The notes beneath the pieces are model-generated. The model had not been told where the DNA came from and did no database searches. It was given only the letters and a program-made list of their open reading frames with translations. A program made the position numbers and the translations under genes. Shown here piece after piece: positions 1-64,000 of a stretch of DNA of 64,000 nucleotides. Location: assembly GCF_964019805.1 (NCBI RefSeq), contig NZ_OZ026472.1:372001-436000 (forward strand). The letters are read 5' to 3'. Origin of the DNA: Candidatus Lariskella endosymbiont of Epinotia ramella (GTDB taxonomy: Bacteria; Pseudomonadota; Alphaproteobacteria; Rickettsiales; Midichloriaceae). Position 1 is the stretch's first letter; the number at the start of each line of letters is the position of its first letter.

Positions 1-803
1 ATCCTTTTATTGAGAGTATAGTGCATGATGTGCTTAATTTCTCTCCAGAGAAAATCATACTATTGCCGCTATACCCTCAATTTTCAACCACAACAACTGG
101 ATCATCATTTAATGCTTGGAAGAAAATTATACGCGGTACAAAACTAGAAAATGTAGAGAGTCACTACATATGCTGTTATTATAATAATGAGAAATTTATA
201 GAAGCACACACAGAACTTATATTGCAAGAATATAATAAAGCTATAAAGTATGGAAGACCGCGTATATTATTTTCTGGGCATAGTTTGCCACAGAGCATAA
301 TAGATTCAGGTGACTCATATCAATTCCAAGTGGAGGAAACAACTAAGTTAATAGTTAAGAAGCTAAAAGAGCATTTTGGAAGTATAGACTATAGAGTATG
401 TTACCAGAGCAAGGTTGGGCCAATGAAATGGTTGTCGCCATCTACAAAATCTGAAATCATTGCTGCTGCGAGTGAGAAATGTCCAGTTGTGATAGTCCCT
501 ATAGCGTTTGTTTCTGAGCATATTGAAACATTGGTTGAGCTTGATATAGAATATAAGAAGCTTGCAAGTAAATTAGGAATTGAGCACTATTTTAGGGTGT
601 CTGCGTTGCAAACAAATAAAAAATTTATTGATTGTCTTGCAAGGTTATGCACAAATAATTATAATTGTGACGGTGAAGTATTAGAGCAGGATAATGTAAA
701 GTTTTGCTCAGGTGATGATTATCAAAGTGAAGCTAATGCTTCGTATTATAAAAAGAAAAGATGTGGTGATTTTATAAAATGCTTTAAAAGGAATAGTTGT
801 TAG
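1..803 (+). CDS. hemH: Ferrochelatase (3' part; 5' end outside window)
   Basis: Inserts Fe2+ into protoporphyrin IX, the last step of heme synthesis, usually at the inner membrane. The reading frame is already open at base 3, so the N-terminal part lies upstream of the window. What remains covers the C-terminal half: an LLPLYPQ segment, the active-site His in FSGHSLP (codon 279-281), a QSKVGP motif, and the HIETL segment whose Glu (codon 525-527) corresponds to the catalytic Glu of the family. The C-terminal tail after about base 640 is poorly conserved and Lys/Cys-rich. Assignment is secure; only the upstream boundary is unknown. Confidence 0.95.
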   Translation, partial: PFIESIVHDVLNFSPEKIILLPLYPQFSTTTTGSSFNAWKKIIRGTKLENVESHYICCYYNNEKFIEAHTELILQEYNKAIKYGRPRILFSGHSLPQSIIDSGDSYQFQVEETTKLIVKKLKEHFGSIDYRVCYQSKVGPMKWLSPSTKSEIIAAASEKCPVVIVPIAFVSEHIETLVELDIEYKKLASKLGIEHYFRVSALQTNKKFIDCLARLCTNNYNCDGEVLEQDNVKFCSGDDYQSEANASYYKKKRCGDFIKCFKRNSC

Positions 804-936
804 TTAAAAGTGACTAATGCAAGTGATTACTTTGTTGTGCAAGCATTTATTAATGCAATGTATAGCAGAATTATTTTTTGTGCTTTATGCAAGCGGTGGT
901 TATTAGTCAAAACACGGAGCTGCAGTTTATATAACA

Positions 937-2730
937 ATGGATAGTAGAAGATTAGGTTTAGAATTGAGGCCTTCTTTAAGAAAGCTCTCATGGTGTGTGC
1001 TTGAAGCAGATGAGCGAAAAGTGCTTTATCTTTGCCAAGTGCTTGGTATTCATGAGGTGCTATCTAGAGTGCTTGTAAATCGTGGTTATTCTGATCCAGA
1101 TATGGCTGCTAAATTTCTTATTCCTAAAGTGAAAGACTCTCTTCCAGATCCATTTCTTCTGAAAGACATAGATATTGCAGCAGATCGTATAATTTCTGCA
1201 ATACAGAATCAAGAGAAGGTAACCATTTTTGCAGATTATGACGTAGACGGCGCAACCTCATCTGCATTGCTTAAGAAGTTTCTCTGTGAGTGTGGAATTT
1301 TACCTGGCATATATATTCCGCACAGAATCAATGAAGGGTATGGTCCTAACGTAGGTGCTATCCAACAGATAAAAGCAAATGGTACAAGTCTTTTAATTAC
1401 AGTTGATTGTGGAACAACAGCATTTGAGCCGCTGAGTGAAGCAAAGAAAATAGGTCTTGATGTCATTGTACTTGACCATCACATGGCAGATGGAAAGCTG
1501 CCTGACGCGCTTGCAATTGTGAATCCCAACAGGTTAGATGACGATTTTCCATACAAAAGTATAGCAGCTGTTGCTGTAACATTTATGACTGTGATAGCTG
1601 TGCGTACTAAGTTAAGAAAGATAAACTGGTTTGGAACTAATAAGGAGCCAGATTTAATTCAATATTTAGATCTAGTGGCACTTGGTACAGTTTGTGATAT
1701 TATGCCTCTTACTGGTTTAAATAGAGCATTTGTTGCTCAAGGATTGCAACTTATTGCAAAGAGGAATAATTTAGGGCTTAGGATGATTGCTGATGTTGTA
1801 AAGTTAGACGCAAAACCTCGCAGCTTTCATCTTGGATACATAATAGGACCAAGGATAAATGCAGGTGGTAGGATAAGCAAGCCAGAACTTGGTGCTGCAC
1901 TACTAACAACTATAGACCCTATAGAAGCTCATGATATAGCAAGTAAGCTGAATATGCTCAATCAAGAGAGAAGGGAGATTGAAAAGCAGGCGCTTGATGA
2001 AATAATCTCACAAATCGAGCTAGAGGTTAGTGAATCGCCAGTAATATTTGCTGTGGGTGAAAATTGGCATATTGGAGTTCTTGGGATCTTAGCAAGTCGC
2101 GTGAAAGAGCAGTATAATAAGCCGTCAATAGTGATTTCTGTAAGTGGTGGAGTAGGTAAAGGTTCTGCAAGGTCTATACATGGTATAGACCTTGGCTTAA
2201 TTATACAGTCTGCTAAGGAAATGAATATGTTGATAGATGGTGGCGGGCATGCGATGGCTGGCGGATTCACAATAGACTTATCGAAAGTTAATGAATTTAA
2301 GGATTTCGTACAAAAAAAAATAATGGCTATCAAATATATAGATAACTTATTTGAAGAAGCACTTGAGCTTAAAGTAGATTCTGTCATAACTGTTCATACT
2401 GCAAATGATAATCTTATCGAAATTTTGGAAAAAGCAGAGCCATTTGGTAATGGTAATCCTCAGCCTAGATTTGCTATACTGAATGCTATAGTGTTGCGCG
2501 CAACTCAATTTGGGTCTTCGCATATATCATTATTGATTCGAGATCAAGACGATATAATTTCACGCAAGACTCTTAAGTGTCTATTTTTTAAAGCTTTGGA
2601 AAAAGATTATGGGCAGCTATTGCTTAATTCAGTAAATAAAACGTTAGATGTAGTTGGTACTCTTCAGAGTGACGACTGGGAAAGAAGTAAGGTAAAATTT
2701 ATTATAGAAGATATTACTTTTCATGGATGA
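937..2730 (+). CDS. recJ: Single-stranded-DNA-specific exonuclease RecJ
   Basis: 5'-3' exonuclease on single-stranded DNA, acting in RecF-type recombination, mismatch repair and base excision repair. The 597 residues are near the usual family length. DHH phosphoesterase motifs are clear: D-Y-D-V-D-G from residue 100, G-Y-G-P-N near 132, and the Asp-His-His signature at 180-182. The DHHA1 nucleic-acid-binding part has GGGHAMAGG around 435-443. The ATG at 937 is the first in frame; a GGAG 17 bases upstream is too distant to be a convincing ribosome site. The 3' end overlaps gpsA by 8 bases, so the two are probably cotranscribed. Confidence 0.96.
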   Translation: MDSRRLGLELRPSLRKLSWCVLEADERKVLYLCQVLGIHEVLSRVLVNRGYSDPDMAAKFLIPKVKDSLPDPFLLKDIDIAADRIISAIQNQEKVTIFADYDVDGATSSALLKKFLCECGILPGIYIPHRINEGYGPNVGAIQQIKANGTSLLITVDCGTTAFEPLSEAKKIGLDVIVLDHHMADGKLPDALAIVNPNRLDDDFPYKSIAAVAVTFMTVIAVRTKLRKINWFGTNKEPDLIQYLDLVALGTVCDIMPLTGLNRAFVAQGLQLIAKRNNLGLRMIADVVKLDAKPRSFHLGYIIGPRINAGGRISKPELGAALLTTIDPIEAHDIASKLNMLNQERREIEKQALDEIISQIELEVSESPVIFAVGENWHIGVLGILASRVKEQYNKPSIVISVSGGVGKGSARSIHGIDLGLIIQSAKEMNMLIDGGGHAMAGGFTIDLSKVNEFKDFVQKKIMAIKYIDNLFEEALELKVDSVITVHTANDNLIEILEKAEPFGNGNPQPRFAILNAIVLRATQFGSSHISLLIRDQDDIISRKTLKCLFFKALEKDYGQLLLNSVNKTLDVVGTLQSDDWERSKVKFIIEDITFHG

Positions 2731-3739
2731 TATAGAATTCAGAAGAAATCTTGAGAACTTCTCAGCATTTGCAAGAGTAGGAATAATTGGTATGGGTGCT
2801 TGGGGTTCTGCTGTTGCTTTACTTGCCGCACCAAAAGCAGCTAGTATAGTTTGTTATGCAAAAAATTATGAAAAGTTACATAGCAAGCTTCTGCCATATC
2901 AAGATAAAATAGAGGTTGTTGATTCTTTCTTGCCACTGAGAGAGGTGGATTTAATATGTATATCAGTGCCTGCTCAAGCTTTTCGGTCTGTAATGTCGGA
3001 ATTATCGCTGAGCGTTGATCTTGGTTGTAAGACGTTGCTGATTTGTTCAAAAGGTATAGAAAATGAGACTTGTGCTTTGATGAGCGACATAAGTGATGAA
3101 GTATCTAATAATGCACCTGTTGCTGTGCTATCTGGGCCTAATTTTGCAAGTGAGGTTATGCTTGGGAAGCCAGCAGCAACAGTAATTGCATGCCAAAAGT
3201 TAGATGTAGCAGCTAAAATTATCAATGCATTTTCCAGTCAAATATTCAGGCCATATTACTCAGATGATATATATGGTGTTCAGATATGTGGTGCTGCGAA
3301 AAATGTAATAGCTATAGCAGCAGGTGTCATTTCAGCACTGGATTTTGGACAAAATGCTCATGCTGCACTTATCGCAAGGGGCTTGGTAGAAATAGGAAGG
3401 CTCATTACAAGGCGTGGTGGGCAGTATAAAACACTGAATGGACTTGCAGGTGTTGGTGATTTAGTATTGACATGCGGTAGTAATGAATCAAGGAATAGAA
3501 AATTTGGCTCTGATATCATAACAACAAAAAGTAACATACAAGACCTAATATCAAAAAGTACTGTAGAAGGATATTATACTGCAAAAAGCTTGTACGATCT
3601 TGGCAAGAGGTTAAATATTGACATACCTATAGTTGAATGCATATATGAATTGCTTTATGAAGGTGGTGATGCACATTCTGTGATTGAAAGAGTGCTGAGC
3701 AGGCCTCTATCGCTAGATTCGCATTTTTATAGCTTATAA
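2723..3739 (+). CDS. gpsA: NAD(P)-dependent glycerol-3-phosphate dehydrogenase
   Basis: Reduces dihydroxyacetone phosphate to sn-glycerol-3-phosphate, the backbone of membrane phospholipids; cytosolic. The 338 residues include an N-terminal Rossmann dinucleotide motif (G20-x-x-G23-x-G25-x-W27-G28), a C-S-K-G-I-E segment near 110, S-G-P-N-F-A-S-E near 140, catalytic Lys193 in GAAKN, and GLAGVGDL in the C-terminal helical domain. The start codon overlaps the end of recJ (ATG at 2723, recJ stop at 2728-2730), which suggests translational coupling. Nothing essential appears to be missing. Confidence 0.96.
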   Translation: MDDIEFRRNLENFSAFARVGIIGMGAWGSAVALLAAPKAASIVCYAKNYEKLHSKLLPYQDKIEVVDSFLPLREVDLICISVPAQAFRSVMSELSLSVDLGCKTLLICSKGIENETCALMSDISDEVSNNAPVAVLSGPNFASEVMLGKPAATVIACQKLDVAAKIINAFSSQIFRPYYSDDIYGVQICGAAKNVIAIAAGVISALDFGQNAHAALIARGLVEIGRLITRRGGQYKTLNGLAGVGDLVLTCGSNESRNRKFGSDIITTKSNIQDLISKSTVEGYYTAKSLYDLGKRLNIDIPIVECIYELLYEGGDAHSVIERVLSRPLSLDSHFYSL

Positions 3740-3926
3740 AGCAAATAATGTATTATAGTAACAATATCTATTAGAAATATGAATTGTTCGTCTAAACTTG
3801 CAATGTGCTGGAAAGATACAAATGATACGGCGGATTTTTCTATTGTTTTGGTTTTTGAAATGGGTTTTATATCGGCAAAGACAATTTTATTGTATTTGTT
3901 TTAATTATAATTGCTGTGTAGCTTAA

Positions 3927-4901
3927 ATGAGAAGCCGTAAAATATCCGTTATATTTCTCTGTGTAGTTGTTGGGTTATGCTATATGGTGTATAATTTTTA
4001 TTTAAGAGTGTTACATTATGAGTCTGGAGTGAGTGTTGAAATTATAATAAAACCATATACTAAAACTTACGCTATAGCTTCAATGCTTGAAGAAAGAGAG
4101 CTCATAAAAAATAGATACTTTTTTTATATTGTGGCAAGGTACTTACAGATTATGCATGGAAAGAAGCTTCAGGCAGGGGAGTATAGGTTTGAGGGTAATC
4201 TGACTCAGCCAGAGATTTTAGACAAGATTGTTAATGGAAGAGTATTTATACGCAAATTAACTGTACCTGAAGGGTATACCATTTCACAGATTAATTTTCT
4301 TATGGATGCTGCGGAAGGAATAAAGAAGTCTAATGATGCTATTAAAGTTGTTGAAGGGTCATTGTTACCTGGAACTTATCTTTATACATATGGTACAGAA
4401 AGTGATATTATGCTTGAAAAGATGTCACTTGAAATGGAAAAATTCTTAGAAGAAGCGTGGGAAGGTTGTAGCGCATTTTCAAGGTCATTACTTGGGACAA
4501 AGGATAATGCTTTGATTCTTGCATCTATAGTTGAGAGAGAAACAGGGCTTGATAGTGAGAGAACATTAATAGCTAGAGTTTATCTAAATAGATTGGCAAA
4601 AAGTATGCCTTTGCAAGCGGATCCTACTGTTATATACGGCATAACAGGTGGTAGAGGAGTATTTGATCGAAAGTTGACTTTTAATGACTTAAAATATGAT
4701 TCGCCGTATAATACATATATAACTCGTGAACTTCCACCGACGCCTATTTGTAATCCTGGTAGAGCTTCTATACTTGCAGCTATGCATCCAGCTGAAAGTG
4801 ATGCGCTTTACTTTGTTGCTGATGGATCTGGTGGACATGTATTTTCTAAGACTTTTGATGAACATAAAGCAAGCATTAGAGAAATCAGAAATAGAGATTA
4901 G
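3927..4901 (+). CDS. mltG: Endolytic peptidoglycan transglycosylase MltG (YceG-like)
   Basis: Cleaves nascent glycan strands at the inner membrane and helps set glycan chain length. The protein has 324 residues: one N-terminal membrane anchor (about 7-25), a LysM-like segment (GKKLQAGEYRF) and the YceG catalytic domain. Visible signatures are PEGYTI, SLLPGTYLY, Glu203 in ASIVERET (equivalent to the catalytic Glu of E. coli MltG), LQADPTVIYG, and the C-terminal PICNPGRASI...FVADGSGGH...T motif. The following gene starts inside its 3' end in another frame. With alr and the amidase at 27.6 kb it indicates that peptidoglycan is made or remodelled. Confidence 0.94.
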   Translation: MRSRKISVIFLCVVVGLCYMVYNFYLRVLHYESGVSVEIIIKPYTKTYAIASMLEERELIKNRYFFYIVARYLQIMHGKKLQAGEYRFEGNLTQPEILDKIVNGRVFIRKLTVPEGYTISQINFLMDAAEGIKKSNDAIKVVEGSLLPGTYLYTYGTESDIMLEKMSLEMEKFLEEAWEGCSAFSRSLLGTKDNALILASIVERETGLDSERTLIARVYLNRLAKSMPLQADPTVIYGITGGRGVFDRKLTFNDLKYDSPYNTYITRELPPTPICNPGRASILAAMHPAESDALYFVADGSGGHVFSKTFDEHKASIREIRNRD

Positions 4902-5790
4902 TAACAACTCTTTCATAAATGCAGATAATTGGCTGTTAAATGATAATTATATCTCATTTGAGGATTTTCTAATCCCTCATTTTATCGATTTTATTGAAAG
5001 GCGGTATGCCATTTACCTCGAAGTTGGTGTAGAGCTTGAGTTTTATGTATTAAATGTTTCATCTGAAAATCTTGAACATTTTTTAGCTGAGCTGCAATCT
5101 ACAGGTATCAATTGTCAAAAAGAAAGAGGAGAGAATCAGTACGAAGTTATAGTACCGTACCAGAGAATTTCAAAGCAATTCCTGCAACATATTTCAGGGT
5201 ATAAGGCGTATATAGAGAGTGCGAGCGCAAAATATGGTATAAATACCATTTTTGATGGTATGCCATATGAGAATGATTATGGTTCTGCTACGCATTTTCA
5301 TGTTAGTGCAATGTGTATCAAGGATAATATAAACTTATTTTCCGAAGGAGAAATAGCGAAAAATAAGTTGCTGCTGAACTTTATTGCGGGAATTTTAAAG
5401 AATGTTAAAGCAGCCACTTATTTTTTAATAGGAGACCTTGAAGCAGAATATAAAAGGTTTCGCAGTGGATTTTTAGCTCCAACTCATATAGCATGGGGTG
5501 GAAATAATAGAACTGCGCTTGTTAGGATTCCGGACTCTCCAAAGCAGAATAGGCGATTTGAGTTTCGTCTTCCATCTTCGAGCTCAGATATATACCGCAG
5601 TGTATTATTTTTATTGGTTTCACTAATTACTGGTGTAGAAGAAGGATTACTGCCAATTCCAAGGCTATATGGCAATGCCTACGATCCTCAATACTCTCTT
5701 ACTCCACTTGCAACTTCTGTGTGTGAAGCAAAAAATGAGCATAATTTCGATTATATTATGCAGCGCGCCTTCTGTTTAACTTTATTATAA
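4858..5790 (+). CDS. Glutamine synthetase-like protein, short form
   Basis: About 310 residues resembling the catalytic domain of type I glutamine synthetase, which joins ammonia to glutamate using ATP. Seen: E-L-E at 59-61 (as in the E-x-E metal ligands), Glu96 in QYEV, G-S-A-T-H-F-H at 142-148, NNRTALVRIP near 216-225 and RRFEFRLP near 232-239. Family enzymes are about 440-470 residues, with an N-terminal beta-grasp domain of about 100 residues that completes the active site between subunits. Here only about 50 residues precede the catalytic part. I chose ATG 4858 over upstream starts that lie deeper in mltG; it still overlaps mltG by 44 bases. It may be a true but divergent synthetase, a gamma-glutamyl ligase-like relative or a regulatory paralogue. 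Confidence 0.72.
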   Translation: MNIKQALEKSEIEISNNSFINADNWLLNDNYISFEDFLIPHFIDFIERRYAIYLEVGVELEFYVLNVSSENLEHFLAELQSTGINCQKERGENQYEVIVPYQRISKQFLQHISGYKAYIESASAKYGINTIFDGMPYENDYGSATHFHVSAMCIKDNINLFSEGEIAKNKLLLNFIAGILKNVKAATYFLIGDLEAEYKRFRSGFLAPTHIAWGGNNRTALVRIPDSPKQNRRFEFRLPSSSSDIYRSVLFLLVSLITGVEEGLLPIPRLYGNAYDPQYSLTPLATSVCEAKNEHNFDYIMQRAFCLTLL

Positions 5791-6145
5791 TTTTATAGCA
5801 ACTCTTCACTTCCCTCGTATATCAAGAAATCATATATCTATTGATAATAAAATATAGCATTAGTAAGTATGAAATGGTGCTTGGAGCGCAAAAATAGCGC
5901 TTTAAATCCGTAAGAAAATGTTATAATAAATGCAAAAACCTTACGGATTTTGTGAAAGGTTTGCAAGGCACATGAGTAATAATATATCCAAAAATTAGCG
6001 CATGGCTAAGTCCTGAGCTAATTTTTACACATTTCACTTCTCCACAAAAATTTATTTGTTTGGGCAAATCAATTTTTGGTGGATGGAGTAGTTTATTATA
6101 CAAACTTGAAAAGCAACAATCTATAAGTTACAATACACACAAAAA
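5791..6145. repeat. Intergenic composite repeat (inverted copy)
   Basis: No gene is supported here. About 5868-6092 carries a composite repeat whose reverse complement recurs at 45990-46230 and 55213-55402. In order it holds an A/T-rich arm with TTACGGATT, a hairpin module AAAAATTAGC...GCTAATTTTT (about 5991-6027) and a second palindrome CAAAAATTTATTTG...CAAATCAATTTTTGG (about 6044-6080). The segment from about 5955 to 6050 matches 46025-46160 nearly base for base in inverse orientation. Any promoter for alr must lie in or next to the repeat. Confidence 0.7.
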
Positions 6146-7264
6146 ATGCTTAGTTTTCCTAAAATTACTGTACAGATAGACCTGAGAAAAGTAGCAAGGA
6201 ATTTTGAAATTTTGGAGAGAATAGTATGTCCAGTTGAGCGAAAAAAGAATGGTGCTGATGTTGCCGCAGTCGTGAAAGCAGATGCGTATGGGCTGGGTGC
6301 AATAAAGATAGCTGAAAAACTTACAAGTGTTGGATGTAAAAGTTTTTTCGTAGCAACTTTGGATGAAGCTATATCTCTGAGAAAAGGTCTTGTTGATTGT
6401 AATCCAAATATCTATATATTGCATGGAATTGACAACAAGGAAGAAGCTATAGCCTGTGAGAGTCATTGCTTAATTCCTGTGTTAAATAATATGTATCAAG
6501 TATCTGTTTGGGATGATTGTGCTAAAGCATTGGACAAGAGGTTGAATGCTATACTGCATATAGATACTGGTCTAAATAGGCTGGGAGTTAATCATAGTGA
6601 GTTGCTAGAATTTTTGGAGAATAAACCAAGTGGCATAAAGCTTGAATATGTAATGAGTCATCTTGCTTGTGCTGAGGAAAATGATAATCCAAGAAATAGA
6701 GAGCAGCTTGAGCTCTTTGTGTCGTATCAAGAATATTTTAAAGATACAAAATTCTCTTTTGCAAATTCTTCAGGGGTCTTTTTAGGTGCAGAGTATCACT
6801 TTGATTTAGTGAGATCTGGTTGTGCACTTTTTGGCATTAACCCGATCTCAGGTGGTGATAATCCCATGTTGGGTGTAATTAGTGCGACTGCTAGAGTAAT
6901 ACAAAAAAAAGTCCTGGAAAGAAGTGGATATATCGGTTACAAAAATTCTCATAGAGCAGAAGCTGGAACTAAGTGTTTTGTAGTATCGTGTGGATATGCA
7001 GATGGATATAGTAGAGGTTTAAGTAATAAAGGTTTTTGCTATGCAGGTGGATCTTATCTGCCTGTAGTTGGGATAATTAGTATGGATCTTGTAGTGTTTG
7101 ATGCTTCTAAGCTTTCAGAAGAAATGTTTAATTCTGTTGAACATGTAGAATTATTAGGTGACAATATAAAGATAGACGAAGTTGCAAAACATGCTGGCAC
7201 TATATCTTATGAGATTATCGCGACAAAATTTGGTAAGCGTTGTAATAGGATTTATATAGACTGA
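6146..7264 (+). CDS. alr: Alanine racemase
   Basis: PLP enzyme interconverting L- and D-alanine, supplying D-Ala for peptidoglycan stem peptides. The 372 residues match the family length. The PLP lysine is Lys44 in VVKADAYGLG; the opposite-face catalytic Tyr is Tyr265 in GYKNSHRAEAGT; DLVRSGCALFG, GYADGYSRG and VVGIISMDL are typical of the beta-barrel and C-terminal domain. Start ATG 6146 follows the intergenic repeat directly. mlaE follows after 2 bases, so alr-mlaE look cotranscribed. Confidence 0.96.
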   Translation: MLSFPKITVQIDLRKVARNFEILERIVCPVERKKNGADVAAVVKADAYGLGAIKIAEKLTSVGCKSFFVATLDEAISLRKGLVDCNPNIYILHGIDNKEEAIACESHCLIPVLNNMYQVSVWDDCAKALDKRLNAILHIDTGLNRLGVNHSELLEFLENKPSGIKLEYVMSHLACAEENDNPRNREQLELFVSYQEYFKDTKFSFANSSGVFLGAEYHFDLVRSGCALFGINPISGGDNPMLGVISATARVIQKKVLERSGYIGYKNSHRAEAGTKCFVVSCGYADGYSRGLSNKGFCYAGGSYLPVVGIISMDLVVFDASKLSEEMFNSVEHVELLGDNIKIDEVAKHAGTISYEIIATKFGKRCNRIYID

Positions 7265-7266
7265 AG

Positions 7267-8055
7267 ATGAATAATTTTTGGATGAGACCTAATTTTCTGC
7301 AAATGATTGGATTTCTTTGTTCCATATTATCTGCGGCATGTGGTAGAGTAGCAATCTTTACTGCAGGGGTTTTATATTCTGTTATGAAGCCACCATTCCA
7401 TCTTAGAGCTTTTTTAAGGCAGATGGTAGAAATCGGGTATTATTCATTGCCAGTTGTTGGTCTGACTGCACTTTTTACAGGTGCTGTACTGGCTTTGCAG
7501 AGTTACACTGGTTTTGCTAGAATAAATGCTTCAAGTGCTGTTGCTTCGGTCGTTGCACTTTCAATTACTAGAGAGCTTGGTCCTGTGCTTGCAGGATTGA
7601 TGTTGGCTGGTAGAATTTCGGCAGCGATTGCAGCTGAAATAGGAACTATGCGTGTAACAGAGCAAATAGATGCGCTTTATACTCTTAGTACTGATCCAAT
7701 GAAATATTTAGTGGTACCGAGGGTCTTGGCTGGAGTATTAATGCTTCCAATTTTGGTTTTGGTTGCAGACATAATAGGGGTTTTTGGTGGATATTTGATC
7801 GCAGCCTATAAATTAGGTTTCTCACCCGAGATGTATTTAATAAATACTGTTAATATACTTGAGTTTAGTGATATTTTTTCTGGGGTAATTAAGGCTTGTG
7901 TCTTTGGGTTCATAGTTTCATTGATTGGGTGTTTTTGTGGATATTTCTCAAAAGGTGGAGCTCAAGGAGTTGGCAGTGCTACAACATCTGCTGTAGTGCT
8001 ATCTTCTATAATGATTTTATTAGCAAATTACATAATTACTGGATTATTATTCTAA
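7267..8055 (+). CDS. mlaE: Mla-type phospholipid ABC transporter permease
   Basis: Inner-membrane permease of the Mla (YrbE) system, which moves phospholipids between inner and outer membranes. The 262 residues contain about five hydrophobic helices and the family-typical segments REMVEIGYYSLPVVGL-like at 55-70, ALQSYTGFARINA, SITRELGPVLAGLMLAGR and GTMRVTEQIDAL. The ATP-binding subunit gene lies 169 bases downstream. No mlaD-type substrate-binding gene is in the window, so the transporter must be completed from elsewhere. Confidence 0.93.
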   Translation: MNNFWMRPNFLQMIGFLCSILSAACGRVAIFTAGVLYSVMKPPFHLRAFLRQMVEIGYYSLPVVGLTALFTGAVLALQSYTGFARINASSAVASVVALSITRELGPVLAGLMLAGRISAAIAAEIGTMRVTEQIDALYTLSTDPMKYLVVPRVLAGVLMLPILVLVADIIGVFGGYLIAAYKLGFSPEMYLINTVNILEFSDIFSGVIKACVFGFIVSLIGCFCGYFSKGGAQGVGSATTSAVVLSSIMILLANYIITGLLF

Positions 8056-8223
8056 GATGAGTATTAACTGAAAATTGCAATCTAATTCATTGATTAAATT
8101 TGCGTTGTTTAATTATAAAATTTGTTCTATCTATTAAAGTATGTTAAGTAAAGTGATTAATATGGGTAAAATCTATATTTTATTGTCCATATTTAATGTG
8201 GGGTATTCAGCTTAAATTATTAT

Positions 8224-8964
8224 ATGCATTCAAGAGTCAAAATAGAAGTCAAAGGCTTGAATAAGACATTTGGAGCTAATCATGTTCTAAAAAATATAGA
8301 TCTTGATATTAGATATGAAGAGTCGCTTGCAGTAATTGGAGGCTCAGGAAGTGGTAAATCTGTGTTGCTGAGATGTATAGCAGGCCTTTTTATTCCTGAT
8401 GATGGAAGCTCCGTTACAATAGATCATGAAATTGTAACATATAAACATATATCACAACGTACCAGTTTTGCTAAAAAATTTGGTATGTTATTTCAAAATG
8501 GAGCTTTGTTTGATAGTTTGCCAATATGGCAAAATGTTGCCTTTGGTTTACTGAGAGTAGGAAAATTTAGTAAGGATGAAGCAAGAAAGATTGCTGTAGA
8601 CAAGCTTACAATGGTGGAATTGAATAGTAACATAATAGATTTATATCCATCTGAGCTTTCTGGCGGAATGCAAAAGAGAGTCGCTCTTGCAAGAGCGATT
8701 GCAACTGAGCCAGAAATAATATTCTTTGATGAACCAACATCAGGTCTTGACCCAATTACCGCAAGATCAATTACTAAGTTGATTAAGGATTTAGCAAGAC
8801 ATCTACATGCAACAACTGTTATAATTACACATGATATGTTTTGTATGCGAAATATATCTGATAAAGTTGCTGTAATAAAAGATGGTCAAATTATTTGGCA
8901 TGGCAATATAGCAGATATAGAAAAAGTTCAAAATAGCTATATACAGGATTTCATAGCAGTTTGA
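8224..8964 (+). CDS. mlaF: Mla-type ABC transporter ATP-binding protein
   Basis: ATPase subunit partnering MlaE. In 246 residues it has Walker A GGSGSGKS (39-46), a Q-loop (MLFQNG), signature LSGGMQKR, Walker B IIFFDEP followed by TSGLDP, and the switch His in IITHD. These identify an ABC ATPase; assignment to Mla rests on adjacency to mlaE and on the MlaF-like MLFQNGALFDSL stretch. The 168-base gap to mlaE is unusual for this pair and contains no readable gene. Confidence 0.92.
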   Translation: MHSRVKIEVKGLNKTFGANHVLKNIDLDIRYEESLAVIGGSGSGKSVLLRCIAGLFIPDDGSSVTIDHEIVTYKHISQRTSFAKKFGMLFQNGALFDSLPIWQNVAFGLLRVGKFSKDEARKIAVDKLTMVELNSNIIDLYPSELSGGMQKRVALARAIATEPEIIFFDEPTSGLDPITARSITKLIKDLARHLHATTVIITHDMFCMRNISDKVAVIKDGQIIWHGNIADIEKVQNSYIQDFIAV

Positions 8965-9008
8965 ATTTTTCATAAAAAATTTGGTAAAGATTTATGGAGG
9001 CATTGATA

Positions 9009-9686
9009 ATGATAAATAAGTTAATTAAGGAACTTGAAAGTTTAAGTTTGCTAAAGCATCCGTTTTACCAAGCTTGGAATGATGGTATATTAAACAAGGA
9101 AATATTAGCTGATTACGCATGTCAATATTTCCATAATGTTGATGCTTTTCCGAGATACTTAAGTACTATTCATTCTAGGTGTTACGATATCAAAATTAGA
9201 CAGGTTCTGCTAGGTAATCTGGTTGAAGAGGAAAGTGGAGATGAAAATCATCCTGAGCTTTGGAAAAGATTTGCAAGAAGTCTTGGGGTTTCTGATAGCA
9301 TGATTGAAAGTAGTGTTCCTTATGCGAAAACTAAAGAGTTGATTGATGGTTTTTTTAATATATGCAAAAGCTCTGTTGCGGCAGGTATAGGAGCCCTTTT
9401 TGCATATGAGAGGCAGATTCCTGAGATTGCGCAATCAAAAATTGATGGTCTTTGTAAATTTTATAACTTCTCATCTAGTGATGCTGGGTTGAAATTTTTC
9501 TATGTGCATATAGAGGCTGATGAGTGGCATTCCCAAGAGTGCGCTCAGCTTATTGAAGCTTTGGATCCGTCTTCGCGAGAAGTGGCTTATAAGGGTGCTG
9601 TAAAGGGTGCAAAGTTGCTTTGGCAGTTTCTTGATGGTATTTGTGAATCTGAGGTTTTTAAACGCTATTGTTCAGTTGCTTGTTAG
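9009..9686 (+). CDS. CADD-like di-iron protein, probable para-aminobenzoate synthase
   Basis: A TenA/PqqC-fold protein of 225 residues resembling Chlamydia CADD (CT610), which makes the p-aminobenzoate part of folate from one of its own tyrosines. The residues I recall for CADD can be matched: metal ligands Glu74, His81, His167, Asp171 and His174 (EEESGDENH and HIEADEWH), tyrosines Tyr20 and Tyr36 spaced exactly as CADD Tyr27/Tyr43, and a Lys at 144 near CADD Lys152. I start at ATG 9009 because GGAGG (8996-9000) sits 8 bases upstream; an in-frame ATG at 8994 would place that ribosome site inside the gene. A thiaminase-type TenA is less likely given the metal ligands. Confidence 0.85.
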   Translation: MINKLIKELESLSLLKHPFYQAWNDGILNKEILADYACQYFHNVDAFPRYLSTIHSRCYDIKIRQVLLGNLVEEESGDENHPELWKRFARSLGVSDSMIESSVPYAKTKELIDGFFNICKSSVAAGIGALFAYERQIPEIAQSKIDGLCKFYNFSSSDAGLKFFYVHIEADEWHSQECAQLIEALDPSSREVAYKGAVKGAKLLWQFLDGICESEVFKRYCSVAC

Positions 9687-9937
9687 TAAGCATTTCACAA
9701 AACCAGTAAAGAATATTTCTTGCAAAGTAGTGGATTACGTATATTGAATTTAAATAATGAGGAAGTGTGGATATTTGATTTATATGCTATTTTTCGTATA
9801 GTATTAATTCTGATACTTGCAATCAACATAAATCCTCTAACTTCTTATAGTTATGACGCAGGCGACTAGTTTAGGATAGAGAAAGATATCATGTATTTCT
9901 ATATCAACTCTTCATTTATTAGAGAGAGACTAATTCA
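9687..9937. repeat. Intergenic region with partial dispersed repeats
   Basis: No gene is supported. Bases 9812-9875 (CTTGCAATCAACATAAATCC...ATGACGCAGGCGACTAG) resemble 11541-11580, 13110-13160 and 50945-51000. Bases 9910-9925 carry the CAACTCTTCATTTA motif that recurs near 58785 and, inverted, near 22992 and 29118. A GAGAG run about 8 bases upstream of the protease gene may act as its ribosome site. Confidence 0.5.
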
Positions 9938-11314
9938 ATGACATGTATAAAACATTTGCTCGCAGCAGCTCTCTCTTTACTGCTTTACCTTTTGAGTTCG
10001 AATATTGCATTTTCAATGATTATAATAAGAGATGATGAAATAGAATCATTTATATATGATATTGCAAAGCCAATATTTGATACTGCAGGATTAAATAGTA
10101 GTGAAATACAGGTATATATAGTACAAGATACTACGTTAAATGCTTTTGTTACAAATAATAAAAAACTATTTTTACATACTGGTCTCATAAGTGAGCTTGA
10201 TGATGTGAGCGCGTTGATAGGTGTAATAGCACATGAAGCTGGTCATATTGCTGAAGGACATTTTCTAAAAATGAGCGATAATTTAATAGCAGCCGTACAA
10301 AATATGACTCTAACTAGTATAGCAGCTATACTTGCGGGGGCTGCTGCCAATAGTCCTGAAGTAACTGCTGGAATTATTTTGGGACAATATAATGTCCAAC
10401 ATAGGTTGCTTCTTAGTTATTCCAGAACGCAGGAATATGCGGCAGACAGAGCTTCTGCAAAATATCTTGCAAAGCTTGGAGTCAGCATGCAGCCAATGAT
10501 TGATTTACTTAAAAAAATTGCTGCGAGTAATGATGGTGATTTTTATTCAAAAGAAGGGCGGTACTTGGCAACGCATCCAAGCTCTGTTAGTAGGATTAAT
10601 GCCCTGCAAAGTTTTATTACGCCTAAAAAGCAGCAACCTGTTTATGATTATAAAGATCTACAAAGACGTTATGAGCTGCTGAACGCGAAACTAAAATGTT
10701 TTGCTGAGCAAAATAACCACTCATGTAATAATGTTATAAATGGAAAAAATGCTGAAGCAACCAAGTATGCAAATGCAATCAATTATTACAATCATGACGA
10801 TACAAAAATGGTATTAGCACAAATTGATGAATTAATGCGCATCAATCCAAAATCGCCATACTATAATGAATTAAAAGGTGATGTTTTTTATAAGAATGGT
10901 AACTTTTTATCTGCGGTTTCATATTATAAGAAGGCTTTAAAACTGCAGAAGGATAGCTCAAAATTTGTAAATGGTATAAGGCTTCAGCTTGCAGTAGCAT
11001 TGCTTGCAGTTGGTGATAAACATTTAATAAGTAAGGCTTTAAGTTCCATCCATGAGATAGTAGTGCGAGATTCAAAAAATATTGAAGCATTCACACAACT
11101 TAGCATTGCTTATTTCAAGTTGGATAATGAATACATGGCAAATTTGGCTTTAGCAAAGAATGCTATTTTGAAGTCTGACAAAAGCTTGGCTAAACGTTTG
11201 TTGAAGATTGCAGAGTGCAGTAAGCATTCAATTAACGATAATAAACAGGCAAAAATTATTGGTATTGATAAAGATTCTTTATCTAAAGATCTTGATGTAA
11301 TGGAACAGTCTTAA
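9938..11314 (+). CDS. M48-family periplasmic metalloprotease with TPR repeats (BepA-like)
   Basis: Probable periplasmic zinc protease involved in quality control of outer-membrane proteins. The 458 residues start with a signal peptide (hydrophobic stretch about 7-24 after MTCIKH). The zinc site is HEAGH at 99-103, with the third ligand Glu166 in TQEYAADRASA, the usual M48 arrangement. The C-terminal half (about 270-430) is helical and reads as tetratricopeptide repeats, for example SPYYNELKGDVFYKNGNFLSA. The layout equals that of E. coli BepA (YfgC), but orthology is inferred. Confidence 0.9.
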   Translation: MTCIKHLLAAALSLLLYLLSSNIAFSMIIIRDDEIESFIYDIAKPIFDTAGLNSSEIQVYIVQDTTLNAFVTNNKKLFLHTGLISELDDVSALIGVIAHEAGHIAEGHFLKMSDNLIAAVQNMTLTSIAAILAGAAANSPEVTAGIILGQYNVQHRLLLSYSRTQEYAADRASAKYLAKLGVSMQPMIDLLKKIAASNDGDFYSKEGRYLATHPSSVSRINALQSFITPKKQQPVYDYKDLQRRYELLNAKLKCFAEQNNHSCNNVINGKNAEATKYANAINYYNHDDTKMVLAQIDELMRINPKSPYYNELKGDVFYKNGNFLSAVSYYKKALKLQKDSSKFVNGIRLQLAVALLAVGDKHLISKALSSIHEIVVRDSKNIEAFTQLSIAYFKLDNEYMANLALAKNAILKSDKSLAKRLLKIAECSKHSINDNKQAKIIGIDKDSLSKDLDVMEQS

Positions 11315-11585
11315 TGTATATTCGCTATATTTCAAAAATTAGCGCTTCTTCAAGAGTATTAAAAATCAATTTTTGGCGTATAGACTTTATATATTTGCGA
11401 AGAAATAAATGAAGTAATATGTGAAATCAAGCCAAGAAAGTACGCGCAAATGGCTTTGCCGGCCACTACCTACAAAATCCATAAGATTTTTGGCAATTTT
11501 ACCATGTTTTCTGCTGGACTTTAGGTGCATCATAATTGCTTGCAATCAGTATAAATCTTGCGCGCCTTAGAGTTACAGCATAAAT
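11315..11585. repeat. Intergenic dispersed repeats left of the IS630 element
   Basis: No gene is seen. Bases 11330-11395 carry AAAATTAGCGC and ATCAATTTTTGGCG motifs. Bases 11395-11465 resemble 45895-45965 (GCGAAG...GAAGTAAT...GAAAATYAGGCC, then CGCAARTGGCTTTGCC). Bases 11470-11545 (AAAATCCATAAGATTTTTGG...TTTCTGCTGGACTTT) recur at 13050-13120 and 50880-50955. The IS630 insertion lies at the right end of this repeat cluster. Confidence 0.6.
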
Positions 11586-12490
11586 CTATAAGGTGTAGAC
11601 TTTTTGTAATACAGAATACACTGCATCAAGAAAATCCTGAAACTGATTAGCCACTTTGTGTATTGCATGTTTAATTTTAAACCAATAGTGTTCTATAGGA
11701 TTTAGATCTGGGCTATAAGTAGGCAGAAATAATATACTGCAACCTGCAGATTCTATTAATTCTCTAACTTTAGTATTCTTATGAAAGTTAATATTATCCA
11801 TAACAACTATCTGACCTTCCTTTAATTCTTTAATAAGTACATGTTCCACATAGGATAAAAAAACAGCAGTATTGCAAGTACCTTCAAATAATACAGGCGC
11901 TATGATCTGCTTGCTGCAGAGTCCAGCAATCATACTAACTCGTCTATTATGCTGATAAGCTCTCTTGCCATAACATCTACTACCCTTCGTACTCCAGCCA
12001 TATAATGGACAAGCATTATCATCTATCCCTGATTCATCTAAAAACACCAACTGTTCTTTATTGAACTTGTTGAGTGCTTTTATAAATTCACTCCTTGCTC
12101 CATCGTCCCTTTTGGGATGCACAAAAGTTTTTTTTATAGCTGTAGCCTAATTTCTTTAATAACCTCAGCACACTCGTAGGACTTACAGGCTCATGCCATA
12201 ACTTTGCAAGCTCTACAGAGCTCTTATCATTATGCTCTTCTACTAATCTCTTAAATCTTTCTGTATCTTTAATAATTAAGCGATGACCTACCTGATAGCC
12301 AGTCTTTGCCTTCACATCTCCAGTCGTTTTCTTTAGTTTCTTCCATGCGATTACCTAAGTTGCGGTTTATATTAAATAATCTGCTCGCTTCTTTAATTGT
12401 TCCTTTATTTTCAAGAAAATTAATTACTTTAACTCTTAAATCGTATGAATATGATGATGCCATAGTTTTTATTTTACTATAAACTATCAT
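11586..12490 (-). pseudogene. IS630-family transposase, two frameshifts
   Basis: Three overlapping frames read in order on the minus strand: an N-terminal helix-turn-helix (SYDLRVKVINFLENKGTIKEA, from about 12454), a middle segment (GYQVGHRLIIKDTERFK to about 12125), and a C-terminal DDE domain (12119 to 11586) with LDESGID, MDNINFHK and SPDLNPIEHYW. Both changes need a +1 shift. The first is near 12345-12352; the second falls at an A8 run (T8 on the plus strand, about 12128-12135). An A-run shift could in principle be programmed or arise by polymerase slippage, but two shifts in one gene make decay more likely. Confidence 0.8.
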
Positions 12491-12512
12491 ACTATTAATA
12501 GTCTACACCTTA
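11589..12512 (-). mobile_element. IS630-family insertion sequence, frameshifted
   Basis: Perfect inverted repeats CTATAAGGTGTAGACT lie at 11586-11601 and 12500-12515. Their outer bases include TA dinucleotides at 11587-11588 and 12513-12514, consistent with the TA target duplication of the IS630/Tc1-mariner type, leaving an element of 924 bp. It encodes one transposase on the minus strand, now spread over three frames. It sits between the BepA-like gene and ccmE inside a dispersed-repeat cluster. Confidence 0.85.
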
Positions 12513-12581
12513 TAGCTCGATGCTGTATAACACAGGTGACTATCTAGTCAAGGCAATATAAAAGCTGCTTTCATTAAAAAG

Positions 12582-12989
12582 CTACTCACTCTTTTTGTAC
12601 TTTGGCTTATAATTTTCATCATGCTTTGCAAGCAATTCAGTTGCATAAAATATATTATCCGAATAATCTATGTTACCAAAGACGACTGCTCCACTTCCCT
12701 CTCTAAAAAGACTCGGCACGACTCCATTGTATATAACAGTAATTTCCGCTAAGTTATCAGTTAAAACAAATTTGATGGCTCCATCATTGAGATAAGAAAC
12801 ACAATCTTTTTTTACAAGTCCACCAACTCTGAAGCTTTTATCTGAGCCACTTTTTTCCGCATATACTTCAGATGGTGATAGAAAAAACACTATGTTATCA
12901 TCAAATACTTTCAATATTATGAATACTGCTATACACACCATCGACAAAGCACTAATGACTATTAATTTTCTGTAGGTTGATCTCCTCAT
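12582..12989 (-). CDS. ccmE: Cytochrome c maturation heme chaperone CcmE
   Basis: Binds heme covalently in the periplasm and passes it to the cytochrome c lyase in System I maturation. With the start at MRRSTYRKL (12989) it has 135 residues: a membrane anchor (about 8-28), an OB-fold beta domain, and the heme-binding His123 with Tyr127 in AKHDENY, matching E. coli His130/Tyr134. A longer frame runs up to 13058, but the extra 23 codons lie in repeat sequence and are not family-like. It stands alone; another System I gene, ccmB, is at 28.4-29.1 kb. Confidence 0.93.
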   Translation of the reverse strand: MRRSTYRKLIVISALSMVCIAVFIILKVFDDNIVFFLSPSEVYAEKSGSDKSFRVGGLVKKDCVSYLNDGAIKFVLTDNLAEITVIYNGVVPSLFREGSGAVVFGNIDYSDNIFYATELLAKHDENYKPKYKKSE

Positions 12990-13417
12990 ATTAGGAACAT
13001 TATAGAATTTATGTTGTAATATATCACATAACCACATAGTCTGTCCGTCAAAATCCATAAGGTTTTTGGCAATTTTTCACTGTTTCTGCAGGACTTTTGG
13101 TGTATCATCATTTGCTTGCAGATGAGACACCTATCCTTTTAGAATTATGACGTAATGACTACATCAGTATAACTTTATATTTTCAGTAAATTTGCTGCAT
13201 CCAAATTAACTTAAAACATTTCAAGACACAAAAAATTATGCGATTTTTATTATGATGAAAATTTCAAATCAAAGCTCTATGCCAAAACATAAAGTTCTAA
13301 GCATCAGTAACTTATATGACAGATTTAAAAGACACACTCAACTAGGATTTTATTAACTTGCATACAAATGATTTTATCGTTATTAGTGTTTAGACTTTTT
13401 CTATATACACAATTAGT
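12990..13417. repeat. Intergenic region with dispersed repeat, upstream of mfd
   Basis: No gene is seen. Bases 13027-13160 hold a repeat beginning TAGTCTGTCCGTCAAAATCC and continuing TAAGGTTTTTGGCAATTTT...TGCAGGACTTTTGG, shared with 11470-11545 and 50880-50955. The rest, 13160-13417, is A/T-rich with no recognisable element. The ccmE and mfd promoters must both lie here, as the genes diverge. Confidence 0.55.
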
Positions 13418-16400
13418 ATGACCGAAGAGTTAAATGAGTTACTAAAAATGCAGGATTTTTTGATTTCACAAGATAGGCAAGATATCAAATCGAATATGAT
13501 AACTGGCGCTGAACCATTTGTATTATTTCAGCTATATAAGAAGCACAAACGTATATTGTACATAGTAGAAAAAGATGAAATAGCATCATCTATCGAAGAA
13601 AGCCTTGCATGCTTTATAGATTGCTCAAAAATAATCAGGATACCAGACTCAGGCTTTTATCCCTATGAACCAATTTCACCAAATCTTATCGACGCACATC
13701 TAAAAATACGTGCTCTTTGGGATATATTGCAGCAAAGATCAAACTCAGAATTCATAGTCATTGCTACGATCAATAATTTACTACAAAAACTCCCGCCAAG
13801 AGAGTCACTTATAGATAACGTACTTGAGCTTTCTACCAAAGACTCATCAAAATCCGTCAAGTTTACAACAGAGTATCTTGCAGAAGCTGGATACATTAGA
13901 TCAGATACTGCAATGTATTCTGGTCAATTTGCATCGAGAGGCAGCATAATTGACATAGTATCTGATGAAACTGGCCATGGATATAGGATAGATTTCTTCG
14001 GAAACTCCATATCAGGTATAAAATTATTTGACCCAGCTTCGCAGCTGAGTAATAAAAAAGTAGACAAAATAACTATATTACCTATGAGTGAGATTGTTTT
14101 TAATAACAAGAACATCTCTACATTTCAAAAGGAGTATGAGAAATACTTCGGCATGGGCAGCAACCCATCACATAACTCAACTATTTCTAAAGTAAGGGAA
14201 TACGGGATAGAGAATTGGCTACCTCTGTTTTATACAGAAGCAGAAAGTCTGCTTGAATACATGCCAAAACAATATCTCTGTATTTTTGATAACAACATAC
14301 TTTCTAAAATAGAGCCTCTTTATAATAAGATAGTTGAAAATTACAATTTTAGAATAGCAACTCCACCACAGGAACTAACATACAGACCAATTGTTCCGTC
14401 TAAGCTTTTTTTGATGGAAACAGAGCTGAAAGAGAAGTTAGAAAATTTGGAGAATAAGACGGTATTATTTACCAAGAATCCAAGCGCGCGCAGTGAAAAC
14501 ACAGATATCACTGCTGTACAAGTGCATCTTGCATATACAAACTCGGAAAATAAGACACGCATTGAGAAATATGCAGAGTACATCAATAGCTTTATACAAG
14601 AGAATCCCTATTCATGCGTTTTAATAGCAAGTGCCAATATAACCAGCATAGAAAGAATAAAGGGAGAATTTCTGCATTATGGCACTGAAGTTTTAGAGAT
14701 TTGCAACATTGATGAAATTTCATTGCTTGGAAAAAAAGTTGGCATCATAAAAATGCATGTGGATGAAAACTTCACATATCAATTAGACAAGAATCTGATA
14801 TTGGTCATAGCAGATCATGCAATATTTCCATCCAATCAACATTATAGGAAGAATAAACAACAAAAAGATGCAAAACGTATTATACAAGAACTAAGTCAGC
14901 TACAAGTAGGAGAACCTGTTGTACATTCAGAATACGGCCTTGGTATATTTAAAGGGTTAAAAGAGCTTGAAATTAATCATGTTATACACGATTTTCTTGA
15001 GATATCATACTTCAATGACGATAAGCTTTACCTTCCGGTAGAAAATTTTGAACTGCTCAGTAAATACGGACAAACCGAATCAAATATACAACTCGATAAG
15101 CTCGGCGCTGCTAGTTGGCAAATGCGCAAAGCAAGACTCAGAGAGCGAATCAAACTTGCAGCGGAAGTATTAATAAAAACAGCTGCGCTTAGAAATGAAT
15201 CTACAGCAACACCTATCAATATAGATAGCCAAATATATGAAAAGTTCTGCTTAGGGTTTCCTCACACCGAAACCAATGATCAAAAGCGTGCTATTGAGGA
15301 TACACTAAACGATATAGCATCCGATACTCCAATGGATAGACTAATCTGCGGAGACGTTGGATTTGGGAAAACTGAGGTTGCACTAAGAGCTGCAGCTGCT
15401 GCAGTCTTGGGGATAAACAATGTACAAGTTGCAGTAGTCGTTCCAACAACGCTTTTATCAAGACAACACATGTCAACTTTCAAAAAAAGATTTGAAGGAT
15501 GGCATGTATCAATAGCACAACTCTCAAAATTTACAAAAAACAGTGAAGCAAAGAAGATTAAAGAATCTATTAAGAAAGGTGAAGTTGATATAGTAATAGG
15601 CACTCATGCACTGCTTGCAAAAGATCTAGCATTCAAAAATTTAGGGCTTGTAATAATAGATGAAGAACAGCATTTTGGGGTAGAACAAAAGGAAAAACTT
15701 AAGCAACTCAAAAAGAATGCACATATTTTAACGCTTTCTGCGACACCTATACCAAGAACCCTACAAATGTCTATTGTTGGAATTAAGGAACTTAGTATTA
15801 TAGCAACTCCACCAGTAGAAAGACAAGCAGTGAAGACATTTGTCATTCCATACGATGAAATAACGATTAAAACTGCTCTTCTTAACGAAAAAGCAAGAAA
15901 TGGTAGAGTATTTTACATCACCCCTAGAATTGCTTATCTAGACAAAATAGCGCTGCAGTTATCAAAACTTGTGCCTGATATGAAGATTGCGATTGCAAAT
16001 GGCAAGATGAATGCAAAGGCACTGGATGATATAATGAATGATTTTTATGACGGTAAATATGATATATTGCTAAGTACTTCTATCATAGAATCTGGACTTG
16101 ATATCCCTTCTGCAAATACACTAATTATAGATCGCGCAGATATGTTTGGACTTGCGCAGCTCTATCAAATAAGAGGAAGAGTCGGTAGAAGTAACATACC
16201 CGCGTTTGCATATCTTACTATACAAAAAGGCGGCAAAATTACTGATATGGCAGAGAAAAGATTATCAATAATGCAATCACTAAGTGAGCTTGGATCTGGC
16301 ATGAATCTCGCAAGTTATGATATGGATATTAGAGGATCTGGAAACTTACTTGGCCAGGAACAATCTGGACATATTAAAGAGGTAGGAATCGAATTATATC

Positions 16401-16924
16401 AAACGATGCTAGCAGAAGCTATAGAAGCACTAAAGTCAGACCCAGAAAGTACTAGTATCAAAGAGGAATGGAGTCCTGTAATTAACCTTGATATCGCAAT
16501 ACAAATTCCAATGTCATATATAGCTGATGATTCTCTCAGGCTTTCTTTATACCGCAGGATATCAAATTTAGCAAATCATCAAGAGATAGAATCGTTGATA
16601 TCTGAAATGACTGATAGATTTGGCAAAGTCCCGCAAGAAACATTAAATCTCTTTAAAGTCGTAGAGCTGAAGCAATATCTCAAAGATGCAAATATTGCAC
16701 AGCTTGACCTTGGAAAGAATGGGATGCTTTTAAAGTTTCATGATAAGGATTTAATTGATCATGAGAGGATTATGAGTTTTATTACACTACGCAATGATTG
16801 TAAATTAAGACCTGATAATTCTCTTTTTGTGGAGTTTGTACGAAAAGAAAATCATATAGAAAATATTGAGATGATAAAAGAACTCATAGCTTCGTTAACT
16901 ATGCAATTTGTTAAGACAAAATGA
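13418..16924 (+). CDS. mfd: Transcription-repair coupling factor Mfd
   Basis: ATP-driven translocase that removes stalled RNA polymerase and recruits UvrA to the lesion. The 1168 residues match the family. Order: UvrB-like N-terminal part (to about 320), RNA-polymerase-interacting CarD-like domain (VGEPVVHSEYGLGIFKGL near 507), superfamily 2 helicase with Walker A GDVGFGKT (645-652) and DEEQ (748-751), LSATPIPRTL, motif VI QIRGRVGRS, and a C-terminal TRCF domain. The stop overlaps the lnt start by 4 bases (ATGA), indicating cotranslation. Confidence 0.97.
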   Translation: MTEELNELLKMQDFLISQDRQDIKSNMITGAEPFVLFQLYKKHKRILYIVEKDEIASSIEESLACFIDCSKIIRIPDSGFYPYEPISPNLIDAHLKIRALWDILQQRSNSEFIVIATINNLLQKLPPRESLIDNVLELSTKDSSKSVKFTTEYLAEAGYIRSDTAMYSGQFASRGSIIDIVSDETGHGYRIDFFGNSISGIKLFDPASQLSNKKVDKITILPMSEIVFNNKNISTFQKEYEKYFGMGSNPSHNSTISKVREYGIENWLPLFYTEAESLLEYMPKQYLCIFDNNILSKIEPLYNKIVENYNFRIATPPQELTYRPIVPSKLFLMETELKEKLENLENKTVLFTKNPSARSENTDITAVQVHLAYTNSENKTRIEKYAEYINSFIQENPYSCVLIASANITSIERIKGEFLHYGTEVLEICNIDEISLLGKKVGIIKMHVDENFTYQLDKNLILVIADHAIFPSNQHYRKNKQQKDAKRIIQELSQLQVGEPVVHSEYGLGIFKGLKELEINHVIHDFLEISYFNDDKLYLPVENFELLSKYGQTESNIQLDKLGAASWQMRKARLRERIKLAAEVLIKTAALRNESTATPINIDSQIYEKFCLGFPHTETNDQKRAIEDTLNDIASDTPMDRLICGDVGFGKTEVALRAAAAAVLGINNVQVAVVVPTTLLSRQHMSTFKKRFEGWHVSIAQLSKFTKNSEAKKIKESIKKGEVDIVIGTHALLAKDLAFKNLGLVIIDEEQHFGVEQKEKLKQLKKNAHILTLSATPIPRTLQMSIVGIKELSIIATPPVERQAVKTFVIPYDEITIKTALLNEKARNGRVFYITPRIAYLDKIALQLSKLVPDMKIAIANGKMNAKALDDIMNDFYDGKYDILLSTSIIESGLDIPSANTLIIDRADMFGLAQLYQIRGRVGRSNIPAFAYLTIQKGGKITDMAEKRLSIMQSLSELGSGMNLASYDMDIRGSGNLLGQEQSGHIKEVGIELYQTMLAEAIEALKSDPESTSIKEEWSPVINLDIAIQIPMSYIADDSLRLSLYRRISNLANHQEIESLISEMTDRFGKVPQETLNLFKVVELKQYLKDANIAQLDLGKNGMLLKFHDKDLIDHERIMSFITLRNDCKLRPDNSLFVEFVRKENHIENIEMIKELIASLTMQFVKTK

Positions 16925-18849
16925 AAAGACAAAATTCCCTCCTTCTCAAACTATTCTTTAAAGAAACAGGTTTCAAATTTTTTCACCGTTTTATTTCCAA
17001 TAGATTTCTTCTGAAACTTATTCCAATGAGACAAGTGCAAGGAGCTCAAGTTGTACACGAAGTACATGAGCATCTGAACGCAGGATCAACAAAGCAATTG
17101 GCTACTGGCATAAAGTTTCCGAAGCGGTTTAATGTAAAAAATATTGGGTTATACCGCTATATATCATCTATATTTCTAGGTTTCTTCTTTTCTTTAGCAT
17201 TTCCGCCTTTCGATCTTTTTATATTTGTACCGATCTGCTTATCGTCACTTCTATTTATCACATGCAAAACATCCAGCATAAAAGAAAGATTCATGATTGG
17301 ATTTTGCTTTGGATTTGGACATTTTACTACAAGTCTATACTGGATATCAAACTCACTTCTTGTTGAGCCTGACAAATTTCTCTGGCTTATACCATTTGCA
17401 CTATTTGGAATTCCAGCTGGATTATCCTGCATTATTAGTATTTTACCTATAATATGGCATCCATTTATTAAGATTTTTCTAATTGACACAAAGCAGCAGG
17501 AAAATCTTACATACAGCAAAAAAGTTATATTCTCACTAACGTGCGTTTTATTTTTTGGAAGCTCTTGGACGCTGATTGAACTATTTCGAAGCTATGCTTT
17601 TGATTTCCCATGGAATTTAATAGGATATACAAGTAATGCTTCTAATAAAATTATGCAGCTTGCTTCAGTCGTTGGTATATATGGCCTTAGCTTCATTATA
17701 TCTTGCTTTGGTTTCGCATTTTATACAAGAAACATAGCAACCATAGCAATTTTTTCATCAATAATGATCTTTGCTTATATATATGGAGAATTCAGGCTGC
17801 AAGAAAGAGGGAGGGAGATGAACCTGGATCCAATCTATGGAAAACAAGTATGCTTGACAGAAGACGAGAAGGAAAAAATAACAGAATATAATAACGAACC
17901 AGAAATCATAGAACGTTCTTTAAATCAATCAGATATGAAAAAAGGAATCTATGTAAGGATGGTGCAGCCCAATATTCATGAACTGTATAATGGAGACAAA
18001 CAACGCGGACTTGCGGCTTTAAGAACTCTCGTAGAATTATCTAAAAGGAAAAGCGAATATGATTTAGACTTAATAGTTTGGCCAGAATCAGCCTTTCCAT
18101 TTGGCTTCACTGGAGTAAATCATGAGATATTCCAAGCCTTATCTGATGTCGTACCAAAAAATGGATTTCTAATTACAGGCACAGATAGATTCACAAAAGA
18201 TCAAAATAACAAACTACAAGTATTTAACTCTATGGTTGTAATTGATAATGAAGGAGTTATAATGGGTTTCTACGATAAAAGCATACTTGTGCCATTTGGA
18301 GAATATATTCCATTCCAAAATCTCTTCATATTTTTAGATAAAATAACATATGGCTCTATTTCATTTAGCAGCAATTCATCGCCAAAACCTCTGGAATTAT
18401 CTGGCTTTGGCTATATCTTGCCGCTAATTTGCTATGAAGGAATTTTTAGCACTTTATTTTTCAGGCAAAATCCAGAAAATGTAATATTTTTGTTAAATAT
18501 TACCAATGATTTTTGGTTTGGAGAGACCTTAGGGCCGATTCAACACTTTTCAATGACAAAAATACGTGCTATAGAGCGAGGCTCAACACTTTTACGTGTT
18601 GCAAATAATGGTATATCTGGAGTCATAGATTCATATGGTATACCTATACTACAAAGTGATTTAAACACAAAATGTTCCATTGATTTGTACTTACCTATAG
18701 TTGAACAAAAAACTTTTTATGATAAAAACAGTTTGCTAATAATAATCACAATATCTTTTATCTTTATTATGTGTACTTGCCTACTGGTACTGAAGATTAG
18801 AGTGTATAAGAAGCTTATTAAATATAAGTCATTTTATAATATGCAATAA
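16921..18849 (+). CDS. lnt: Apolipoprotein N-acyltransferase, extended form
   Basis: Adds the third acyl chain to the N-terminal Cys of lipoproteins at the inner membrane. Hydrophobic helices occupy about 80-290, followed by a nitrilase-type domain with the catalytic triad Glu389 (WPESAFPF), Lys453 (YDKSILVPFGEY) and Cys504 (LICYEG), matching E. coli Glu267/Lys335/Cys387. At 642 residues it is much longer than the usual ~500. The excess is a basic, non-membrane N-terminal leader of about 75 residues and a charged insert (about 295-340) between the membrane and nitrilase parts. The ATG at 16921 overlaps the mfd stop; the first internal alternative is Met36. Confidence 0.93.
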   Translation: MKRQNSLLLKLFFKETGFKFFHRFISNRFLLKLIPMRQVQGAQVVHEVHEHLNAGSTKQLATGIKFPKRFNVKNIGLYRYISSIFLGFFFSLAFPPFDLFIFVPICLSSLLFITCKTSSIKERFMIGFCFGFGHFTTSLYWISNSLLVEPDKFLWLIPFALFGIPAGLSCIISILPIIWHPFIKIFLIDTKQQENLTYSKKVIFSLTCVLFFGSSWTLIELFRSYAFDFPWNLIGYTSNASNKIMQLASVVGIYGLSFIISCFGFAFYTRNIATIAIFSSIMIFAYIYGEFRLQERGREMNLDPIYGKQVCLTEDEKEKITEYNNEPEIIERSLNQSDMKKGIYVRMVQPNIHELYNGDKQRGLAALRTLVELSKRKSEYDLDLIVWPESAFPFGFTGVNHEIFQALSDVVPKNGFLITGTDRFTKDQNNKLQVFNSMVVIDNEGVIMGFYDKSILVPFGEYIPFQNLFIFLDKITYGSISFSSNSSPKPLELSGFGYILPLICYEGIFSTLFFRQNPENVIFLLNITNDFWFGETLGPIQHFSMTKIRAIERGSTLLRVANNGISGVIDSYGIPILQSDLNTKCSIDLYLPIVEQKTFYDKNSLLIIITISFIFIMCTCLLVLKIRVYKKLIKYKSFYNMQ

Positions 18850-19367
18850 TATATATTATTGCTGATTGTTTTTACTAAAAAGAAAGCGGTATAGGCGAAA
18901 TATAACTAAAGAATGCAAAAAGTAGTAAGAAACCTGGAGATACCTTTGAAAAATTAAGAGTTAATATTTGATTATGTATATACGAAGTGAGACTTCAAAA
19001 AGAGCTAGGAAGAATGCAGGTGCATGTGTATACAAAAACACAATACATCAAGAGCATTTTGTAAAGCACAAATTTTGCAAAGTATTACAAGTACATACAG
19101 ATACTAATAAAATTCGAGAGCGTATTTGCAGCTTTTCATACTACGGTTAAATTTCTTACATGGAAGCTGGCTGCGTATAATTGCTCAATGCTTTAAATAG
19201 CTCTCCATCTTAGCTTATATCGCCTATATAGAAAATGCACATATATAAATGAATATTATGTTAATATCTTATTACAATATTATGAATAATTGTTCGTGCA
19301 TTTTTCTTTTTTGTTAAGTATCATGTGAGTCAAACCAAGGGAAGGTTTTTTTGGGGAATTTAATTTT
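18850..19367. repeat. Intergenic region with dispersed repeat
   Basis: No convincing gene. Bases 18975-19100 (ATATACGAAGTGAGACTTCAAAAAGAGCTAG... then ACAAAAACACAATACAT) resemble 23015-23080 and, inverted, 47690-47760 and 58700-58790. A 60-codon open frame at 18968-19150 lies entirely inside this repeat and is not a gene. The remaining 19150-19367 is A/T-rich leader sequence for the regulator; no clear operator was found. Confidence 0.55.
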
Positions 19368-19784
19368 ATGAGTAAAAAGAAGGCTACATCAGCACATCCA
19401 GTCGATATATATGTTGGCATGAGACTACGTAAAAAAAGACAAGATTTAGGCGTTAGCCAGGAAACTTTGGCTAATGCTGTTGATCTTACTTTTCAACAAA
19501 TTCAAAAATATGAAAAGGGTCTAAATAGAATCAGCTGTAGCAAGCTACATGACGTTGCGAAGTTTTTGAAAACTGATATCAAGTATTTCTTTAGTGGTCT
19601 AGAAGAATATGATAACAGTAGATTGCTAAACGTTCCAAGCGGAGCTGCTTTGCATGAGAATGGATCTCAGTATAAATCTCATAATTCAGACTTTGCAGAA
19701 TTACAAGATGCATTCGATTCTATAAAGCAGAAAGAGTTGAAGAAAAGTATAATAAATATAGTGCAAAACTTAGCACTAAATTAG
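19368..19784 (+). CDS. XRE-family helix-turn-helix transcriptional regulator
   Basis: A 138-residue DNA-binding protein. The helix-turn-helix of the Cro/CI type spans about residues 17-72 (VGMRLRKKRQDLGVSQETLA, then FQQIQKYEKGLNRIS), followed by YFFSG and an acidic/polar tail of about 60 residues ending in a helical segment (ELKKSIINIVQNL). Alphaproteobacteria commonly carry such short regulators; I cannot name its target. It stands alone, with repeats upstream and an IS256 copy 48 bases downstream. Autoregulation is possible but no inverted-repeat operator was seen. Confidence 0.85.
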   Translation: MSKKKATSAHPVDIYVGMRLRKKRQDLGVSQETLANAVDLTFQQIQKYEKGLNRISCSKLHDVAKFLKTDIKYFFSGLEEYDNSRLLNVPSGAALHENGSQYKSHNSDFAELQDAFDSIKQKELKKSIINIVQNLALN

Positions 19785-19817
19785 TTTTCTTTTATTAAAA
19801 AAGTAAGAGACTTTTTT
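19759..19817 (+). terminator. Possible terminator hairpins after the XRE gene
   Basis: Two consecutive hairpins occur. TAGTGC (19759-19764) pairs with GCACTA (19773-19778), followed by a T-rich run. AAAAAAGT (19797-19804) pairs with ACTTTTTT (19810-19817) around AAGAG. The first overlaps the last codons of the gene. Stems are short and A/T-rich, so termination is only plausible. Confidence 0.35.
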
Positions 19818-21069
19818 ATAAGTAAAATTCACTTTTTGCGGGTCTTTCTCATTGATTGTGTAAATTTTTTAGAGCCATTAAAATCTCCCATCAAATTTGA
19901 TTATAAAATGAGCCATAGCTTCATTCCAGTTAGAGATAGGCATGGTCCATTTTTTGGTAATATAATCAATCGTTAGGTATAAAACCTTGAATACCGAATC
20001 ATCATTTGGGAAAACACGCTTATTTCTTGTAACTTTTCTCAACTGACTATTCAGCGATTCTATAGCATTTGTAGTGTAAATTATCTTACGGATACTCTCT
20101 GGATATTGCAGAAATATTACAAGATTCTCCCAATTATTATACCAGGATTTTGCTATATGTGGATATCGTTTACTCCATTTCTTATCAAAAGATTCTAGGG
20201 CAAGATGCGCTTCATCTTCAGTAGCAGAGCTATAAATAAGCTTTAAATCTGATGCCAATAATTTTCTGTCTTTATATGATACATACTTCAGGCTATTTCT
20301 AATTTGATGTACTATACAAAGCTGATGCTCAGTTTTGGGATAACTTGCGCATATAGCTTCAGACATACCAGTCAGGTTATCACTACAGGCAATTAATATA
20401 TCTTTTAATCCTCGATTCTTCAATTCAGTAAAATTACTAAGCCAGAATTTAGATCCTTCATTCTCACTTATCCATAATCCTAAAATATCTTTCCGGCCCT
20501 GTAAATCTATACCCAGCGCAACATATACTGATTTATTAATTATCTGTTTATCTTGCCTTACCTTAACTATTAAACAATCAAAATATACTATAGGATATAA
20601 TGGTTCAAGAGGTCTACTCTGCCAAATTCTAACCTCATCAATTACATCATCTGTAACCCTACTAATTAAACTCTCACTAACTTCTGCTCCATATAATTCT
20701 TGTAATTGGATCTTGATATCAGACAAACTCATCCCCTTGGCATACAGAGATATTATCTTTTGATCTAAACCATCTATTCTTGTTTGATTCTTGGAGACAA
20801 TTACAGGTGCAAATTTACCTTCTCTATCTCGCGGAATATTTAACTCGATACTGCCATTCTCAGTAATCAAATTCTTATTATAATGACCATTCCTGCAATT
20901 CTCAGTTTCAGACCTATCATATTTGTTATAACCTAAGTGTTCAGACATTTCTGCCTGCAAGGCTCTCTCCAAAATACTCTTCGTTAATTCCTTAATCAAT
21001 CCATCCTGCTTCAGTACTGTCTTTAAATCCGCTCCTCCTTCTATCAGTAAATCTATCGCTTCATTTATT

Positions 21070-21967
21070 AGACCTCTTGCATAACCATATAAATTGATTA
21101 AAATCCTTGATTTTATCAAGGATAACATGAAGTTTGAAAACATCAAAGATGAATACGCAGAAGAGTTTCGCAGGCTTACTGGCATTAAACGAGGAACGTT
21201 TGAAGTTATACTAAGTATATTAAAAGAAGCTGAAGCTATTTTAAAGTCTCAAGGTGGAAAACCCAATAAATTGGCTTTAGAAGATCGATTACTCATGACG
21301 CTTGAGTACTTGCGTGAATACAGGACATATTTTCATATTTCCCGCAGTTATGGAATAAGTGAAAGTGCCTGTTATCGTAATATACGTTGGATTGAAGATA
21401 CTCTAATTAAAGATAAACGATTTTCACTACCTGGACGTAAAGCATTACTAAAAAGCGATTCTGAATACGAACTTGTGTTAATTGATGCTACTGAAACACC
21501 GATAGAACGACCTAAAAAAAACAGAAGCACTTTTATTCGGGAAAAAAGAGGCGACATACTCTAAAAACTCAGCTTATTGTGGATAAAAGGAAAAAAGAAA
21601 TCATTTGCACTAATTTTTCTAATGGCAAGCGTCATGATTTCAGGTTATTTAAAGAATCCGGAGTTCACATCCACCCTGAGATTAAAGTTCTTACAGATAC
21701 TGGTTATCAAGGCATTGATAAGTTGCATTATAATTCAGAGTTACCAAAGAAAAAGACAAAAAAGCGACCACTAAGCAGGAAAGATAAAAAGAAAAATCGT
21801 CAATTGTCTAGTGAACGTGTTTTAAATGAAAACGTCATAGGCATGATCAAACGATTTAAAATTATCGCTGATCGTTATAGGAACAGAAGAAAACGATTCG
21901 GTTTAAGGTTTAATTTACTTGCTGGTATCTATAACTTTGAGCTTTAAATAGGTTATGCAAGAGGTCT
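21070..21967 (+). mobile_element. IS5-family element, copy A (898 bp)
   Basis: Inverted repeats of 17 bp, AGACCTCTTGCATAACC, bound the element; the target duplication is ATT (21067-21069 and 21968-21970). A 3-bp A-N-T duplication fits the ISL2-type subgroup of IS5 as I know it. It lies inside IS256 copy 1, so it arrived later. It appears identical to the copies at 25.0, 26.6 and 63.3 kb. Confidence 0.92.
21127..21947 (+). CDS. IS5-family transposase, OrfA/OrfB joined by -1 frameshift (copy A)
   Basis: OrfA (ATG 21127, with AAGG about 7 bases upstream, to stop 21564) carries an N-terminal helix-turn-helix and the first DDE residue in VLIDATE. OrfB (to 21947) carries VLTDTGYQG and the C-terminal NENVIGMIKRFKI helix. 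At A8 (21514-21521, context CCT AAA AAA AAC) a -1 shift from AAA-AAC joins the frames and restores the continuous sequence RPKKKQKHFYSGKKRRHTLK, giving about 273 residues. All copies keep exactly the same two frames, which favours programmed frameshifting over decay. Confidence 0.82.
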
Positions 21968-22075
21968 ATTTTCTTATTCTTTTCTGTCTTCATTCTAATT
22001 ACCTATATTCTTTATTAATTCCAAATATAGGCTCTACTATAATTTACACAATCTTTGATAAAGACTCCTTTTTGC

Positions 22076-23424
22076 TGTAGAGCGTGTTATTCTTTGCTGT
22101 TGCAGGTTATGTACCGCAGGTAAAATAAAGGGTTAGTATTTAACGCGAGTTGCCAATTATTTTATAATTGGCAACTTGTCTCAATATTTCGAAAGGTGAG
22201 TCCAGAGCTGCATGCTTCAATTTTCGAAATACAAAATTCAACCATTTTTGTAAGAACAAATATATTGTAGCTGCTACTAAAGTGACAAAATAGCATATAT
22301 ACTCCTCTTTGTATTACAAAAAATCCACTATATACTTGTATTACTAACCAGCAACTCAAGTATATTTATTATATAGTAAAGAAGGTTAAATATGTTATAG
22401 ACTAATATTGCTTTTAAGTTTGAAGCTAAAATTTAGTGCCTTAATCCACGATTTCTACGCCTTCTAGTACATAATAGATTTCGCTTGAAATATATAATAT
22501 CTCCAACTTCCTTGACTATCGCACTACCTTCATCAGTGTACGCGCGAGGATTTGAATGACATGATTTTTTAGAGTGCCAGTTAATTTCTAAATCAAATAT
22601 TATATATATATTTACGAAAAAATTAATAAGTAATACTTTGCCGGCAACCGCTATATACAAAATACATAAGTGATCATTTTAAAGGTGCCAATTTTGCAAA
22701 GTATGACGATATGCAATTTTTTATATGTATACTCAGCGCTTCCATACTGCAGGATTTATTGTGAAGTGAAACAAAATTATTCTCCTCACATATTTTATAT
22801 AAAAAATGCTGTCTATGCTTTGTACTGTTATGTCTTACAAGTAGCAAGAAATACTGTATAGTCACATGTTCAGATTGCTTATCTAAATTTCCATAAGCTA
22901 GACTGCTTTTTCAAAAACAATTTTGAATGCTGGACTTAGTAAATGATTTTGCAATATATTAGTATAATAAGTATGTGATATACCTATGATAAATGAAGAG
23001 TTGGTATTGAATTATAAATACGAAGTTAGCCTTCAAAGAGAGCTAGGAAAAGTGCATGTATAAACAAAAATACATAAAGACTTTGATAACTCTAATTGTT
23101 GAAGTATAACGATGATACGTATACTCAAAGTGAAGTTGCTTAACTATTTTAACAAGTATAATTCTTACTGTTTCTTGAAGGAGATTTTATATATTGCGCT
23201 GCTGGCAAAGTGCTTGTGTGAAGATTTTTTAGAGTACTAGTTAATTTCTATGCCTGATGCTTTTACATACTTGTAAAGAAACTAACGAAGAATACTTGAA
23301 AATTAGGCCAAAAGAGTCCGTATAATGACTTAATAAACAGAGCCATAGCACCTCCTAGAAATCTGGATTATCATTATTTAAATTGTGTTAATTTTTGTCA
23401 TATTATATTGAGCGAGGTCTAAGT
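22076..23424. repeat. 1.35-kb region without a convincing gene, dispersed repeats
   Basis: I see no gene. Two repeat clusters stand out. At 22540-22655, TTTTTTAGAGTGCCAGTTAATTTC... then AATTAATAAGTAATACTTTGCCGGCAAC resembles 23225-23310, 50755-50850, 59035-59130 and 61915-62000. At 22985-23100, GATAAATGAAGAGTTGGTATT...AGCCTTCAAAGAGAGCTAGGAA resembles 18975-19030, 29115-29150 and, inverted, 58740-58800. Open frames at 22433-22660 and 22670-22865 overlap on opposite strands and have repeat-like composition. Confidence 0.55.
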
Positions 23425-23961
23425 ATGGATGCTCATTCTCTCTCTGTTGCCTTAAAATTACTTCGTCAGATTAATGATAAAATTGCAGCTGGAGGCAAGC
23501 TTAGCAAAGAAGAATGGAATGCTTCAATACCAACGCTCTCAGCATTGTTTGATTATCTAGTGATGAATATGGAGAATCCAAACATCGATAGTAACCTACT
23601 ACGCATAGTTATGCAGATCCTTGGAATTAGTATGCGAGCTGTAAAAAAGAAAAGAGAAAATGAAAAGGAACTCGAACAGGAAGAAGAACTATCTGAGGAA
23701 AGGAAAAAACAAGTGATACGGCTAATTATATACGAAATCTACAAAATTACGAATCCTCACCAGTTAGCTGGAGAAACTGCTCTAGAAAATTTCATAAATA
23801 ACGTGCAAACTAGAGGCCTTGAAGTTGCGCTACAATATGAAGGAGCGAAAAATGCTGGAATGTTTACAAAAGATGAGCTTGAGAATCTAGAATCACATAG
23901 GCAAAGCTTTGTTGAGATGCTAAAAGAAACTGGATTCAGAGGAAAAGGTAGAGGGTTATAA
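23425..23961 (+). CDS. Hypothetical protein, helical and charged, no family recognised
   Basis: 178 residues starting MDAHSLSVALKLL. I choose ATG 23425 because GAGG lies 8 bases upstream; the frame is open 10 codons further but without a better start. The protein is predicted soluble and mostly helical: an N-terminal part with GGKLSKEEWNASIPTLSALF, a highly charged middle (KKKRENEKELEQEEELSEER at about 91-110) likely to form a coiled coil, and a C-terminal helical part ending FRGKGRGL. No signal peptide or membrane helix. It sits isolated between repeats and IS256 copy 2, 13 bases before the IS end. Codon use resembles its neighbours. It could be a lineage-specific protein; I infer no function. 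Confidence 0.7.
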   Translation: MDAHSLSVALKLLRQINDKIAAGGKLSKEEWNASIPTLSALFDYLVMNMENPNIDSNLLRIVMQILGISMRAVKKKRENEKELEQEEELSEERKKQVIRLIIYEIYKITNPHQLAGETALENFINNVQTRGLEVALQYEGAKNAGMFTKDELENLESHRQSFVEMLKETGFRGKGRGL

Positions 23962-25005
23962 TACTATTTTTCACGAGTCTTTATCAAAGATTGTGTAAAT
24001 TATAGTAGAGCCTATATTTGGAATTAATAAAGAATATAGGTAATTAGAATGAAGACAGAAAAGAATAAGAAAATAAATGAAGCGATAGATTTACTGATAG
24101 AAGGAGGAGCGGATTTAAAGACAGTACTGAAGCAGGATGGATTGATTAAGGAATTAACGAAGAGTATTTTGGAGAGAGCCTTGCAGGCAGAAATGTCTGA
24201 ACACTTAGGTTATAACAAATATGATAGGTCTGAAACTGAGAATTGCAGGAATGGTCATTATAATAAGAATTTGATTACTGAGAATGGCAGTATCGAGTTA
24301 AATATTCCGCGAGATAGAGAAGGTAAATTTGCACCTGTAATTGTCTCCAAGAATCAAACAAGAATAGATGGTTTAGATCAAAAGATAATATCTCTGTATG
24401 CCAAGGGGATGAGTTTGTCTGATATCAAGATCCAATTACAAGAATTATATGGAGCAGAAGTTAGTGAGAGTTTAATTAGTAGGGTTACAGATGATGTAAT
24501 TGATGAGGTTAGAATTTGGCAGAGTAGACCTCTTGAACCATTATATCCTATAGTATATTTTGATTGTTTAATAGTTAAGGTAAGGCAAGATAAACAGATA
24601 ATTAATAAATCAGTATATGTTGCGCTGGGTATAGATTTACAGGGCCGGAAAGATATTTTAGGATTATGGATAAGTGAGAATGAAGGATCTAAATTCTGGC
24701 TTAGTAATTTTACTGAATTGAAGAATCGAGGATTAAAAGATATATTAATTGCCTGTAGTGATAACCTGACTGGTATGTCTGAAGCTATATGCGCAAGTTA
24801 TCCCAAAACTGAGCATCAGCTTTGTATAGTACATCAAATTAGAAATAGCCTGAAGTATGTATCATATAAAGACAGAAAATTATTGGCATCAGATTTAAAG
24901 CTTATTTATAGCTCTGCTACTGAAGATGAAGCGCATCTTGCCCTAGAATCTTTTGATAAGAAATGGAGTAAACGATATCCACATATAGCAAAATCCTGGT
25001 ATAAT

Positions 25006-25903
25006 AGACCTCTTGCATAACCTATTTAAAGCTCAAAGTTATAGATACCAGCAAGTAAATTAAACCTTAAACCGAATCGTTTTCTTCTGTTCCTATAACG
25101 ATCAGCGATAATTTTAAATCGTTTGATCATGCCTATGACGTTTTCATTTAAAACACGTTCACTAGACAATTGACGATTTTTCTTTTTATCTTTCCTGCTT
25201 AGTGGTCGCTTTTTTGTCTTTTTCTTTGGTAACTCTGAATTATAATGCAACTTATCAATGCCTTGATAACCAGTATCTGTAAGAACTTTAATCTCAGGGT
25301 GGATGTGAACTCCGGATTCTTTAAATAACCTGAAATCATGACGCTTGCCATTAGAAAAATTAGTGCAAATGATTTCTTTTTTCCTTTTATCCACAATAAG
25401 CTGAGTTTTTAGAGTATGTCGCCTCTTTTTTCCCGAATAAAAGTGCTTCTGTTTTTTTTAGGTCGTTCTATCGGTGTTTCAGTAGCATCAATTAACACAA
25501 GTTCGTATTCAGAATCGCTTTTTAGTAATGCTTTACGTCCAGGTAGTGAAAATCGTTTATCTTTAATTAGAGTATCTTCAATCCAACGTATATTACGATA
25601 ACAGGCACTTTCACTTATTCCATAACTGCGGGAAATATGAAAATATGTCCTGTATTCACGCAAGTACTCAAGCGTCATGAGTAATCGATCTTCTAAAGCC
25701 AATTTATTGGGTTTTCCACCTTGAGACTTTAAAATAGCTTCAGCTTCTTTTAATATACTTAGTATAACTTCAAACGTTCCTCGTTTAATGCCAGTAAGCC
25801 TGCGAAACTCTTCTGCGTATTCATCTTTGATGTTTTCAAACTTCATGTTATCCTTGATAAAATCAAGGATTTTAATCAATTTATATGGTTATGCAAGAGG
25901 TCT
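25006..25903 (-). mobile_element. IS5-family element, copy B (898 bp)
   Basis: Same 17-bp inverted repeats as copy A, opposite orientation, with target duplication AAT at 25003-25005 and 25904-25906. It disrupts the IS256 copy 2 transposase near residue 319, a different point from the copy A insertion, so the two nested insertions are independent events. Confidence 0.92.
25026..25846 (-). CDS. IS5-family transposase, OrfA/OrfB joined by -1 frameshift (copy B)
   Basis: Minus-strand copy with the same two frames as copy A: OrfA from 25846 to 25409 and OrfB ending at 25026. The slippery A8 run is at 25452-25459 (T8 on the plus strand). Predicted proteins are residue-for-residue the same as in copy A, so it is presumably functional. 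Confidence 0.82.
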
Positions 25904-26564
25904 AATAATTGGGAGAATCTTGTAATATTTCTGCAATATCCAGAGAGTATCCGTAAGATAATTTACACTACAAATGCTATAGAATCGCTGAATAGTCAGT
26001 TGAGAAAAGTTACAAGAAATAAGCGTGTTTTCCCAAATGATGATTCGGTATTCAAGGTTTTATACCTAACGATTGATTATATTACCAAAAAATGGACCAT
26101 GCCTATCTCTAACTGGAATGAAGCTATGGCTCATTTTATAATCAAATTTGATGGGAGATTTTAATGGCTCTAAAAAATTTACACAATCAATGAGAAAGAC
26201 CCCATGTTTCTCTATATAAGCTTTAATCATTTGATCAGTTACATTACCAGTAGTTCTCACAAAATATCCTACAGCCCACAGATGTTTTCCCCAATACCTC
26301 TTCTTTAATTCTGGAAATTCTTGCTGTATCTTTCTCGAACTCTTACCTTTGAGATATTGCACTAACTTGCTTATACTTTGATATGGTGGAACTGACACGT
26401 ATATATGAACGTGATTCGACGCAACCTTACCTCTTATTATTTCAACTCCATTATCTTTGCATACTTCTTGAACAAGATCTTTTACTCTTCTACCGATATC
26501 ACCCACCAATACTCTATACCTATACTTCGTGACCCAAACAATGTGATAGGTACAGTCGTATATT

Positions 26565-27462
26565 AGACCTCTTGCATAACCATATAAATTGATTAAAATC
26601 CTTGATTTTATCAAGGATAACATGAAGTTTGAAAACATCAAAGATGAATACGCAGAAGAGTTTCGCAGGCTTACTGGCATTAAACGAGGAACGTTTGAAG
26701 TTATACTAAGTATATTAAAAGAAGCTGAAGCTATTTTAAAGTCTCAAGGTGGAAAACCCAATAAATTGGCTTTAGAAGATCGATTACTCATGACGCTTGA
26801 GTACTTGCGTGAATACAGGACATATTTTCATATTTCCCGCAGTTATGGAATAAGTGAAAGTGCCTGTTATCGTAATATACGTTGGATTGAAGATACTCTA
26901 ATTAAAGATAAACGATTTTCACTACCTGGACGTAAAGCATTACTAAAAAGCGATTCTGAATACGAACTTGTGTTAATTGATGCTACTGAAACACCGATAG
27001 AACGACCTAAAAAAAACAGAAGCACTTTTATTCGGGAAAAAAGAGGCGACATACTCTAAAAACTCAGCTTATTGTGGATAAAAGGAAAAAAGAAATCATT
27101 TGCACTAATTTTTCTAATGGCAAGCGTCATGATTTCAGGTTATTTAAAGAATCCGGAGTTCACATCCACCCTGAGATTAAAGTTCTTACAGATACTGGTT
27201 ATCAAGGCATTGATAAGTTGCATTATAATTCAGAGTTACCAAAGAAAAAGACAAAAAAGCGACCACTAAGCAGGAAAGATAAAAAGAAAAATCGTCAATT
27301 GTCTAGTGAACGTGTTTTAAATGAAAACGTCATAGGCATGATCAAACGATTTAAAATTATCGCTGATCGTTATAGGAACAGAAGAAAACGATTCGGTTTA
27401 AGGTTTAATTTACTTGCTGGTATCTATAACTTTGAGCTTTAAATAGGTTATGCAAGAGGTCT
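26565..27462 (+). mobile_element. IS5-family element, copy C (898 bp)
   Basis: Same ends as copies A and B; target duplication ATT at 26562-26564 and 27463-27465. It interrupts the IS200-like tnpA after codon 11. This is the third IS5 insertion into an older mobile element within 6.5 kb. Confidence 0.92.
26622..27442 (+). CDS. IS5-family transposase, OrfA/OrfB joined by -1 frameshift (copy C)
   Basis: OrfA runs from 26622 to 27059 and OrfB ends at 27442; the A8 slippery run is at 27009-27016. Frames and residues match copy A. The outward-facing left end is again open to the neighbouring DNA, producing an artificial fusion frame with the tnpA remnant on the other strand (26066-26680). Confidence 0.82.
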
Positions 27463-27567
27463 ATTGTATGATTTGTTTTTTTATAATACTCCATTCCTAC
27501 ATTCTATATGTTGAAACGATGCACTGCAAGTGCAGGGTTTTTCTCCCAAAGTGGGACAATAAAACTA

Positions 27568-27592
27568 CTCGGTAAGACAAATACTCACCGAG
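27568..27592 (-). terminator. Probable terminator of the amidase gene
   Basis: On the minus strand CTCGGT pairs with ACCGAG around a 13-base loop, 16 bases past the amidase stop codon, followed by TAGTTTTATT. A second small hairpin CCCA-AAG-TGGG follows. Stem strength is moderate. Confidence 0.5.
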
Positions 27593-27608
27593 GCATTAAA
27601 ATCAAAAA

Positions 27609-28388
27609 CTAAAGTTCAGTATTAGTATCTAGCGCTTGCTGCTTTAAATCATATAGTGCATTTAACATGTTATCATCATACTCTGTCCAACTCAAATCAA
27701 CCTTCCAATACGGTTTATTGTCTTCATTCTTTAATAAAGTACAAGCATCAGAATCAAAGTGTCGCTTGAATGCGGTAACAACAATTTGGCTGTCTCCATC
27801 AAAAACATCATTTTTAGGTATATCATACCCATAATTATTCAGCTTCGTCTGAACTGGTAGAAACCCTTTAGACCCCGGCTCAAAAAGAACACGCTCAGAC
27901 TTTTGCACTTCCGGAAATAGCCCAACACCATTCTCTTTTAACTCTTTCCACGGAAAGTAAGGATTTGGATCTTCCTTCCTAGCTGGCGCCATATCAGCAT
28001 GAGCTATAACATTATACTGTGGAATATTATGGCGTGCCATTATATCCTTAGAAAGCTCTATTAAAGACTTCATCAGCTTAGCTGAGAAAGGTTCAAAGCC
28101 ATTGTTATCAAGCTCTATACCTATTGAATAACTATTAACATCATTATTTTCATTCCAGCTACCACGACCAGCATGCCATGCTCTTTTATCTTCATCAACT
28201 AGTTTTGCAATTTCCCCATCTTTTCCTATCACGTAATGTGCACTAACTCCAGCTTCTTTATTACAAAGCCAGTCCACAGCAGAATTAAAAGAATTCATTG
28301 CTGTATGATGTAAAACAAGTATGTTAACATCTGCATCTTGCGGTTTGCGATCACCAAAATTGGGTGAAGGTTTATATTGTATATCCAT
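27609..28388 (-). CDS. N-acetylmuramoyl-L-alanine amidase, AmpD/AmiD type
   Basis: Zinc amidase cutting the lactyl-Ala bond of muropeptides. The 259 residues hold an amidase_2 domain at about 25-165: VLHHTA (first zinc His), SAHYVIGKDG, WHAGRG, SIGIELDN and AHADMAPARKEDPNPYFPW (further zinc and catalytic residues). A small C-terminal helical module (about 175-225, VQTKLNNYGYDI) looks like the peptidoglycan-binding part of AmiD. No signal peptide is visible. GAGG 7 bases before the ATG supports the start. It resembles the Rickettsia amidase RC0497 as far as I recall. It may recycle muropeptides inside the cell or act on wall fragments outside. Confidence 0.9.
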   Translation of the reverse strand: MDIQYKPSPNFGDRKPQDADVNILVLHHTAMNSFNSAVDWLCNKEAGVSAHYVIGKDGEIAKLVDEDKRAWHAGRGSWNENNDVNSYSIGIELDNNGFEPFSAKLMKSLIELSKDIMARHNIPQYNVIAHADMAPARKEDPNPYFPWKELKENGVGLFPEVQKSERVLFEPGSKGFLPVQTKLNNYGYDIPKNDVFDGDSQIVVTAFKRHFDSDACTLLKNEDNKPYWKVDLSWTEYDDNMLNALYDLKQQALDTNTEL

Positions 28389-28439
28389 TATTTACCTCAT
28401 GTTATAAGTTAATATACCACCGGGAGTTTTAGTGTATCA

Positions 28440-29102
28440 CTATTGCGATAGACGCACAATAAATTTTGTTGATAAATTTGATAATATTATGCATACAGGG
28501 AAATAAAACAAAAATAATGACGCGGAAGCCCATATATATTGATAATTTTGGCATATTAGCAGCAAAAAAACTATATTTGGGATATGAAATGGTAGTGTAG
28601 CAATGACAAGGATCAAGAATTTTTTATAATCTGGTAGTAAAGACGCGGTACAAAGCAAAATCAAACTGGAATTTGCTGAAAAGACGAATACAGCGCAGAA
28701 AAGCTCAAAATTCATTATCTCATTACATAGCATGTAAACTCCAATTGGAACAGCAAGCATAACTGGAACAATTATAGTTATCATATATGCAAGCCATTTA
28801 GCGATAATCACTATTTCAAGCCCAACTCCTGTTAATATATACTGAGAAATAAAATCATTTTTATATTCATCATTTAATAGATTTTGGTTAATGAGTATAA
28901 GACTAAATAAAAGCATTATAGCAGAAAAACCTAGAGCAGAAGAAATGCTGATAACACTTTGTTCATTTGCAATACGTAGTATAGTAATTGATATAACAAA
29001 AAATAACAAAGTATGAGTAACTTGTTGTCTGTTACTAAACATAAGTTTGACATCGCGTTTTAAAATCGCAACAAACAGATCTCTTACTCTCACTTCCTTC
29101 AT
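28440..29102 (-). CDS. ccmB: Heme ABC exporter permease CcmB
   Basis: Integral membrane subunit of the CcmABCD complex that loads and releases heme-CcmE in cytochrome c maturation System I. The 220 residues form about six hydrophobic helices. The N-terminal cytoplasmic segment LFVAILKRDVKLMFSNRQQ and the LNDEYKNDFISQYILTG stretch are CcmB-like. The ATPase gene ccmA is not adjacent; only ccmE is also in the window. The assignment rests on overall pattern, not on a catalytic motif. Confidence 0.85.
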   Translation of the reverse strand: MKEVRVRDLFVAILKRDVKLMFSNRQQVTHTLLFFVISITILRIANEQSVISISSALGFSAIMLLFSLILINQNLLNDEYKNDFISQYILTGVGLEIVIIAKWLAYMITIIVPVMLAVPIGVYMLCNEIMNFELFCAVFVFSANSSLILLCTASLLPDYKKFLILVIATLPFHIPNIVFLLLICQNYQYIWASASLFLFYFPVCIILSNLSTKFIVRLSQ

Positions 29103-29249
29103 GCAATATATACCTTTGATAAATGAAGAGTTGGCATTTCGGACTTTTGATACGAAGTATATACAAAAATTAGCTTTTAGGTGCGGCCCGGCTTTGTTGC
29201 AAAAGCAGCTATGCTATTATATTTTATAAAGGCGCGTAGTATAAATCGT

Positions 29250-29504
29250 CTAGTCTGAAGTTACTTTAGAAGAGCGAAGTATAAAGTCTTTTCTTAAAAG
29301 ATTTAGAGTATTGACCTTAATAATCATCTCAATTTGTCTTGTGATATCATATTTAGCAGCAAAATATCTACCAAAAGTTCGCTTAAAGCTGACAAAATAT
29401 GCTTTTATTCTTGAACGTCTATGATAGCCAGTACTTCGCTTCCAAAGCTTTAATCCTTCTTTTTTATCTTTATGCTTTTTCATATACTTAATCGATTCAT
29501 TCAA
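29250..29504 (-). pseudogene. Transposase C-terminal remnant (IS5/IS4-like)
   Basis: An 84-codon frame with KLWKRSTGYHRRSRIKAYFVSFKRTFG and the following QIEMIIKVNTLNLL resembles the C-terminal end of DDE transposases of the YHRRS...ET type. The catalytic region is missing, and the sequence upstream to about 29640 gives only short frames on the minus strand. It differs from the 898-bp IS5 element. No inverted repeats were found around it. Confidence 0.65.
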
Positions 29505-29944
29505 ATCTTTAAATGTTGCTAAACCAAGGTTATAGTAAGCAAACTTTAATCCAGATGGCGTTTTACCGTTTTTATATTATTACGATATCCTTTGCCATAA
29601 TATTTAATTGGATGATCTATTGCTTTTCGAATAAAAAATAAATGTTACCTCTATTTACTAAATTTGTGTTATATTCCGGCCAGATGCGTAATAAGCCCAG
29701 GGTGGTCCCGTCTTTAGGCTAATTTTGGATGGGCAGACTAGATAAACTAAGCTAAAGAAGGTTTGTAGTATAGCACGTTATTTTGTCATATTACTTTTGC
29801 TATACCTGAGAGATAGGATATATGTTTACGTTTTGTTTAAATAATATTGGTTTGCAAGTGTTGTGCTTGCAAAGATGAGTATAAAGCGTTATAAGTTGTC
29901 TTTGTTTTTCCATAAATAAAAAGTGTGAAAATTCGAAGGGTGAA
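29505..29944. other. Intergenic region upstream of secG
   Basis: Bases 29505-29640 may be more of the decayed transposase. Bases 29665-29745 hold an unusually G/C-rich patch (CCAGGGTGGTCCCGTC) followed by GCTAATTTTGGATGGGCAGACTA, whose end matches the dispersed-repeat boundary motif. A possible sigma70-type pair TTGCTA...TATATG spaced by 16 bases lies near 29798-29825. No RNA family was recognised. Confidence 0.4.
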
Positions 29945-30268
29945 ATGATTGTAGATCTTCTGTGTATTTTTCAGGTTATTATCACGTTGTTGTTGATTTT
30001 TGTGGTGCTACTGCAAAAAACGGGAAATGATACTATTTCTGGGCTTTCTTCAGCTGGTCCAAGCGTTTTTTCTAGTAGGTCATCTAGTGGTTTGCTGAAA
30101 AAGGTGACGATAATTCTAGCAATTGCATTTATGATGAATAGCCTACTACTTGCTAGAGGAATCATGCGAGATTCTAATGCTGCTAGTGCCATTATCTCGG
30201 ATATAGAAAAAGAAGCTGAGAAAGATAGTACTCTGCATGTTGAGCCGACTGTCCCTAGTATTGAATAG
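29945..30268 (+). CDS. secG: Preprotein translocase subunit SecG
   Basis: Small partner of SecYE in the inner-membrane Sec channel. It has 107 residues with two hydrophobic helices (about 4-22 and 53-72) separated by the typical Gly/Ser-rich loop (SGLSSAGPSVFSSRSSSGLL), then a polar acidic tail. AAGGG shortly before the ATG serves as ribosome site. A tRNA gene follows after 137 bases. Confidence 0.93.
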   Translation: MIVDLLCIFQVIITLLLIFVVLLQKTGNDTISGLSSAGPSVFSSRSSSGLLKKVTIILAIAFMMNSLLLARGIMRDSNAASAIISDIEKEAEKDSTLHVEPTVPSIE

Positions 30269-30355
30269 GCTCTTGTTTCTTTCGAATCTATTGCCTTAGC
30301 TGATTGACTTGCAATAATTTTCAAATTTTATTTTGTGAAAAATGTGAAAAAATGA

Positions 30356-30383
30356 TTGCAATCTTTGTGCATTTTCTGATAAT
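30356..30383 (+). promoter_or_regulatory. Promoter of tRNA-Leu
   Basis: TTGCAA (30356-30361) and GATAAT (30378-30383) are spaced by 16 bases, with the tRNA starting 22 bases after the -10 box. The position and match to the sigma70 consensus make this the likely tRNA promoter. Confidence 0.55.
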
Positions 30384-30405
30384 ATCTCAGGTGTGAATTT
30401 TTCAT

Positions 30406-30491
30406 GCCCGCGTGATGGAATGGTAGACATAACGGACTTAAAATCCGTGGAGAGCAATCTCTTGCCGGTTCAAGTCCGGCCGCGGGTACCA
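30406..30491 (+). tRNA. tRNA-Leu (anticodon TAA)
   Basis: 86 bases including encoded CCA. The acceptor stem GCCCGCG pairs with CGCGGGT (one G-U), the anticodon stem GGACT/AATCC presents TAA, a long variable arm (GGAGAGCAATCTCTT) marks a class II tRNA, and the T arm contains GGTTCAAGTCC. Confidence 0.97.
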
Positions 30492-30608
30492 TATGCACTC
30501 CAAGCTTCTTTGTATAAGCTTTTATGCTTGCTTTTTAGTAGAGCGTAGCTGCTTTTGGGTGTTAGGGGGTTTTGGTGAAATGATTTTGTTAAATGGTGAG
30601 TTGCTGAC

Positions 30609-31871
30609 TTGAAAGAGATATTGCAAGATTTTGATATTGAGGTTGCTGCCGCTATTTCTAAAGAGCTAAATAGGCAGCGCTATGAAATTGAATTGATTGC
30701 CTCGGAAAATATTGTTAGTCCTGCGGTTTTAGCTGCGCAAGGGTCTGTTTTGACAAATAAATATGCTGAAGGATATCCTGGCAAAAGGTATTATGCAGGC
30801 TGTGAATATGTTGATGTTGTCGAAAATCTGGCTATAGAAAGAGCAAAAGCGCTTTTTGGTGTTGAATTTGCTAATGTGCAGCCGCACTCTGGGTCTCAAG
30901 CTAATCAAGCGGCTTTTATGGCTCTTTTAAAGCCATATGACGTGGTTTTGAGTCTTTCTTTGAATTGTGGCGGGCACCTTACACATGGCTCTTCAGTGAA
31001 TCAGTCTGGGAAGTGGTTTAATGTAGTTCATTATGGTGTTTCAAAAGAGACTGGCCTTTTGGACTATGATCAAATTGATGCACTTGCTCATGCTCATAAA
31101 CCGAAGTTGATTATAGCCGGTTATTCTGCTTATCCTCGTGAGATAGATTTTGCGAAATTTAGAGAAATTGCAGATGGTGTTGGTGCATATCTAATGGTTG
31201 ATATGGCCCATATTGCTGGGCTTATTGCATGTGGCGTTCATCCAACTCCAGTTGGGCATGCGCATGTGATTACTTCAACAACTCATAAAACGCTTCGTGG
31301 GCCGAGAGGTGGATTGATTTTGATGAGCGACCCTGACATTGCAAGTCGTATAAATTCTGCGGTCTTTCCTGGTTTGCAGGGAGGGCCATTAATGCATGTG
31401 ATAGCTGCTAAAGCTGTAGCTTTTAAAGAAGCTTTAAGTGAGCGGTATAGAGTATATATAAAGCGTGTTGTTGAGAATGCTAGTGTTCTGTCTTCTGTTC
31501 TAATAGAACGAGGGTATTCTTTAGTTAGTGGTGGTACTGATAATCATTTAATGTTGCTAGATCTGAGAGGATATGGTATCACTGGTGTTGCTCTTGAAAG
31601 GGCGCTTTGTGAGCTTGGTTTAATATGCAATAAAAATAGTGTGCCATTTGATGAAGAAAAGCCGTGGGTTACTTCTGGTGTGAGGCTGGGGACTCCTGCT
31701 GTGACTACTCGTGGGATGGGGGCTAGTGAGCTTAGAATTATAGGCGCTATGATCGCCGATGTAATGGATAGATTGAGATTTGGAAAGTTAGATCAAGGCT
31801 TTAAGGATGCTTTGGCTGAGAAGGTCATAGAGATATGTACTGCTTTTCCAATCTATGGAGAGTTAGTTTAA
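30609..31871 (+). CDS. glyA: Serine hydroxymethyltransferase
   Basis: PLP enzyme converting serine and tetrahydrofolate to glycine and 5,10-methylene-tetrahydrofolate, the main one-carbon source. The 420 residues show [27 protein letters not shown], the PLP Lys227 in [12 protein letters not shown], and [12 protein letters not shown]. The start is TTG at 30609: an in-frame TGA lies four codons upstream and no ATG or GTG occurs between, so TTG is the only start that keeps the conserved N-terminus. GTGAG about 8 bases upstream may be its ribosome site. It links to folate use together with the CADD-like gene. Confidence 0.95.
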
Positions 31872-31944
31872 GTAGTGTTCTCTATTGTGTACTGCTTTGA
31901 TTGTTTCTTAAAGTGGTATATGGTTAGTTCATGCTAAAAAAGCC

Positions 31945-31974
31945 TTGACCAGTTTGAGGGTTTTCAAGTATTAT
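31945..31974 (+). promoter_or_regulatory. Promoter of the str operon
   Basis: TTGACC (31945-31950) and TATTAT (31969-31974) are separated by 18 bases, preceded by an A-run. It is the best sigma70-type match upstream of rpsL and leaves a leader of about 100 bases. Confidence 0.6.
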
Positions 31975-32079
31975 CACTCAACTGATGTCCATGGATTGTG
32001 GATGTTTATTTTGTTTTATATTGATTAGCGCTTGTGAATATGTGTGATTGCGGTATGAGAAGTAAGAAGTGGGGGCTTT

Positions 32080-32451
32080 ATGCCAACAATTAATCAGTTG
32101 ATAGCGAGGCCTAGGAAACGTAAGCCGGTTAGTTGCAACGTTCCTGCTCTTGAGAGATGTCCTCAAAAGAGGGGGGTTTGTGTGCGTGTGTACACTACTA
32201 CTCCAAAGAAGCCAAATTCAGCGATGCGTAAGGTTGCTAGGGTTAAGTTGACAAATGGATATGAGGTGACATGCTATATAGGTGGCGAAGGGCATAATCT
32301 TCAGGATCACTCTGTTGTGCTTGCAGAAGGTGGTAGAGTGAAAGATCTTCCGGGTGTTAGATACCATGTGGTACGTGGTGCTTTGGATACACACGGTGTA
32401 AACGGGCGTAAGCAGGGGCGTTCTAAGTATGGCTCTAAAAAGCCTAAGTAA
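32080..32451 (+). CDS. rpsL: 30S ribosomal protein S12
   Basis: Decoding-centre protein of the small subunit, first gene of the str operon. The 123 residues match the family throughout, including MPTINQL at the start, [13 protein letters not shown] around Lys43 and [13 protein letters not shown] around Lys88, so the positions where streptomycin resistance changes usually fall are wild-type-like. Confidence 0.98.
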
Positions 32452-32476
32452 TTGAATATTTTGGAATTTTTTATTT

Positions 32477-32950
32477 ATGTCACGTCGTAGAGCAGCTAAG
32501 AGGGAGCGTTTGTTGCCAGATGCCAAGTATGGTCATCTTGTGGTGGCAAAGCTAATCAATGTTATAATGCTTGCTGGTAAGAAAAGCGTAGCTGAGCGGA
32601 TTGCGTATAACGCTATGGAAGGTGCTTCTGAAAAATTAGGTATTAGTCCTGCTGATGTTTTAGAGAAGGCTGTTGCTAATGTTACTCCATTGATAGAGGT
32701 TCGTTCCAGAAGAGTTGGTGGTGCTACTTATCAAGTTCCTACTGAAGTGCGTCCAGAGAGAAGGCTGGCTCTTGCTTTGAGGTGGATTGTGCGTGCTGCA
32801 CACTCTAGAAAGGCTGAGAGAACTATGATTAGAAAGTTGGCTGCTGAATTAGTTGATGCTTGTAATGAGCGCGGTGCGGCTGTGAAGAAAAGAGAGGACG
32901 TCCATAAGACGGCTGAAGGGAATAGAGCGTTTACGCATTATAGGTGGTAA
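32477..32950 (+). CDS. rpsG: 30S ribosomal protein S7
   Basis: Primary 16S rRNA-binding protein that organises the 3' head domain; 157 residues, starting [10 protein letters not shown]. Core segments [34 protein letters not shown] and the C-terminal [11 protein letters not shown] are present. It follows rpsL by 25 bases and precedes fusA closely in the ancestral order. Confidence 0.98.
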
Positions 32951-32960
32951 TTGGGTGTTT

Positions 32961-35063
<2,103 letters not shown>

Positions 35064-35096
35064 AGAGATATGTTTTATTATTAATTTGGAGATTTT

Positions 35097-36272
35097 ATGG
35101 CAGAGAAATTTTTGCGCGATAAGCCGCATGTCAATGTGGGAACTATAGGACACGTTGATCATGGTAAAACGAGTTTGACTGCAGCTTTGACAGCTATCTA
35201 TGGTAAGAGTGCTGTTGCATATGATGAGATAGATAAAGCTCCTGAAGAGAGAGCAAGGGGGATCACAATTAATACAGCGCATGTTGAGTATGAAACTAAT
35301 AATAGGCACTATGGGCATGTGGACTGTCCAGGACACGCTGATTATGTAAAAAATATGATAACTGGTGCTGCGCAGATGGATGGAGCAATCTTAGTTGTTA
35401 GTGCAGCAGATGGTCCAATGCCTCAAACAAGAGAGCACATTCTGCTTGCTAAGCAAGTTGGAGTTCCTGCTATAGTTGTGTTTCTCAATAAAGTAGATAT
35501 GGTGGATGATCCAGAGCTTGTAGATCTTGTGGAGATGGAAGTTAGAGAATTGCTTAGTAAGTATGGTTTTGATGGTGATAAGATTCCTGTAATTAAGGGC
35601 TCTGCTTTATGTGCACTTCAAGGAAGTAATCCACAGCTTGGAGCGGAAGCATTGAAGCAGTTGATGGATGCAGTTGATAGCCATATTCCTACTCCTGAGC
35701 GTGCAGTGGATAAACCATTCTTGATGTCTGTTGAAGATGTATTCTCTATTTCAGGTAGAGGTACTGTCGCAACTGGTAGGATCGAGCAGGGGAAAGTAAA
35801 ACTGGGTGAAGAGCTTGAGATAGTTGGTTTAAAGCCTGTTAAGAAGACTGTTTGTACTGGTATCGAGATGTTTAGAAAGCAGCTTGATGAAGGTATGGCA
35901 GGTGATAATGCTGGTATTTTATTGCGTGGTGTTGATAAAGAGGAAATCGAAAGAGGGCAAGTATTAGCTAAGCCTGGTAGTATTACTCCTCATACTCATT
36001 TTAAAGCTGAGATATATGTTTTATCTAAAGATGAGGGTGGGCGTCATACTCCGTTTATTGGAAATTATAGGCCGCAGTTCTATTTTAGAACTACAGATGT
36101 AACTGGTACCATTACTTTAAAAGATGGTGTTGAAATGGTGATGCCTGGCGATAATACAGAGATTACCGTTGAATTGATTGCCCCAATTGCTATGGATAAA
36201 GGATTAAAGTTCGCTATTAGAGAAGGTGGTAAGACTGTTGGGGCAGGAGTTGTTCTAGAGATTATAAAATAA
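35097..36272 (+). CDS. tuf: Elongation factor Tu
   Basis: GTPase delivering aminoacyl-tRNA to the ribosome. The 391 residues have [45 protein letters not shown] and [12 protein letters not shown] stands 8-10 bases before the ATG. It sits between fusA and rpsJ, the usual place for the str-associated copy; no second tuf gene is in the window. Confidence 0.98.
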
Positions 36273-36284
36273 GTGGTGAGAGAG

Positions 36285-36593
36285 ATGGCTATAAAACAAG
36301 AGATCAAGCTAAAGCTTAAGGCCTTTGATCATCGTTTGCTAGATCATGCAGTAGCTGATATAGTGTATAATTTGAGACTGATAGGTGCTAAGATAAGTGG
36401 TCCTGTGCCTTTGCCAAATGATATTTTCAAGATCACTGTGAATAGATCTACTCATGTTGATAAGAAGTCGCGTGAGCAATTTGAGATGAGGGAGCATTCT
36501 CGTCTCTTGCTTATAGAGTCATCTCCTCAAACTATAGATGTATTAATGAAGTTGGATTTGCCTTCAGGGGTAGATGCGGAGGTTAATTATTAA
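36285..36593 (+). CDS. rpsJ: 30S ribosomal protein S10
   Basis: Small-subunit head protein, also the transcription antitermination factor NusE; first gene of the S10 part of the cluster. From ATG 36285 ([20 protein letters not shown]) it has 102 residues. An upstream in-frame GTG at 36273 would abut the tuf stop, but the family normally begins just before [10 protein letters not shown]. Signature [30 protein letters not shown] is intact. Confidence 0.97.
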
Positions 36594-36609
36594 TGGTAAT
36601 GAGTGATTT

Positions 36610-37284
36610 ATGATGAGGTGTGGTCTTGTTGCTAAGAAAATAGGTATGACACAGATTTTCAACGAAGATGGCAAGTTGTTGCCTGTTACTCTGCTGCATG
36701 TGCCACGCAACGTTATACTCGGTGTGAAGAGTATTGAAAAGCATGGGTATAATGCTGTAATAGTGGGGTATGGCGAGGCAAAGGAGTCTAAGACGTCAAA
36801 GCCTTTACTTGGTGTCACTAAGAAGATTTCGGTTTCTCCTGTACAGGGTATAAAGGAGTTTGTGGTTTCATCGGACTATTCTACTGCTTTAGGCAAAGCA
36901 ATTTCTGTTGGGCATTTTGTCATGGGACAGTATATAGATGTTGCTGGAAAGAGTGTTGGTAAGGGTTTTGCTGGTGCTATGAAAAGGCATGGATTTAGTG
37001 GGCTTGAGGCTAGTCATGGTGTTTCAATAAGTCATAGGGCACATGGTTCTACTGGACAGAGGCAAGATCCTGGAAAAGTTTTTAAGAATAAAAAAATGGC
37101 TGGATATATGGGATGCAGATCTGTTACGGTACAAAACTTGAAGATTGCTGATGTTGATTTGTCTTTGCGTATTATAGCTGTTTTAGGTTGTGTTCCAGGA
37201 AAGAAAGGCAGGTTGCTTGTATTGCGTGATTCTGTCAAAAGGTCTGTGCCTTGTGGTACAGAGATGCCTGCTGCATTTGAGTGA
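36610..37284 (+). CDS. rplC: 50S ribosomal protein L3
   Basis: Early-assembly large-subunit protein near the peptidyl-transferase centre. 224 residues: MRCGLVAKKIGMTQIF at the N-terminus, the loop region GKGFAGAMKRHGF...HGVSISHRAHGSTGQRQDPGKVFKNKKMAGYMG, and the C-terminal barrel. Two adjacent ATGs (36610, 36613) are equally possible starts. Confidence 0.97.
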   Translation: MMRCGLVAKKIGMTQIFNEDGKLLPVTLLHVPRNVILGVKSIEKHGYNAVIVGYGEAKESKTSKPLLGVTKKISVSPVQGIKEFVVSSDYSTALGKAISVGHFVMGQYIDVAGKSVGKGFAGAMKRHGFSGLEASHGVSISHRAHGSTGQRQDPGKVFKNKKMAGYMGCRSVTVQNLKIADVDLSLRIIAVLGCVPGKKGRLLVLRDSVKRSVPCGTEMPAAFE

Positions 37285-37318
37285 TAGATAATATTTTTGT
37301 GGAGCGCAGAGTATTAAA

Positions 37319-37936
37319 ATGAAGTTGGACGTGATAGATTTGTCTACCTCTATAGTTGAAGAAAATATTGAGGTTAGTGATGATATCTTCGGGCAAGAAA
37401 TAAGGTTGGACATTTTACATAAAATGGTCACTTGGCAGCTTGCTAAGAGTAGGTGTGGAGATCATAGTACGAAAGGCGTAACTCAGATTTCTGGTTCTAC
37501 TAGGAAGATATATAATCAGAAAGGTGGTGGTAGAGCTAGACACGGAAGTAATAGGGCTCCACAGTTTCGTGGTGGTGCGGTAATTTTTGGGCCGCATACT
37601 AGGTCGCATGAGTTTAAGCTCAATAAAAAATTTAGAAAGTTGGCGTTGAAAGTTGCACTTTCATTGAAGTATGGTGAAGGTGGAGTGTTAGTTTCTAAGG
37701 ATTTGAAAGTGCCAGCAAAAACTTCTGAGTTTCAATCACTGTTGAGAAATTTAAATTTTAAATCAGTATTAATAGTTGATGTTAGTGTTGATAAGAAGTC
37801 ATGGGTTGCAGTTCATAATTTAAAAAATTGTAGAGTACTGCCTGTAGTAGGTTTAAATGTGTTGGATGTGCTAAAAGCAGAAAAGGTATTATTTACCGTT
37901 GATGCAGTGAAGGGGGTAGAGGATAGAGTATTATGA
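37319..37936 (+). CDS. rplD: 50S ribosomal protein L4
   Basis: Lines the peptide exit tunnel. 205 residues, with the conserved tunnel loop GSTRKIYNQKGGGRARHGSNRAPQFRGGAVIFGPHTRSH at about 60-98. In E. coli L4 also represses its own operon; nothing here shows whether that holds. It overlaps rplW by 4 bases. Confidence 0.97.
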   Translation: MKLDVIDLSTSIVEENIEVSDDIFGQEIRLDILHKMVTWQLAKSRCGDHSTKGVTQISGSTRKIYNQKGGGRARHGSNRAPQFRGGAVIFGPHTRSHEFKLNKKFRKLALKVALSLKYGEGGVLVSKDLKVPAKTSEFQSLLRNLNFKSVLIVDVSVDKKSWVAVHNLKNCRVLPVVGLNVLDVLKAEKVLFTVDAVKGVEDRVL

Positions 37937-38223
37937 CGCGTAAATGTTTATATGATGTTTTATTAGCTCCGATCAATACGGAGAAGGCTGTGAATTGTAC
38001 TGCTTTTTCTAAGTATGTGTTTAAGGTTCATCCGAGAGCTTCTAAAGATGTGGTAAAGTTGGCTGTCGAAAAGGTTTTTGATGTTAAGGTTAGGCATGTA
38101 AATATCTTGAATGTAAAACCTTACACAAGAACTTTTAAGGGTATACGTGGTGTGGTCGGCGCTTTTAAAAAAGCTGTAGTAAGTGTCGAGAAAGGTGCTG
38201 CAATTGATTTTTTAAAAATGTAA
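37933..38223 (+). CDS. rplW: 50S ribosomal protein L23
   Basis: Exit-site protein that docks trigger factor and signal recognition particle. 96 residues with YDVLLAPINTEKA at the N-terminus and KYVFKVHPRASKDVVKLAVEKVFDVKV in the core. Its ATG overlaps the rplD stop (ATGA-type), implying coupled translation. Confidence 0.97.
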   Translation: MTRKCLYDVLLAPINTEKAVNCTAFSKYVFKVHPRASKDVVKLAVEKVFDVKVRHVNILNVKPYTRTFKGIRGVVGAFKKAVVSVEKGAAIDFLKM

Positions 38224-38237
38224 ATTAGCGTAAAGAT

Positions 38238-39065
38238 ATGGGGCTTAAAGTTTATAAATCCGTTACACCTTCCATGAGACACTTAGTGTCAGTTGATAAA
38301 GCGATATTATGGAAAGGAAAGCCAGAAAGGTCTTTGACTGTTGGATTGAGTTCTACTGGTGGTAGAAACAACTTAGGGCGTACAACATCTTGGAAGAAAG
38401 GTGGTGGGCATAAGAGAAAGTATAGATTAATAGATTTTTTTCGTGTTAAATTGGATCAATCTGCGGTTGTTCAAAGATTTGAATATGATCCAAATAGAGG
38501 TGCTTTTATTGCGCTTATTAAGTATGAGGATGGTGAGCTTTCGTATATAATTGCACCACAGAAGTTAAGTGTTGGAGATAGTGTTATTTCCGCAGATCTG
38601 GCTGATGTGAAGGTAGGAAATTCAATGTTAGTTAGAAATGTGCCAATTGGTACTATAGTACACAATATAGAGTTGAAACCTAAAAAAGGAGCGCAGATTG
38701 CTAGGGCCGCTGGTACATATGCACAGTTAATAGGAAAGGATGCTGCTTATGCTCTACTTAAATTGCGTTCGGGAGAAATAAGAAAGATTCCTTTAATGTG
38801 TAGGGTAACTATAGGAGCTGTTTCTAATCCTGATAATCAAAATATAAAGATAGGTAAGGCTGGAAGAAACAGATGGCTTGGTGTTAGGCCTACTGTTAGA
38901 GGTGTAGCGATGAATCCTGTTGATCATCCACATGGTGGTGGTGAGGGAAAAACTTCTGGCGGTAGACATCCTGTTACTCCTTGGGGTAAACCTACAAAGG
39001 GTAAGCATACGCGGAACAGTAAACGCACTGACGGATGGATTGTGCGTTCGAGGCATAAAAATTAA
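38238..39065 (+). CDS. rplB: 50S ribosomal protein L2
   Basis: Large-subunit protein needed for peptidyl transfer and subunit joining. 275 residues; conserved parts are [32 protein letters not shown], and the C-terminal [27 protein letters not shown] with the functionally important His of the HPHGGG loop. Confidence 0.98.
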
Positions 39066-39078
39066 TTAATAGGGTATC

Positions 39079-39360
39079 ATGGGAAAAAGAGCTGCTTGGA
39101 AAGGACCTTTCATAGATAGTCATCTTTTGAAAAAGGTAAATGAGGTTTTAAATTCAGATGGATATAAAGTCGTAAAAACTTGGTCTAGGCGCTCGACTAT
39201 ATTGCCAGAGTTTGTTGGTCTTACGTTTTACGTGTATAATGGTAAGAAATTTATACCTGTGTTGGTAACTGAAGGTATGGTTGGAAAGAAATTGGGCGAG
39301 TTTGCCCCGACTAGAGTGTTCTCGGGTCACAGCGCAAACAGGAAAGCTAATAGGGCATGA
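39079..39360 (+). CDS. rpsS: 30S ribosomal protein S19
   Basis: Small-subunit head protein contacting S13. 93 residues beginning [19 protein letters not shown], with [27 protein letters not shown] and the C-terminal [17 protein letters not shown]. Length is normal. It is followed by rplV after 9 bases. Confidence 0.98.
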
Positions 39361-39369
39361 GGTTGTTAT

Positions 39370-39738
39370 ATGATTAGTAGTACATCGAATTTTTTTGATT
39401 CTGAACAGTCAAATGCTAAGCACATAGCAATAAAGTCTAGTGTAAGGAAGGTGAACCTTCTTGCGAAAATGATTAAAGGTTTAAGTGTTGCGGATGCTTC
39501 TCTACAATTGCAGTTTTCTAAGAAGAAAGTTGCGTATGATTTGAAGAAAATATTAAATTCTGCAGTTGCTAATGCAGAGAATAATTTTGGTATTGATATT
39601 GATAAACTGTATATTGCTTCTGTCTTAGTTGGAAAAGCTTTCGTTTTAAAGCGTTTACATGCTAGAGCTAGGGGACGTGCGGCTAGGATAAGCAAGCCTT
39701 ATAGCCGTGTAGAAATTATTTTAAAAGCAAGAGGTTAA
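39370..39738 (+). CDS. rplV: 50S ribosomal protein L22
   Basis: Forms part of the exit tunnel constriction. 122 residues; [20 protein letters not shown], then [43 protein letters not shown] as in the family's tunnel beta-hairpin. The N-terminus has a Ser-rich extension of about ten residues relative to E. coli. Confidence 0.97.
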
Positions 39739-39742
39739 TTGT

Positions 39743-40393
39743 ATGGGGCAAAAGGTAAATCCTGTTGGGTTTAGGCTTGGAGTAATAAATACTTGGGATT
39801 CGATATGGTATGCTGATAGAGGCTATGCTGATAAGTTGCATCAAGATCTTAAAATTAGGCAGTATATTACTTCATCTTTTGCTATTGCTGGAATTAGTAA
39901 AGTAAAAATAGAGAGATTGGCCAAAAAGGTACGTGTAATAATTAAAAGTGCTAGGCCTGGAATGATAATAGGTAAGAAGGGTGAAGATATAGCAAAAATT
40001 AAATCTATGATTGAAAAAATTACTACTACTGACGAGGTGGTAGTAAGCATAGTAGATGTAAAGAAAGCAGAAATTGATGCAAATCTTGTTGCTACTAGTG
40101 TGGCGCAGCAACTTGAAAAGCGTACAGCTTTTAGAAAAGCTGCGAAGAGAGCTATTCAGTCTGCTATGAGGCTTGGTGCTAAAGGTGTGCGTTTAAATAT
40201 TTCAGGTAGGCTAGGTGGTGCTGAAATTGCTAGGACTCAGTGGTATAAAGAAGGAAGGGTGCCTCTGCATACTTTAAGAGCAAAGATTGGTTATGCTTGT
40301 GCTTCAGCGCACACAACTTATGGCGTGCTTGGAGTGAAAGTTTGGATTTATCGCGGAGAAAGAGTTTCTTCCGACGGTTTATATGATGATTAG
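39743..40393 (+). CDS. rpsC: 30S ribosomal protein S3
   Basis: Small-subunit protein at the mRNA entry site. 216 residues starting [14 protein letters not shown]; the KH domain has [12 protein letters not shown] (GXXG loop), and the C-terminal domain has [45 protein letters not shown]. It follows rplV by 4 bases. Confidence 0.98.
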
Positions 40394-40411
40394 TAGTGGT
40401 AAGTTATTTAT

Positions 40412-40828
40412 ATGTTAAGTCCAGCAAAAACTAAGTTTAGAAAAGCATTCAAAGGAAGGATTCATGGTAGTGCCAAAGGTGCTACAAAGTTAGACTTTGG
40501 TATATTTGGTCTAAAAGCAATGGAGCCAGAACGTATTACTGCCAGGCAGATAGAGGCTGCTAGAAAAGCTGTAATGAGGCATTTGCGTCGTGTAGGAAAG
40601 TTGTGGATCAGAATGTTTCCTGATATTCCAGTGTCAAGAAAGCCTGCTGATGTTAGGATGGGTAGTGGAAAAGGTAGTCCTGAGTTTTGGGTATGTAGAA
40701 TTAAGCCAGGTCATATAATGTTTGAGTTAGATGGTGTGGATGAAGAGCAAGCTAGGGGAGCGTTTGAGAAAGCATCTGCTAAGTTGCCTATAAAGACCAA
40801 GTTTATTAAGAGGTTAGGTGAGGATTAG
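40412..40828 (+). CDS. rplP: 50S ribosomal protein L16
   Basis: Binds near the A-site tRNA and 5S rRNA. 138 residues from [41 protein letters not shown] and [25 protein letters not shown] are diagnostic. Followed at once by rpmC. Confidence 0.98.
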
Positions 40829-40831
40829 GAT

Positions 40832-40999
40832 ATGAGTGAGAATTCTAGCGCGGCAAAGGCTTCGCAATTATTGAGCTTAAAGAAGCAGTTGATGGGCTTG
40901 CGTTTCCAGAAAGCTTCTGGTGAGTTAAAGGATACTAGCAAAATAAGGCGTTTGAAGAAAGAAGTTGCTAGGTTTTATACTACGTTAAATATGAAGTGA
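40832..40999 (+). CDS. rpmC: 50S ribosomal protein L29
   Basis: A 55-residue gene between rplP and rpsQ. It begins [20 protein letters not shown], continues [30 protein letters not shown] and stops TGA at 40997-40999. The two-helix L29 pattern (LRFQ..SGEL..T..IR..KKEIAR) and the conserved position leave no doubt. AGGAT precedes the ATG by a few bases. Confidence 0.95.
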
Positions 41000-41003
41000 A
41001 AAG

Positions 41004-41234
41004 ATGCCTAAGAAGATATTACAGGGAACCGTTATCAGCAAGAAAATGGATAAGACTATTTCTGTTTTGGTTGATCGTTATGTTGAACATCCTAGATATC
41101 GTAAGATGATAAAAAGGAGTAAGCGGTATGCTGTTCATGATGCTTTGAATGAGTATAGCGAGGGAGAGACAGTAAAAATAATAGAGTCTCGTCCGCTTTC
41201 TAAGACTAAGCGTTGGGTGGTTTATAAAGTATAG
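41004..41234 (+). CDS. rpsQ: 30S ribosomal protein S17
   Basis: Primary binder of 16S rRNA helix 11. 76 residues with [38 protein letters not shown] and the C-terminal [18 protein letters not shown]. Begins 4 bases after the rpmC stop. Confidence 0.97.
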
Positions 41235-41270
41235 GCTGGGTGAGAACTATTAGTTTTTGATGGATGACAG

Positions 41271-41639
41271 ATGATATATATGAAGACAAATTTGGCGGTA
41301 GCTGATAATACGGGCGCTAAGAAGGTGCAATGTATTAAGGTACTTGGTGGATCTCATAAAGACTGTGCTAGTGTAGCGGATGTGATTGTTGTCTCGATTA
41401 GAGATGCTGTTCCTAATGCTAGAGTGAAAGAGGGAGATGTTTGTAGAGCAGTGGTGGTGCGTGTTGCTAAAGAAGTAAAAAGACATGATGGAAGTTCGAT
41501 AAAATTTTATGAAAATGCTGTAGTGCTTATCAATAAGCAAGGTGAGCCAATGGGGTCTCGTGTCTTTGGACCTGTTGATAGAAAATTACGTTCAGCTGGA
41601 TTCATGAGAATTGTTTCTTTAGCCCCGGAGGTTTTGTAA
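41271..41639 (+). CDS. rplN: 50S ribosomal protein L14
   Basis: Large-subunit interface protein. 122 residues beginning [30 protein letters not shown], matching the family start MIQ(M)xTxLx[32 protein letters not shown]-like core and [13 protein letters not shown] are clear. The ATG at 41271 is preferred over that at 41280 for this reason. Confidence 0.97.
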
Positions 41640-41641
41640 AG

Positions 41642-41971
41642 ATGTTAAAGTTAAAAGTGAAAAAAAATGATAAGGTTGTCATTATTGCTGGCAGAGATAA
41701 AGGTAAGAAAGGTGTAGTTTTAAATGTATTTCCTAAAGAATCTAGGGTTCTTGTTTCTGGTATAAATATTGTTAGTAAACATGTGAAGCCTTCTGTCGCA
41801 CATGGTTCTGGAGGAGTTATAAGAAAGGAATCGCCAATACATGTATCAAATGTGATGCATGATGACCCGAAGCTTGGTATACCAGTTAGAGTGGGATATA
41901 AAGTGCTTGAAGATGGCAGAAAAGTTAGATACTCTAAGCGATCTGGCGAAATTATAGATATCGCTAATTAA
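41642..41971 (+). CDS. rplX: 50S ribosomal protein L24
   Basis: Initiates large-subunit assembly. 109 residues: [45 protein letters not shown] is the KOW domain, followed by [16 protein letters not shown] and a C-terminal [23 protein letters not shown]. Confidence 0.97.
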
Positions 41972-41993
41972 TTTTTCCCGGTGGAGCGTTTTT

Positions 41994-42527
41994 ATGAGTA
42001 ATAGTAGGTTATATAGCCATTACCTCAAAGAGGGAGTGAGCTTTTTACGAAGTAGGTTTTCATATAGCAACTCAATGCAGGTTCCAAAGCTTGTAAAGAT
42101 TGTTGTGAGTAGCAGTATTAAGGATGGTAATGACGCTGAAGTAGTCAGCTCAGAGCTGAAATTAATAACAGGGCAACAACCTGTAGTTACTAATGCGAAG
42201 AAATCTATTGCAGGTTTTAAGCTAAGACAAGGTATGCCAATTGGTTGTGTTGTGACATTACGTAGGCATATGATGTACAATTTTCTGGATCGCTTTGTAA
42301 ATATAGCGTTGCCTAGAGTGCGTGATTTTAGAGGTCTAATCTCAAAGCAGTTTGATGGAAGAGGAAATTTTGCTTTTGGTTTAAAAGAACAGCTGGTGTT
42401 TCCTGAAATTAACTATGATAAGGTGGATAAGACTCGTGGCATGAACTTGGTGATTGTTACAACTGCTGAAACTGATGCTGAAGGCAAAGCGCTTTTGGAA
42501 TTTTTTAATATGCCTTTTATTAAATAA
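41994..42527 (+). CDS. rplE: 50S ribosomal protein L5
   Basis: Binds 5S rRNA and contacts P-site tRNA. 177 residues; [45 protein letters not shown], and [23 protein letters not shown] are the family signatures. GGTGGAG lies about 7 bases before the ATG. Confidence 0.98.
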
Positions 42528-42548
42528 GAATTATAGAGTTTTTACTTT

Positions 42549-42854
42549 ATGGCTAAAACTAGTGTTGTGCAAAGAAATCTTAAGCGAATTAAATTGGTAA
42601 AGAGTTGTGCTAAGAAGCGTGCCACTCTAAAGTCTATTGCTTATAACAGATCACTCCCTTTGCAAGAAAGGTTTGAAGCTCAGCTTGCGTTGAGTGAGAT
42701 GCCACGCGATGCTTCTCCTGTAAGAGTGAGAAATAGGTGTCTGATTACTGGTAGAGGGCGTGGATATTATAGAAAATTTAAGATGTCGCGTATCTGCATT
42801 AGGGAATATGCTGCTATGGGTGCTTTGCCTGGAGTTGTTAAGTCTAGTTGGTAA
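42549..42854 (+). CDS. rpsN: 30S ribosomal protein S14
   Basis: Small-subunit head protein. The 101 residues are the long, zinc-free form (no CxxC pairs): [28 protein letters not shown] at the N-terminus and [42 protein letters not shown] at the C-terminus. Confidence 0.98.
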
Positions 42855-42876
42855 GTTTTTATTATTTGGTATAAAA

Positions 42877-43275
42877 ATGTCTAATGTTGTTTTGTTATCT
42901 GATGTCTTAACTCGAGTGCGTAATGGGCAGAAGGCTGGGCATCCTTTTGTTGTTTCTAGTACTTCTAAATTTATTACTTCTGTTTTGGAAGTTATAAAAT
43001 CCGGAGGATATATTAAGGGGTATGAAGAATTTGAAGAAAGAAAAGGCGTAAAAAGAGTGAAGATTGATCTTCGTTATTATAAAGGGCTTCCAGTTATACA
43101 AGAAATGTCAATGGTATCAAAGCCTGGTAGAAGAGTCTATTCTTCTATAGAGTCTTTGGGAAAAATTTATGGAGGATTAGGCATTTTTGTATTATCTACC
43201 TCTAAAGGTGTTATCTCTGATGTTGAAGCTAGATCATTGAAGGTTGGTGGTGAAGTGCTTTGTCAGGTATTTTAA
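42877..43275 (+). CDS. rpsH: 30S ribosomal protein S8
   Basis: Central-domain small-subunit protein. With start MSNVVLLSDVLTRVRNGQKAG at 42877 it has 132 residues, the usual length; a longer frame overlaps rpsN and is not family-like. YYKGLPVIQEMSMVSKPGRRVY and the C-terminal GLGIFVLSTSKGVISDVEARSLKVGGEVLCQVF are diagnostic. The cluster is interrupted after this gene. Confidence 0.97.
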   Translation: MSNVVLLSDVLTRVRNGQKAGHPFVVSSTSKFITSVLEVIKSGGYIKGYEEFEERKGVKRVKIDLRYYKGLPVIQEMSMVSKPGRRVYSSIESLGKIYGGLGIFVLSTSKGVISDVEARSLKVGGEVLCQVF

Positions 43276-44034
43276 AGATACTGAATATATTTTTCAGGCA
43301 TCATTTGGTGTTATTTGGATTTTGTTAATACGCTTTGGTTGTTAAAGATGTTGTGTTTTGACTGATTTTTATCCTTAGTACATTTACTTATTATGATAGT
43401 TTGATATCGTAGATTGCCTGTAAAGCTGCTGTGTTACATAGTTTGCTCTTTTACTAGAGATTTGCTGTATCTTTCGTTTTATGAGCTAATTTATTAAACT
43501 TATAATATTTCATTATAAATTTATATTTCCTGAGATAGCTGTTTTATTAGTCGCATGCGTCATAACTGTTGAAGCGCAGCATAAAAAGTGGCAAGATTGC
43601 TAAAAACCTTATGAATTTTGTTAGGCATTCCAGGCAGTGCCTAAGTAATATTTATAATTATCAAACAAATTAATATGTTCAAAAATTAGTGTAGGACAGT
43701 TTTAAAAGCTAATTTTTATACAGTGAACCTTCCGAAAAATTTATTTGTGCAGCAAATTGATTTTCGACGGACAGACTAATTATACTCCTGCTGGAGTGAT
43801 AATTTTGAACGACATTGCTTGAGTGATTTGAAGTATATAATGACTTGAGGTGTTGTTGCCATATCGTTGTCTTCTATTTTTTCTGTTTTGTGAATAATTG
43901 AAGATTTGGATGGTGGCACAGATTTTTCGTTTGCACAGTGATTTTTTGTTGAGATTGCTTGTGTTATTCTATATATTACATTAGGCTTCGCGAGAGCAGA
44001 GCTTAATGTGCATAACTTGAGAGTATCTTTTATT
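43276..44034. repeat. 759-base repeat-bearing gap splitting the spc genes
   Basis: rpsH and rplF are normally adjacent within a few tens of bases; here no gene fills the gap. Bases about 43580-43795 hold a composite dispersed repeat: a CTTATGAATTTTGTTAGGCA arm, a degenerate AAAAATTAGT...AGCTAATTTTT hairpin (43680-43718) and a palindrome GAAAAATTTATTTGTGCAG...AATTGATTTTCG (about 43734-43766) ending CGACGGACAGACTA. Bases 43276-43570 are A/T-rich with no identifiable element. Confidence 0.7.
43949..43977 (+). promoter_or_regulatory. Probable promoter for rplF-rplR-rpsE
   Basis: TTGAGA (43949-43954) and TATATT (43972-43977) are separated by 17 bases, 57 bases before the rplF start. The consensus-like spacing and the position inside the gap suggest that the downstream genes have their own transcription start. 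Confidence 0.55.
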
Positions 44035-44565
44035 ATGTCTAGAGTAGGTAAATTACCGATCAGTATACCGGGTTCTGTGAAATTTCAGGTTGATGGTAGT
44101 GATATTAATTTAACTGGTCCAAAGGGTTCTTTGTCTCTTCAGGTGCGTAATATCGTTGTGAATATGAGTGGTAACCAGGTTACAATCATACCGTCTGATG
44201 AATCCTCTGTATCACGTGCTATGTGGGGGTTATTTAGGAGTTTACTATTTAATGCAGTAAAAGGTGTAAGTGAAGGCTGGACTAGGCGTTTGGAGATTAA
44301 TGGCGTTGGCTATAGAGCTACTGCATCTGAGGGTTTTTTAGTTCTGAGCTTGGGTTATAGTCATGAGGTCATTTATGCTATTCCTCCTTCGATTGAGATA
44401 AAGTGTGAAAAGCCTACTTTGCTATTGATTTCAGGCTGTGATAAGCAGCTTGTTGGGCAAGTCGCTGCTGAGATTAGGCAGCTTAGAAAACCTGAGCCAT
44501 ATAAAGGCAAAGGCATCAAGTATGATGATGAGGTCATAAGACGTAAAGAAGGTAAGAAAAAATAA
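44035..44565 (+). CDS. rplF: 50S ribosomal protein L6
   Basis: Large-subunit protein near the factor-binding site. From [17 protein letters not shown] (44035; the frame is open 9 codons upstream) it has 176 residues, with [17 protein letters not shown] and the C-terminal [35 protein letters not shown]. It begins the second half of the split spc group. Confidence 0.97.
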
Positions 44566-44587
44566 TTTAGTGCGATGGGTAGTTCTG

Positions 44588-44953
44588 ATGTCAGGTAAGG
44601 TAAGAAGTTTATTTGTAAAGCGTAGGCAAAGAATAAGATTTGCTTTGAAGAAAAAAGCTGGCTCTGTTAGATTGAGGCTTACTGTTTTTCGCTCAAATCA
44701 ACATATTTATGCTCAGTTGATAGACGATTCTAAGTCTTCTACTGTTGTTTCTGCTTCTACTTTAGATAAGCAACTTGATATAAAAGGTTCTACTAATAAT
44801 ATGGAAGCTGCCAAAGCTGTTGGTAGGATGGTTGCTGAACGTGCGAAAAAGTTGAATGTATCGAAAGTTGTGTTTGATAGAAGTGGTTATATTTATCATG
44901 GTAAAGTAAAGGCTTTAGCTGATGCTGCGCGTGATGGTGGCTTGTTATTTTAG
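44588..44953 (+). CDS. rplR: 50S ribosomal protein L18
   Basis: 5S rRNA-binding protein. Start [23 protein letters not shown] at 44588 gives 121 residues; a GTG 6 codons upstream adds sequence not found in the family. [20 protein letters not shown] and the C-terminal [26 protein letters not shown] are conserved. Confidence 0.97.
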
Positions 44954-45012
44954 TTGTGCGTAACTTATTTTTTGTTTCTTATTATTTACTGTGAGTTTGG
45001 AGTTGAAATTGA

Positions 45013-45540
45013 ATGGTTAAAAGTAAGAGTGGCTCAGCATCTGCTGATGTTATGGAGAAGCTGGTATATGTCGGGCGGTGTGCAAAAGTTGTAAAAGGTG
45101 GGCGTAAGTTTACTTTTGCAGCGGTTGTAGTAGTAGGAGACGGAAAGGGTAAAGTAGGATTTGGTCTTGGGAAAGCCGCGGAGGTTGTGGATGCTAGAGA
45201 AAAGGCTTTATCTGTTGCTAAGAAAAGTATGATTAAAGTTCCTTTGAGAGAAGGTAGGACTTTGCATCATGATATAAAAGCTAAATTTGGTGCTGGTAAA
45301 GTTGAAATGAGAGCGGCTCCTGTTGGAACTGGTATAATAGCTGGAGGAGCGGTTCGTGCGATATTTGAGCTTTTAGGAGTGAAAGATGTTGTTGCAAAGT
45401 CTGTTGGTTCTACAAATCCGCATAACCTAATTAGAGTTACTTTTGCTGGCTTGAAAAAGATGAAGTCACCTCGCTATGTTGCTGAGAAGCGTGGAAAGAA
45501 AATATCTGAAATTGTTGGAAGTAGAGAAAAATCTGTTTAG
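45013..45540 (+). CDS. rpsE: 30S ribosomal protein S5
   Basis: Small-subunit protein involved in mRNA unwinding and accuracy. 175 residues; [43 protein letters not shown] is the double-stranded RNA-binding domain, then [46 protein letters not shown]. Normally rpmD, rplO and secY follow; here a hairpin and repeats do. Confidence 0.98.
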
Positions 45541-46310
45541 TGTTATGATAGCTAAGGCAGCATAACTCTTTTATGCTGCCTTAATCTGCTTAAGGAAATT
45601 GAAAACATTATAGAGTGAGCGTATAGCTTGAAATTTTAAATCTAAAGTGAGATCTTTAGTTCATAGATTCCAAACGCTTCAGCATGCTGCCGATTTTGCT
45701 TTCACAATATATAATGTCTTCAACTTACTTAACTATATTTGCAAAGAAATTAATGAATCTATCCGTAAAGATTGATTTTGCGCAGAAGTTAAATATACAA
45801 AAATTAGCTTTTATATCTGTCCTGCGCTAATTTTCCGAGATTATTAATGGCCCTATGCCTAGCAAATACTACTTTCACAAAATCCCTAAGTTTTTTTGCG
45901 CGTGCGAAGTAATGCTTGAAAATTAGGCCATAAATGTTTGCGCAAGTGGCTTTGCCAGTAGTGCCGTAGCTAACATGAATTGCTAATTAGTCCATCCGCC
46001 AAAAATTTATTTGCGTAGCAAATCAATTTTTGTGGAGAAGTTAAATGTACAAAAATTAGCTCAGGATTTAGCCATGCGCTAATTTTTGGATATATTTTTG
46101 TATATATTATTACTCATGTGCCCTGTAAACGCTGCTTTCATAAAATTCCTTACGGATTTAAAACACTATTTTGACACTCTAAACATCATTTTATGCCGCT
46201 TCTGAGATTTTTGGTGTGCGGTGCATTCTAATTAATAATGTGAGTATATAGCAGATTTTTTTAGCAATGGCACTGTACCGGCAGTGCCGTTGTTGATCAG
46301 TTGATGTGAT
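45541..46310. repeat. Intergenic composite repeats after rpsE
   Basis: After the hairpin no gene is present. Two tandem composite units lie at about 45765-45915 and 45990-46230. Each has AAGTTAAATRTACAAAAATTAGC, then a GCTAATTTT partner arm, a GCAAATACTACTTTCAC or GTAAACGCTGCTTTCAT segment, and the second continues CCTTACGGATTTAAAACAC to CTTCTGAGATTTTTGG, nearly identical to 55310-55400. A palindrome CAAAAATTTATTTGCG...CAAATCAATTTTTG spans about 45999-46032. Confidence 0.75.
45553..45583 (+). terminator. Hairpin after rpsE, probable terminator
   Basis: TAAGGCAGCATAA (45553-45565) and TTATGCTGCCTTA (45571-45583) form a perfect 13-bp stem with a CTCTT loop, starting 13 bases past the rpsE stop. 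There is no long T-run after it, but it is the strongest hairpin I saw in the window and marks the end of the ribosomal cluster. Confidence 0.65.
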
Positions 46311-47501
46311 CTAAGCGCTTGCTTTGAGAAGTTTTACAGCAGAAAAATCATCAATATCTCCGCCAATAGCAGTCCTAGCGAAAAACTTGATATTGGGTTT
46401 GCTTGTTAAGTTATCTCGTAGTATTTTTACTTCTCCCCTTCGAACTATAGTGTAAAACCTAGAAAAGTCGCCAAATGCTATAGATAAACTTCCTTCTTTG
46501 AGTTGTGGCATATCAGATGATTGTAAAACTGCGGCACCAAAAAGTGTATCAGGTGAGCCTGAGCTAGTGCTAGGTTGCCATATATAATTCTCGTTTTTAT
46601 CTTTTAGCATTCTGATAGTTTGAAGTGCGCTTCTACTCATCAAAAATTTTGCGTTATGCGCATATTTCTCATCAATGCTAAAAAATAGCTTCAAAATGCT
46701 GTCTATGTTATAATTACCAGCTATCCCAGAGTTTATTTGTTCTACTTTACTATTGCTAGAGCCATTTGGATACGAAAGTATTCCCATAGGCTTGCCAGTT
46801 CCGTTTCCATTTATGAAAGCTGAGTTTGCTTTTGAAGCTAATATGTTAGATAGTTTTCTTACTATGTATTCTTCTATATCTATTCTTGGATCGTCTATAA
46901 TGGCTTGTGATATTTCTGGTTGAGCATATATTCTGTGTGCAACTATGGATTTTTTCCTTATTTTTACTGTGTCTGTTTTGTCAGAATTCGATTCAAAATC
47001 TTGAGTCCAGCTGGCTGATGTGTTTGAATCATCAGATATTAGTTCAAGTGAATCAGTAGATATCTCCATAACATTGCATATTTTGAGCATTGGAGAGATA
47101 GATTCCATGAAATTTGACATTTGTGAAGACATTTGATTGGTAATGCTATATCCTGCATCACTAAAGTCATTGAAGCTTTTAGTTTCAAGTGAAGATATTT
47201 CACTTTCTGTGCCTTTTTTAATATAACTATTAAATGCCTTTTGATATTTTAATTCTGATGAAGAGAGATTATACATTGGTGCAGTATTAAAGCGTGGACG
47301 AGCAAGGGCTGTTTCAATTCTTTCCAAGCTCGTTTTGTGTTCATCTATTGAATCGTTAATCTTTTTTATATGCTCTAGGGTGAGAGGATCTGCACTTCCT
47401 TTTTTTTCAATCTCTTTTTCTTTTCTATCATTTATTGATTTGAAATATTCCCATTCAGATGCAATTCTATTTATTGTTTCGTTTATTTCTTGTAAATTCA
47501 T
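46311..47501 (-). CDS. HK97-type major capsid protein, gene-transfer-agent-like (RcGTA g5 type)
   Basis: Phage-type shell protein of 396 residues. The N-terminal coiled delta domain (about 1-80, EKEIEKKGSADPLTLEHIKKIND) is followed by a linker and the HK97 fold: SASWTQDFESNSDKT, YAQPEISQAIIDDPRIDIEEY, FINGNGTGKPMGIL, FLMSRSALQTIR, WQPSTSSGSPDTLFGAAVL and the C-terminal IAFGDFSRFYTIVRRGEVKILRDNLTSKPNIKFFARTAIGGDIDDFSAVKLLK. These strings parallel the Rhodobacter GTA capsid as I remember it, including IEKR(S)AAD and the FGDFxRGY region. The frame is intact. Its protease lies upstream on the same strand at 49.5-50.1 kb. Confidence 0.9.
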   Translation of the reverse strand: MNLQEINETINRIASEWEYFKSINDRKEKEIEKKGSADPLTLEHIKKINDSIDEHKTSLERIETALARPRFNTAPMYNLSSSELKYQKAFNSYIKKGTESEISSLETKSFNDFSDAGYSITNQMSSQMSNFMESISPMLKICNVMEISTDSLELISDDSNTSASWTQDFESNSDKTDTVKIRKKSIVAHRIYAQPEISQAIIDDPRIDIEEYIVRKLSNILASKANSAFINGNGTGKPMGILSYPNGSSNSKVEQINSGIAGNYNIDSILKLFFSIDEKYAHNAKFLMSRSALQTIRMLKDKNENYIWQPSTSSGSPDTLFGAAVLQSSDMPQLKEGSLSIAFGDFSRFYTIVRRGEVKILRDNLTSKPNIKFFARTAIGGDIDDFSAVKLLKASA

Positions 47502-48058
47502 AGATTATGGATATTTTTATGTTGAGTGATAAAGTGATATCTGATGTTTAATTGTATATTTTTATAAATTCTAAAAATAACTTAGTGCTTTAATTATATT
47601 GCTTAAAAGTTTCTCATACTATTCTTTTGTTAATAGTGCCTAGTCATACCTTACAAAATTAGCATCGTAAAAATGTTCCTTATGTATTCATTCATACTTG
47701 CGCACCATTCTTCCTAGTTCTTTTTAAAGTCTGACTTCGTATGTATACTGAATAAATACAAATTATTCAGTTGCCTGCGATGTATATGTATTTCAAAGAG
47801 TTGTATAAAGAACAAGTAAGTAACTAGTCATTCACTAAGTTATTTTTTAGAATTGGTGTTCAAACTTCATTTGTGATATTTCTAATTTTTAGTTGCAGAA
47901 ATAATAAAGTTGATCTAAAACAGTGGCTTGTGTTAATTAAGCATTTGATTTGCGAATGTTTCATTATTTAGGGTAATTTTAACCTTCTGCAAAAATTTAT
48001 TTGTGCAGAAAATCAATTGTTGACGGGTAGACTACATACTCTTTTAGTATATATGTAA
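47502..48058. repeat. Intergenic region between capsid gene and IS256 copy 3
   Basis: No gene. Bases 47690-47765 (ATGTATTCATTCATACTTGCG...CTTCCTAGTTCTTTTTAAAGTCTGACTTCGTATG) are an inverted copy of the repeat at 18975-19080. Bases 47985-48035 hold a palindromic module (CAAAAATTTATTTGTGCAG...AATCAATTGTTGACGGGTAGACTAC). The last 30 bases (ACTCTTTTAGTATATATG) probably contained the original tRNA-Val promoter. Confidence 0.6.
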
Positions 48059-48066
48059 ATAATTTG

Positions 48067-49393
48067 GAGTCTTTATCAAAGATTGTGTAAATTATAGTAG
48101 AGCCTATATTTGGAATTAATAAAGAATATAGGTAATTAGAATGAAGACAGAAAAGAATAAGAAAATAAATGAAGCGATAGATTTACTGATAGAAGGAGGA
48201 GCGGATTTAAAGACAGTACTGAAGCAGGATGGATTGATTAAGGAATTAACGAAGAGTATTTTGGAGAGAGCCTTGCAGGCAGAAATGTCTGAACACTTAG
48301 GTTATAACAAATATGATAGGTCTGAAACTGAGAATTGCAGGAATGGTCATTATAATAAGAATTTGATTACTGAGAATGGCAGTATCGAGTTAAATATTCC
48401 GCGAGATAGAGAAGGTAAATTTGCACCTGTAATTGTCTCCAAGAATCAAACAAGAATAGATGGTTTAGATCAAAAGATAATATCTCTGTATGCCAAGGGG
48501 ATGAGTTTGTCTGATATCAAGATCCAATTACAAGAATTATATGGAGCAGAAGTTAGTGAGAGTTTAATTAGTAGGGTTACAGATGATGTAATTGATGAGG
48601 TTAGAATTTGGCAGAGTAGACCTCTTGAACCATTATATCCTATAGTATATTTTGATTGTTTAATAGTTAAGGTAAGGCAAGATAAACAGATAATTAATAA
48701 ATCAGTATATGTTGCGCTGGGTATAGATTTACAGGGCCGGAAAGATATTTTAGGATTATGGATAAGTGAGAATGAAGGATCTAAATTCTGGCTTAGTAAT
48801 TTTACTGAATTGAAGAATCGAGGATTAAAAGATATATTAATTGCCTGTAGTGATAACCTGACTGGTATGTCTGAAGCTATATGCGCAAGTTATCCCAAAA
48901 CTGAGCATCAGCTTTGTATAGTACATCAAATTAGAAATAGCCTGAAGTATGTATCATATAAAGACAGAAAATTATTGGCATCAGATTTAAAGCTTATTTA
49001 TAGCTCTGCTACTGAAGATGAAGCGCATCTTGCCCTAGAATCTTTTGATAAGAAATGGAGTAAACGATATCCACATATAGCAAAATCCTGGTATAATAAT
49101 TGGGAGAATCTTGTAATATTTCTGCAATATCCAGAGAGTATCCGTAAGATAATTTACACTACAAATGCTATAGAATCGCTGAATAGTCAGTTGAGAAAAG
49201 TTACAAGAAATAAGCGTGTTTTCCCAAATGATGATTCGGTATTCAAGGTTTTATACCTAACGATTGATTATATTACCAAGAAATGGACCATGCCTATCTC
49301 TAACTGGAATGAAGCTATGGCTCATTTTATAATCAAATTTGATGGTAGAATTTAATGGCTCTAAAAAATTTACACAATCAATGAGAAAGACCC
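48067..49393 (+). mobile_element. IS256-family element, copy 3 (intact)
   Basis: GAGTCTTTATC at 48067 to AAAGACCC at 49393, 1327 bp (one base uncertain at the left end). The target duplication TAATTTG(G) is at 48060-48067 and 49394-49401, so the right duplicate ends on the first base of tRNA-Val. The only uninterrupted copy in the window, it differs from copies 1 and 2 by a few bases near the 3' end. Confidence 0.92.
48141..49355 (+). CDS. IS256-family (Mutator-type) transposase, intact
   Basis: 404-residue DDE transposase. The N-terminal DNA-binding part includes SILERALQAEMSEHLGYNKY and CRNGHYNKNLITENGSIELNIPRDREG; catalytic segments are IVYFDCLIVKVR (first Asp), IACSDNLTGMSEAI (second Asp) and TTNAIESLNSQLRK (Glu), with the C-terminal AMAHFIIKF. 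The predicted C-terminus reads FDGRI instead of FDGRF in copies 1 and 2. It can presumably supply transposase to the interrupted copies. Confidence 0.92.
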   Translation: MKTEKNKKINEAIDLLIEGGADLKTVLKQDGLIKELTKSILERALQAEMSEHLGYNKYDRSETENCRNGHYNKNLITENGSIELNIPRDREGKFAPVIVSKNQTRIDGLDQKIISLYAKGMSLSDIKIQLQELYGAEVSESLISRVTDDVIDEVRIWQSRPLEPLYPIVYFDCLIVKVRQDKQIINKSVYVALGIDLQGRKDILGLWISENEGSKFWLSNFTELKNRGLKDILIACSDNLTGMSEAICASYPKTEHQLCIVHQIRNSLKYVSYKDRKLLASDLKLIYSSATEDEAHLALESFDKKWSKRYPHIAKSWYNNWENLVIFLQYPESIRKIIYTTNAIESLNSQLRKVTRNKRVFPNDDSVFKVLYLTIDYITKKWTMPISNWNEAMAHFIIKFDGRI

Positions 49394-49400
49394 TAATTTG

Positions 49401-49477
49401 GGGCGGTTAGCTCAGTTGGTTAGAGCGCTACGTTGACATCGTAGAGGTCAGTGGTTCGAATCCGCTACCGCCCACCA
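49401..49477 (+). tRNA. tRNA-Val (anticodon GAC)
   Basis: 77 bases with encoded CCA. GGGCGGT pairs with ACCGCCC; the D arm has TTAGCTCAGTTGGTTAGAGC; the anticodon stem CTACG/CGTAG presents GAC; the T arm has GTGGTTCGAATCC. The IS256 right end stops 7 bases before the tRNA (target duplication in between), so the native promoter has been displaced by 1.3 kb. Confidence 0.97.
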
Positions 49478-49484
49478 TTTATTG

Positions 49485-50051
49485 TTAAATCCAATTTAGT
49501 TTCGTTGCAGCTTGCTCAAGCTTTTTTGCGTTCTCGCTTAATGCTTTTAGATCTATATCTGTAATCTTTGCTTCTTTATTAGCTGCGAAAGTCACGAGGC
49601 TTACTTCCCATAATTTTATCTTGCGTATATATCTAATGTTTCCTTTGTGAAAAAAGTCCTCTGCGTTATATCCTATGCTCATGTGTTTTATTACGCCTTT
49701 TTTTATAAGAAAATATGCCTCTCTTCCTTGTGACAGGTCTAATAATATTTGACATTCGACATAGAGTCCGTGCTTATCTTCATATAGCGTATTTACTCTT
49801 CCTATTGGCTTTAATGTATCGTGTTGCCAAAGTAGTCGTATTTTCTCTGGATATTTGAGGTTGTCTCTAAATGCTCCTGGCATGACTAAATCATTTGTAT
49901 TGTCTTTGACATTGAATACACTTGCGTATCCTGAAAATCTTCCTTCATCATCAATGGCTTTGGATTGTTCATTTATTTTATTTGCTTGTTTAATAAGAGT
50001 TTTATTATCATATTGGATTGATGCTCCGTATGTTGTATATGTATGTTTCAT
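49485..50051 (-). CDS. HK97-type prohead protease, gene-transfer-agent-like (RcGTA g4 type)
   Basis: Phage maturation protease (family U35-like) that cleaves the capsid N-terminal domain. From Met at 50051 it has 188 residues: GRFSGYASVFNVKDNTNDLVMPGAF, WQHDTLKPIGRV with His77, IKHMSIGYNAEDF with Ser125, and LWEVSLVTFAANKEAKI with Glu149, the expected His/Ser/Glu arrangement. Upstream in-frame Met codons at 50105 and 50126 are possible; I prefer 50051 because it leaves space for promoters toward the divergent EVE gene. On the minus strand it precedes the capsid gene, as g4 precedes g5 in RcGTA; portal and terminase genes are not here. Confidence 0.88.
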   Translation of the reverse strand: MKHTYTTYGASIQYDNKTLIKQANKINEQSKAIDDEGRFSGYASVFNVKDNTNDLVMPGAFRDNLKYPEKIRLLWQHDTLKPIGRVNTLYEDKHGLYVECQILLDLSQGREAYFLIKKGVIKHMSIGYNAEDFFHKGNIRYIRKIKLWEVSLVTFAANKEAKITDIDLKALSENAKKLEQAATKLNWI

Positions 50052-50120
50052 ACGGAAATTTGCGTTATTATTTAAGTTTTGCGAGTTTATCAGAAAATCT
50101 TTCATAAATTTACACTTTAT

Positions 50121-50525
50121 ATGCAATGTTGGCTTTTAAAATCAGAACCTGCGTGTTATTCTTGGCTTGATATACAATCTGACAAAACCACGGTTTGGGA
50201 TGGTGTTAGAAATTTTCAAGCAAGAAATTTTATGAAACAGATGCAAATTGGAGATTTATGTCTTTTTTACGAGTCTAGTCCAACAAAAGCTATTATGGGA
50301 GTGCTTGAAGTGATAAAAACATATTATCAAGACAAAAATGATGAGAATTTTGTTGTAGTAGATGTGCAATATGTTAAATCTCTCAGAAAACAAGTGAGGT
50401 TAGAGCAGATAAAAAAAGATTGTGAGATCGAAGGATTAATACTGACAACGCAGCCGAGACTCTCTGTTATGCCTGTTTCTGAGTGGAATTGGAAGCGAAT
50501 AATTGAGCTATCAGAAGTGTTTTAG
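50121..50525 (+). CDS. EVE-domain protein (PUA-like fold)
   Basis: 134 residues starting MQCWLLKSEPACYSW. EVE domains resemble YTH and PUA folds and are thought to bind modified nucleic-acid bases; the cellular role is unsettled. Seen: WLLKSEP near the start, WDGVRNFQARNFMKQMQIGDLCLFYESS, and VMPVSEWNWKRIIEL at the end, all diagnostic. The frame is open upstream of the ATG, but those 14 codons overlap the protease and are not family-like. It diverges from the protease gene with about 70 bases between them. Confidence 0.92.
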   Translation: MQCWLLKSEPACYSWLDIQSDKTTVWDGVRNFQARNFMKQMQIGDLCLFYESSPTKAIMGVLEVIKTYYQDKNDENFVVVDVQYVKSLRKQVRLEQIKKDCEIEGLILTTQPRLSVMPVSEWNWKRIIELSEVF

Positions 50526-51152
50526 ATAAGTGTGAGTAGTATAATCATCATATTTTTCAAAATTGGCGCTTTTAAAATGCTCTTTATGTAGTCTATCAGT
50601 CAAAAATTGATTTGCTGCGCAAATAAATGTTGCAGAAAATTAAATGTATAAAAATAAGCCTAAAGATGCAGTCCTGCGCTAATTTTCTGATATATAATTT
50701 GTTCGATATTTGCAAATACTACTTAAGTATAGTCGGGAATGCCACTTGCGCATACCTTTATGGCCTGATTTTCAAGTATTACTTCATTAATTTATTCGCA
50801 AATATATATAATATTTAACTCAGAAATTAACTGGTATTCTAAAAAATCCTCGCGCGTGCACTTACTGAAGGCAGTGCTTAGCAAAATCCATAAGGTTTTT
50901 GGCAATTTTACCACTTTTTCTGCTGGATTTCTGTGCGCCATAGTTGCTTGTAACCGAGACAAACCCTGCGCTTCTTAGAGCTATGGCGCATGCGACTAAG
51001 GAATATAGAACATTATTGCTTGCGCTTTCTTATTGAAAAACATATCCTGTCATGTGTGGCTTGCTCTTTGAGGTTAGTACGGTTTGAAAAGAGTATCGTA
51101 TCCCTTGCATTCTGGCCTCATATTACATGTAAAATGAATATCTGTTTGCAGT
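50526..51152. repeat. Intergenic dispersed-repeat cluster upstream of sdhC
   Basis: No gene. In order: 50535-50580 (TTTTTCAAAATTGGCGCTTTT), 50590-50640 (AGTCTATCAGTCAAAAATTGATTTGCTGCGCAAAT palindrome), 50640-50720 (composite core TTAAATGTATAAAAATAAGC...GCGCTAATTTTCTGATATAT), 50740-50850 (inverse of the 22540-22655 type) and 50870-51005 (AAAATCCATAAGGTTTTTGG...GCGCATGCGACTAAG). The sdh promoter probably lies at 51060-51140; I could not fix it. Confidence 0.65.
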
Positions 51153-51581
51153 ATGAAAAACGAAGAATCTAGGCCTATTTCTCCGCACCTTAGCATATAT
51201 AAACCACAAATAACCTCTGTTATGTCGATATCGCATAGGATAACGGGTGTGGCATTGTTCTTTGGGATGTTATTTCTTTTATGGTTTTCAATACTGGTTG
51301 TATATTCTGTGGAAGCTTTGCACAGCTTTATGGTTAGAGGTATACCGCATCCTTTTATGCTGAAAATGTCTCCATGTCTTGCGATAGTTATGGAGAGTAT
51401 GTTTTTCAAGTGCATCTTAGTTGTGCTTTCCTATTGTCTATTTTTTCACATGTGTGCTGGAGTGAGATATCTATTTTGGAGTTGCGGAAAAGGGTTTTCA
51501 CTTTCTGCTGTAAATTGCTCAGCTTGGTTAATCTTGTCGTTGTCGCTTTTGATGACGATAGTTCTTTGGTATGTTGTTTAG
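51153..51581 (+). CDS. sdhC: Succinate dehydrogenase cytochrome b556 subunit
   Basis: Membrane anchor subunit of complex II, carrying heme b with SdhD. 142 residues: RPISPHLSIYKPQITSVMSISHRITGVALFF (quinone-site Ser/Arg and first helix), then a heme-ligand His in the second helix region (LFFHMCAGVRYLFWSCGKGF). Three transmembrane helices. It overlaps sdhD by 11 bases. Confidence 0.94.
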   Translation: MKNEESRPISPHLSIYKPQITSVMSISHRITGVALFFGMLFLLWFSILVVYSVEALHSFMVRGIPHPFMLKMSPCLAIVMESMFFKCILVVLSYCLFFHMCAGVRYLFWSCGKGFSLSAVNCSAWLILSLSLLMTIVLWYVV

Positions 51582-51957
51582 GTTAACAATTGTAAGACGT
51601 ATTGATGGTATGAAAGGGACGGGACATTATATAGCGCAACGTGTGACAGCAATTGGCCTTGTGCCATGCGCGCTTTGGCTTGTGTTTTTTATTGTGAAGC
51701 TTTCTAGTGCTGGTAATATTCGAGAGGTAGGTAATCTTATTTTATCTCCTTGGAATGGAACGTTTTTATTGTTATTCCTAACATTAGGCTTGTATCACGC
51801 AAAGTTGGGGATATCAATTATAATAGATGATTATGTTCATCTTCCATGTCTAAAAAAGTTTTTACGCATTTGTTTGACTTTTGTGTGCCTTATTTCATTT
51901 ATTGCTGCAATAGTGACGTTGATATACTTGCATTTTATAATAATGCGAAGTATTTAG
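51571..51957 (+). CDS. sdhD: Succinate dehydrogenase hydrophobic membrane anchor subunit
   Basis: Second membrane subunit of complex II. 128 residues with the RIDGMKGTGHYIAQRVTAIGLVPC start, three hydrophobic helices and the YHAKLGISIIIDDYVH segment containing the family-conserved His, Asp and Tyr near the heme and quinone sites. Its start lies inside sdhC, implying coupled translation. Confidence 0.9.
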   Translation: MLFRLTIVRRIDGMKGTGHYIAQRVTAIGLVPCALWLVFFIVKLSSAGNIREVGNLILSPWNGTFLLLFLTLGLYHAKLGISIIIDDYVHLPCLKKFLRICLTFVCLISFIAAIVTLIYLHFIIMRSI

Positions 51958-52018
51958 GTGCGTTCATTCCGCCATTTGTATTCGTTTATATTTTGTTTTG
52001 TGTATTTTAGAGGAATAA

Positions 52019-53812
52019 ATGTCTTCTTATCAGATATTTGATCATGAATATGATGTTGTAGTTGTTGGTGCAGGTGGTGCAGGTCTTCGCGCAACGCTCG
52101 GTATGGCTGAGAAAGGTATGAAGACAGCATGTATTACGAAAGTTTTTCCTACTCGCAGTCACACGGTAGCTGCACAAGGCGGGATTAGTGCTGCTCTTGG
52201 CAATATGGGAGAAGATGATTGGAGGTGGCATATGTATGACACCGTCAAAGGTTCAGATTGGCTAGGCGATCAGGATGCAATAGAATATATGTGCAGGCAT
52301 GCAAAAGACTCTGTTATAGAGCTGGAGCGTTATGGTGTCCCGTTTTCAAGAACCTCAGATGGTAAAATATACCAGAGGCCATTTGGTGGTATGACAACGC
52401 ATTTTGGAGAAGGTAAAGCAGCTCAAAGAACTTGTGCTGCAGCTGACCGAACTGGTCATGCTATACTCCACACGCTTTATCAACAGTGCCTTAGATTAGA
52501 TGCAAAGTTCTTTATCGAGTACTTCTCTTTAGATTTAGTAATGGATGATGAGGGGGCTTGTAGGGGAATCACAGCTTACTCTTTAGAAGATGGTACGCTG
52601 CATAGATTCAAAGCTCACATTGTGGTGCTTGCAACAGGTGGGTACGGCAGAGCATATTTTTCAGCAACATCTGCACATACCTGCACTGGTGATGGTAATG
52701 GTATGGTTTTAAGAGCTGGTCTTTCTCTTCAGGATATGGAATTTGTACAATTTCATCCAACTGGAATATATGGCGCTGGATGTCTGATAACTGAGGGAGT
52801 GCGCGGTGAGGGTGGTTACTTGATTAACTCAGAAGGTGAGCGTTTTATGGAGCGCTATGCTCCAAGTGCAAAAGATTTAGCCTCTCGTGATGTTGTGAGT
52901 AGAGCTATGACAATAGAGATAAGAGAGGGGAGAGGGTGTGGGCCTAAGGCAGATCATGTACATCTTGTCCTATCACATCTTGATCAAAAGACCATACATG
53001 AAAGGCTGCCTGGAATATCTGAAAGCGCGAGAATATTTGCAGGTGTCGATGTGACTAGATCTCCAATCCCCGTTATCCCAACTGTACACTATAACATGGG
53101 TGGTATTCCAACAAATTACCATGGTGAAGTTGTTCAGAAAGCAGCAGATGGTTCGATGAAATGTGTTAAGGGGCTGATGGCAATAGGAGAGGCAGCATGT
53201 GTTTCTGTGCATGGTGCAAATAGACTTGGCTCTAATTCATTATTAGATTTGATAGTCTTTGGAAGGGCTGCTGCCATTAGAGCTGCTGAACTTTTGAGTA
53301 ATTGTAAGTCTCATGCTCCACTTCCTGGATCTGTTTGGGAGGAAAGTTTTACAAGGTTTGATTGTATAAGAAATGCAAGTGGTGCAATGCCCGCTGCAAA
53401 AATTCGTGCAGAAATGCAAAGCGCTATGCAGGCCCATGCTAGTGTTTTTAGGACACATGATGTGCTTCTGGAAGGCGTAGAAAAAGTTACTGAGATTTTC
53501 AAGTCATATGCTGATATTTCAATTCAAGATAGAACGATGGTTTGGAACAGTGATTTGGTAGAGGCACTTGAGCTCGATAATTTGAGATTGCAAGCTCTTG
53601 CTACTATCAGTTCTGCGCTAAATAGGAAAGAAAGCCGTGGCGCACATGCAAGGGAGGATTTTCCTGAGCGTGATGACAAGAATTGGCTAAAGCATACTTT
53701 AACTAGTGTGGATTTAGAAAATGCAAAGACTTCTATAGACTATAGGGCAGTGCATTTGGAAACACTGACTGGTGAAGTCCCATCAATTCCTCCAAAGAAA
53801 AGAGTGTACTAG
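52019..53812 (+). CDS. sdhA: Succinate dehydrogenase flavoprotein subunit
   Basis: Oxidises succinate to fumarate, with covalently bound FAD, in the TCA cycle and respiratory chain. 597 residues: FAD motif [12 protein letters not shown] (14-25), the FAD-linked His48 in [44 protein letters not shown], and [28 protein letters not shown] before the ATG is a good ribosome site. sdhB does not follow, as in Rickettsia where I recall it is also separate. Confidence 0.97.
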
Positions 53813-53997
53813 TCTATCCATCAAAAATTAATTATCAAAAATTAATTTGCTGCACAAATCAATTTTTGGCGCGCGTACGACAAAAAAATCACAATAAATT
53901 GACACAAATAGCATCGGCTGAGTAATAAAATACAGAATATAAAGTTATATCAATGCATTGCAAAAGCTAAAATACATACTTTTGGCGGATGGACCTA
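53813..53997. repeat. Dispersed palindromic repeat between sdhA and tsaD
   Basis: TAGTCTATCCATCAAAAATTAATT begins at 53812 directly after the sdhA stop; the palindrome ATTAATTTGCTGCACAAATCAATTTTTGG covers about 53840-53870. An inverse boundary TTTTGGCGGATGGACCTATTA ends the gap at 54000 next to the tsaD stop. The two convergent genes are thus separated almost entirely by repeat sequence. Confidence 0.65.
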
Positions 53998-55008
53998 TTA
54001 GAGTGACCACTTTGACCTTGGTATAGCATCAAGATTATCGTGCATTCCTAATTTTAACCTTTCAATTCCACCCCAAGCTATCATGGCAGCGTTATCTGTA
54101 CATAAGTGAATAGGTGGGGAATGTAATGTAAAACCATGGCTTTGGCAAAAATTCTCTAATTTTGAATATATATATCTATTAGCAGCAACTCCACCTGCTA
54201 TGACTACATCTTTTGAATGAGGGTAAAGTGAGCTGAAAATTTCGATTGCAACATCTAGTTTTTTAGCCAATATTTCTGAAATTGTATGCTGTAAGGAGGC
54301 ACACATATTTGCAACATCTTTTTGATTATTGAGGTCTAACTTTAGTATTACATGACGAGCTGCAGTTTTAAGTCCAGAAAATGAAAAATCGCACGTGCGA
54401 TAAGAACAGAGTGGCATTGGAAGACGAAATGAATGTGGATCACCTGTCTTGGCAATTTTTTCAATAATTGGGCCGCCTGGATATCCGAGCCCTAACATTT
54501 TTGATATTTTATCGAAAGCTTCGCCAACAGCGTCATCTTTAGTTTGTCCCAGCTTTTTATAAGTACCAATGCCTTCTGCTATTAAAATTTGGCAGTGTCC
54601 ACCAGAAAGCATCATCAATAGATATGGAAACTGTATGTCCTCAAGCAGCCTAATCGAAAGAGCATGTCCTTCTAAATGATTCATAGCAATTAGAGGTTTT
54701 TTTATTGCAGATGCAATACCCTTTGCAAACATAAGGCCAACTATTACACCTCCTATTAGTCCTGGGCCTGCAGTTGCGGCTACACCATCTAATTTATCAA
54801 GAGGGATGCAAGATTCATTTAGTGCTCTAATCATAAGCTCTGGCAACATCTTCATATGACTACGTGCTGCAATTTCTGGAACTACACCACCGAAATTTAT
54901 ATGTTCCTCGATTTGCGAGAAAAGTTGGTTGCTGATTATATTCCGATTTGAGTCAACTATTGCAACTGCACTATCATCACAGCTGCTCTCGATTCCAAGA
55001 ACTATCAT
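53998..55008 (-). CDS. tsaD: tRNA N6-adenosine threonylcarbamoyltransferase
   Basis: Transfers threonylcarbamoyl to A37 of ANN-decoding tRNAs, with TsaB and TsaE. From MIVLGIESSCDDS (55008; a longer frame reaches 55065 but is not family-like) it has 336 residues. The metal-binding HxxxH is His111/His115 in MNHLEGHAL; GVAATAGPGLIGG, LSGGHCQI, CSYRTCDFSFSGLKTA and VVIAGGVAANRYI are conserved. Essential in most bacteria. Confidence 0.97.
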   Translation of the reverse strand: MIVLGIESSCDDSAVAIVDSNRNIISNQLFSQIEEHINFGGVVPEIAARSHMKMLPELMIRALNESCIPLDKLDGVAATAGPGLIGGVIVGLMFAKGIASAIKKPLIAMNHLEGHALSIRLLEDIQFPYLLMMLSGGHCQILIAEGIGTYKKLGQTKDDAVGEAFDKISKMLGLGYPGGPIIEKIAKTGDPHSFRLPMPLCSYRTCDFSFSGLKTAARHVILKLDLNNQKDVANMCASLQHTISEILAKKLDVAIEIFSSLYPHSKDVVIAGGVAANRYIYSKLENFCQSHGFTLHSPPIHLCTDNAAMIAWGGIERLKLGMHDNLDAIPRSKWSL

Positions 55009-55514
55009 ATAATAAACTTCTAATACATTTGAATTAGTACTAAATGTATCACTACAAATTGACATGCTAATACATTTGTAAACGATAAGATGTCTATAAG
55101 CGTGTTTGAGCCTTGAGTTTTCAAGTAGTAAAATTGTTTTAGCAGATTAAAAAACTAGTAAGCTACTCATTGGATACTCATAATACTTTTCAAAATTGAT
55201 GTTATCAATTCTTGCGGATAAGTTAAATGTACAAAAATTAGCTTGTAGATCTGCCCTACGCGAATTTTCGGATATATTAATGGCCATATGCTGTAAATGC
55301 TACTTTCACAAAATCCGTTATAACATTTCCTTACGGATTTAAAACACTATTTTGATACTCTAAACATTATTTTATGCCGCTTCTGAGATTTTTGGCGCGC
55401 GTACTACTTAAAATGCTCATTATGTATTTTATATACACATGCGCATACCTATTCTTCTTAACACGAATGTATGGCAGATTTTTTATAGTACAAAGGGAAA
55501 ACAAACATTACATA
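55009..55514. repeat. Intergenic composite repeat between tsaD and tRNA-Ser
   Basis: No gene. The composite unit at about 55195-55402 reads AAGTTAAATGTACAAAAATTAGCTTG...GCGAATTTTCGGATATAT, then GCTACTTTCACAAAATCC, CCTTACGGATTTAAAACACTATTTTGA and GCTTCTGAGATTTTTGGCGCG, almost the same as 46030-46220. A segment near 55405-55480 (AAAATGCTCATTATGTATTTTATATACACA) resembles 58700-58760. Confidence 0.7.
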
Positions 55515-55604
55515 TGGCGGAAGAAAAGGGATTTGAACCCTTGATACCCTTGCGGGTAAACACGCTTTCCAGGCGTGCGCCTTAAACCACTCGGCCATTC
55601 TTCC
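55515..55604 (-). tRNA. tRNA-Ser (anticodon GGA)
   Basis: 90 bases on the minus strand with encoded CCA. GGAAGAA pairs with TTCTTCC; the anticodon stem ACGCCT/AGCGT region presents GGA; the long variable arm (GTTTACCCGCAAGGGTA) marks a class II tRNA; T arm AGGGTTCAAATCCC. Confidence 0.97.
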
Positions 55605-55627
55605 AACAGTTAGCTTGAACCAATGGA

Positions 55628-55656
55628 ATTATATAAAATTACTACACAGAAGGCAA
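55628..55656 (-). promoter_or_regulatory. Promoter of tRNA-Ser
   Basis: On the minus strand TTGCCT (55656-55651), a 17-base spacer and a perfect TATAAT (55633-55628) lie 23 bases before the tRNA. The -35 box falls within the last codons of the upstream kinase gene. Confidence 0.7.
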
Positions 55657-58431
55657 CTTAATTACAAATTCTGTAAATACATTTTGTTCAGAAATGCATT
55701 CTATAGAACCACCCATGTTAGATATCAGTATTTCACAGAAGGCCAGGCCTATACCATTACCTGCAGCGTTGCCGCTATAAAAAGGCTGAAATAATTTGTA
55801 TAGCATCTCAGGTTTAATTCCGTAGCCGTCGTCTTGAAAATGCAGAGAATTGTCTGCGATCCATATCTTAATGGTTGCATGATCTCCTGCGTATTTCAGA
55901 GCATTTGTCATTAAATTGTTAAAGACTTGTTTAATATACTGTTTTGGACCACAAAAGTAAAAGTCGTTTGCTTTATCAAAGATAATCCTATTTCGCTGTG
56001 CCTTGCTAAGCGAGTATGTCATTATATAATCATCAAGTGCACTATTTATAGTTTCTCGCATTGAATGCACTTTATCATCTTGCGCTACCTTATGTTTGAG
56101 CAACAGTAGAAGAAGTTCAACAACTTTTTGTCCTTCTCTTGAAGTGTTTACAAGATTCTTTGGCAAAAAATCAAATAAAATATGGAAATCTCTTTCATCA
56201 AATGCACAGTGATATTCTACACCTTTTTCAGATTCAACTTTTTGAGCTCTGATTTTAAAATCTGCTGTTACAATATCCAAAGTCTCAGCAAGCATCTGTA
56301 TTGCAGCAAGTGGTGTTTTCACTTCATGAGCAATCGCGCCTCCAAATATTTCCATTTGTGTTACTTTGTGAGCAGCAGCCTTTTCTTTTCCTCTTATAAA
56401 CACTATGATTATAAGCATCAAAAATGCGTACAAATATCCTATGAGATATATGTCATGTGATGTAAGGTTGCTTGTGATCTGGTTTGGGCTGATTACATAA
56501 AAGCAGACATAACCTAGAGCGACTCCTATTGAGGTTAAAACTACAAAGCTTAGAGAATCAACTAGAAGTCCAAGAAGAATTACAGAAAGTACTGTATTGA
56601 GTAACCAAAACTCATCCATTTCAGTTACAAAAAAAGTGTAAGTTGCGACAAATGGAAGGCAAAACAGAAGAGATATATACCAATAAAATGCGAAAAATTT
56701 CTTCTTAATGTTGTGAGGCCAGTAATCTGCAAATATTAAGCCTACACATAAGAATATTGCAATAGTTCTGAAGTATACTAATGCATTATCTGGGTCGTTA
56801 AATGTGATATTAGTAATAAAAAATGGAATCAGATAATGAAAAATAACAAAAATACTAAAAGTATAATTTCTTATCTCATTACGTTTTATACGATTTCTTA
56901 CTATATCCAGTACTATGCGAAAGTTGCTTAGGTAAAATAGCGATGACATAAACAAATTTCTAGATAGTGTGCTGTAAAATTTCATCACTTCTACAAAGTT
57001 AGGATGAGAGTTACTTAGTTCATCATCTTCGAGAGTTTGTCTCAAAAGCCCTGTGTGCAACTGCAGGTAATGTGATCCAAATAACCCTATTGTGCTACCA
57101 ACTAATCCTCCTATAAAACTGATTAGATCAAAGTCCTGCCTGAAGTAAGCAATAGATGACGTAGAAATGACTGCAAATATTGCGGAGGCTATGTATGATA
57201 TATAGTTTGTTTTGAGACTCAAGAATCCTGCTATTAACGGAACTAAAACCAGAGGTTCCCAAAAATTGCTAGCTATCCAATCAAGTTCTACCAATCCCTT
57301 CCCATAGAGAGCAAGATATATAGCAATACAACCAATCAAGACTGTTGTTGTTCTTGCAACAAGTAATTCTTGAGCATCGCTTAAATTTGGAAATAAGTGC
57401 TTGATTATATCACGAGCCGTCAGTACACCTGAGTAATTCAGCCATGAATCTGCAGTTGACATCAAAATCGCGAGCAGTGCAACGATCAATAAGCCTTTTA
57501 AACCTGGTGAGAGATAATTGTCTATAAAATAGACAAATACAGTGTCAGATGCGATATCGGGTGCTTTTATTTGTATTAGGAACCCTATAATACATAAGAC
57601 GCCTAAAAATGGAAAGTTGACAAGTGCAACTATCTTCAGTACCCTGCTTAGCTGTTTCCTGCTAGATGCCATAAGAAAGCGTTGTATAAAAGCCCCACCT
57701 ACATCTGGTACTAAGCCGTATATTATAAGGCTAACAAAAAAAATAAGGTTTTGTGCAGAAGATAAATTAAGCTCTAAATGCTGTGGTGGAATTTTATCTA
57801 TAATGTTTGAATAGCCGCCAAGATCATGATATAGAAACGAGCATGCAATTGGTACTGCAATCATAAAGATTGCAAATTGTAATACGTCTGTTAGTACAAT
57901 AGCTCTTACACCACCAAAAGCAGAGTATAATATTGTTACCATCATGCCGATTATAACGGAATAGTGTAGTGCAATGCCAGAGAAATAATTGAGAACTTGA
58001 CCAATTGCTAGTGCTTGAATTGATGTTGCAACTATTGCAACAATTAGAGCTGTACAATTAGTAACCCATTTGCCAACATGACCATAAAGTTTTTCCATTA
58101 TATCGCTGATTGTAATACAATCATGGAATTTCTCTATGTTGACTGCAAAAATACGAATAGTAATGAGCCAAAACAGCGGTGCAAACATTCTAGGTACAGC
58201 AAATAAGAGTCCAATACTATATACTTTATCTACTGTCCCTATTGTATAGGCTGCTCCAGCGAAAGTTGCAAAGATTGTAGAAACCATCAGCACATCGTGA
58301 AAAGAGCCCTTTCCAACGGCATATTCCTTGATGTTTAATACTGCTCTAGATTTATAAAGCCCAAGAATCAAGCATACAGCAAGATACAGCACTATTATGA
58401 CAATATCGGTTGTATGTAATCCCTTAATCAT
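55642..58431 (-). CDS. Sodium/solute symporter fused to a sensor histidine kinase
   Basis: 929 residues in three parts. Residues 1-480 form a sodium:solute symporter domain (PutP/SLC5 type) with about 12-13 hydrophobic helices (for example AVGKGSFHDVLMVSTIFATFAGA and SLIIYGLVPDVGGAFIQRF). Residues about 510-690 form a second set of about six helices, loosely like the membrane sensor of CqsS/LqsS-type kinases. Residues 690-929 are a histidine kinase: H-box with His702 (GAIAHEVKTPLAA), N-box FNNLMTNALKY, G1 DDGYGI and G2 GNGIGLAF. There is no receiver domain, so phosphate must go to a separate response regulator, none of which is nearby. CrbS-like proteins share the symporter-kinase idea. The ligand is unknown. 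Confidence 0.9.
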   Translation of the reverse strand: MIKGLHTTDIVIIVLYLAVCLILGLYKSRAVLNIKEYAVGKGSFHDVLMVSTIFATFAGAAYTIGTVDKVYSIGLLFAVPRMFAPLFWLITIRIFAVNIEKFHDCITISDIMEKLYGHVGKWVTNCTALIVAIVATSIQALAIGQVLNYFSGIALHYSVIIGMMVTILYSAFGGVRAIVLTDVLQFAIFMIAVPIACSFLYHDLGGYSNIIDKIPPQHLELNLSSAQNLIFFVSLIIYGLVPDVGGAFIQRFLMASSRKQLSRVLKIVALVNFPFLGVLCIIGFLIQIKAPDIASDTVFVYFIDNYLSPGLKGLLIVALLAILMSTADSWLNYSGVLTARDIIKHLFPNLSDAQELLVARTTTVLIGCIAIYLALYGKGLVELDWIASNFWEPLVLVPLIAGFLSLKTNYISYIASAIFAVISTSSIAYFRQDFDLISFIGGLVGSTIGLFGSHYLQLHTGLLRQTLEDDELSNSHPNFVEVMKFYSTLSRNLFMSSLFYLSNFRIVLDIVRNRIKRNEIRNYTFSIFVIFHYLIPFFITNITFNDPDNALVYFRTIAIFLCVGLIFADYWPHNIKKKFFAFYWYISLLFCLPFVATYTFFVTEMDEFWLLNTVLSVILLGLLVDSLSFVVLTSIGVALGYVCFYVISPNQITSNLTSHDIYLIGYLYAFLMLIIIVFIRGKEKAAAHKVTQMEIFGGAIAHEVKTPLAAIQMLAETLDIVTADFKIRAQKVESEKGVEYHCAFDERDFHILFDFLPKNLVNTSREGQKVVELLLLLLKHKVAQDDKVHSMRETINSALDDYIMTYSLSKAQRNRIIFDKANDFYFCGPKQYIKQVFNNLMTNALKYAGDHATIKIWIADNSLHFQDDGYGIKPEMLYKLFQPFYSGNAAGNGIGLAFCEILISNMGGSIECISEQNVFTEFVIKLPSV

Positions 58432-59308
58432 AGTTTGAAAATTTATAAATGGTATTTTATACAGTTTTTAATAAAACAACTCTAAGTCTGACTATGTTAG
58501 TATTAAAAGTAAAGCGTAGCATGCCCTGCGTAACATTAAAGAATAGACTCTTTTGATTAGTTTTTCGAGCATTTTTAATAACATTGTAATGTGTTGTTAA
58601 TTTATTTTTATCTTGCATACGCAATACCCCCATATAACAATGATGCAACCTATGTGTGTTATACAAAAGTGCTGTATACTCGTCATGCTTTTCAAAATTG
58701 GCGCTTTGTGAGAATGCGTCTTATGTATTTCGTTAAACGTATTGCGCCTAAATTCTTCCTAGCTATTTTTGAAGTCTCATGAAATACCAACTCTTCATTT
58801 TACCTGTGATATGGTGCTGCCGGCAAAGTCACTTGTGCAGACTTTTTTGGGCCTGATTTTCCATATTATACTAGCTCTCCCAAATAACAGAACACTTTAG
58901 CTTCGTCTTTTCTTTAAAATTTAAATGCGCTTATGGCAGCTTTACTTCTAGTACAGCTAAACTCAAATCTCATCTTAATTTTTCTAAAGAATACGCAGCA
59001 AATATACGCTGTTATTTAAGGAGTTGGTTATTACTTCGTTAATTCCTTCGCAAATGTATAAAAGTATTTGATTCAGAAATTAACTTTGTACACTAAAAAA
59101 TTATGCCATCAAAATCCACACGCGTGCACTTACTTAAGGTGGTTCAATATACCTTTCTTGAATAATAGAGCTTGATAAGCTCAAGTGCAATTAGCGCTTC
59201 AAATTCTCAAAATTACGTGTTTTTAGCACTATTTTAAAGTTAGAAAGTAACGTGTATTTTGAGAAAAGAAGCTGCAGCTTATTACATCAAGTATGTTATC
59301 TACTGATA
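58432..59308. repeat. 877-base region without a gene, dispersed repeats
   Basis: Bases 58660-58800 (GTATACTCGTCATGCTTTTCAAAATTGGCGC...CTTCCTAGCTATTTTTGAAGTCTCATGAAATACCAACTCTTCATT) are an inverse relative of 22990-23140. Bases 58810-58870 (CTGCCGGCAAAGTCACTTGTGCAG...GGGCCTGATTTTC) and 59035-59130 (inverse of the 22540-22655 type) follow. Bases 59200-59260 hold an imperfect inverted repeat (AAATTACGTGTTTTTAGC...GTAACGTGTATTTTGAG). No start codon with a credible protein was found. Confidence 0.55.
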
Positions 59309-60181
59309 TTACTTTAACAATTCGGACATAGTTTTGCCTATCAAGCCTGGAGAATCAGCGACTTTGATTCCAGCACTTTTTAATGCTTCTATCTTGCTTT
59401 CTGCCGTATCATCTCCCCCTGATACAATGGCGCCAGCATGTCCCATCCTTCTGCCGGGAGGAGCTGTTCTTCCAGCTATAAACCCAACAGTTGGTTTTTT
59501 AATCTTATGATTTTTTATGAAATGCGCAGCATCAGCTTCTGCACTCCCACCGATCTCTCCTATCATAACTATAGCTTGTGTTTCTGCATCATTTAAAAAC
59601 ATCTCTATGACGTCGATAAAATTTGTTCCGTTGAGTGGATCTCCACCTATTCCAACACAAGTAGTCTGACCTAAACCTTCTGCAGTTGTTTGAGCGACAG
59701 CTTCATAAGTTAATGTACCAGACCTTGAAACGATACCCACGACTCCTTTCTTATGTATATACCCTGGCATGATTCCTATTTTACATTCACCAACTGTTAT
59801 AACACCAGGACAGTTTGGACCAACTAGGCGTGTTTTTGATCTTAGAAGTGCTCGCTTCACTTTCAGCATATCAAGCACAGGAATACCTTCTGTAATACAA
59901 ACTACTAACGGAATCTCTGCATCTATCGCTTCAAGTATAGCATCAGCTGCAAATGGAGCAGGAACGTATATAACTGATGCATCAGCACCAGTCTTCGCTT
60001 TTGCATCGTAAACTGTATCAAAGACAGGTAAATTCAGGTGCATTGTCCCACCTTTACCAGGCGTCACACCTCCTACCATACGCGTTCCGTATTCGATAGC
60101 TTGCTCTGAGTGAAAAGTACCGTTACGGCCTGTGAACCCTTGGCATATGACCTTTGTATGGGCGTTAACAAGTATTGACAT
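59309..60181 (-). CDS. sucD: Succinyl-CoA synthetase alpha subunit
   Basis: ADP/GDP-forming ligase subunit that binds CoA and carries the phosphohistidine, making ATP or GTP from succinyl-CoA. 290 residues: [58 protein letters not shown] and the phosphorylated His248 in [16 protein letters not shown] before the ATG. It lies 32 bases after sucC on the same strand, an operon. Confidence 0.97.
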
Positions 60182-60213
60182 AAATCTCCTTATGATCTGT
60201 TTTGCATTGCGTG

Positions 60214-61377
60214 TTATTTTATAGCATTGACTATTTTCTGTGTTGCATCAGATAAGTTCTCTGCTGCTTGGATATTACCAATGCCAGCTTTTTCGATCAC
60301 TTCTCTTCCAGCATCTGCATTCGTTCCTTCAAGCCTTACAACTACTGGGACAGTAACTTTGCAATCCTTCATTGCTTGTATTACGCCGTTTGCGACGATA
60401 TCACATTTAACGATGCCACCAAATATGTTTATAAGAATCCCACGTACGCCACTATCTGATACAATGATATCAAATGCTGAACGTACTCTTTCTGTATCTG
60501 CGCCTCCTCCAATATCTAGAAAGTTTGCCGGAGACCCTCCAAACAGCTTGATTATATCCATAGTCGCCATCGCAAGACCAGCGCCATTTACCATACAACC
60601 TATATTTCCTTCCATGCGGACATAGTTAAGATCGCTCGACTCAGCTCTTGCCTCAAGCGGATCTTTCTCATCTATATCGTCTAATGCTGCTATATCTTTA
60701 TGTCTAAATAGTGCGCTAGAATCAAAGTTAAATTTTGCATCAAGTGCGATGAAGTCACCAGCTTTTGAAACAATAAGCGGATTTATTTCAACTTGACTTG
60801 CATCATTTTCTAAAAAAGCATTATAAAGCGGTCTTAGCACAGATGCAAATTTATTCGCAGTTGCAACATCAAATCCAGCGCCAAAAGCTAGCTTCCTAAT
60901 ATGGAAATCTTGCAGTCCTATAGCAGGATCAACGTGCACCTTAATAATCTTATCTGGAGTTTTGTGTGCTACCTCCTCTATATCCATCCCTCCTTCCAAA
61001 GAGAATATTATGGCGATGGATGCGCTATTACGATCTAAGACCAAAGAAAGATAATATTCTTTATCTATCTCAGAAGCAGATTCTATGTATACCTTCCTAA
61101 CAAGTTTTCCTTCTTTACCAGTTTGTTTTGTGACAAGACGCATGCCAAGTATCTGACTTGCTAAGGAGTGCACCTCATCAATGCTTTTTGCAAGTTTTAT
61201 GCCACCAGCTTTTCCTCTGCCGCCTGCATGGACCTGTGCTTTAACTACCCAGGCATTACCCTGTAAGTTTTTTGCGACATCAACTGCAGCATCAGCGCTT
61301 AGCGCAAGCCCTCCACTTGGAACATTAATGTTGTACTTTTTAAGTATCTCTTTTGCTTGATATTCGTGTATATCCAT
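60214..61377 (-). CDS. sucC: Succinyl-CoA synthetase beta subunit
   Basis: ATP-grasp subunit that binds nucleotide and succinate. From [17 protein letters not shown] (61377), with GAGG 6 bases upstream, it has 387 residues; a longer frame up to 61449 is not family-like. [41 protein letters not shown] and [10 protein letters not shown] are family signatures. Transcribed before sucD. Confidence 0.97.
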
Positions 61378-62084
61378 TTTTACCTCATTTCGGTCATGAT
61401 CAATAAAACAGCCTATAATTTTAAGATAGCGCGTTTTACACACATTCACATTATAACTATTTATAACAAGAATATTTTGTAATATGTAATGCTATTTATA
61501 TTCACGCAAAATTTCGTCATATCAGTAGTTATACTATGCGCAACAAAAAATAAATTTTAGAAGCATATCTTGGAAAAAAAACATGATCAATGTTTTAAAA
61601 ATTTCATACTTCTAAAAAATATTTTTGAAACACTTTATGAAGTTTCGGTATTTATAGCGTGAATCAAAAAACTACAATTTTGTTGAGGATATAATGAGTA
61701 ATAAATCAATATAATTCAAGTAATACTTGAGAGTTAAATATCCACAGATATATGAAGAGTTAGTATTTATTAAAGAAACATTTTGATGACGCCAATTTTT
61801 GAAGTGTGACGAGTATACTATCAATAATATTCTAATTTCAGTAAAAATCATAGTAAAAATATGGCTCTGTGCTCAAGTAAATGCAAGCGCATGAATTTTA
61901 ATAGTACGATTTTTTAGAGTACCAGTTAATTTCTGAATCAAATACTTTTATACTTTTATATATTTGCGAAGAAATTAACGAAGTAATATAGAGAATCAGG
62001 ATAGAAAGGTCTATACAATTATTTTGCCTGCAGTGCCTTAAATTAAGAAGCACAAATAGTGACAATAATCATGAAATACCAATC
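61378..62084. repeat. 707-base region without a gene, dispersed repeats
   Basis: No gene. Bases 61735-61810 (TATGAAGAGTTAGTATTTATTAAAG...GCCAATTTTTGAAGTGTGACGAGTATAC) belong to the 22990-23130 repeat type. Bases 61905-62005 (TTTTTTAGAGTACCAGTTAATTTCTGAATCAAATA...GAAATTAACGAAGTAATATAG) belong to the 22540-22655 type. The remaining 61380-61735 is A/T-rich; it contains whatever promoter drives sucCD. Confidence 0.55.
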
Positions 62085-63341
62085 TTAGCTACTAGATCTA
62101 AATATCACGACTGGAGAGAGCTTTGATGCTTTTATAGCAGGATAAATTGTGGCAACAAGTGATAGCAATACTGAAATTAAGAAAATAAACATTACATTTA
62201 CAAAAGAGAGTTCTGACGGAAGACTAGTTAGAAAGTATATTACAGGGTCAAACAATGTAATGCCTGTTAAAGATTCAAGAAATTCTCTGATTTTTTCAAT
62301 ATTGACCGCAAAAAGCACTCCCAAAACGCAGCCAATTATAGTCCCTGTAATTCCTATTATAGAGCCGCATAACATGAATATTTTTACTATTGAAGATTGA
62401 TCCATCCCTATTGTTTTAAATATAGCGATTCCTGTTTTTTTATCATTAACTAGCATTGTTAAGCTAGTTATAATATTGAATGCGGCTATAACAACAATGA
62501 GGGAAAGTATGAAGAACATAACATTTCTTTCTATACGCAATGCATTCATTAGTGAATCATTTTGCTGCGTCCAATCAACTATTGCAAGATCTTTAGAATT
62601 ACTTTCTAGAACTTGAGATATTGCCTTTTTTATATGCTGCAGATCGGTATGTTTGTGCAATATAACCTCTATACCACTAATTTTTTGGTTGATTCCTAGA
62701 AATAACTGAGCAGACTTTAGCGGCATAAATACAATGCTACTATTATACTCACACATACCAACATCAAAAACCCCAACGATCTTAAAGGTTTTTGCTCTTG
62801 GTATAGCACCTATTGCAAGGTTATCAAGTTCAGGCGATATTAGTTTAATGCTATCCCCTTCAGAAACATCAAGTTGTTTAGCAAGTTCTACTCCGATGAG
62901 AATGCCTTCTCCACGCCTGTAAGGACTAAATCCTTCACCTAATAAAGAATTTGTCATGATTGGCTTTTGTTCTAAATCCACTCCATCAATTGCCCGAATA
63001 ATCACGCCTGTTGCATTTCTACCCATAACCATAGCTTGATCAGTGATGATTGGCGCTACAAATTTTATGCCTGGAATATCCTGAATTTGCTGAGATAGTG
63101 ACTTATCAAATGACATAAGTCTATTACCTGGTGCCATAATAGTGATATGGCCATTGATGCCTAAAATCCTCTTAATAAGCTCAGTTTCATATCCATTCAT
63201 TACAGACATTACTATAATTAAAACACTAACACCTATCGCGATTCCAATTAATGAAAGGGTATTGATAACAGAAATAAAACCGTCTTTTTTTTTTGTTAAT
63301 AAATAGCGGCATGCAATCTGCCACTCAAAATTTTTTATCAT
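62085..63341 (-). CDS. Lipoprotein-releasing ABC transporter permease (LolC/LolE)
   Basis: Inner-membrane permease that extracts mature lipoproteins for transfer to LolA. 418 residues: an N-terminal WQIACRYLLTKKKDGFISVINTLSLIGIAIGVSVLIIVMSVMNGYETEL helix, a periplasmic domain of about 220 residues, and three C-terminal helices (FFILSLIVVIAAFNIITSLTMLVNDKKTGIAIFKTIGM...). A single gene of this kind is common in alphaproteobacteria, so I do not choose between lolC and lolE. The ATPase gene lolD is not adjacent. An IS5-family copy begins one base before the ATG (63343), replacing the original upstream region; its terminal AAGAGGT sits about 5 bases before the start. Confidence 0.92.
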   Translation of the reverse strand: MIKNFEWQIACRYLLTKKKDGFISVINTLSLIGIAIGVSVLIIVMSVMNGYETELIKRILGINGHITIMAPGNRLMSFDKSLSQQIQDIPGIKFVAPIITDQAMVMGRNATGVIIRAIDGVDLEQKPIMTNSLLGEGFSPYRRGEGILIGVELAKQLDVSEGDSIKLISPELDNLAIGAIPRAKTFKIVGVFDVGMCEYNSSIVFMPLKSAQLFLGINQKISGIEVILHKHTDLQHIKKAISQVLESNSKDLAIVDWTQQNDSLMNALRIERNVMFFILSLIVVIAAFNIITSLTMLVNDKKTGIAIFKTIGMDQSSIVKIFMLCGSIIGITGTIIGCVLGVLFAVNIEKIREFLESLTGITLFDPVIYFLTSLPSELSFVNVMFIFLISVLLSLVATIYPAIKASKLSPVVIFRSSS

Positions 63342-63342
63342 T

Positions 63343-64000
63343 AGACCTCTTGCATAACCTATTTAAAGCTCAAAGTTATAGATACCAGCAAGTAAATTAA
63401 ACCTTAAACCGAATCGTTTTCTTCTGTTCCTATAACGATCAGCGATAATTTTAAATCGTTTGATCATGCCTATGACGTTTTCATTTAAAACACGTTCACT
63501 AGACAATTGACGATTTTTCTTTTTATCTTTCCTGCTTAGTGGTCGCTTTTTTGTCTTTTTCTTTGGTAACTCTGAATTATAATGCAACTTATCAATGCCT
63601 TGATAACCAGTATCTGTAAGAACTTTAATCTCAGGGTGGATGTGAACTCCGGATTCTTTAAATAACCTGAAATCATGACGCTTGCCATTAGAAAAATTAG
63701 TGCAAATGATTTCTTTTTTCCTTTTATCCACAATAAGCTGAGTTTTTAGAGTATGTCGCCTCTTTTTTCCCGAATAAAAGTGCTTCTGTTTTTTTTAGGT
63801 CGTTCTATCGGTGTTTCAGTAGCATCAATTAACACAAGTTCGTATTCAGAATCGCTTTTTAGTAATGCTTTACGTCCAGGTAGTGAAAATCGTTTATCTT
63901 TAATTAGAGTATCTTCAATCCAACGTATATTACGATAACAGGCACTTTCACTTATTCCATAACTGCGGGAAATATGAAAATATGTCCTGTATTCACGCAA
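63343..64000 (-). mobile_element. IS5-family element, copy D (cut by window end)
   Basis: Begins with the 17-bp terminal repeat AGACCTCTTGCATAACC at 63343 and matches copy B base for base as far as it extends (658 of 898 bp). The presumed target duplication ATT (63340-63342) overlaps the ATG of the Lol permease. The far end lies outside the window. Confidence 0.9.
63363..64000 (-). CDS. IS5-family transposase (copy D), 5' end outside window
   Basis: OrfB ends at 63363 and OrfA stops at 63746; the A8 slippery run is at about 63789-63796. Frames and residues are the same as in copies A-C for the visible part. By alignment with copy A the OrfA start would fall about 180 bases beyond the window. 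Confidence 0.8.

Follow-up and report, generated by a model that had tools for sequence, protein, structure and literature searches.

In this study, we analysed a single gene of the Candidatus Lariskella endosymbiont of Epinotia ramella, whose product carries, in one chain, an SLC5 symporter, a six-helix (6TM) membrane module that is homologous by profile to the sensor of CqsS, and a histidine kinase of the same type. By a narrow balance of probability, we read this protein as a transporter-coupled sensor kinase, in which the symporter has been joined ahead of a CqsS-type receptor kinase and whose mechanism we infer. The gene lies in a window of 64,000 nucleotides, by which the whole analysed stretch of DNA is meant (Table 1).

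The fusion of an SLC5 symporter to a histidine kinase has already been published for Rickettsia, Orientia and Occidentia (PMC5615194, PMC10732058; these, like all of the literature below, are cited from the passages available). One paper called the kinase 'BaeS-like', with the data not shown (PMC5615194), and the other described PutP with HisKA, HATPase_c and REC (PMC10732058). These fusions likewise combine SLC5/PutP with a histidine kinase and are multiplied in Rickettsiales, but the available passages of both papers make no mention of a CqsS-type 6TM module, of LqsR-like partners or of a linkage to sucD. A full-text literature search, which covered main texts and a minority of the subscription papers, returned no paper with both CqsS and Rickettsiales, and in the passages available a 6TM quorum-receptor module is not described for such fusions. 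The initial annotation had allowed that the architecture might be well described; this is so for the SLC5-kinase fusion, which is in print, so that novelty is confined to the middle module with its links, neither being in the literature found.

Table 1. Features of the gene and its surroundings, in positions of the window
Feature	Position	Strand	Basis
Complete ORF, SLC5 symporter + CqsS-type 6TM module + histidine kinase	55642..58431	-	929 aa, ATG start, stop TAG
Residues 1-460, SLC5/PutP-like symporter, 13 helices	57052..58431	-	Pfam SSF, hydropathy, Foldseek
Residues 461-517, linker with short helices, low model confidence	56881..57051	-	Structure model
Residues 518-690, CqsS-type six-helix sensor module	56362..56880	-	Profile searches, profile-profile comparison, tblastn, model
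Residues 691-929, histidine kinase of CqsS type	55645..56361	-	Pfam, profile scores
Codon of His702, predicted phospho-acceptor	56326..56328	-	H in 20/22 A1 rows and 24/24 class-A rows
tRNA gene, downstream	55518..55604	-	Rfam RF00005, 61.8 bits
Dispersed repeat, within the 877 nt that separate sucD from the ORF	58669..59139	.	72 own-genome matches to the gap, itself included
sucD, upstream neighbour	59309..60181	-	ORF list; Pfam for the copy in L144
sucC, upstream	60214..61449	-	ORF list

Layout of the window protein

The initial annotation had described one 929-codon frame with a PutP/SLC5-like symporter at its N-terminus and a complete histidine kinase with His702, N and G boxes at its end, and these points were confirmed. 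The frame is a single intact ORF and, judged by the alignment of its relatives, is not a chance frame. Ten relatives with 32-39% identity align with its protein, eight of them across the symporter, the 6TM module and the kinase, while the other two (L083 and L080:11598-13925) stop inside the kinase at the edge of their locus. Pfam reported SSF at residues 37-377 (E 5e-23), HATPase_c at 832-927 (4.4e-19) and a weak HisKA at 698-718 (1.4e-4, under the family cut-off); up to an E of 1, it reported nothing further. The mean hydropathy of 22 relatives and the full-length AlphaFold model (11 rows, mean pLDDT 72.5, pTM 0.51) concur on 13 helices in the first 460 residues, a linker (mostly 463-520, poorly modelled) and then six helices at residues 522-543, 549-570, 573-602, 607-623, 626-647 and 658-687. 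Pfam found no family in the linker between symporter and 6TM module, a result that is to be read with the uncertain presence of STAC in the library and the low confidence of the model there. Foldseek matched the symporter part to the SLC5 structures CHT1, SiaT, SGLT and NIS, with a TM-score on target of 0.81 against 5nv9; two marks of the SSF/SLC5 family, a match to PF00474 and the 13-helix SLC5 fold, were found. Residue conservation was read from A1, an alignment of 22 related proteins, in which the boxes of the kinase are conserved: His702, N843, D867, G891 and G893 are each kept in 20 of the 22 and G869 in 21. The alignment A2 offered no stretch of sufficient conservation with which to scan the collection.

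The middle module and the kinase

Residues 490-700 had been called reminiscent of CqsS/LqsS, which profiles, profile-profile comparison and tblastn bore out for CqsS, LqsS being likened by description. The profile of the module (A3), built from 22 Rickettsiales proteins, matched 20 of the 398 genomes of the phylum at E <= 1e-3, only two of which belong to Rickettsiales. The other 18 genomes gave 19 loci, and 18 of these carry frames with 6TM module and kinase (401-723 aa inside the locus, whose end truncates some of them). SSF was in frame at none of the 19, each of which extends about 1500 bases beyond the match on either side, so that a more distant SSF gene near an outside 6TM-kinase is possible. 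The 6TM match of the one remaining locus, L072 (17 bits, no kinase), is probably false. Eight of the outside loci come from one genus (g212) and have long frames (671-723 aa); a C-terminal receiver was reported by Pfam for L060 and can be seen in the five of them that were aligned. Moreover, L064, one of the eight, is 78% identical to a Vibrio campbellii gene whose neighbour (locus L091) is a CAI-1 autoinducer synthase homologue (E 7e-149 to 3hqt), which indicates that the loci of this genus are CqsS. Compared profile to profile, A3 and A7, which was built from 13 outside proteins, matched with a probability of 99.4 (E 8e-22, 149 columns). With the window protein alone, tblastn matched Vibrio records over residues 537-927 (E 7e-22), and its 6TM module scored 56 bits against a profile of 19 outside rows only (E 2e-17 in the small set searched). 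In CqsS/LqsS, which are colinear with these residues, the 6TM sensor is joined straight to a kinase of the same type, as in the window protein; there, however, the sensor is N-terminal with no other membrane domain, whereas here a 460-residue symporter stands in front.

That residues 490-700 are extra SLC5 helices was ruled out, since some symporters lack them and some 6TM-kinases have no symporter. The former include a frame of 439 aa in the genome of the window itself (L035), and the latter occur within the order at L048, L158, L159 and L160, which have no symporter in frame.

The 6TM module of the window protein, modelled separately (mean pLDDT 72.1, pTM 0.60), may resemble the 6TM anchors of class III adenylyl cyclases. 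Its nine best structural matches were adenylyl cyclase 9 (AC9; seven rows), ImcA and Rv1625c, with a best Z of 11.7 over 183 residues for AC9 and of 7.5 over 106 for Rv1625c; in helical bundles, a Z below about 13 may reflect just a common arrangement. Against the PDB, the best Foldseek match of this model had an E of 0.3. The matches to cyclase anchors fit the published finding that CqsS can stand in functionally for the 6TM anchor of Rv1625c (PMC4821796).

The kinase of the window protein scored 142 bits against a CqsS-like profile and 71 bits against a crude generic profile of five sequences, by which it is of CqsS type rather than generic. Among 48 Rickettsiales rows, the CqsS profile scored higher for the kinase in 24 (class A: family f1, the named Midichloriaceae and Peranema-symbiont rows, L050 and L073) and the generic profile in the other 24 (class B: families f2, f7, f11, f17 and f25 and the Megaera plasmids). 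Three class-B rows (L023, L028 and L030) lack the phospho-acceptor His. The labelling profiles for 6TM, SSF and kinase were built from A1, in which many of the labelled rows sit, so that their matches are built in; the outside-only profile avoids this circularity, the generic kinase profile used with it resting on five sequences. The outside-only 6TM profile (E <= 1e-3, small search) matched 23 of the 24 class-A and 17 of the 24 class-B rows, in the latter with up to 71 bits, so that one class-A and seven class-B rows gave no clear match. With kinases that are not of CqsS type in half of the rows and no clear 6TM match in 8/48, neither part is uniform. The unit of symporter and 6TM module seems to be the constant part and the kinase the exchangeable one, with the module much diverged in some rows.

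Distribution, gene neighbourhood and fusion history

Near-full-length matches to the window protein (query start <= 23 and end >= 845, counted from the matches listed) numbered at least 53 in at least 24 of 173 Rickettsiales genomes, with five families among the matches listed. A stop codon interrupts two of these rows, those of G120 and G165. The 6TM profile matched at least 45 of the 173 genomes at E <= 1e-4, with at least 11 matches in G033, eight in G152 and seven in G098, copy numbers being lower bounds since the best 5, 2, 6 or 16 candidates per genome were scored, depending on the search. Carriers known by name are Candidatus Midichloria, Candidatus Jidaibacter, a further Midichloriaceae bacterium, a Peranema endosymbiont and plasmids of Candidatus Megaira/Megaera; on these plasmids, two copies bear the annotation 'alkaline phosphatase' and one 'Solute carrier domain protein'.

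The position of the gene is shared with its two nearest 6TM-kinase relatives, L002 (the L078 locus of Candidatus Midichloria) and L144 (G569, of the same family), which also follow sucD and form one 99* clade with it on the 6TM-kinase tree. Pfam placed sucC upstream in L078 as well. The gap to sucD is 70 nt in L002 and 60 nt in L144 but 877 nt, with a dispersed repeat, in the window, so the window gene may no longer be cotranscribed with sucD. A scan of positions 55000-59500 gave 16 promoters and 3 terminators against 18.1 and 2.3 expected. The gene upstream at L085 likewise encodes about 291 aa, but it is a cation efflux gene and not sucD.

At seven loci (L015, L018, L028, L050, L051, L153 and L154), the symporter and the 6TM-kinase are encoded by adjacent frames on the same strand, spaced from a 32-nt overlap to 158 nt; the symporter frame of L051 is only the C-terminal part (207 aa), and L009, L155 and L021, which look like broken or cut copies, were left out of the count. 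In L050, each gene overlaps the next in the order M32 peptidase, symporter, 6TM-kinase and 308-aa regulator, and in L073 the fused gene is directly followed by a regulator. Both regulators match an LqsR-like profile nearly over their full length (166.6 and 178.5 bits), the profile being made of six regulators that adjoin CqsS-like kinases outside the order and giving 15.3 bits for PhoB and 5.1 for NtrX; Pfam at 1e-5 misses the regulator of L050. In two genomes, G212 and G329, the neighbourhood of regulator and CqsS-like kinase also holds a CqsA homologue (47% and 43%). LqsR has been described as having a receiver at 80-160 and a C-terminal part without known homology, and as clustered with lqsA and lqsS (PMC3376566); what is available of this description fits the regulators of L050 and L073, which are likened to it by description only. 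Additionally, a 6TM-kinase without SSF adjoins a Trp/Tyr permease gene in G139 (5-nt overlap) and G169 (121-nt gap).

All 35 frames of the tree set with SSF, 6TM module and kinase belong to Rickettsiales. The trees kept 67 rows for the 6TM-kinase and 73 for SSF after spans below 300 and 380, respectively, had been dropped; both are 'quick' trees with long rows, so that their branch order is provisional. One single fusion without later change was rejected by them: the fused label needs at least seven changes on the 6TM-kinase tree and at least ten on the SSF tree (starred branches). A clade of fused proteins only was rejected with a p-AU of 9.6e-46, a value that is inflated by kinase exchange and concerns a group chosen after the tree had been seen.

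Signalling partners and rival readings

The initial annotation had supposed that small-genome intracellular bacteria keep few kinases, and a HATPase_c search gave two histidine kinases in this genome. Its five matches were the window protein, an NtrY-like kinase with an NtrY_N domain, and GyrB, MutL and HtpG, the last three named by eye from sequence. A genome search for response regulators (Response_reg) gave two receivers, one NtrX-like (484 bits to the NtrX model, cut-off 600) and one PhoB-like (279.7 bits to TIGR02154, cut-off 296.2). For comparison, three systems, PhoR-PhoB, NtrY-NtrX and EnvZ-OmpR, were reported in the available passages on Candidatus Aquarickettsia, also of Rickettsiales (PMC6863919, PMC13128583). 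Since NtrX has its own NtrY, the PhoB-like regulator is most likely the partner of the window kinase, by elimination only. In G569, which is 80% complete, the only receiver protein is 59% identical to this PhoB-like one. We rejected co-occurrence as proof of the pairing, as PhoB-like genes are common in the order with or without the 6TM module. Together with G060, which has a 6TM-kinase and no close PhoB (best 1.7e-27), this leaves the pairing to rest on elimination. A further point against the pairing comes from G152, where a separate histidine kinase (L146) is encoded close to the PhoB-like gene (65% identical).

If the protein is a transporter-coupled sensor kinase, the state of the symporter would be altered by the transport or binding of a host-derived solute. 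The 6TM modules, one per protomer of a dimer, would relay this state to the kinase helix at His702, or may instead contribute a further, lipophilic cue that binds inside the membrane. The signal at this helix would shift the protein between kinase and phosphatase, and the phosphate would be received by a response regulator with a role in adjusting metabolism, in this genome most likely the PhoB-like one.

The least improbable of the other readings, though still an unlikely one, is that of two independent inputs, in which the symporter only imports its solute, control of the kinase falls to the 6TM module through a lipophilic ligand that it binds independently, and the fusion serves only co-localisation or co-expression. 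It draws on the 6TM-kinases without an in-frame symporter, which exist both in the order, at the four loci given above, and as CqsS, and on the specificity of CqsS for its ligand, which is set within the 6TM module by F162 and C170 in V. cholerae, as far as the available passages go (PMC3310172, PMC3285556). Located by their distance from the phospho-acceptor His (His194 in the cited paper), these positions correspond to F670 and F678 of the window protein, the same residues as in the Vibrio rows. On the other hand, the repeated fusion and adjacency of exactly a symporter and a 6TM-kinase suggests more than co-expression.

The variability of the module would also fit a mere spacer or membrane anchor tethering the kinase to the symporter, a role to which we give little credence. 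The 6TM sequence is weakly conserved, with no invariant column in 22 rows. The residues at the ligand positions vary, F670 being kept in 9 and F678 in 8 of the 24 class-A rows, so that the majority of class-A relatives deviate in at least one of the two, and the eight rows without a clear match to the outside-only profile point in the same direction. However, the module is still CqsS-like in most rows, W609 being kept in 19/19 CqsS-like, 20/24 class-A and 13/24 class-B rows, and its relatives serve as receptors and, transplanted into a cyclase, regulate it, according to the passages seen (PMC4821796).

A quorum-sensing receptor for alpha-hydroxyketones from the bacterium or its neighbours would be expected from the homology to CqsS and from the LqsR-like regulators that adjoin two Rickettsiales copies (L050 and L073), yet this reading appears quite improbable in view of the synthase. 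CqsS and LqsS have CqsA/LqsA as their partner synthase, whereas no close CqsA was found in the ten Rickettsiales genomes tested, where the matches listed were 22-28% identical (27%, E 9e-26, for the best one in the genome of the window); these are taken to be other enzymes of the same fold. In the outside genomes with CqsS-like kinases, CqsA was 43-54% identical in four of five. The fifth, G522, reached at most 25%, so that a receptor without a synthase is not unique to Rickettsiales. The want of a close CqsA makes quorum sensing unlikely in its simple form. A search of the window genome for an LqsR-like regulator, run without a positive control and able to miss a diverged one, also found none, in which the protein differs from CqsS/LqsS.

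Membership of the well-described CbrA/CrbS/RpuS (SLC5-STAC-PAS) kinases was rejected and has hardly any probability left: CbrA, which has been called a transceptor (PMC13022988), CrbS/MxtR and RpuS share the idea of a histidine kinase preceded in one chain by a 13-helix SLC5 domain but, by the available descriptions from which they are set apart here, have STAC and PAS in between (PMC7918813, PMC9100948), whereas the window protein has no PAS before its kinase in Pfam at E up to 1, six modelled helices in a second membrane module, in line with the initial annotation's placing of it outside the CrbS layout (SLC5-STAC-PAS-kinase), and a CqsS-type kinase.

Returning to the transporter-coupled sensor kinase, the many copies in related bacteria suggest that a cell-to-cell receptor has been reused for sensing imported or host-derived compounds. 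A wider and more tentative proposal, which we regard as possible rather than probable, is that a receptor kinase of the Lqs/Cqs type was rebuilt in Rickettsiales into a sensor of nutrients or host metabolites. The synthase would have gone, a fused or cotranscribed symporter would supply or report the signal, and the unit of symporter and 6TM module would have been multiplied and refitted with different kinases; in strongly reduced genomes such as that of the window, it would remain as one of two histidine kinases.

The protein is a concrete candidate for the sensing of host metabolites by obligate intracellular Rickettsiales, and it looks like a second evolutionary route, besides SLC5-STAC-PAS, to the joining of a transporter and a kinase. 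The arrangements in the order form a natural series, from separate genes with an LqsR-like regulator through the fused gene with a regulator and the fused gene alone to the fusion with another kinase, and with this series the question of where in the protein the signal is carried becomes open to experiment. Moreover, a 6TM receptor module that is known for lipophilic signals gains a possible new input from the neighbouring transporter.

Plasmid copies and copies without the phospho-acceptor histidine

The copies of the fused symporter-histidine kinase gene on the Megaira/Megaera plasmids at L092 and L093 were labelled as the fused gene by profile. In the database, those in L092 and L168 are annotated as alkaline phosphatase, which looks like a wrong name. 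In the f11 family, the copies L023, L028 and L030, fused or split, have lost the phospho-acceptor His of the kinase. Since L023 and L030 resemble each other by eye at their C-termini, these copies may be non-kinase versions.

Repeats, paralogues and a possible decayed prophage in the Lariskella genome

The repeat upstream of the fused gene belongs to a family with up to 71 further matches in dozens of places across the genome, parts of which share 70-93% identity with the copy described here. Among the symporter-only paralogues at L036, L037 and L038, two are split in two pieces and one is short. This genome also contains many repeated frames of 156+122 aa, which by eye resemble transposases. 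The phage-like and transposase-like ORFs of the window (46311-50126) are perhaps a decayed prophage.

Coordinates of the features
Feature	Position	Remarks
Dispersed repeat copy	window 58669-59139	between sucD and fused gene; own-genome matches
Symporter-only paralogues	L036 2602-3816 + 4544-4921; L037 2473-3965; L038 2299-3192	own genome
Major capsid protein-like ORF	window 46311-47501	phage; by eye
Transposase-like ORF	window 48141-49355	between the phage-like ORFs
Prohead protease-like ORF	window 49485-50126	phage; by eye
Fused gene, Megaira/Megaera plasmids	L092 5986-8778; L093 5986-8778; L168 3986-6775	
PhoB-like gene and nearby separate histidine kinase (637 aa)	L146 1968-5252	same strand; G152
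CqsS-type kinase adjoining Trp/Tyr permease gene	L159 1589-3992; L160 1378-3907	two genomes

Other kinase arrangements

In the Rickettsiales genome G152, a separate histidine kinase lies near the PhoB-like gene. A HATPase_c search found no third histidine kinase in the Lariskella genome. The CqsS-type kinases beside a Trp/Tyr permease (L159, L160) possibly represent one more pairing of a transporter with a kinase, the transporter here coming from another family.
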